Positions 1 to 29,114 of a stretch of DNA of 29,114 bases are shown piece after piece; position 1 is the stretch's first letter, and every line of letters starts with the position of its first letter. The position numbers and the translations under genes are program-made. Source of the stretch: a virus. The notes beneath the pieces were generated by a model. The model saw nothing but the letters and a program-made list of their open reading frames with translations, did no database searches and was not told where the DNA came from. The DNA is taken from the IMG/VR virus record IMGVR_UViG_3300042464_000502, positions 1-29,114 of that record, one strand, 5' to 3'.

Positions 1-179
1 TGTAAATGAAAATAATTTAGTTCCTGAATTGAATGTTGGTGAGTTAACAATTGTACCTGTTGCTGCATTTGTACTTATATCATACCAATTACTACCTGAA
101 CCAGAATATGATAATACATTACTTGCGTCATACCATGCAACCAATCCATTCTGTGGTATTGGAGAACTTGGTGATGTTG
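1..179. repeat. Left copy of 179-bp terminal direct repeat
   Basis: These bases recur at 28936-29114 with a single difference (G at 127, A at 29062). The simplest reading is overlap of the two ends of a circular or circularly permuted phage genome. The mismatch is synonymous (GAC or GAT, Asp) in the leftward fibre gene that spans the junction, which suggests real strain variation rather than random error. The reading frame continues correctly through the join. Confidence 0.9.
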
Positions 180-438
180 ATGGTGTTAATGTTGGAGTTA
201 CCGATGGTGTCGGTGCGGGAATTGAACTTGTTGGTGTTATAGTTGGAGTTATAGTTGGCGTTGGTGTTGGAGTTGATACAGGACCTGAAGTCTTTTCAAC
301 ATTCATAATCTCAGCTCCCCATATGTTTCCCTTTCTTGATTTCTCAGATAAAGGTTTTAGTAAGTCTTCAATATTGATTTTTGGTTTGTTGTCAGACCCT
401 ACTGGTCTCCAATTTTTTCCACCCCATTTGTATGCCAT
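1..438 (-). CDS. Tail fibre/adhesin-like protein, N-terminal part (continues at the right end)
   Basis: This is the 5' part of a leftward gene that runs off the left edge. If the ends are joined, it continues in frame to the stop at 28051 and gives a 440-aa protein. The ATG at 438 opens a short polar segment (about residues 1-52, starting MAYKWGGKNW) that could anchor the protein to the virion. A Pro-Thr-rich linker follows at about 53-98. The start of a globular domain (LVAWYDASN...) then resembles LamG/concanavalin-type jelly-roll lectin modules. The gene lies just downstream of a terminator (469-495), so it probably begins its own transcript. The architecture of short anchor, PT linker and carbohydrate-binding fold is typical of receptor-binding or decorative virion proteins. 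The role is inferred and no exact family is recognised. Confidence 0.75.
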   Translation of the reverse strand, partial: MAYKWGGKNWRPVGSDNKPKINIEDLLKPLSEKSRKGNIWGAEIMNVEKTSGPVSTPTPTPTITPTITPTSSIPAPTPSVTPTLTPSTSPSSPIPQNGLVAWYDASNVLSYSGSGSNWYDISTNAATGTIVNSPTFNSGTKLFSFT

Positions 439-468
439 ATAACTATAAATATAACTAATTTTTTATCT

Positions 469-495
469 AAAAAAAAGGGGGAATTAATCCCCCTT
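469..495 (-). terminator. Rho-independent terminator after the tube protein gene
   Basis: An eight-base stem (AAGGGGGA with TCCCCCTT, loop ATTAA) is followed on the minus strand by a run of eight T (469-476 on the plus strand). It lies 20 bases past the stop of the 516-1064 gene and should end the long structural transcript. The fibre gene starting at 438 would then need its own promoter or readthrough. Confidence 0.88.
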
Positions 496-515
496 CTTTT
501 AGTGTTTGTGTTTGA

Positions 516-1064
516 TTATTCAGCGTTAACTGTAATACCACTCATGATTGCTCCTAAAGTAGTTGTTACCGCAACCTCAACAGATGGATTTGGTTCTCCA
601 CCAATGAACGATAAGCTAGCGCCATTCGCGTCATTATATTTTAAACCGGTCATTGCTTGACCAACATTTACATATAATCCATTCTCGAATCCAACAGCCC
701 AATAACGGTCGTTGTTATCCAAGATAATCATATATAATGCGTTTTGTTTAATCAACTCGAACCAAAGATTTCTCAATGCTTGGTCAAGTCTCGGAAGTGC
801 TACCGCAACTGTTGGTTGGAATGTTATAGCTTGATTTGTGTCGTTTACAAGTAAATCTTCAGTTAATGAAGACGATTGTCTAACCAATTCAAACTTATAA
901 AATGTTCCTGTTCCTGAAATTGAAGTTACTTCGTCCGTACCATTGTACGCAACGTTTGTGATTGTTGACCCAGAATCACCTAATATCCACAATGCTTTAA
1001 TACCACCGGTACTATTATTGCGACAATCTAAGGTATATCCTGCGTCTATGAAACATGATGCCAT
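516..1064 (-). CDS. Putative major tail tube protein
   Basis: This is a 182-aa protein with no membrane segment. Features recalled from a family common in Bacteroidota phages and usually assigned to the tail tube are an N-terminal Cys followed by a 'LDCRNNSTGGIKALWIL' segment, a 'LVRQSSSLTEDL' strand, a central 'LPRLDQALRNLWFELIK' helix, and a C-terminal 'GLKYNDANGASLSFIGGEP' stretch. The order of beta strands, one helix and more beta strands fits the tail-tube fold shared by siphovirus tubes. It lies 47 bases downstream of the major capsid gene and is followed by a strong terminator, which suggests very high late expression. The family assignment is from memory of sequence patterns. A decoration or other virion role is the main alternative. 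Confidence 0.7.
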   Translation of the reverse strand: MASCFIDAGYTLDCRNNSTGGIKALWILGDSGSTITNVAYNGTDEVTSISGTGTFYKFELVRQSSSLTEDLLVNDTNQAITFQPTVAVALPRLDQALRNLWFELIKQNALYMIILDNNDRYWAVGFENGLYVNVGQAMTGLKYNDANGASLSFIGGEPNPSVEVAVTTTLGAIMSGITVNAE

Positions 1065-1111
1065 AATTATTATTTAATTTAATTTAGTTTAGTTTATGTA
1101 ATTTCTTACGA

Positions 1112-2056
1112 TTATTTACAGATAGCAAATGAAGCTACATCAAATACACCTAAACCATAAGTTACGTTAGCCATAATCTTAACGATGTCTTCAAATGGGT
1201 CGTAGATAGATTTAACTGTCATGATTTCAGAGTTCATACCGAACATGTAGTAAGATGCAGGACCTGCGTAGTATGCAGATACACCATCAAGACCAACTGT
1301 AGGAATTACTCTTACGTTTGTACCTGGTAACATTAATGACCATTCTTCACCTGTAGCAGCACCCGCAGCATCCAAAGTAAATAAATTCACGAATGAACTG
1401 TTTCTCATTGAAGCAACTAAAGCTCTGTAGTTAGCGTATGAACAATAGATAACTAAGTCATCTCTGTGTAATACGTTTGAAGGAATGTTTTGGTAGATAG
1501 TAGAGAATACTTCTAAACCGTTACTTGCTGTAGCAGCTGAGTAAGTGATTTGAGTAGCACCATTACCTGAAGTGATTAAAGCACCAACACCGTTGAAACA
1601 AGCTGAACCATAAGTTCCACCAGTAGCAACTGTATTTTGCCATAATTGTTTTTCAACTTGGTTTGCAATTCTGTTTGAGATATCTGTCAAGATTACTTCT
1701 TCAAATGGTACGCTTTCTTGGAAGTTTGCATTTGATAAAGATTGTGAAAGATATGTATCATACAAATCGTAAGGACACAATTGTTGGTTAACTTTCTTAT
1801 TACATAAGTCAACTGTTACTAAATTTTGTACTGTTGCACCTGTTGGTGAGAATCCGCAATCTAAATCTTGTAAGATTACATCATTGGTTACAAAACCAAC
1901 TTTCTCTGTTGTACCTTTTAAGTTAGGACGAACTGTAGCGTATTTTGGAAGGGTTAATCCCAAAAGACTTTTGATTAACATATCAGCTCCGTAACTGTTG
2001 AAAGTTGGAAGATTAGTTAAATCATAATTGAAACTGAATTTTTTATTCTTTTCCAT
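1112..2056 (-). CDS. Major capsid protein (HK97-fold)
   Basis: This 314-aa protein follows directly after the scaffold gene, the normal place for the capsid subunit. The N-terminal arm (about 1-40) is followed by mixed strands and a long helix region around 130-160 (FEEVILTDISNRIANQVEKQ) resembling the spine helix. Near 205-215 there is a 'LVIYCSYANYRALVASMR' segment and near 240-260 a 'LPGTNVRVIPTVGLDG' segment, typical of the A-domain of HK97-type capsid proteins in this phage group. It has many Ala, Thr and Asn residues and few charged ones. Several upstream start regions in this block carry AAAC-rich leaders, and the leader here is CAAACAAACAATCAAATAACC before ATG, which may favour strong translation. 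The fold is inferred from context and sequence style. Confidence 0.82.
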   Translation of the reverse strand: MEKNKKFSFNYDLTNLPTFNSYGADMLIKSLLGLTLPKYATVRPNLKGTTEKVGFVTNDVILQDLDCGFSPTGATVQNLVTVDLCNKKVNQQLCPYDLYDTYLSQSLSNANFQESVPFEEVILTDISNRIANQVEKQLWQNTVATGGTYGSACFNGVGALITSGNGATQITYSAATASNGLEVFSTIYQNIPSNVLHRDDLVIYCSYANYRALVASMRNSSFVNLFTLDAAGAATGEEWSLMLPGTNVRVIPTVGLDGVSAYYAGPASYYMFGMNSEIMTVKSIYDPFEDIVKIMANVTYGLGVFDVASFAICK

Positions 2057-2084
2057 GGTTATTTGATTGTTTGTTTGTTTTAGT

Positions 2085-2858
2085 TTATTTTCTTAATGAT
2101 TTGATTAGTTCAAGTTTGTAATCAGTTGCTGATTCTTTGTATGTTTTCTTTTCTGCTACAGAGAATTTTTCAGGTGATTTTTTGAATTTATCAAAATCGG
2201 TTTTTAATGCTGTTAATTCAGCGGACATAGTTTCATTTGCAATTTTCATTTTGTCTGCGATAGACTTCATTTCTTCTACAACTGGAACTAAAATTTTTAG
2301 TAAATCTTCAATACTTGGAGTTTCCATTGGTTCTTCTTCCATGATACTCAATTCTTCTACATTTGAACGTTCTGTGATTACACCATCAACTGTGGTAAAT
2401 CTTATCTTAACGTCATTTCCTTCAGAATCTTTCAAAGTAACTTGGTGTTCACCATTTGGAGCGGGAGTAGTAGTTCCATCGGTATTAACGACATCAACTT
2501 TTTCACCTACATCAAATGTATTACTTTCCAAAACTTGACCTTGAGCGTCTGTAGCTTGTACCATTTTCATTGTACCCAATTCTTCAGCAACTTCACTTGA
2601 TTCGATTGCAATAACAACAGAGCTACTATCTAATGTAAGAACCAAACCTTCACGAGTTGTGTGAGTTCCTGCCGGAGCGGGAGTTAAAGTTGATTCACCT
2701 ACAATATATATTACCTGTCCAATTTTGAAATCTTCGTCTAAGTTGTTTGTTACTTCTGTTACACCATCTTCAAGTTTAGTACTTGCAAATGTTTCCTTTT
2801 TGAATTTGATATTCAATAGGTCTGCGATTTTTTGTAATGCTTCTTTAGCGTTTTTCAT
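2085..2858 (-). CDS. Capsid scaffold protein with tandem beta modules
   Basis: This 257-aa acidic protein lies between the maturation protease and the capsid gene, where scaffolds are encoded. Residues 30-160 hold two related beta-rich modules, each with an 'APxGxH' turn (TPAPAGTHT and TPAPNGEHQ) followed by a Leu/Val-rich strand. I recognise the same motif style in scaffold proteins of Bacteroidota phages. Residues 165-257 are helical and highly charged (IEDLLKILVPVVEEMKSIA, then FKKSPEKFSVAEKK) and probably form the coiled-coil scaffold and the basic C-terminal capsid-binding tail. It is expected to assemble with the capsid protein in the prohead and to be removed by the neighbouring protease. 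The scaffold call is well supported by position; the function of the beta modules is unknown. Confidence 0.75.
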   Translation of the reverse strand: MKNAKEALQKIADLLNIKFKKETFASTKLEDGVTEVTNNLDEDFKIGQVIYIVGESTLTPAPAGTHTTREGLVLTLDSSSVVIAIESSEVAEELGTMKMVQATDAQGQVLESNTFDVGEKVDVVNTDGTTTPAPNGEHQVTLKDSEGNDVKIRFTTVDGVITERSNVEELSIMEEEPMETPSIEDLLKILVPVVEEMKSIADKMKIANETMSAELTALKTDFDKFKKSPEKFSVAEKKTYKESATDYKLELIKSLRK

Positions 2859-2921
2859 ATTTTATTAATCAATTATTTTTATGATTCTTTTATAAATACT
2901 ATGTGTATTTGAACACGAGAA

Positions 2922-5366
2922 TTAATCTACGGGATTATATTGAGAAAGTATATCTATTATCTGAGATAACAGTATTTCATCTTTATCAATTCTACTAAAC
3001 TTTAACATAAATTCTCCTTCAACAGAGAATCCTTTTACTTTGCCAGTCTTAATAAAATCGTTCCAAATCATATCACCCTCTTTTGTATCTAATACTTGAT
3101 ATCCAGCCATCCAAGAACCAATTGGAACTTGTTGTTCTGTATATCCGAGTTCGTATGCTTTGTCACTAGGTCCTGTAACTAACCAACTTTCAACCATTGC
3201 AATATCATTGAATGTTCTATTGCTATGTTCTAAATTGGTATCACGAAGTCTTTGTTCAACCATAAACTTGCGTTGTATCTTCTCGATTGTTTGAGGAGTA
3301 AACCTAACGTAATACTTCTCATTTGTTACATCATCCAAACGTGGAATCAACACATTTGGTAACATCAATGGACTGAATATAATACGTTTTTCATTATCTG
3401 ATTTAAACGTTACTTTACTGAAGTCCGATTGTTTTTTTGCATTGTACTTACATGCTTGGAACATTTGTTTACCCATATATAAAACAGGTTCAATTACTCC
3501 GTTACATCCATTATCCAATGAATAATTTTTTGCATTTATTTCTGATTCAAATATTGGTAATCCTTGGATGAATCCAATTGGTATCAATCCAAATCCTACT
3601 TTTGATAATGATTCAGGTTTGGTAATTTTCATTATACCCAAACTTCTATAATCTTCTCTTGTGTATGGGTTATTTTCAATTACTTCAACAATACGCAAAC
3701 CATCATCGATTAGTTCTTTAGCTTTCTTTGATTTGTTTGCGGGTGAATTAACCAAATATAAATCATCATATCTAACACCAGCTCTTATCAATTGACTTTG
3801 TGTTTCAATTAATCTTGCTGAATTTCTTGCAGATATAATAGATATTCTATAACCACCCCACTTTGAATTAACATAATTGACAACATTCATATTTGGTGTT
3901 AAACCATCGAATAATGTATCATCAATATCAACCACAATAACACGGTTAGTTCCTCTTGAGAACTCTGTTCTTGATTGTCTTACTGTACTTGCTGGTGGAT
4001 TTACCACTCCCGCTAGACCTGTTGCTGGTTCTACAGTTTGTGCTTTTATAATTTCATCGTTTTTTCTGTTGGTAATCTTATCTTCATAACCAACACCTTT
4101 ATTCATATTACCGAATATCAATTCCAGCCAATAGTGTCTACAGTTTGCACCACCCTTCCATTGCATAATATCAGGGTTAGTTCCTGTTGGTCTTGGGATG
4201 ATATTTTTATCTTCAGCTGATAATTGTGCGTTTAAACTCATTATATCTTCATATCTGAATACATATTGTTTTCCACCCAACATTCTTTTACAGAATTGTC
4301 TTGATGTTGATATTAATTCTGAACCCATTCCTGATACATAGACATATCTGATTTTAACACCAAAGTTATCCATGATTGAGTTTTCATTTGGGTCAGCAAC
4401 TATTTGATAGAACTTCTGTTCTGTTATGTTTGAATATTTTTCCCTTACTGTATTCAATAATACTTCAGGTTCAACTACTCTCATATCCTCAATTACCCAT
4501 CCTTGTTCAAGTAATGATTCCAATTCAACACCAACATCAGGTAATTCATCGTGACTTGCACATGACATATAAACCTCGTTACCATTATCATCGGTATGGG
4601 TATGATAACCATCACAGTTATAATTCTCCTTACCATAAATGATTGCTTCTTCTGGTGTTGAGAAGTATGGAATACCATTCATATAACCTAACGCTTCAAA
4701 TTGAACATTCATATTCTCATATTTTGCAATACACATTGCAACAGATTGGTCTTCGGGATATCCTTCATTTCGAAGTACAGGAATACATCTTTGTAGATAA
4801 TCATCTTTTGATTCATTCGGATTAACTGAAACGAATAGGACATCTTCAATCAATGTTTTACCTGTTGCATAATTTACATATGTTGGTAATGATGATTCAT
4901 AATCCATATCTTCTTCAATGGTAATAATTTTAGTTTCTAACCATTTCTCAACTCTACCAGTTTCATCCAATCCCCATGAATACCACGCAAGTAAACCACA
5001 ACCATCATCAAATGATTTTGATGACTCTAAATCTACTTTATGTCTATCTGCGTAAGCTTTCATTCTCTTAATCGTTTCTATTGAAATTGGTTCACGATTT
5101 GCAAGTTGGTTTAAACGATTTTTACCAACGGGAGTCATACAATCACCATATCCATTTTCATCTACCCAAATCTTTGCTTTTATTGCATTGTCTGTGATAT
5201 ATTGTGGATAATCAGTAATTGATTCAAAATCCTGTTTTAAGAAATACATAAACTCTGTTTCAATTGCTGGCATTCCTACCAACGCAACCGCTTCAACTCC
5301 TGTGTATCCTGATTGACCCATTAATAGGTCTTCTATTTGTAAATCTATAATTTTTAATGGATTCAT
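2922..5366 (-). CDS. Multidomain prohead protease fusion (XkdF-like protease plus HAD-like phosphatase)
   Basis: This 814-aa protein has at least five recognisable parts. Residues 60-135 match a phage head module with a Gly/Tyr turn, 'SIETIKRMKAYADRH' helix and a 'GLLAWYSWG' end. Residues 180-217 (ESKDDYLQRC...AMCIAKYEN) are a Cys-containing helical segment. Residues 355-413 contain 'SRQFCKRML' and 'GGANCRHYW', a Cys/His module known from phage head proteins. Residues 475-580 look like a HAD hydrolase: DIDDT at 480-484 with a Ser after a strand at 512, a Lys-rich loop near 545, and ENNP at 564-567 in place of the usual acidic pair. Residues 665-785 fit the XkdF-type prohead serine protease, with likely catalytic His714 (NLEH) and Ser727 (ESW) and a 'GFSVEG' strand near 779-784. 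A Cys/Gly module appears twice (about 227-273 and 598-640). The position before the scaffold and capsid genes supports a maturation role; the HAD role is unknown. Confidence 0.75.
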   Translation of the reverse strand: MNPLKIIDLQIEDLLMGQSGYTGVEAVALVGMPAIETEFMYFLKQDFESITDYPQYITDNAIKAKIWVDENGYGDCMTPVGKNRLNQLANREPISIETIKRMKAYADRHKVDLESSKSFDDGCGLLAWYSWGLDETGRVEKWLETKIITIEEDMDYESSLPTYVNYATGKTLIEDVLFVSVNPNESKDDYLQRCIPVLRNEGYPEDQSVAMCIAKYENMNVQFEALGYMNGIPYFSTPEEAIIYGKENYNCDGYHTHTDDNGNEVYMSCASHDELPDVGVELESLLEQGWVIEDMRVVEPEVLLNTVREKYSNITEQKFYQIVADPNENSIMDNFGVKIRYVYVSGMGSELISTSRQFCKRMLGGKQYVFRYEDIMSLNAQLSAEDKNIIPRPTGTNPDIMQWKGGANCRHYWLELIFGNMNKGVGYEDKITNRKNDEIIKAQTVEPATGLAGVVNPPASTVRQSRTEFSRGTNRVIVVDIDDTLFDGLTPNMNVVNYVNSKWGGYRISIISARNSARLIETQSQLIRAGVRYDDLYLVNSPANKSKKAKELIDDGLRIVEVIENNPYTREDYRSLGIMKITKPESLSKVGFGLIPIGFIQGLPIFESEINAKNYSLDNGCNGVIEPVLYMGKQMFQACKYNAKKQSDFSKVTFKSDNEKRIIFSPLMLPNVLIPRLDDVTNEKYYVRFTPQTIEKIQRKFMVEQRLRDTNLEHSNRTFNDIAMVESWLVTGPSDKAYELGYTEQQVPIGSWMAGYQVLDTKEGDMIWNDFIKTGKVKGFSVEGEFMLKFSRIDKDEILLSQIIDILSQYNPVD

Positions 5367-5376
5367 ATTCTATTTT

Positions 5377-8300
5377 TTAAAATGATGCTAACGCTTCTAA
5401 TCTTCTGTTTATTGCTTGAGATTTTGTTATGTCTGTTTCCAATACATACGCTCTTATTGGTGCTTGTTTTTGTGATGCTAATACTTCAATTAATCTTGAA
5501 TCCATCGCTGAATTAATATAAATTGGTTTACCACCACCCTGTTCGTTTATTTGTGATAATAATGAACCATATTGTAATGTTGACCTTCTATTGATAACAG
5601 CTTCGTTTCCTTCCATGGTAACACCACCGTTTGCATATCTAACTCCACCTTGTTCATGTGAACGTCCTTTTACCAAACCACCTCGAGCCATTGATTGTTC
5701 AGCATTTAATTGACCTTTTATTATTGCAACTTGTGCAACCATTAATGCTGCACCTAAACCAGCTAATACAAATCCAACAGGTGTAAATCCATATTGAGCA
5801 AATGTTTTGATAGTTGCTGCCGTAGCATCCGCAATAGATTGTGCAATTTGAAATTGAAGTGATTTAATTCTTGCTTCCTTTTCTATTTGTGCTTTTTTAG
5901 CTTGGTATGATTTTTCATTCTCAAGTTTTTTTTCACCAATTACTTTCATTCTAGCCTGATACTCGGTTTCACCTTCAGTACTTCGTTTTAATGAAGCCTC
6001 TTCAATATCAGTCATAGACCTATTAAATTCTTTTTCTAATATAGTAAGGTCAGTTGAAAATGATTGTGCAACCATTGATGAAATCTTTGATATGCTTGAA
6101 GCTATAGTTTCAGCTGCTAAACCAATATCAGCTAAAAACGTTTTTTGGTCATCTGTTAGTTCTTTACTTCTTTTCTTTCGTAAAGCACTTTGTGCATTGC
6201 TTAACTTTATATCAGCTTTTAATAATTCTTTATTAATTTCTTCCTTTGCTTCAGGACTTGATGTTGGGTCTTCAAGTATTATTTTTTTCCTTTCTTTAAC
6301 AGCATCTCGTTCAATTTTTGCTTTATGTACATTGTATTCTAATTGCATAACACCAACTTTGTTATTGTATTCTGTTTCAACTTTTAATAGTTCAGCTTTA
6401 ATACGTTTAAGTTCTTCAGGATTTATTGTTGGGTCTAATTTTAATATATCTAATTTTGCTTGTAACGCATTTTTTTGAATTTCTAACAACCCTACTTGAT
6501 ATACTTTTTCAATATTTGTTAATTCTGATTTTAATTCCCTTGAATCAAGACGATTTCTATCTTGAGCATCTTTTATGTCTTTATAATATGCTGTTTGTAA
6601 TTCAAGAGTTTGGTCTGCAATTATTTTATTTACCTGTACATTCGCTTCTTGAATTTTAGTATTATTTAATTGTAACAAACCTAATTTATTAAAATAATCT
6701 TCGTATTTCTTTAGAGTTTCATCAATTTGTGTTTTTTCAACACCAGCAGATTCTAATGCAAGTTTAATTTTATCTAATTCAATTTTTTTATAATTGTCAA
6801 AACTACTTTTGAATAATATATTTTTATTTTCTTCTAACTCTTCTTCAGTACCAAAAAATTCAGTTTGAAGTTTCTGAGATTCAGCAAAAAGATTAACCTG
6901 TCCTTGAAGATAATTTGTACTAATTTCTTTTTGAATTGCAAGAATCTTAATTTGTTGTAATTTTTCACTATCTATAATTCCTTGATTTGCTTCATCAATC
7001 TCCTTTTGAGTTGCTTTTCCGGCATCTTTTAAACCTTTAAGTCCTTTTTCTAATTCAGTTCTTTTATCGGTTTCTAATTTTATTACGTCATCAATTCTCT
7101 GTTTATAACTTCTACCTTCAGAATCCAATAATTCTTTATTAAGCTCTTTACTTAAATTGGTAATTTCTAATCTAGCTTGTTTTATTATTTGAACTCTATC
7201 ATTTTCATATTTTCTAGTTATATCAACAGTTTTTGCACCTTTTATATTGGCTTCTTTGATTTGTTCATCATACGCTGATTTAAGAGTCTTCAACTCTTTT
7301 GATAGACCATCTTTCATTGCCGCTATTTGATTTGCGTTATTCATTCTAGTAACCTCAAGTTTTTGGTCTGCAATAGTTTTATCAAATGCAATATTTTCTA
7401 TTTTAATAGCTTTCGTTGCATCTGAGCTAGCATTTTCTTGTGCTAATAAATCAGAATTATACTTATTATTAATTTCTAATAATTTGTCTTTATATTCTTT
7501 ACTATCTCTTTCATCTAAATCATATTTTTTATTTAAAGCTTCTATTTCACGAAAACTTGCTGTTACCAATAACCAATATTGCTCATCCGCAATCTTTTTT
7601 GCATCTTTATATCCCTGTATTCTAAGGTCATGAAGTTTCTTTTGTTTTGCTGCCTCTGTTGTTACCTCAGCTTCAGCTTGTGCAATTTTAACATCATTGA
7701 TATCTTTCAATATTTTTAATTCTTGATTTAATGTTATAATTGATTTTTTCAATTGTAAATCTAATTCTTCTTGTGCTTGTTTCTCTTTCTCAGTTGAATC
7801 TGATAATGCAAGAAATGCGGTAACTAATAATCCAACTACTACAAGTATCGCAGTAAATGGATTGGCCAACATTGTGGCATATAATGTTCTTAATGCTGCA
7901 GTTAATGAGAATGTTGCAACTGTTGAACCTGCAGTTGCTACAGTTGAACCGGCAGTTGCTACAGTTTGAACAACCGTTTCAGATGCTACCGTAGCTTCCA
8001 TAAATCCACGAGCCGCCATCGCTACAGTTAATAAATTCTGAGCTGTTGCTGCAGCTTTGGTTACATTTTCAGAATTAAATCCAAATAATTGTGCTGCCGC
8101 AGTTGCTCCCGCAAAACCTGCACTTACACCACCAACTATCTTTGCAAAGGATTCCATCTTCTTTTCAAATGAAATCCCTTGAATTTTCTTACCTAAATTA
8201 GCAACTCCTGTTTCAGTCTTTTTAACTTCATCAGTAACTTGTTTAACTTTACCAGCGGTATCTGTAAATTTATCACCATCTAATGCGTCTAATTTACCTT

Positions 8301-8397
8301 TAGCACTGACTAATACTGCTTCTAATTCTTCAACTGAAGATATAGTTTGGGGTACCCCATCTAACTGTAGTTTTAAAGCTACTGTCCTTTCTGCCAT
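5377..8397 (-). CDS. Tail tape measure protein
   Basis: This is a 1006-aa protein and the largest in the window. Its N-terminus is helical. Residues 90-210 are rich in Ala, Gly and Val with hydrophobic stretches (one around 180-200, LANPFTAILVVVGLLVTAF), followed by about 550 residues of charged heptad-like coiled coil rich in Lys, Glu and Leu. A second hydrophobic stretch lies near 845-885. The C-terminus carries 'ARGGLVKGRSHEQGG' and 'EGNEAVINRRSTLQYG', a pattern I know from tape-measure proteins of Bacteroidota phages. The protein sets tail length and probably helps DNA cross the membrane. A 21-bp direct duplication encodes VATAGST twice near residues 145-160. The gene follows the tail-tip genes and precedes the protease by 10 bases. 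Confidence 0.9.
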   Translation of the reverse strand: MAERTVALKLQLDGVPQTISSVEELEAVLVSAKGKLDALDGDKFTDTAGKVKQVTDEVKKTETGVANLGKKIQGISFEKKMESFAKIVGGVSAGFAGATAAAQLFGFNSENVTKAAATAQNLLTVAMAARGFMEATVASETVVQTVATAGSTVATAGSTVATFSLTAALRTLYATMLANPFTAILVVVGLLVTAFLALSDSTEKEKQAQEELDLQLKKSIITLNQELKILKDINDVKIAQAEAEVTTEAAKQKKLHDLRIQGYKDAKKIADEQYWLLVTASFREIEALNKKYDLDERDSKEYKDKLLEINNKYNSDLLAQENASSDATKAIKIENIAFDKTIADQKLEVTRMNNANQIAAMKDGLSKELKTLKSAYDEQIKEANIKGAKTVDITRKYENDRVQIIKQARLEITNLSKELNKELLDSEGRSYKQRIDDVIKLETDKRTELEKGLKGLKDAGKATQKEIDEANQGIIDSEKLQQIKILAIQKEISTNYLQGQVNLFAESQKLQTEFFGTEEELEENKNILFKSSFDNYKKIELDKIKLALESAGVEKTQIDETLKKYEDYFNKLGLLQLNNTKIQEANVQVNKIIADQTLELQTAYYKDIKDAQDRNRLDSRELKSELTNIEKVYQVGLLEIQKNALQAKLDILKLDPTINPEELKRIKAELLKVETEYNNKVGVMQLEYNVHKAKIERDAVKERKKIILEDPTSSPEAKEEINKELLKADIKLSNAQSALRKKRSKELTDDQKTFLADIGLAAETIASSISKISSMVAQSFSTDLTILEKEFNRSMTDIEEASLKRSTEGETEYQARMKVIGEKKLENEKSYQAKKAQIEKEARIKSLQFQIAQSIADATAATIKTFAQYGFTPVGFVLAGLGAALMVAQVAIIKGQLNAEQSMARGGLVKGRSHEQGGVRYANGGVTMEGNEAVINRRSTLQYGSLLSQINEQGGGKPIYINSAMDSRLIEVLASQKQAPIRAYVLETDITKSQAINRRLEALASF

Positions 8398-8422
8398 AAT
8401 TATATTTTTATATTTGTGTTTG

Positions 8423-11029
8423 TTAACATGTTATTTGTAATACCTGACCTACATCGTTGAATACAACAAAAGTATCTGGGTCTCCAACTACTCTTAAATA
8501 TGTTCCACGAGGGAATGGTAAGTAGATATTGGTAGGTCCGAAAAATGGAATATTTATGGTAAGCGCAAAATATCTTACAGTTATTCCATTAACTAATGAA
8601 GAACCACCATAGATATAAATAGTTCCTGATGGTGCTGCACCAATACAAACGATACCTTGAGTATCTCCTGTGTAAGATGTTACAGGTGTTCCTGAAAGAC
8701 TTGCAGGATATGGTGTGTTACCACTTAAAAAGTAATATGGTGCTGGTGGTGAAATCTTATCATAACCTCCACGTTCTTTAATCAAAGATATGTTGGTTAT
8801 TTTATCATCAATTAAGTTTCCTTCATTAATCTTTTCAATTCGATAGAAACTATCTTTAATATATATTTTATCTGTAAGTTTTGTTGTGTATAAATCCAAT
8901 GGTGTCATATAGAAATTACCAGAGAATCTTCTTGTTTCGTTTGAGTAATTGTTATCAATGTACTCTTGCCAAAATGAATTATAAAGATTGAATCGTGTTC
9001 CAACTGCAAGTGGACTATTATTTGTATTTCCAAAGAAATCATAATCTCTACCAAAATTCAAATCAGATACCAAAAAATCTAAATCAATATCTAAACTTGA
9101 AAGATGTGAAACACATGGATATGTTGATTGTTGCATTGGCGTTGAACCATCTGTTAACCACCAAAATCCAGGAATCTGATGACCGTTATCTAAATAACAA
9201 TGACGATTTCCTGCCCAAAAATATAGATGGGGTTTTGTTGCATAAGGTTCTTGCCATTCAGCTGTTGGGTTAAGTTTATAATTCATTGGAATAATAACCT
9301 CAGTTGAACCTGATACCACATCAGTTGGTACTGCTGCAAATGGTATCTCATAGTCTTGTTGACTTGTTAATAGATTAGATGTTGAAACATACTTATATCT
9401 TCCGAAGTTATAATCTCTTGTATCTTCAAATAACTTATTCAAATATTCATCTGAACCTTTTGTATATGTCCAAATTAGTGTTTTAGATAACTCAAATGAT
9501 AATGGTTCAACTCTATAACTTGAATCTAAATCTAATTTATCTGTAAAGTCTTTTTCAATTCTATCAGCATCATTATAATACCAATTATATGGTTCAATAG
9601 TTATTGTTCTTGATGAGTCTTCTTGCACAATTACAAGATTAAACATTGTTACCAACGCTTTAATTACATCTTGTGCTGGTAAATCAGGTATCCCTGTATT
9701 CATATCAACTAATATATCACCTAAAATTTCAGGTGAATTATAACAATCCCATTGTGGTGCTTGAGTTCTTATTACATTATCATCGAATCCTGTAAATGTG
9801 ATTTGTGCTACACCTGAATTTGATGATTGATTTGTCTTAAAAAATAGTTTTACATATTCACCCGCAGCTAATACACCTGTAAAGAACCAATTTATTGGTG
9901 CTCCATTTGGTGCTGCATTTGAAAATAGTGGTGGACATGCAGAAAATGATGGTTGATTAACTACATCAGATTCAACACTACCTTTTTTTGCGTGCCATTG
10001 TCCTACAACAAAATCACCAGGAACATTACCTTGACCACTAAAATTAAATCTAACATTGAAGAAATATTTACCAGCAAATGGTGCTCTAAAATAACCATTA
10101 CCTATTGATGGTGATTCTAATCTAATGTTATTTAATGGGTCATATCCATCATTTCTGAATGAATTTAAAGGTAACTCAGTAAAATTTGTTGCATTAGGTT
10201 TTAATATTGTTATTGGTTTTTGGTAAACTCTGAATATGTTTTGATTCGTTAAACCTGATGCTGATGGAGTTCCAAGTTTACCATTTAAAAATGTATCCAT
10301 ATATATGGATTTAAAATAATCTGTTTCAAAGAACTCACTTATCAATGTATAACTTGTTAATTCAAATATTCGTTTAACAACCTCATGAAGTCTTATTGAT
10401 GGTTTGAATAGACTCGGTGGAATTGAATTACCTGAAAGACTCATTGCAGTGTCACCAGTGAACGCATAAGTAAAAGATGGTGTTTGACCTGTCCCAACTA
10501 AATTCGGTGAATAGGGAAGACCGTAGTTAATCATTGGGTATAATATCTTACCACCAAATAAACCATCAACATCATTATTCTTCGCTTCCCAACTTAATGT
10601 TAAGTTTTCATAACTTAATGTATGTTGAAGGTCTACCCATTGAATATCGTTCAATGTTATATCTTTAATTTCCGCCATCCAATCTCCAACTTCACCCATG
10701 ATGTATAATTCAAATTCGGTATTTGTTGGATTTGTTATAACTGCGTTAAGTCTTAATAGACCATTGAATATATCTGTTCCTCTATATTGGACAATTGCAT
10801 TAATTTTCACCAATGGGTTAAACTCAATACCATTTACCTCATAGTAATGTTCAAAGATTCTACTATTATTGTTAGTTCCAGGAACTATAAATTGTTTAGT
10901 GAATGGTGACTTACGACTATTAAAATCCGTTATGTCCGTTTCCTGTATTTGCACAGAAATTGGAATATCTTCGTATAAGTCTATATTCTGCCATACTCCA
11001 TCGAGTTGTAAAATTAACTGTGTATCCAA
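8423..11029 (-). CDS. Large tail-tip/baseplate protein
   Basis: This 868-aa soluble protein has no signal or membrane segment. The N-terminus has a pattern familiar from large baseplate or tail-hub proteins of Bacteroidota phages: 'LYEDIPISVQIQETDI', then 'RKSPFTKQFIVPGT' and a 'NNSRIFEHYYEVNG' segment, then 'FELYIMGEVGDWMAEI' near 130. The rest is beta-rich and aromatic-rich, with a final about 90 residues of Gly/Pro/Ile strands that may be a separate tip domain. It lies between the tape measure gene (25 bases downstream) and a 176-aa tail protein (4 bases upstream), consistent with a distal tail complex. The exact structural role, hub or baseplate wedge, cannot be set from sequence alone. 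Confidence 0.72.
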   Translation of the reverse strand: MDTQLILQLDGVWQNIDLYEDIPISVQIQETDITDFNSRKSPFTKQFIVPGTNNNSRIFEHYYEVNGIEFNPLVKINAIVQYRGTDIFNGLLRLNAVITNPTNTEFELYIMGEVGDWMAEIKDITLNDIQWVDLQHTLSYENLTLSWEAKNNDVDGLFGGKILYPMINYGLPYSPNLVGTGQTPSFTYAFTGDTAMSLSGNSIPPSLFKPSIRLHEVVKRIFELTSYTLISEFFETDYFKSIYMDTFLNGKLGTPSASGLTNQNIFRVYQKPITILKPNATNFTELPLNSFRNDGYDPLNNIRLESPSIGNGYFRAPFAGKYFFNVRFNFSGQGNVPGDFVVGQWHAKKGSVESDVVNQPSFSACPPLFSNAAPNGAPINWFFTGVLAAGEYVKLFFKTNQSSNSGVAQITFTGFDDNVIRTQAPQWDCYNSPEILGDILVDMNTGIPDLPAQDVIKALVTMFNLVIVQEDSSRTITIEPYNWYYNDADRIEKDFTDKLDLDSSYRVEPLSFELSKTLIWTYTKGSDEYLNKLFEDTRDYNFGRYKYVSTSNLLTSQQDYEIPFAAVPTDVVSGSTEVIIPMNYKLNPTAEWQEPYATKPHLYFWAGNRHCYLDNGHQIPGFWWLTDGSTPMQQSTYPCVSHLSSLDIDLDFLVSDLNFGRDYDFFGNTNNSPLAVGTRFNLYNSFWQEYIDNNYSNETRRFSGNFYMTPLDLYTTKLTDKIYIKDSFYRIEKINEGNLIDDKITNISLIKERGGYDKISPPAPYYFLSGNTPYPASLSGTPVTSYTGDTQGIVCIGAAPSGTIYIYGGSSLVNGITVRYFALTINIPFFGPTNIYLPFPRGTYLRVVGDPDTFVVFNDVGQVLQITC

Positions 11030-11033
11030 AGTA

Positions 11034-11564
11034 TTATTGCATTAATGCTATGTTATTCGAGTAAACATAAGTAAGTTCTAAATTTACTATTGTTCTATTT
11101 CCTCTATTTTTTCTAATGAATTCTGCGTTTGTAATATTAATTGGTCTAATTACTCCATCTTGTTTAATTTCATAAACTTGGTTTGATGTATATAATTCTT
11201 CCAAGAACATCATATCCGGTTGATTGATGAATCCACTATTAATAACGTGAGTTTCTGTTATGGTCACTTGACCATCAGTTGTTCCTCGTGAATAGTCTTC
11301 TTTTGATGGGTCATTACTTCCCCAATCGACAGACCATGTTTGGTATGTCTCTCGTTCTATATTTAAACCTTCATCTTTACCAGCAGTAAATGTGTAATAA
11401 TCATAATGTCCATATCTGTTTTTAAACATCAATTGTAATTGCGTTACTCCCGCTCTATTACAAATTGGTTCAACATTGAATGTGAATATCTCACTTACTG
11501 CTGTATATCCTGAACATATTCCTAACGTAAATCCCGTAGGTGGTGTTTGTGGTTGAATTGCCAT
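11034..11564 (-). CDS. Tail protein, C-terminal-type module
   Basis: This 176-aa beta-rich protein contains 'LMFKNRYGHYDYYTFTAG' (about 45-65), 'IERETYQTWSVDWG' (about 69-82), and a C-terminal 'FLEELYTSNQVYEI' (about 125-138) followed by 'INITNAEF' and 'NLELTYVYS'. In other Bacteroidota phages I recall this motif order at the C-terminus of a single long tail protein whose N-terminal part resembles the start of the neighbouring 636-aa protein. The two genes here therefore look like a split version of one ancestral gene. The gap to the large baseplate gene is 4 bases. It probably sits in the distal tail. The family relation is from memory and needs a profile search. Confidence 0.62.
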   Translation of the reverse strand: MAIQPQTPPTGFTLGICSGYTAVSEIFTFNVEPICNRAGVTQLQLMFKNRYGHYDYYTFTAGKDEGLNIERETYQTWSVDWGSNDPSKEDYSRGTTDGQVTITETHVINSGFINQPDMMFLEELYTSNQVYEIKQDGVIRPINITNAEFIRKNRGNRTIVNLELTYVYSNNIALMQ

Positions 11565-11589
11565 ATCTTTATATCTTTAATTTAATTTA

Positions 11590-13500
11590 TTAACACGGAC
11601 CTCCGATTAAACATTCTGAAGTTACTCCACCATTTGAATACCAAATGTATCCATTTCTAGAAAAGAACCCAACGAATGGTGTTGTTAATCCTGAATCGGT
11701 ATATAATAATGTACCTTCTAAGGTTATGTTTGTTACTGAACAAGTTGTATATACAACTAAACTTGATGAACTAACACATTGACATACTCCACCACTACAT
11801 GATGTAGTACATACTGAAATCAACCACGCCTTTGGTAAACATAGTGGTGTACTTGTAGGAGTTGGTGTAGGAGTTGGTGTTGGTGTTATTGTTGGTAACG
11901 GGGGTTCACATGGACTACCTAATTCAAGTGTAACGTTAGGACAATCAAATGCGAAGCTATTATAACATCCACATACCAAGTATGCTGTTTGTGGTGGAAC
12001 ATATAGATATTCAAATGTTTGTGTATCACAATCAAAATAGTAAACCTCACATGTGGAAAACTCATCATTATTAACAACTGATACTTGTTCACATATCTCG
12101 CATGGTTGTCCTGTATCACAAAATCCATATTCTGTTGCGGTTATTCCACTAACACAATCTGATGTCCATGTATCTCTACATGCACAAACTGTAGGTGAAC
12201 TTGTTAATGATAGTACCGTAATTGTAGTGTAATAACCTAAATCACAATCATAATATCTTACATCACAACTTTCTTCATTATCATTGTTAAATCCAGTTGT
12301 AATACAAAACTCACATGGTTGTGGAGTTTCACATCTAGCCCCTTGTGTTACGTCGAGATAACAATCATAATCCATTGTTTCAGGACATGAACAAATTTGT
12401 GTAGCTGACCATGGTGGTAAAAGAATTGATGTATACTGATTAGTTGTACAATTAAACCAACTAAGATTACAATATGCAGTTGGTGATGGATTAATAACAT
12501 CGGTATAATAACAATCACCACATGGTGGTAATGGTGTTGGAGTTGGTGTGATTGTTGGTGTTGGTGTAGGAGTTACTGTTGACCCTGTAAATCCACCAAA
12601 TAATTGAACTGTATATTGTGCACAATTTGATGGGAAGTTATCAATATTAACAGGTCCTGCTCCAACATATAATGTATTGTATGTTGCACCAGATTTTGGT
12701 TCAATTCCGTAATATGATTGATATACCCAACCACATTCATGTATAGGTCCTCCACCATTAGTTGTTAAGTTCTGATATAAATCTGTTCTGATTAAACCAC
12801 CTGATTCATCGTAAAATTTGTATTGAGAATAATATGGTTCAGATACCACCGATGAATCTAACCACCAATTGGTAAACGCTAATGTATAATATTCACTTTC
12901 TTGTATATTTCTTATCCTCGGTGAGTTTGTTAAGAATAATCCTGATGTTGTTGGTTGACTATTGACAGGTGTTCCACTTAATACAAAAGGACTCATATCA
13001 AAATTTTGTTGTGTTGCTCTACCGTTAACACCCATGGTTGCTTGATAAGTTTTATAAACACCTGTTGGAATACTTGGAGGTCCGATAATATTGGTGGTAA
13101 CACCACTAACAACTTCTTGAACACCTGTGAATCCACTAACAATTCCAAATTCTGAATCAGCATATTCCATTCCTAAGAATAATTCATAGTTGATTGTTAC
13201 ATCTTCATATGGTCGACTGAATGGAAATGTTTGATGTGTATATATTGGTGTGGTGTTCCACATTGAGATTGGAATATTATTTACATATGTCTTTAATATT
13301 CTTGAACAATCCACTATACCCAACCCAAATGGATTAGGAGTTGCTTTACCTTGGAATGCTAATACACCATCAACATAGATGTCATATACATATCTAAATT
13401 TGAAATAGTTGGTATTACCACTAATAGTAAAGAATAACCCATCCGTATATACAGGTGAGAATGTTGGTGGTGTATGAGTTACATTTATTAAATTTGGCAT
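11590..13500 (-). CDS. Modular tail protein with three eight-cysteine repeats and PT linkers
   Basis: This is a 636-aa protein. Residues 1-305 form a beta-rich virion domain with a 'FKFRYVYDIYVDGV' strand and a 'PNPFGLGIVDCSRIL' segment that resemble the N-terminus of large tail proteins in related phages. A Pro-Thr linker (309-326) leads to three tandem repeats at 327-390, 396-461 and 467-531. Each has eight Cys at nearly fixed offsets 0, 3, 16-17, 23-24, 43, 45, 53 and 63-65. A second PT linker (535-553) leads to a Cys-rich C-terminal domain (554-636) with 'LYTDSGLTTPFVGFF' and 'GYIWYSNGGV'. The Cys repeats are either disulphide-stabilised exposed domains or metal-binding. Its gene is just upstream of the likely split partner (11034-11564). 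An adhesion role is inferred from exposure and modularity. Confidence 0.72.
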   Translation of the reverse strand: MPNLINVTHTPPTFSPVYTDGLFFTISGNTNYFKFRYVYDIYVDGVLAFQGKATPNPFGLGIVDCSRILKTYVNNIPISMWNTTPIYTHQTFPFSRPYEDVTINYELFLGMEYADSEFGIVSGFTGVQEVVSGVTTNIIGPPSIPTGVYKTYQATMGVNGRATQQNFDMSPFVLSGTPVNSQPTTSGLFLTNSPRIRNIQESEYYTLAFTNWWLDSSVVSEPYYSQYKFYDESGGLIRTDLYQNLTTNGGGPIHECGWVYQSYYGIEPKSGATYNTLYVGAGPVNIDNFPSNCAQYTVQLFGGFTGSTVTPTPTPTITPTPTPLPPCGDCYYTDVINPSPTAYCNLSWFNCTTNQYTSILLPPWSATQICSCPETMDYDCYLDVTQGARCETPQPCEFCITTGFNNDNEESCDVRYYDCDLGYYTTITVLSLTSSPTVCACRDTWTSDCVSGITATEYGFCDTGQPCEICEQVSVVNNDEFSTCEVYYFDCDTQTFEYLYVPPQTAYLVCGCYNSFAFDCPNVTLELGSPCEPPLPTITPTPTPTPTPTSTPLCLPKAWLISVCTTSCSGGVCQCVSSSSLVVYTTCSVTNITLEGTLLYTDSGLTTPFVGFFSRNGYIWYSNGGVTSECLIGGPC

Positions 13501-13503
13501 CTT

Positions 13504-13674
13504 TTATTCTTCAATTTTGTTTTGTTTATTATCTTCCTGTGGCCAATAGTGTCTATTTACATCTTTTGGAAATGTATAACTATGTGGTTGACCATCTATG
13601 TTAAATGTTATTGTAACATGTGTATCATCGATTACTTCTTTGTAATCTGTCATTACTGGTTTTGTATCTGCCAT
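13504..13674 (-). CDS. Small acidic protein of unknown function
   Basis: This 56-aa ORF fills the gap between the 187-aa neck protein and the 636-aa tail protein, with tight spacing on both sides (17 and 3 bases). The start ATG at 13674 follows an A/T-rich leader. The product is soluble and acidic, with a central beta hairpin (VTITFNIDGQPHSYTFP) and a polar tail ending in IEE. The pattern looks like a small virion or assembly factor, but no family is recognised. Its reality rests on the tight packing, clean start and stop, and the absence of any other gene here. Confidence 0.6.
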   Translation of the reverse strand: MADTKPVMTDYKEVIDDTHVTITFNIDGQPHSYTFPKDVNRHYWPQEDNKQNKIEE

Positions 13675-13691
13675 AATTCTATATTTTAATT

Positions 13692-14255
13692 TTAAGGTCT
13701 ATTAAATGTTGAACGAGGGAATATCTTTCCTTCGTCATATAATTGTTCTATATATTGTTTTGCTGCTTCTCCCAAATCATCAGCAATTTTGTCTATCGTT
13801 TCATTTACCGCTTTGTCAAGGAATTGAATACCATAGTATCCGTATTGTGCAATTGAACGTCTGATAAGATAAACTAAACTTTTTCTTTGAATAAATCTAC
13901 CGTTTTCATCTCTTGCTCCTTGGAATCCAGGTTTCTGTCTAACCCATTTATCAATTACAAATAATGGTGGATATCTACCAGGTTTTCTTCCGTAATTAAC
14001 AAAGTTCCAATAATCAGCATCCCCAAAATCTACCACCAAGTTTGGTGTTCCATCTTCGAAATCCGACTCCCAGTATACTCGTGTTTGTTTGTACAAATTA
14101 CCACTTGCATATCGAGGGGATATTGCAGTCTTACCAGCACCACTTACAGGTTTTAATTGACCCGAATATGTTTTTGCGGGATATGGTTTCATCAGTTGAC
14201 CTTTAATGTTGTCCTGAAGTAACATTGCAATATCATTCATTATTTTTTGTTCCAT
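13692..14255 (-). CDS. Putative neck/tail-completion protein (HK97 gp10-like)
   Basis: This 187-aa soluble protein is basic and aromatic, with 'YASGNLYKQTRVYWE', 'VVDFGDADYWNFVNYGRKPG' and 'LFVIDKWVRQKPGF' in the middle and a helical C-terminus (FLDKAVNETIDKIADDLGEA). This order, an N-terminal helix, an FGDADYW..V-YGR turn and a C-terminal helix, resembles HK97 gp10-type head-tail joining or tail-completion proteins. It follows the tail-terminator-like gene by 6 bases, so the two probably work together at the neck. The assignment is moderate and depends on context. Confidence 0.55.
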   Translation of the reverse strand: MEQKIMNDIAMLLQDNIKGQLMKPYPAKTYSGQLKPVSGAGKTAISPRYASGNLYKQTRVYWESDFEDGTPNLVVDFGDADYWNFVNYGRKPGRYPPLFVIDKWVRQKPGFQGARDENGRFIQRKSLVYLIRRSIAQYGYYGIQFLDKAVNETIDKIADDLGEAAKQYIEQLYDEGKIFPRSTFNRP

Positions 14256-14261
14256 GTATTA

Positions 14262-14789
14262 TTATGTTGATGATGGAGTTGGAGTTAATGTTGGAGTTGT
14301 TGTTGGTGTATATGTTGGGGTTACCGATGGTGTTGGTGATGGATATTGTTCACATGCGTTAATATCTTCGAATACGATAAAACTACAATCTAATACAACT
14401 CCACCAACGTGGTCATTCATTCTTTCAAAGAATGGGGATGCGGTTGATGGTAATAATAAGTCAATCTTATCATCAAGGAAACCTCGTTTAATTTGTGATA
14501 ACAGATTTCTTGCTTCAAGTGACATATCAGATACAACATCAATTTCATTTGATAGTTCTGTGTTCACAATATCTGCGAATATTAAACTACATTGATATGT
14601 TGTTGTACTCTCATCATAAGTTATTCCCAATGGTGTAACAAACAGATATGGATAAGTTGCTGTAGTTCCTGACATAGTTTCAGAGAAGTAGACAATATCC
14701 CCATGACCAAAACTATTCAATCTTGGTGATTGTTGTTGTGCTTGTTGTAATAAGTTAATAATCTTATGGTATGTTATATAATTTTCCAT
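14262..14789 (-). CDS. Putative tail terminator protein with a PT-rich tail
   Basis: This 175-aa protein has an N-terminal helix (ITYHKIINLLQQAQQQSP), then strands including 'TYPYLFVTPLGITYD' and 'YQCSLIFADIVN', and a helix 'EARNLLSQIKRGFLDD'. The order resembles small siphovirus tail terminator/minor tail proteins. Unusually, the last about 30 residues (after ACEQYPS) form a Pro-Thr/Ser-rich tail (e.g. TPSVTPTYTPTTTPT), like the linkers in the fibre genes but with no domain after it. The tail may be a remnant of a fused domain or a surface-exposed extension. Stop and start codons of the neighbours are 6 to 14 bases away. Confidence 0.52.
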   Translation of the reverse strand: MENYITYHKIINLLQQAQQQSPRLNSFGHGDIVYFSETMSGTTATYPYLFVTPLGITYDESTTTYQCSLIFADIVNTELSNEIDVVSDMSLEARNLLSQIKRGFLDDKIDLLLPSTASPFFERMNDHVGGVVLDCSFIVFEDINACEQYPSPTPSVTPTYTPTTTPTLTPTPSST

Positions 14790-14803
14790 AGTTATAAATA
14801 ATT

Positions 14804-15627
14804 CTATCTTTTATTCATTTGTTGATTCAATTTATTTTGTTCATCTCGTTCTCTTTCATATTGGTCTTTCATTAGACTTGCAACATTGAGAGCCATGTAT
14901 AAACTCATATTTTCAACTTGCTCGATTTTGGTAATGTCTTCTTTTGCAAGCTGGTAAGTGAGATTAAAATAGAATCTAGCGGTAGCTTGCGTTGAATCCA
15001 TTTCGGCATTATCTCCCACCCCTTCGTTATCCACTTGTTCATCTTCATCTCCCGCTCCAAAGAAACCTTCATATTTTCTATGAATATTCCGACGATTCGC
15101 AAAAAAAAAGTAGAACTACCAATCCAAAATCGAACAGGTATATCTTTAAATATCTCCGCTCTGATTTCAATCTCTTCACTTACATATGGTTTGATTGTAT
15201 ATTTCTTTGGGTTTTTCTTATCTTTTGTTACAATTGGTCTGTACAAAATAGCCATGATTCTATGAATATTGTTAAACATATTTTCTCCACTTGAATAAAC
15301 TTCAAAGTCAACCCAAGCACCCCACGCTAATTTACCCCAATTGTTTTCTAAACCATATTCAATCCCATCATGTTCAAAGGTTAATACCAATTCATGTTCA
15401 TCATAGTTCTTAATTTTTGAATTAAGATACATATCAATTAAATCAATTTGGTCTTTTCTTAAATTCTTTAATTCAGGATATGGAATCTTTGTGAATAGTG
15501 AGATTAATTGATATTGGTTATCCTGATATAATTCGGGGTTTTGTTGCAGATGTTGATAAATTCCAATTGTTACCTCACTTGGTACTTCAATTATTTTTTC
15601 ATCAATTACTAATTCTATTTTTTCCAT
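14804..15627 (-). CDS. Tail assembly or virion protein read through a -1 frameshift
   Basis: The zero frame opens at ATG 15627 and runs to 14905 (240 aa). A second frame, -1 relative to it, is open through the poly-T run and on to 14804. At 15103-15109 the mRNA reads U UUU UUU in the correct phase for -1 slippage; slipping there yields a 274-aa protein (175 residues plus 99). The -1 product after the slip (FANRRNIHRKYEGFFG, then an acidic stretch, then 'ATARFYFNLTYQLAKEDI' and a charged helix) looks like a normal protein. The zero-frame tail (WITKGWEIMPKWIQRK) looks non-native. A programmed frameshift like that of tail assembly chaperones, or loss of one T in a ten-base run, both explain it. 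The gene lies one base after TerL and does not adjoin the tape measure gene, so the chaperone role is only a suggestion. A separate gene starting at GTG 15034 is the third option. Confidence 0.6.
15101..15109 (-). promoter_or_regulatory. Candidate -1 ribosomal frameshift slippery site
   Basis: Nine T on the minus strand contain the in-phase heptamer T-TTT-TTT (15109-15103). The zero-frame codons are ACT TTT TTT TTG. After a one-base backward slip, the ribosome reads TTT GCG AAT and stays open for 99 codons. I saw no obvious strong downstream stem. The same pattern would arise from a one-base error in a homopolymer. Confidence 0.5.
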
Positions 15628-15628
15628 A

Positions 15629-16789
15629 TTAAACTATTGTTATTTTACTTTTTGGTTTATCAACAAATTGAAGTACCACATATTTTAAAGCATCTAATAG
15701 ATGGTCTTTACCTGCGGTCTGATTTGTTACATTACCTATTTTATCTTTTTTATATTTGTAGTTTGAAAACTCAGATATTAAATCAAGTGAGTCCTCTTGT
15801 AAATACAATTTGAATTGTTTCATTTTTTGAATACCGTATAGAATACTGGTCTTACTAACAGGTCTTACATTTAAACCATATCGTTTTAATTCAGCAATAC
15901 TCTTAGGTTCTGCAGAATCTGCAACAATATCAATGTTTCTGTCAATTCCAATGTCTTTTAACTTAAACGCTAAATCATCGTTGGTAAGTCCTTTTTCATA
16001 TAACACTTGTTTCACAAATAGATTCTTACCATCAACATGGACTTCAACTACAGCACATTCATCATTACTAAAACCAAAGTCAATACCATAATATTTCTGT
16101 TTGATGTTTTTAGGTAGTTCTGAGAAGGTTTCAGGTTGGATGAATATTTTCTCCCTTGGTTCAACAATAAGTCCCTCAGAATAAATCTTAGCCATATCTG
16201 GGTCGGTATCTACAAGTTCCTTGATTGCTTGAATTGTTCTATCATCTAAAAATGGATTCATCTTCCAAGTTGAATGTAACATTATTCCATTTTCCTTATT
16301 CTCATATTCTAATCCCCACCAATCAATTGGTATTTCTGGGTTATACAATGCAATAATATATTTGGAACAACGAATATCAAGTTGAATAAAACTACTTTTG
16401 TCTACCGTATTAACCTCATCAACAATGATTATATCAGATTTAAAACCTTTTAGTTTACCTGTTGAGTCATCTAAACCAATAAACCTGATTACAGATTGAT
16501 TTGGGAATGTATATATAAAGTCTTGTTTATGTAGAACACCATCATCCCAAATACCCAATGATTCCATAATATCTTTGAAATCAGGTAACATTGTATGTCG
16601 AAGTGATACTTGTGTTGCTCTAGCAATTGTAACTGATAACTTTGGTGTTTTTATACATTCCAGTATAACATACTGTATTGCTGTTATAGTTTTACTTGAA
16701 CGAGAACTACCTCGTAAAAATATATATCTATAGTCACTCAACACAGAGTTATTCAGATGTTCCCAAACTTCAGTTACTTTAAACTTCAT
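15629..16789 (-). CDS. terL: Terminase large subunit
   Basis: This 386-aa packaging motor has an N-terminal ATPase with a Walker-A-like GSSRSSKT at residues 27-34, a Walker B strand 'DIIIVDE' at 119-125, and a coupling region. The C-terminal RNase-H-like nuclease has Asp237 (YGIDFGFSNDE), Asp291 (VADSAEPKSI) and Asp362/Asp366 (KDHLLDALKY), all in the expected order. The ATG at 16789 is chosen over an in-frame upstream start because it overlaps the stop of the preceding small gene (ATGA), the segment before it is absent from the family's usual start, and the 386-residue length fits a complete large terminase. It cuts concatemeric DNA and drives it into the prohead through the portal. Confidence 0.95.
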   Translation of the reverse strand: MKFKVTEVWEHLNNSVLSDYRYIFLRGSSRSSKTITAIQYVILECIKTPKLSVTIARATQVSLRHTMLPDFKDIMESLGIWDDGVLHKQDFIYTFPNQSVIRFIGLDDSTGKLKGFKSDIIIVDEVNTVDKSSFIQLDIRCSKYIIALYNPEIPIDWWGLEYENKENGIMLHSTWKMNPFLDDRTIQAIKELVDTDPDMAKIYSEGLIVEPREKIFIQPETFSELPKNIKQKYYGIDFGFSNDECAVVEVHVDGKNLFVKQVLYEKGLTNDDLAFKLKDIGIDRNIDIVADSAEPKSIAELKRYGLNVRPVSKTSILYGIQKMKQFKLYLQEDSLDLISEFSNYKYKKDKIGNVTNQTAGKDHLLDALKYVVLQFVDKPKSKITIV

Positions 16790-16944
16790 TTTATAAAATT
16801 TACTACCACTAATACACCAATACAATATCCCGTACTTAATGACAGTGCTTGTTTTATTCTTTCACCCCAATTTTTTGCTTCAACAATGTATTTGATAAAT
16901 GGTAATGATAAAAATGGACTTACTCCTGCAAAAACTAACATCAT
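16786..16944 (-). CDS. Small membrane protein, downstream part
   Basis: This 52-aa ORF starts at the tandem ATG ATG at 16944 and overlaps the terminase start by four bases (ATGA), a translational-coupling arrangement. It has two hydrophobic segments (about 2-20 and 34-50) joined by a charged loop (VEAKNWGERIKQA). It is in the same frame as the 29-aa ORF before it (16945-17034), separated only by one TAA codon. Together they read as a single about 82-residue protein with three hydrophobic segments. It may be a functional reinitiated protein or the back half of a gene broken by a nonsense mutation. A holin role is possible but not supported by any specific motif. Confidence 0.62.
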   Translation of the reverse strand: MMLVFAGVSPFLSLPFIKYIVEAKNWGERIKQALSLSTGYCIGVLVVVNFIK

Positions 16945-17034
16945 TTACACATCAGCTTGAGATACACTCCTAATATAAAATGTGGAACATATCTCAATTA
17001 TTAACGCACTTAATGCCAAGATAAAATACTTCAT
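16945..17034 (-). CDS. Small membrane peptide, upstream part of a split ORF
   Basis: This 29-aa ORF (MKYFILALSALIIEI...SQADV) starts at 17034, directly after the stop of the previous gene, and ends in TAA, followed immediately and in frame by ATG ATG of the next ORF. It has one hydrophobic helix. Its short length, and the clean continuation of the same frame, suggest that it and the 52-aa ORF are pieces of one former or recoded small membrane protein. TAA is used as a normal stop throughout this genome, so global recoding is unlikely. Confidence 0.5.
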   Translation of the reverse strand: MKYFILALSALIIEICSTFYIRSVSQADV

Positions 17035-17208
17035 TTATTTCTTTTCGTATTTGTTTATGAACTCCTCAACGATTGTATTCATATTCCTTTTTTCATTCTT
17101 TGCAATTTGTTTTAACCTTTCTTTTGCAATTGGATTAATCCAAATTGGTGAATAACTATATTCATAGAAGAAGTCTTTACCGTTTCTTGTTACTTTAATT
17201 TTAGCCAT
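17035..17208 (-). CDS. Small basic protein, ribbon-helix-helix-like
   Basis: This 57-aa protein starts at ATG 17208 and ends at 17035. It has an N-terminal strand (KIKVTRNGKDFFYEY) followed by two helices separated by a turn (AKERLKQIAKNEKRNMNTIV and EEFINKYEKK). This layout is like Arc/CopG ribbon-helix-helix DNA-binding proteins, though too little is known to name a target. It overlaps the end of the 51-aa gene by eight bases and touches the next ORF, so it is co-transcribed with the terminase genes. A role in regulation of late genes is possible. Confidence 0.6.
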   Translation of the reverse strand: MAKIKVTRNGKDFFYEYSYSPIWINPIAKERLKQIAKNEKRNMNTIVEEFINKYEKK

Positions 17209-17356
17209 TATCTTGTTCTTTATTTTTGTTTAGTTCATCTAATTTTTCAATCATAAACTTTCTCATTTGTTTACGTTTGGTATCAATTAGTTCATTTCTT
17301 TTTGCTACACGTTTATTATGTGCTTTCTTTCCGCCACGAAGTTTTGATTTACCCAT
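17201..17356 (-). CDS. Small, very basic protein
   Basis: This 51-aa protein begins MGKSKLRGGKKAHNKRVAKR and continues as a single charged helix (TKRKQMRKFMIEKLDELNK). The ATG at 17356 overlaps the TerS stop (TAATG). I recall a similar short N-terminal pattern as a conserved small protein of phages, without a known function. Its charge would suit RNA, DNA or capsid binding. It sits between the two terminase genes and is likely co-translated with TerS. Confidence 0.68.
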   Translation of the reverse strand: MGKSKLRGGKKAHNKRVAKRNELIDTKRKQMRKFMIEKLDELNKNKEQDNG

Positions 17357-17805
17357 TATTCTTCTATTTTACTTTTGATTATTTCAATTTCAATTTTTGA
17401 CGGTGAGTTGGTAAGTTTATCACCAGCAGTAGTTACATCCACTTTAGTAGCTTCAGACCAACTTTCTCCAAATTTGTTTCTCATTATTAATGACCAAAGT
17501 CTTGAGTTATATCCCATACCACCTGATTCTGACATTGCAGTATGTGCGTTTTCATACCACCAATTCTCAGCTAAAATTTGATACTCTTGGACGGCTGCAT
17601 AATAATCTTTGTTTCTTTTCATTAATGCACGATGTCCAACCCAACTGATTCCTAATTTGATTAGGAAATCTGTGATGTGTTTACCTTGTTGACCAGATTC
17701 AATTACTATCTTCTTCCATTCAGGAATCATTTTAGTTTCTAGTTTTGGTCTACCTGACCTTTTTACTTCTTCGTTGGTATTTTCTATATTTTCTATATTT
17801 TCCAT
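17356..17805 (-). CDS. terS: Putative terminase small subunit
   Basis: This is a 149-aa protein starting at ATG 17805, one base past the previous stop. The longer ORF to 17943 overlaps the 92-aa gene and looks unlike a real start. It has a short repetitive acidic N-terminus (ENIENIENTNEE), a basic segment 'SGRPKLETK', and a helical central part that could form a helix-turn-helix (LIKLGISWVGHRALMKR) before a Trp-rich helix and a 'GYNSRLWSLIMRNKFG' segment often seen in small terminases. It is two small genes upstream of TerL. It would recognise the packaging site and regulate TerL. The call is based on context and helical architecture. Confidence 0.68.
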   Translation of the reverse strand: MENIENIENTNEEVKRSGRPKLETKMIPEWKKIVIESGQQGKHITDFLIKLGISWVGHRALMKRNKDYYAAVQEYQILAENWWYENAHTAMSESGGMGYNSRLWSLIMRNKFGESWSEATKVDVTTAGDKLTNSPSKIEIEIIKSKIEE

Positions 17806-17806
17806 A

Positions 17807-18085
17807 TTACCTTTTAATTTTTTGATATGCGTTCTTATTATTGAATTGCTCGATTGCGTCCTTGATGTTTCTGATAGCGTCCTCAATACCAGGAATAATA
17901 CTCGAGTTGGGGTACAACGATGAATACGCACTAATGATTTCAATCCTATCTAAGTCCGAATACTCCTCCAATGTTTTACCGACAATAACATCGTTATAAA
18001 CTTGTTTCGCATAGTTAATAAAATCGATGTTATTTAAATTATTGAGATTACTTTTCTTCCCATTTCCCTTACAATTGCAACCCAT
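17807..18085 (-). CDS. Small protein with MGCNCKGN N-terminus
   Basis: This 92-aa protein starts MGCNCKGNGKKSN, an N-terminal Cys motif I recall in short proteins of Bacteroidota phages, and continues with Asn/Ile-rich helices (INYAKQVYNDVIVGKTLEE). It could be a small virion component near the packaging machine, but no function is recognised. It ends one base before TerS. The 17807-18085 frame is clearly coding by its neat spacing. Confidence 0.6.
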   Translation of the reverse strand: MGCNCKGNGKKSNLNNLNNIDFINYAKQVYNDVIVGKTLEEYSDLDRIEIISAYSSLYPNSSIIPGIEDAIRNIKDAIEQFNNKNAYQKIKR

Positions 18086-18096
18086 TCGTTTCGTTA

Positions 18097-18354
18097 TTAA
18101 TTTATATCCTGTAAGGATTCGTTTATGATATCTGTAAAAGATTTCTTTATCTTTTTAAATGCTTCAACTAACTCAAACTTATCTGTTTGAATTGATGTTT
18201 CAATATCTTTATCTAATTGTGCCAATATCTGTCTATAGTTTTTACCCATTTTTATTTGAGAACTAATATATACACCAGCAATTTCTGTAAGAATAACATC
18301 TTGTTCCTCTTGGTCTTTGTCAAAAAAATTCTCTAATTTCTTTTCAATATTCAT
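18097..18354 (-). CDS. Small acidic helical protein, first gene of the leftward structural operon
   Basis: This 85-aa acidic and largely helical protein (LENFFDKDQEEQDVILTEI... and FKKIKKSFTDIINES) has no membrane segment. It is the first leftward gene after the terminator at 18435-18463, so it probably opens the long structural operon. It ends 11 bases before the next gene. Function is unknown. Confidence 0.6.
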   Translation of the reverse strand: MNIEKKLENFFDKDQEEQDVILTEIAGVYISSQIKMGKNYRQILAQLDKDIETSIQTDKFELVEAFKKIKKSFTDIINESLQDIN

Positions 18355-18369
18355 AGTTGTATTATATAA

Positions 18370-18385
18370 ATAAATATAACGAATT
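18370..18385 (-). promoter_or_regulatory. Possible late promoter element upstream of the structural operon
   Basis: On the minus strand this reads AATTCGTTATATTTAT, 15 bases before the ATG at 18354. The sequence before the fibre gene at 438 has AATTAGTTATATTTAT (445-460), the same 16 bases apart from one. Both genes are the first after a terminator, so a shared start signal is plausible. The region is very AT-rich, which limits the weight of the match. Confidence 0.35.
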
Positions 18386-18434
18386 ATTTTTGGTAAGTAA
18401 ATCGTTTATATATCAAATAAATAAATATAATGCA

Positions 18435-18463
18435 TAAAAAAACCTCACCATTTCTGATGAGGT
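18435..18463 (-). terminator. Terminator after the leftward HNH gene
   Basis: A six-base stem (ACCTCA at 18442-18447 with TGAGGT at 18458-18463) is followed on the minus strand by about eight T. It lies 90 bases past the stop of the 18553-19095 gene and should end that small leftward operon before the structural operon begins. Confidence 0.72.
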
Positions 18464-18552
18464 CTAAAAAAAATTTAAAATGAAAGATTCGTATGGATTA
18501 AAATCCTATGGTACAAATATATATATAAAAATTGATAATTCCAAATTTTTGA

Positions 18553-19095
18553 TTATATATGTTTCCAAATTACTCTTTTTATTATACTTGATATTTGTCC
18601 TTGTCTAATATTAAATTTTTTAGATAATGCTGTTGAACCAAATTCTTCATGTCTTGGAATATAATTTTGTCTAATCCATAATACATCTTTTTCAGTTAAT
18701 TTTGACCTTCCATGTTTTTCTCCTTTTCTATTAATTGACATTTTTAATTTGGTATCTTCAGAATGTTTAAACCCTAAAGGACCTATCATTAATCCATTTT
18801 TCTTTGCTCTTTTTTTATTTTCTTCAGTAGTTACCCATTCCAAATTTGAAATATGGTTATTTGATTTATTACTATCACGATGGTCAACTTCTGGTAAGTT
18901 ATTTGGATTTTGATTATATATTTCAGCAACAAGTCTATGCATATAAAATGTACATTGTTTTTTATTAATCCATAAACTAACTTGATGATAACCACTATTA
19001 ATAAATTGTTTCAATTCCTTGGTCTTACCAAACATAGTTGAAATGACTCTCCCGTCCTCTGTGACGAAGTAATCTGTATCCCGGAATCGTTTCAT
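18553..19095 (-). CDS. HNH homing endonuclease (NUMOD4 + HNH_3 type)
   Basis: This 180-aa protein has an N-terminal NUMOD4-like strand region (FRDTDYFVTEDGRVIS), an HNH core with H53 (MHRLVAE), D71-H72-x-D74 (VDHRDSNK), and N79/N80 with 'HISNLEWVTTEEN', then a NUMOD3-like motif 'HSEDTKLKMSINRKG' and a C-terminal HTH (TEKDVLWIRQNY ... IIKRVIWKHI). This is a free-standing homing endonuclease that cuts a target and spreads by repair. It is closely similar in layout to the rightward protein at 22483-22947. It follows the 115-aa gene by three bases and is ended by a terminator, so the two likely form one operon. Confidence 0.9.
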   Translation of the reverse strand: MKRFRDTDYFVTEDGRVISTMFGKTKELKQFINSGYHQVSLWINKKQCTFYMHRLVAEIYNQNPNNLPEVDHRDSNKSNNHISNLEWVTTEENKKRAKKNGLMIGPLGFKHSEDTKLKMSINRKGEKHGRSKLTEKDVLWIRQNYIPRHEEFGSTALSKKFNIRQGQISSIIKRVIWKHI

Positions 19096-19098
19096 ATG

Positions 19099-19446
19099 TT
19101 AGAATAATTTAAGTTGGTCAGAACTCATCTTTTTAACTTTTCTTTTACTTCTGTTTTTGGCTTGCATCTTCATATTAATCCAGACGCAGTTTTCTTTGGA
19201 ATAGTGTTGGGTATTGTCTACCCTGCCTAACGTGTAATTACCATGAGTTGGATGTTTTGCCGGTTTCTTCCCCATATCTTGAATGAAGTTAAGGAATGAT
19301 TCTTTCCAACTACTGGAAACTTTAATTCCTTTTTTACCAGAATATTGATAATCTTTGCAATTACTGTTGTAACATCTGTTCAGCATATTTGTATATGACC
19401 TGTACTCTGTTTGATAATAGAGTTTTAAATTCTTTAAATTATCCAT
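19099..19446 (-). CDS. Small HNH-like/AP2-associated phage nuclease family protein
   Basis: This 115-aa protein has the pattern 'YRSYTNMLNRCYN', then a 'YSGKKGIKVSSSWKESFLNF' segment, then 'YTLGRVDNTQHYSKENCVW' and a Gln-x2-NR close. In phages I know this layout as a small HNH-derived family often sited among homing endonucleases. No catalytic triad can be confirmed. It starts 14 bases after a near-consensus Bacteroidota promoter (19467-19499) and next to the phased CTAG array, so it is probably the first gene of a controlled leftward operon with the HNH gene. Confidence 0.72.
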   Translation of the reverse strand: MDNLKNLKLYYQTEYRSYTNMLNRCYNSNCKDYQYSGKKGIKVSSSWKESFLNFIQDMGKKPAKHPTHGNYTLGRVDNTQHYSKENCVWINMKMQAKNRSKRKVKKMSSDQLKLF

Positions 19447-19466
19447 TTAATATTAATTTATTTTTA

Positions 19467-19499
19467 CAAAGATAATATTAATTTTCTATATTCTAGAAA
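19467..19499 (-). promoter_or_regulatory. Bacteroidota-type promoter for the leftward HNH operon
   Basis: The minus strand carries TATCTTTG (19467-19474), an exact TAnnTTTG -7 box, with TTTC 21 bases upstream (19496-19499) at the place of the usual TTTG -33 box. Spacing of 19-21 bases fits the Bacteroidota consensus. The leftmost CTAG box overlaps the upstream element. It would start transcription about 12 to 20 bases before the gene at 19446. Confidence 0.68.
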
Positions 19500-19632
19500 T
19501 AGTTATTAACATTTTATATACATTCTAGAATTATATATAATTTTATATTATTTTCTAGATTGCTCTAGTGCTTTCTAGATTGCTTTATATATTTCTAGTT
19601 ATTTTCTAGTTTGCTTTATATATTTTCTAGAT
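19491..19632. promoter_or_regulatory. Helically phased array of eight CTAG boxes
   Basis: Eight CTAG tetramers start at 19493, 19525, 19555, 19565, 19575, 19595, 19606 and 19627. The steps are 32, 30, 10, 10, 20, 11 and 21 bases, all near multiples of the DNA helical repeat. Two sit in the palindrome TTCTAGAA. Three are followed by ATTGC or TTTGC. The array begins over the upstream element of the leftward promoter and ends 15 bases before the structured region. It is a good candidate operator, iteron-type origin element or packaging site. Confidence 0.6.
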
Positions 19633-19646
19633 TTAAATAAGTTACT

Positions 19647-19802
19647 GTTGATGAGGAGCAGAGTTCGTCCTATCCCACACCTTGTTAAGTGTAGAATAGA
19701 ACGCTGACTAATCTTTCTGTTAGATTGAGTGCTGTTTGAAGTATCGCTAAAAAACTTCAACTTGAAACCAACATACGATAATTTAGTTTACCGTTCATCA
19801 AC
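19647..19802. ncRNA. Candidate structured non-coding RNA (multi-branch fold)
   Basis: A closing stem joins GTTGATGA (19647-19654) to TCATCAAC (19795-19802) perfectly. Inside are three hairpins: 19663-19702 (GTTC...TAT with ATAGAAC, plus an inner ACAC/GTGT stem), 19707-19730 (ACTAATCT with AGATTgAGT, one bulge), and 19736-19760 (TTGAAGT with ACTTCAA, loop of 11). The composition is richer in G and C than the flanking DNA and no ORF is present. This is a small four-way junction. Transcribed strand is unsettled: one extra pair forms as G-U only on the minus strand. Confidence 0.5.
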
Positions 19803-19861
19803 TCTCGTTTCTTTGTTCCGAGTCTGTACTGTGATGAATATCCCCCAGTGTACAATTAAAA

Positions 19862-19963
19862 GATATAAACCTGAGTGCATGTAGAGCGTCGTTTATATCA
19901 GTTTTTCAATTTGAATTAAAATTGATATTAGATTAAGAATTCCTCCACGGAGTCAAATCTAAT
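19862..19963. other. Two further hairpins in the non-coding region, one terminator-like
   Basis: Hairpin one is GATATAAAC (19862-19870) with GTTTATATC (19891-19899), a nine-base perfect stem with a 20-base loop. On the plus strand it is followed by AGTTTTTC, like a weak terminator. Hairpin two is ATTAGATT (19927-19934) with AATCTAAT (19956-19963), whose loop holds CTCC/GGAG around 19943-19952 and the CCUCC sequence. The rest of 19447-20092 shows only AT-rich spacer and the leader of the 20093 gene. Confidence 0.5.
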
Positions 19964-20092
19964 TTGATATTCATAAGTATATGTAATTTTTTTTAAAAAA
20001 CAAACTCTTTCCTATAAATATATCAAAAAATACAAAAAAACTATTTGTAATACAAACTTTTGATAAATTAACATATATTTATAATAAAAGGT

Positions 20093-20458
20093 ATGAAAAG
20101 TAAAAAACAATTTGAAAGATTATTGAGTAGAAGAATCATGGGGGAACAGGGAGAATGGTTGGTATTTTGTCGTGTATGTGGACACTTCAAACCTGTTACT
20201 GAATTTTATAAACGTACAGATTCAAAGTGGGGTGTAGACTCTCGTTGCAAGGAGCATTACAAATCATACAAGAAAAAGACAGATGAACCAGAAGACCCTG
20301 AAATGAGTTATCTAAAACTTGACAATATCAAGGAATCTGATTTCCAGAATGTACAGGAATTTCTAACCCAACTTGGATTTTCATTCCAAACAGAAAAAAC
20401 AATACATGAACAATTCATGGACAAATATAAACTTAAATTAAAAATAACAAAAAAATGA
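20093..20458 (+). CDS. Zinc-finger protein, first gene of the rightward block
   Basis: This 121-aa protein has a basic N-terminus, then a C-x2-C...C-x2-H finger (CRVCG at 26-30 and 'DSRCKEHY' about 50-57) with the turn 'FKPVTEFYKR'. The pattern matches a small zinc-binding module widespread in phages and related to treble-clef nuclease knuckles. The acidic C-terminal half shows no known domain. It overlaps the next gene by ATGA, so they are co-translated. It may bind DNA and control early expression, but that is inference. Confidence 0.68.
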   Translation: MKSKKQFERLLSRRIMGEQGEWLVFCRVCGHFKPVTEFYKRTDSKWGVDSRCKEHYKSYKKKTDEPEDPEMSYLKLDNIKESDFQNVQEFLTQLGFSFQTEKTIHEQFMDKYKLKLKITKK

Positions 20459-20856
20459 TTGGAGCTAAAAAATTAAATCTAAAAAAAGTAAATGAGATTA
20501 AAACCTTATTTGAAACAACAGAACTAAGTGATGGTGACATCGCAGAGAAATATAACGTTAGTCGTATTTTAATCAATTTAATCCGTAATGGTAAAAGATG
20601 GAATGATAATAGAGAGAAATTAAGGATGCAACAGGACCAGATAGATTTCTTACCTTTTAAGATAACAAAACTTTTGGGTACTGAATTCTCATCTCGAATC
20701 TACCCCTTGGTGACCGAGACAAGTGTATTCTATGTTCTTATCCATTATATTGATAATAATGTCACCAGCGAGTTAAAAACAACCCTATTCGAAGAAATTC
20801 CAACCGATGAAGTATTAGAAAGATTACATAACAAATTTTTACGATTGGTTTCGTAA
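20455..20856 (+). CDS. Helix-turn-helix protein, possible regulator
   Basis: This 133-aa protein begins with an HTH at about 8-50 (LKKVNEIKTLFETTELSDGD, then IAEKYNVSRILINLI). The HTH resembles the C-terminal HTH in both HNH endonucleases of this window, suggesting one shared domain used in different proteins. The C-terminal half is mixed and unfamiliar. Its start overlaps the zinc-finger gene (ATGA at 20455). It is a plausible DNA-binding regulator of the CTAG array, though nothing in the sequence proves this. Past its stop lies a tandem repeat (20877-20899) and a strong terminator. Confidence 0.7.
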   Translation: MIGAKKLNLKKVNEIKTLFETTELSDGDIAEKYNVSRILINLIRNGKRWNDNREKLRMQQDQIDFLPFKITKLLGTEFSSRIYPLVTETSVFYVLIHYIDNNVTSELKTTLFEEIPTDEVLERLHNKFLRLVS

Positions 20857-20876
20857 ATAAAAAGTAGTATATTTAT

Positions 20877-20904
20877 CTATGATAGGTTTTCTATTATAGG
20901 TTTT
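20877..20904. repeat. Two near-identical 14-base repeats, each with a small palindrome
   Basis: CTATGATAGGTTTT (20877-20890) is followed directly by CTATTATAGGTTTT (20891-20904). Each starts with a CTATnATAG palindrome. It lies between the HTH gene stop and its terminator. It may be an operator or a chance tandem duplication. Confidence 0.4.
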
Positions 20905-20923
20905 TTTACTTTTTTTTACTCCA

Positions 20924-20963
20924 CCCCTAACAGTTTTTTGTCATTCTGTTAGGGGTTTTTTTT
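20924..20963 (+). terminator. Strong rho-independent terminator
   Basis: A ten-base perfect stem, CCCCTAACAG with CTGTTAGGGG, spans a 12-base loop and is followed by eight T (20956-20963). It ends the first rightward pair of genes and isolates the promoter at 20982-21012. Confidence 0.95.
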
Positions 20964-20981
20964 AAATGTGGATAACTTTTA

Positions 20982-21012
20982 TTTGGAGATTTGGAAAGTA
21001 GTAGTATCTTTG
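20982..21012 (+). promoter_or_regulatory. Bacteroidota-type promoter for the methyltransferase operon
   Basis: TTTG at 20982-20985 is separated by 19 bases from TATCTTTG (21005-21012), matching the TTTG-N19-TAnnTTTG consensus of Bacteroidota housekeeping promoters. The ATG of the next gene is 22 bases downstream, and the leader is A-rich without a Shine-Dalgarno. It is the clearest host marker in the window. Confidence 0.82.
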
Positions 21013-21034
21013 TCGGACTAAAAAAATAAATAAA

Positions 21035-21535
21035 ATGGAAAATTTACAAACAGAATCACAACCCTATGTATTATTATCTTATGCAGATAATAAAGACATT
21101 CCGTACACAGTTACAGATGAATTTATTAATTATGAAGGTGATGATGAAGTGACCTTTATTAGGGGTTCATTTATGCATTATCATTATCGTGAATTTTTAT
21201 CAAAAATGAATATTGACGATGTTACAAACATGTTGTTCAATCTTTTTGGTGGTCAAAAAGAAAAGACTCAATGTGCAAAAATGATAAATGATATGTACGT
21301 TAAAACTGAAGGTACTCGTCTTATAGATAGTAAGACCATTACTTCTATTCGTAATCCAAAATTAATAAATAATCTTTTTTTGTTAAGGGTTAATAGTGAA
21401 GATTTGGACTTGATTGAACAAACTCAAATAAAATTTAACACAGGTGATATTAACATGAACCAAATTAAATATGATGGTGTCAACACAATTCATTATGAAC
21501 CGGTTAAAGAATATTGGACAATAGATAATGTGTAA
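21035..21535 (+). CDS. Unknown soluble protein, first gene after the rightward promoter
   Basis: This 166-aa protein has no membrane segment or recognised motif. It is moderately acidic and contains an aromatic stretch (GSFMHYHYREFLSKM) and a helix (NMLFNLFGGQKEKTQCAKMI). It opens the operon that leads to the methyltransferase. The early promoter suggests an early or host-takeover role, but there is no specific evidence. Confidence 0.72.
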   Translation: MENLQTESQPYVLLSYADNKDIPYTVTDEFINYEGDDEVTFIRGSFMHYHYREFLSKMNIDDVTNMLFNLFGGQKEKTQCAKMINDMYVKTEGTRLIDSKTITSIRNPKLINNLFLLRVNSEDLDLIEQTQIKFNTGDINMNQIKYDGVNTIHYEPVKEYWTIDNV

Positions 21536-21562
21536 AAGTAAAAGAACTTAAATAATATAGAT

Positions 21563-21775
21563 ATGGATAATAGAAATGAATCAATCGTTAGACAGTCATC
21601 ATTAAAATTTGTGGCGGATTACTGCAAACTCATTGGAATGCCGATTACCTTAAAAGAAACAGTAAGACTCACAGAAGTTATTTCAGACTACTGTTTGAAT
21701 GGTTACACAACAAAGTTGGGAGAGACTCTTGATAAAGTAGATGAGTATTTCCTAAAGAAGTTTGAGGAAGATTAA
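21563..21775 (+). CDS. Small helical protein of unknown function
   Basis: This 70-aa protein is helical throughout and polar (SSLKFVADYCKLIGMPITLK, then VRLTEVISDYC and a charged end). It lies 27 bases after the previous gene and its stop is three bases before the methyltransferase ATG. The tight fit supports a real gene. No family is recognised. Confidence 0.65.
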   Translation: MDNRNESIVRQSSLKFVADYCKLIGMPITLKETVRLTEVISDYCLNGYTTKLGETLDKVDEYFLKKFEED

Positions 21776-21778
21776 AGA

Positions 21779-22486
21779 ATGAATATTTTGGTGAATGGGG
21801 ATTGTCTAAGTGAATTAAAAAAAATTGAATCTAATTTAATTGATTGCATAGTCACATCCCCGCCGTACAATAAAAAGGGTTTAATCGGTAAGGTAAAACC
21901 TGGTAATCAAGTATGGAAAAAATTCAACATAGATTACAATTCATATGGTGATAATTTGTCTGAAGAAGATTACCATCAATGGATGATTGATATATTGAAT
22001 GAGATGTACAGAATTATTAAACCAGATGGTTCAATTTTTTTCAATCACAAACCACGGAGACATAGAAATAAGGTACACCTACCCACGGACTTCATTTGTA
22101 AAAGTAAATTAGATGTATATCAACTTATTATATGGAATCGTTTGTCCTCACCAAATATCAGGAAAGATGTTCTATTACCTTGTACTGAACATATATATTG
22201 GTTGGTTAAGGGTAAACCCAAAGTTTTTAAAAACCAAATTGATAATAAATTTCATTCTGAGGTTTGGAACATTAGTCCTGAAAGGAACAGTAAACATCCT
22301 GCACCATTTCCCGAAAAACTTGTTGAGAATTGTATTCTTTTAACAACGGAAGAAAATGATTTAATATTAGACCCGTTCATGGGTTATGCGACAACTGGTA
22401 TTGTTGCAAATAAATTTAATAGAGATTTTTTTGGAATTGAAATTGATTTGGAATACTTTGAAGTAAGTAAAAAAAGATTAATATGA
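21779..22486 (+). CDS. DNA methyltransferase (amino-methyltransferase, TSPPY type)
   Basis: This 235-aa enzyme has the catalytic TSPPY at residues 26-30 and the AdoMet-binding motif DPFMGYATTG at 198-207, followed by 'FFGIEID'. The order, catalytic motif first and binding motif last, marks a beta-class amino-methyltransferase, which transfers a methyl group to N4 of cytosine or N6 of adenine. SPPY does not settle which. The length is short but complete. No restriction gene is adjacent, so it is probably an orphan enzyme protecting phage DNA from host restriction or regulating genes. Its end overlaps the HNH gene (ATGA). Confidence 0.93.
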   Translation: MNILVNGDCLSELKKIESNLIDCIVTSPPYNKKGLIGKVKPGNQVWKKFNIDYNSYGDNLSEEDYHQWMIDILNEMYRIIKPDGSIFFNHKPRRHRNKVHLPTDFICKSKLDVYQLIIWNRLSSPNIRKDVLLPCTEHIYWLVKGKPKVFKNQIDNKFHSEVWNISPERNSKHPAPFPEKLVENCILLTTEENDLILDPFMGYATTGIVANKFNRDFFGIEIDLEYFEVSKKRLI

Positions 22487-22947
22487 AACAATTCAAGGAT
22501 ACTCCGTATTATGTTACGGAAGATGGTAGAATATTTAATTCAGAAAAAGAATTAAGTTGTAGTTTGACAAATAAAGGATATAAAACCTTTAGAGGTTGTA
22601 TTAATGGAATTAGAAAACATATAGTAATACATAGGTCAGTAGCTGAATGTTATATTCCAAATCCTGATAATTTACCACAAGTAAATCATATTGATGGAGA
22701 TAAGTTAAATAATCATATTTCTAATCTTGAATGGACTACTAATCAAAAGAATAGAGACCATGCTGTTCAGAATGGATTACACGCTAAAGGTGAAATGATG
22801 GGTAATTCAAAATTTACCGAAGAAGATATTAGATTTATGAGACAAAACTATGGTAAATTAACATATAAACAATTAGGTCAAATGTTTAACACAAGTGGTT
22901 CTCGTATTTGGAAAATTGTTAAACGTCAAACTTGGAAACACATTTAG
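22483..22947 (+). CDS. HNH homing endonuclease (NUMOD4 + HNH_3 + HTH)
   Basis: This 154-aa protein begins with a NUMOD4-like segment (KDTPYYVTEDGRIFNS), then an HNH_3 core with H50 (IHRSVAE), H69-x-D71 (VNHIDGDK), and 'NNHISNLEWTT' ending near 86. The C-terminal HTH runs from about 109 to the final 'KIVKRQTWKHI'. It is paralogous in layout to 18553-19095. It overlaps the methyltransferase stop by four bases, so the gene may have landed behind the methyltransferase without disrupting it. Its stop overlaps the convergent 92-aa gene by three bases. Confidence 0.9.
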   Translation: MKQFKDTPYYVTEDGRIFNSEKELSCSLTNKGYKTFRGCINGIRKHIVIHRSVAECYIPNPDNLPQVNHIDGDKLNNHISNLEWTTNQKNRDHAVQNGLHAKGEMMGNSKFTEEDIRFMRQNYGKLTYKQLGQMFNTSGSRIWKIVKRQTWKHI

Positions 22948-23222
22948 ACAATTGATAATTGTTTCTTCAATTCTTTGTTTTCGATTTCCAATCTGAAAAT
23001 ATGGTTTTCCAATTCTTCGATACGTTTAACCATTTCTCGCATTTCCTCTTTTAATTGTTGAATATCAATTTTCTGTGAGGTTGCGGTTTCTTTCCACATG
23101 CTAAGAACAGCTTGTGCGTTCTGAACTTCTATTGACTGCTTGGTAAATTTACCTGAAGTAAACCATCCAATTAGACCGGCTAAGATACCAGTTATTATTT
23201 CGTTAATTGGTAATTGATTCAT
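22944..23222 (-). CDS. Small membrane protein with a C-terminal coiled coil
   Basis: This 92-aa protein starts at ATG 23222, one base after the stop of the upstream gene; a longer upstream reading would overlap it deeply in another frame. It has one hydrophobic helix near the N-terminus (EIITGILAGLIGWF) and then a long charged coiled coil (QLKEEMREMVKRIEELENH...). The shape resembles small phage membrane/coiled-coil proteins such as holin-like or spanin-like factors, but no lysis motif is visible. It is the last gene of the leftward block and converges with the HNH gene, sharing three bases at the stop codons. Confidence 0.68.
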   Translation of the reverse strand: MNQLPINEIITGILAGLIGWFTSGKFTKQSIEVQNAQAVLSMWKETATSQKIDIQQLKEEMREMVKRIEELENHIFRLEIENKELKKQLSIV

Positions 23223-23223
23223 G

Positions 23224-23877
23224 TTAATTAATTCCTGGTGAATTGGTTGCTCCCGGAGAATACCATTGTGGGAAACCACTTGACTCACAGAACCAACTAT
23301 CTCCACATCCAACTCTACCTGTTCTGTTTCTACTATTCCAATAAAATCCTGCTCCTGGCATTGTGATTGGTGAATCAAATGGCGTTGATGTATCAGGAGG
23401 TAATTCTCCATTGTTTAAGTTACCAAAGAAATATGGTGCGTATAATGATGCTCTGAATATCAAATGTCTTCTCAAAAGATTATCATTGAACTCTGCTTGT
23501 TGTTTTGCAGATTCTTTTAAGTGTAAATATAATTTGAAATCAATCGGATTACCTTGTTCACTTCTATTTTGAACTAAACCAACAGACATAAATTTAACCA
23601 AGAAGTTATCTAATGCTGTGTAGTATGAATAAGATAATAATGCTGGTTGAATATATGTATCCAACAAGTTCTTATAGTTAACATTTGCAGGGTCACTAAT
23701 AGTATTTGCTGCAACTAAACTCAATATATGTTCGTACAGATTTGTACCAAGACTTTCCTGTATTTGTATATTTTGTGATTGCAGTATTGAGAATCTCAAC
23801 TCTGAACTTTGAACATTGTCAGAAATTGCAGTATATGTTTTTAATAATTCTTCAGATACTAATAAAACGTTATTCAT
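23224..23877 (-). CDS. Putative head-tail connector/adaptor-like protein
   Basis: This 217-aa protein directly follows portal (TAATG overlap), the usual place for a neck adaptor. Residues 1-170 are helical and hydrophobic on one face (LLVSEELLKTYTAISDNV, a segment with 'FSILQSQNIQIQESLG', then 'LLDTYIQPALLSYSYYTALD'). The last about 45 residues are Gly/Pro/Ser/Arg-rich and probably extended. The family is one I recall near portals in Bacteroidota phages, but the name is uncertain. It may link portal to the tail completion proteins. Confidence 0.6.
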   Translation of the reverse strand: MNNVLLVSEELLKTYTAISDNVQSSELRFSILQSQNIQIQESLGTNLYEHILSLVAANTISDPANVNYKNLLDTYIQPALLSYSYYTALDNFLVKFMSVGLVQNRSEQGNPIDFKLYLHLKESAKQQAEFNDNLLRRHLIFRASLYAPYFFGNLNNGELPPDTSTPFDSPITMPGAGFYWNSRNRTGRVGCGDSWFCESSGFPQWYSPGATNSPGIN

Positions 23878-24947
23878 TATAATATTTGGTTTTGTTCTAT
23901 AACTAAGTTTATTTCTTGTTCAGGATAAATTAATTCAATTAATGGTTTCAATTCTCTGTTCATGAAGTTTTGTAATGGTTTAATTGATGTATTCATAAAT
24001 AGTTTGTATGTTGTATCTAGTTGTTCAGATGAACTTGTAAATCCACCCGGGTTTGGTAAACCAATAAGAGAACCATCAATAATCTTGTGACCACTCATAA
24101 TTTGTTTTTGAACTAACTCAAAAATATCTTTAAAATATCCTGATTCAACATTACTTTGAATTTGTGTAATATCAGGTTTGTTTTCACTTTCGCCGTAGGA
24201 TACAATTACACGACCAGCGTTTGATGAACCAACATATCTATCTTCAATGTTACGAAGGATTTGATTTTGTTCGTTTTGTGAATCAGGAGCAACTGAGTTA
24301 AAGTGTACCCATAATCCAGGACTTGCACCGTTTTGAATATTTGCTAAGTTGAATACAGTAATCTCGTGGTTCAATTTAACATCATTGATTACGCTCAACC
24401 AATCGGGTGCTCCATAATAATCATAACCGCTTTGATATTGTTTGATATGAACGATTTGTCTATCTGTGTAATTTTTTGGGTCAAACTCACAAAACTCAAC
24501 CATTCCTGATTTTCTCCAATTAATCCAATCTCTGCAATACAAAAATTTTGTTACATCATCACCCATTTGTTCGGGACGTTTGAGTCTCATGTAACGAGAA
24601 GGAATAACATGTAATCCTGCAAGTCCTTGTGACCTATCTTGTTTCCACACAACCTCAAGAAATAAGTTACCAGTTGTTATAAACTCATAGAACATCTTTC
24701 TTGCTGCATCATTTATTGTTTCTTTACTATTGATTTGATAATCTGTTATATATCCCATTCCAACAGCGTTATCCACTTTTGAACGGATACATGCGTTTTG
24801 TATTGGACTTGCGTCGTTTAACAAATATAATTCATTTACGAACATATTGTCTTCACCCCAGCGAATGAATATTTCATTGCGGTTAAAAACTTCTCTGAAA
24901 CTTGTTAGAGTTGTTTTATTAAAATTTAGTTTTTCTATGTTTATCAT
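23877..24947 (-). CDS. Portal protein
   Basis: This 356-aa protein has the portal pattern 'SPIQNACIRSKVDNAVGMGY' near the N-terminus, a conserved helix-strand section 'GNLFLEVVWKQDRS', 'VIPSRYMRLKRP', and 'YYGAPDWLSVINDVKLNHEI' followed by 'NIQNGASPGLWVHFN'. The last pair is characteristic of PBSX/SPP1-type portals. A helical C-terminus follows (LFMNTSIKPLQNFMNRELK). It forms the dodecameric ring at the packaging vertex and works with TerL, although here it is encoded far from the terminase genes and near the end of the leftward block. It overlaps both neighbours by a single base (TAATG). Confidence 0.9.
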   Translation of the reverse strand: MINIEKLNFNKTTLTSFREVFNRNEIFIRWGEDNMFVNELYLLNDASPIQNACIRSKVDNAVGMGYITDYQINSKETINDAARKMFYEFITTGNLFLEVVWKQDRSQGLAGLHVIPSRYMRLKRPEQMGDDVTKFLYCRDWINWRKSGMVEFCEFDPKNYTDRQIVHIKQYQSGYDYYGAPDWLSVINDVKLNHEITVFNLANIQNGASPGLWVHFNSVAPDSQNEQNQILRNIEDRYVGSSNAGRVIVSYGESENKPDITQIQSNVESGYFKDIFELVQKQIMSGHKIIDGSLIGLPNPGGFTSSSEQLDTTYKLFMNTSIKPLQNFMNRELKPLIELIYPEQEINLVIEQNQIL

Positions 24948-25390
24948 TATCCGTTATATATTTTAAATACTTCATTATTACTGCTGCCAGTGTATGCAAC
25001 TATCTCATTTTGTGGACTACCACTATAATTTACATTAGCCGTTGTTTCATAAACCACATTATAACTTAATTTTGGGTCTAAATTTGTTGTTGATACCTGT
25101 TCCCAAACTTTTACATAATATTGTCCAGGAAGTAAATGTAAATTGACATTCGTTGCACCAGTTGCAATAAAAACCTCGGGTGATGTATTATCTACATCAA
25201 TGTAAAATAAGTCATAAGACGGGTCATAACCCGGTGTAACTGAAGCTATGCGATAAGGTATACTTCTCCAATTTTGTTTGGTTAGCTTATGTGTTAATGA
25301 CCATAAATAAGTTACGTTACCTGTCAGTTGTTTATTTCTGCTACAAGTCCCAACTACCGTATTTAATATTCCTGTTTCTATTTGTATCAT
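24947..25390 (-). CDS. Small beta-rich virion protein of unknown function
   Basis: This 147-aa protein has Ig-like alternating strands (VTYLWSLTHKLTKQNWRSI, 'YDLFYIDVDNTSPEVFIATG', 'LLPGQYYVKVWEQVS') and no membrane segment. It lies between the BspA-repeat protein and portal, and its stop overlaps the portal start. This may be a small tail or head decoration protein. The family is not recognised with certainty. Confidence 0.55.
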   Translation of the reverse strand: MIQIETGILNTVVGTCSRNKQLTGNVTYLWSLTHKLTKQNWRSIPYRIASVTPGYDPSYDLFYIDVDNTSPEVFIATGATNVNLHLLPGQYYVKVWEQVSTTNLDPKLSYNVVYETTANVNYSGSPQNEIVAYTGSSNNEVFKIYNG

Positions 25391-25397
25391 CGTTATA

Positions 25398-27827
25398 TTA
25401 ATCTAAAGTATCTATCCATTCTACATTAACAATATCACCATTTGTTGGTGTTACTGGTGGGTAATAATCTTCACTTAAATAAGCTCCCGTTGCAATAAAT
25501 GTATTTGTATTATTTGTGTATGTATCTACGGTTGTTCCATTAACTTTAGTAATGACAGTATATGATGTTCTATAAAAAGGACCTCCACCACTTGCTTTAT
25601 AAATTCTTCGAATTACATACAAAGAACCACCTAAACAAGCACTTGTTAATGTTTGTGATACTAACCCTGCGGTTCCAGTACTTGATGATGAACTAAACGG
25701 TGTAAGAGTTATTGTACAACCAGCTACACTCATTGATGCATCCATTAAATCAAAGTCTTTATTAGTACCAATTGAAGTTCCATTAAATCTATATTTATAT
25801 TCTAATGTAAATGAAGGTGAAGATGGGGTTACCGTTGGAGTTATTGTTGGGGTTACTGTTTGAGTTGGTGTAATTGTTGTTGTTGGAGTAATTGTTGGAG
25901 TTATAGTTGGGGTAATTGTTGGGGTAATTGTTTGAGTTGGTGTAATTGTTGATGTTGGAGTAATTGTTGATGTTGGAGTAATTGTTGGGGTTACTGTTTG
26001 AGTTGGTGTAATTGTTGATGTTGGAGTAATTGTTGGTGTTGGTGTAGGTGTTGGTGATGGTGGAGGTGGACATGTTCCCCAAACTGGTGTATGTGGTGCT
26101 GTTAATGCTGAACCTGTTTTAAAGTTTGATGGTAATGTTGGTATCAATGTAACACACCATCCTGATAGGTCTTGGTCAAATACAGTTGCTCCATTAAACA
26201 TCTCACTCATGTCAGAAACTTGTGAAACGTCCCACATTGAAATGTCTTGGTCTAATACACTTGCGTTTTTAAACATGTTCGACATCGTTGTCACATTCGA
26301 GGTATCCCAATTATTCATTGGCTGGTTATATGATGATGCATTGTGGAATGCAAGAGACATATTAGTCACCCCGCTTATAATCCAGTTATTTAAACTATAG
26401 TTAAAGTTTGATAAACCAAAGAATGTTTGTTCCAATGTTGTAATACTATGGGTATCCCATCCGCTAATATCTTGGTTGAATTGTGAGAATGCAAACATAC
26501 CACTCATATTTGTAACATTACCCATATCCCACATTGAGATATCTTGGTTGAACTGAGTATTATTAAACATAAAAGTAGTGTTTGTAACCTGTGATGTTGT
26601 CCATCCACTCAATGGTTGATTGAATTGATATGCGTTTCTGAATATACCATCAAAATTCGTTACTCCTGACACAATCCAGTTGTTCATCGGCTGATTAAAT
26701 ACAGTTGCTTGATTAAACATACCAAAAAATGTAGTTAAACTAACCGTGTTCCAAGTGTTTATATTTTGATTGAAAGCGTATGCCAATAAGAACATCAAAT
26801 TCATGTTTGTCACACTACTTACGTTCCAATTACCAATCGGCTGATTAAACACTTGACAGAATAAGAACATTGTTTCCATTGTTGTAATTGTACTTGTATT
26901 CCAATTGTTGATTGATGAATTGTATGTAAGTATACTACATCCATTGAACATAGATGTCATATCAGTTACACCAGATAAAATCGGTGAGTCTGTAGCTGTA
27001 ATATCTAAATTGACACAATCTTTAAATGATTGATTCATTGTTGTCCATGGAATATTACCCCATTGACTAACATTTGTAATTTTTTGACAATCTGAACCAC
27101 CTTGACCATTCCAAAGATGAGGGAAGTTTCCACTTATTTTAACTGTGTAAGTTCCACCACTTGTATAAACGTGAGTTACGGTTGAAATACCACTACCTGT
27201 AATTGGTTCACTATTTCCATCTCCCCAATCAACTGTTGCTGCGTATGTAGGACCGTAAGGATTCAATGGTAAAACATATGTATTACTTGCTGAACCAGGT
27301 TTGGTTGTATCAACTGTCATTATAAATCCAGCAAATGCTACCGGTGATGATGTAGGAGTTGGAGTAATTGTTGCTGTTGGTGTAATTGTACGAGTAGGTG
27401 TTATACTTGGAGTTATTGTTGTTGTAGGTGTTAATGTCGGGGTTACTGTTTGAGTTGGAGTTATTGTTGTTGTAGGTGTTAATGTCGGGGTTACTGTTTG
27501 AGTTGGAGTTATTGTAGATGTAGGAGTTAGTGTTGGAGTTACTGTTTGAGTTGGTGTAATTGTAGATGTAGGAGTTAGTGTTGGAGTTACTGTTTGAGTT
27601 GGAGTTATTGAATTGGTTGGCGTAATGGTTGGTGTTGGCGTTAATGAAGACGTTACACTTGGAGTTGGTGTATTTGTTGGAGTACGAGTTGGTGTTAATG
27701 TTGGGGTTGCTGTAGGAGTAGGTGATGGTGGAATTGGAGGTCCCCAAAATTCACCATTAATGTCATTTAATGCACGTTCTTCACCCAAATAATTTGACCA
27801 CTTTCTGTTATAAAATATTCTACCCAT
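25398..27827 (-). CDS. Tail-associated adhesin with BspA/DUF285 leucine-rich repeats and PT linkers
   Basis: This 809-aa protein has an N-terminal anchor (about 1-32), a long Pro-Thr linker (about 33-160) with four 16-aa repeats, a PKD-like strand segment (about 165-245, '[11 protein letters not shown]' and '[18 protein letters not shown]'), and about eleven BspA-type DUF285 repeats from about 260 to 575 (each near '[18 protein letters not shown]'). A second PT linker (about 590-680) leads to a C-terminal beta domain (about 685-809). BspA repeats are surface adhesion modules of cells and are found also in phages. It probably binds the host surface or a polysaccharide. It overlaps the 75-aa gene by eight bases. 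Confidence 0.85.
27411..27617. repeat. Tandem 48-bp repeat in the BspA gene linker
   Basis: Near-identical 48-base units begin at 27442, 27490, 27538 and 27586 (anchor GTTACTGTTTGAGTTGG) and encode a 16-residue Pro-Thr motif. A degenerate unit precedes them. Such repeats can change copy number by slippage or recombination and so alter linker length. Confidence 0.82.
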
Positions 27828-28047
27828 TGTGTAATTCGTGTATTTGTTCTACTATTTTATTAATTTGTATTCTATTATCTTCTACATTGTAAGTATAAGA
27901 TTTCAATTTCATTTTTCTTCCTTTGTTAATTGTGTAATTCACTTTAACATTAAGGATGTTTGTTTGTAAATCCCATTCAACTGATTGTATTAAATAACTA
28001 TCATATTGAAATCCATCTATTGTTCCTGTTTTATCGTTATATAACAT
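27820..28047 (-). CDS. Small beta-rich protein of unknown function
   Basis: This 75-aa protein has two strand regions ([20 protein letters not shown] and [16 protein letters not shown]) and a helical end. It follows the fibre gene by three bases and overlaps the BspA gene start by eight bases, so the three are translated together. It could be a chaperone for, or a small adaptor of, the two fibre-like proteins, but no family is recognised. Confidence 0.58.
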
Positions 28048-28050
28048 ATA

Positions 28051-29114
28051 TTAAGAACAAGGATTATCTATAACACAAGGAGTACAAGTATTATATTGAG
28101 TACCTAATGAATTAACAACAATACCTGATGGACTACCTCCAAGTGTAAAAACTTGATAACAATTACTAGTTACAGCACCACCAACAAAAGTCATATAATA
28201 TGTTTTACCTAAAACTGGTGTTAAACCAGGTGAAAATGTTACATAAATAGATGAACCACCACAACATGGAAGTAATAAATAAACACTTGTAGGTGATGTT
28301 GATGGTGTTATAGTTGGCGTTGGAGTTACTGAACTTGTCGGTGTTATAGTTTGAGTAGGTGTTGGTGTTGGTACTGAACCTGAACTTGTTGGAGTTGGAG
28401 TTGGTGTAACTAATGGTAAAAATGTATAAATTGAACTGTAGTAATTATGTACTTGTAAAATTTCAGCATCAGATAATGTTCTATCCCAAGCCATACAAAC
28501 ACCTATATCACCGTTAAATTTATATGATAAATCAATAAATGATGCAATTGCTGCTCCTGTTGTTCCTACATTTAAATTACTTGCTCCTGAACCTGTATCT
28601 CCTCTTGTTATTAAACTACCATTTAAAAATAATCCACACGCATCTGTTTGTGGTGATGCTGCGGTATTCATTGCAACAGCTAATGATTTTAATTCAGATG
28701 CTACAACAGGAATACCAGCATATGTGCCAGAAACATCTTGTTTATCATTACTATAACCATTAAAACCAAATGTTGCAGTAAGTTGTAATAAATGAGCTCT
28801 TCTACCATTTGCTTCAGTTGCTTGTCCAAATATACCTGCAAGTTGTCCAGCATTATTTGATTGTAATACAACAAATAATGTATATGTTGCATCACTCTCA
28901 TTTAAGAATGTTGGAATTGTTACATATTGTGACCCTGTAAATGAAAATAATTTAGTTCCTGAATTGAATGTTGGTGAGTTAACAATTGTACCTGTTGCTG
29001 CATTTGTACTTATATCATACCAATTACTACCTGAACCAGAATATGATAATACATTACTTGCATCATACCATGCAACCAATCCATTCTGTGGTATTGGAGA
29101 ACTTGGTGATGTTG
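28051..29114 (-). CDS. Tail fibre/adhesin-like protein, C-terminal part (5' end runs off the right edge)
   Basis: This is the body of the gene that starts at 438 if the window is circular; the frame agrees across the join. From the right edge the region encodes the LamG/concanavalin-like domain (about residues 99-320 of the joined protein, from LVAWYDAS to 'SDAEILQVHNYYSSIY'), a PT linker, and a Cys-rich C-terminal domain with CC, Cys and CxxC pairs near the end (TCTPCVIDNPCS). The lectin fold suggests glycan binding on the host or a carbohydrate surface. It ends three bases before the 75-aa gene. The alternative, that this is one of two paralogous genes, is not excluded. Confidence 0.78.
   Translation of the reverse strand, partial: TSPSSPIPQNGLVAWYDASNVLSYSGSGSNWYDISTNAATGTIVNSPTFNSGTKLFSFTGSQYVTIPTFLNESDATYTLFVVLQSNNAGQLAGIFGQATEANGRRAHLLQLTATFGFNGYSNDKQDVSGTYAGIPVVASELKSLAVAMNTAASPQTDACGLFLNGSLITRGDTGSGASNLNVGTTGAAIASFIDLSYKFNGDIGVCMAWDRTLSDAEILQVHNYYSSIYTFLPLVTPTPTPTSSGSVPTPTPTQTITPTSSVTPTPTITPSTSPTSVYLLLPCCGGSSIYVTFSPGLTPVLGKTYYMTFVGGAVTSNCYQVFTLGGSPSGIVVNSLGTQYNTCTPCVIDNPCS
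28936..29114. repeat. Right copy of 179-bp terminal direct repeat
   Basis: This matches bases 1-179 with one difference at 29062 (A, versus G at 127). It lies inside the lectin-like part of the fibre gene. See the left copy for interpretation. Confidence 0.9.

Follow-up and report, generated by a model that had tools for sequence, protein, structure and literature searches.

The put elements of HK022 are short two-hairpin antitermination RNAs located where a phage transcript begins, and the pRNA of phi29 is a phage RNA with loop-loop pairing. The GOLLD and ROOL RNAs, often located near tRNA islands, have lengths between about 660 and more than 800 nt, and cages built of RNA alone are formed by other phage RNAs (PMC12286853). 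The RNA described here, which we term class B, resembles GOLLD and ROOL in kind but is a member of neither. Like them, it is phage-encoded, large, supported by covariation, pseudoknotted, partly metagenomic, and of unknown function (PMC12286853). Unlike them, it measures only about 260-330 nt, has no Rfam match, and lies in a divergent early/late control region of a window (the whole 29,114-nt stretch analyzed) in which ARAGORN finds no tRNA genes.

The window is a 29-kb tailed-phage record with genes for a large terminase (TerL; 15629-16825, minus strand) and a portal protein (23877-24947, minus strand), as well as a small block of rightward genes at 20093-22947. The structured RNA region occupies the gene-free divergent stretch between the start of an HNH-type gene (19446) and the start of a zinc-finger gene (20093). 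TerL relatives among cultured phages include phages of Bacteroides, Parabacteroides, and Flavobacterium, and the promoter-like boxes of the window resemble the TTTG/TAnnTTTG type found in Bacteroidetes; on these two grounds, we infer that the host is probably a Bacteroidetes bacterium.

A sequence-only reading had proposed a possible new structured RNA here, to be checked by a covariance search against Rfam and given up if there were neither a transcript nor covarying pairs in relatives. Rfam 15 at gathering score gave no match anywhere in the window, including to GOLLD, ROOL, and OLE, and at permissive thresholds it gave nothing plausible in the region or in two relatives described below (L188 and L192). 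Group I and group II self-splicing intron models also failed to match, despite the HNH genes downstream. BLAST comparison of the region with cultured phages and with plasmids returned nothing relevant, and a limited literature search found no description of a class B RNA. Covarying pairs do occur in relatives, and models built without the window recognize it, so the proposal of a new structured RNA holds. The stems that had been pointed out are all present, namely the 8-bp closing stem, the 9-bp stem, and the 8-bp stem at 19927-19963, and the island is indeed richer in GC than its flanks (0.38 in the RNA core versus 0.27-0.29 in the surrounding 500-base windows). The "three hairpins" within the closing stem correspond only in part to the helices found there, and the remarks on a T run and a CCTCC loop concern the wrong strand, the RNA being encoded on the minus strand.

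This strand assignment is evident from folding. Against shuffled controls, another check the earlier reading had named, the minus-strand RNA over 19640-19980 folds far better than chance (z -5.02, none of 100 shuffles as good), whereas the plus-strand RNA is near chance (z -1.57, 7 of 100 equally good). The minus strand also stands out over 19640-19815 (z -3.44, 0 of 200 shuffles, versus +0.16 for the plus strand) and 19820-19990 (z -2.74), and a repeat test over 19640-19972 gave z -3.9 for the minus strand versus -1.3 for the plus. The strongest helix, of 17 bp, holds several G-U pairs that are possible only in the minus-strand RNA. L192 and L188 do not stand out by folding energy alone (z about -1). 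Small ORFs of up to 53 aa lie inside the RNA; covarying stems argue against a coding role for them.

The TerL relatives share a layout of portal gene, opposite-strand early block, divergent gap, late genes, and terL. Because the early gene beside the gap, which encodes an EndoVII-like zinc-finger protein, is conserved and alignable across relatives, the gap can be taken as orthologous. Searching with this protein yielded 72 loci. In about three dozen of these, the gap is below 150 bp and could not accommodate an RNA of this size; in a minority it is long, and several of these long gaps fold more stably than shuffles. Class B members have in common with the minus strand of the window the motifs GACGCWCU, GCAC, GGGGGA, and GAACAA, in that order, and a scan of a viral collection for this motif string recovered L185, L189, and L192 and added L184 and L188. 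The family thus defined, whose motif order the window meets, comprises six distinct sequences: the window, L189 (= L134), L192 (= L135), L185 (= L106), L184, and L188. Long stretches are 89% identical between L189 and L192 and 87% identical between L185 and L184, which leaves only four independent lineages (the window; L189/L192; L185/L184; L188). All five relatives, representing three lineages, carry the RNA at the orthologous place, opposite the zinc-finger gene, which adjoins the RNA in every class B contig, and directed toward the late genes.

Beyond these members, an exact 18-mer search with the window RNA found only a sister contig that is 99.99% identical. No RNA homologue was found among the closest terminase relatives, whose contigs end before the locus and offer synteny only, and no close prophage relatives were found in bacterial genomes, where TerL is only about 30% identical. 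Two groups of candidates were rejected. L067-L069 lack all but the final two motif elements, and these lie in a stretch that by eye looks like an open coding frame; L068 was not matched by either of the covariance models described next; six of 12 pattern matches (L186, L187, L190, L191, L193, and L194) are GC-rich and lack the rest of the motif.

Evidence for the fold comes from covariance models of the 5' domain (R2) and the 3' domain (R3), which were built from the five relatives only, with the window left out. R2 matches the window at 19904-19797 on the minus strand (42.6 bits, E 1.8e-7) with no other match there, and R3 matches at 19795-19655 on the minus strand (24.4 bits, E 2.3e-5; next best E 0.16), so that the two matches are adjacent, in the correct order, and on one strand. 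In the relatives without the window, 12 of 22 pairs in the 5' half are changed on both sides while 97% of cells are paired, a result reached by none of 500 shuffles; in the 3' half, the corresponding values are 9 of 28 pairs, 89%, and 1 of 500 shuffles. Native strands pair at 95-100% per helix, versus 42-74% when strands are swapped between members in the variable helices, and the covariation extends to G-U pairs and pseudoknots. PK1 and P5 vary little and still pair at 90% after the swap. The relatives were not chosen blind, as the short motifs they share with the window were known beforehand, and only the fit of the remaining fold was blind; moreover, the structures were derived manually from these very sequences, which biases the slid controls in their favor. 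Among 90 loci, neither model found a class B member beyond the training set and the window. That the region forms a structured RNA is nevertheless close to certain. The idea that it represents chance inverted repeats in AT-rich intergenic DNA, which could draw on the near-chance fold of the plus strand, retains practically no probability, being already refuted by the covariation and the blind model matches.

Table 1. Features of the locus and of class A. Kept, pairs kept across members; swap, pairing after strands are exchanged between members.
Feature	Position	Strand	Evidence or remark
Promoter-like site TTTG-N19-TATACTTAT	19973..20004	-	Directly upstream of RNA
Window-specific 5' extension, two hairpins (19963-19927 and 19925-19906)	19905..19972	-	Folding
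Conserved class B core (P1-P8, PK1, PK2)	19647..19904	-	Window-free model matches, covariation
P1, 9 bp (19899-19891 with 19870-19862)	19862..19899	-	Kept 46/46 (6 sequences), swap 74%
PK1, loop-loop pseudoknot (CUCAG 19875-19871 with CUGGG 19848-19844)	19844..19875	-	Kept 30/30, little variation
P2 (UGUAC/GUACA)	19825..19854	-	Kept 29/30, swap 43%
P3 (CUCG/CGAG), conserved loop GAACAAAGAAA	19804..19822	-	Kept 24/24, swap 69%
P4, 8-bp closing stem of 3' domain	19647..19802	-	Kept 34/34; recovered by free folding
P6 (19760-19754/19742-19736) and PK2 (CUAAA 19786-19782 with UUUAG 19751-19747)	19736..19786	-	Pair conservation
P7 hairpin (AAUCU/AGAUU)	19710..19726	-	Kept 30/30, swap 42%
P8, 17-bp hairpin, loop AACA (19703-19687/19682-19666)	19666..19703	-	Folding; inner part covaries in relatives
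Intrinsic-terminator-like hairpin	18440..18465	-	Downstream of RNA and two HNH genes; 1 found, 1.0 expected by chance
EndoVII-like zinc-finger early gene, divergent	20093..20458	+	PHROG endonuclease VII matches; marks orthologous locus
Two HNH-type genes	18553-19095 and 19099-19446		Downstream of RNA
Class A members (L024, L032, L051, L052, L053, then L132, L133, L155, L172, L173, L178)	L024:482-638, L032:5147-5307, L053:4073-4229		

The conserved core (Table 1) spans 258 nt in the window, compared with about 235-245 nt in the relatives. It is preceded in the window by a 5' extension of about 70 nt that is missing in L189 and L192, where the promoter box directly precedes P1. The large loop of P1 contains GACGCUCU...GCAC as well as the 5' strand of PK1, in which the end of this loop pairs with the loop of P2; the relatives have CCUGG/CCAGG or CCUGG/CCGGG at this position. 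Four of the five P2 pairs are changed on both sides across relatives, with a conserved GGGGGA in the P2 loop, and the P3 loop is conserved among members as GAACAARGA. P4, whose strands 19802-19795 and 19654-19647 read GUUGAUGA/UCAUCAAC on the minus strand, encloses P5, P6, P7, and P8. A conserved UUCAAGU precedes P6 (41 of 41 pairs kept, 50% after swap), and PK2 joins the stretch after P5 to the P6 loop (37 of 39 kept, 71% after swap, three of six pairs changed on both sides in relatives). Within the window, confidence is lowest for PK2 and P5: P5 shares two bases with P4, and PK2 faces a competing pairing.

PK1 links two hairpin loops, and pairing within one molecule cannot be distinguished by sequence from pairing between molecules. 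If it were intermolecular, it could build a ring or cage, and the RNA could serve in packaging or assembly as the phi29 pRNA does; RNA-only cages are known from other phage RNAs (PMC12286853). Many relatives, including some with a closely similar terminase, have no room for the RNA, however, and the large terminase of this phage is of the standard type with an RNase-H-like nuclease domain. Class B further differs from the pRNA in being optional in relatives and without an Rfam match, the phi29 packaging RNA family model included. We consider a packaging role very unlikely, and the packaging signal suggested by the earlier reading gains no positive support.

The same reading had also suggested a replication origin. 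Inverted repeats working at the DNA level, in an origin or a regulatory region, would suit the minimum of cumulative GC skew, which falls at the structured RNA region, and the adjoining array of CTAG boxes. The skew, however, also tracks the switch in gene direction, and strand-specific folding with G-U pairs, like covariation that includes G-U pairs and pseudoknots, speaks against an element acting at the DNA level. An origin thus lacks positive support without being excluded, and we give a DNA-level element only a slight chance. The array itself consists of eight CTAG boxes at 19493-19630, between the RNA and the HNH-type gene, and long hairpins in L081:800-1085 and L095:2410-2650 are likewise surrounded by CTAG-rich sequence. 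The gene for a DUF285 protein (25398-27827, minus strand) has strongly positive plus-strand GC skew (25501-27800), unlike most other leftward genes.

In other relatives, the same slot holds a second RNA family, class A, which is marked by two GGACUUAU motifs and found in 11 contigs. Nine pairs are changed on both sides in its alignment (A4), its model (R1) reaches the more diverged members at E values between 1e-17 and 9e-4, and an Rfam search found no match. Most relatives lack the space for an RNA of either family. The two families are alike in their orthologous slot, orientation, promoter box, covarying structure, and absence from Rfam, but their motifs and helices differ and neither family's models match the other. 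The window RNA was rejected as a class A member, since R1 has no match in the region in a default search and reaches only 10.8 bits with filters off.

We also observed a third, small hairpin RNA (L107:3995-4100, L030:490-600, L032:5610-5710, L033, L051, and L158) located ahead of the late genes, with a TATATTTAT box before it and an intrinsic terminator after it. It has an invariant CGUUCUGAUAUACUGUCC and a stem that varies yet remains paired (GAGGUAGU/ACUACCUC, GAAGUAGU/ACUACUUC, GGUUGAAC/GUUCAACC).

The pattern TTTG-N(18-20)-TATAYTTAT has its sole match in the window at the promoter-like site (20004-19973, minus strand), with 0.08 expected by chance, and eight other members drawn from both families have the TATAYTTAT box 7-11 nt ahead of the point where the conserved RNA begins. 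An RNA that begins directly after such a box and runs in the late direction could be a cis-acting leader, the nascent RNA modifying RNA polymerase or ribosomes on its own transcript, for example by put-like antitermination past terminators. Several members do have terminators downstream; in L185, L184, and L024 (class A), one lies 75-150 nt behind the RNA, before any large ORF. None was found between the RNA and the HNH genes in the window, so its transcript could reach those genes and a leader role there is not excluded. Against a leader, most relatives lack the RNA yet have the same late operon layout, and the late genes have TATATTTAT boxes of their own after the terminator-like hairpin (18421-18429 and 18370-18378). 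The gene after the RNA, moreover, varies among members, being an HNH gene in the window, a zinc-finger relative in L189/L192, a GIY-YIG-like gene in L188, and others elsewhere; the RNA is therefore not a leader for one gene, and this variation argues against a one-gene riboswitch. Although a put element is likewise structured and opens a phage transcript, class B is far larger and is optional. We regard a cis-acting leader as unlikely, but a put-like role in cis is not ruled out.

Two observations concern these downstream genes. By eye, the gene behind the RNA in L189 (3473-3847) and L192 (2596-2970) resembles the zinc-finger gene across the RNA. In the window, the HNH gene nearer the RNA matches longer HNH families only over an N-terminal or internal stretch, so a truncated homing endonuclease may have been inserted behind the RNA.

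Because the downstream ORF is not conserved, the RNA is optional, and an unrelated family can substitute for it, we favor, with moderate confidence, an accessory phage noncoding RNA that is structured, encoded on the minus strand, expressed from its own promoter, and active in trans; a riboswitch or an indispensable component of packaging fits these observations less well. In this model, an RNA of about 330 nt would be diffusible and would originate in the divergent early/late control region, where the TTTG-N19-TATACTTAT promoter would drive its transcription. Its pseudoknots would position the single-stranded motifs GACGCWCU..GCAC, GGGGGA, GAACAARGA, and UUCAAGU, which would together offer a surface where a protein or nucleic acid of either host or phage could bind, and the RNA could thereby modulate a host process, such as transcription or defense, or phage gene expression. 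There are no expression data, the function is inferred, and nothing directly shows action in trans or identifies a partner. A host-dependent accessory function is what would be expected of an optional slot able to hold unrelated RNAs. Extending this, we raise only tentatively, as a possibility that may well prove wrong, that the slot is a cassette for exchangeable, unrelated trans-acting RNAs serving as host-specific counter-defense or takeover factors made of RNA; this reading counts at least two RNA families plus the third small hairpin RNA further downstream.

Few large structured RNAs are known from phages, and most of them have no known function. Class B is a new family among them whose fold is well supported, and it comes with a likely promoter and a fixed place in the genome. 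The second family in that slot and the relatives with neither RNA provide natural comparison sets, and the purpose of such phage RNAs would become directly testable once the host is cultured.
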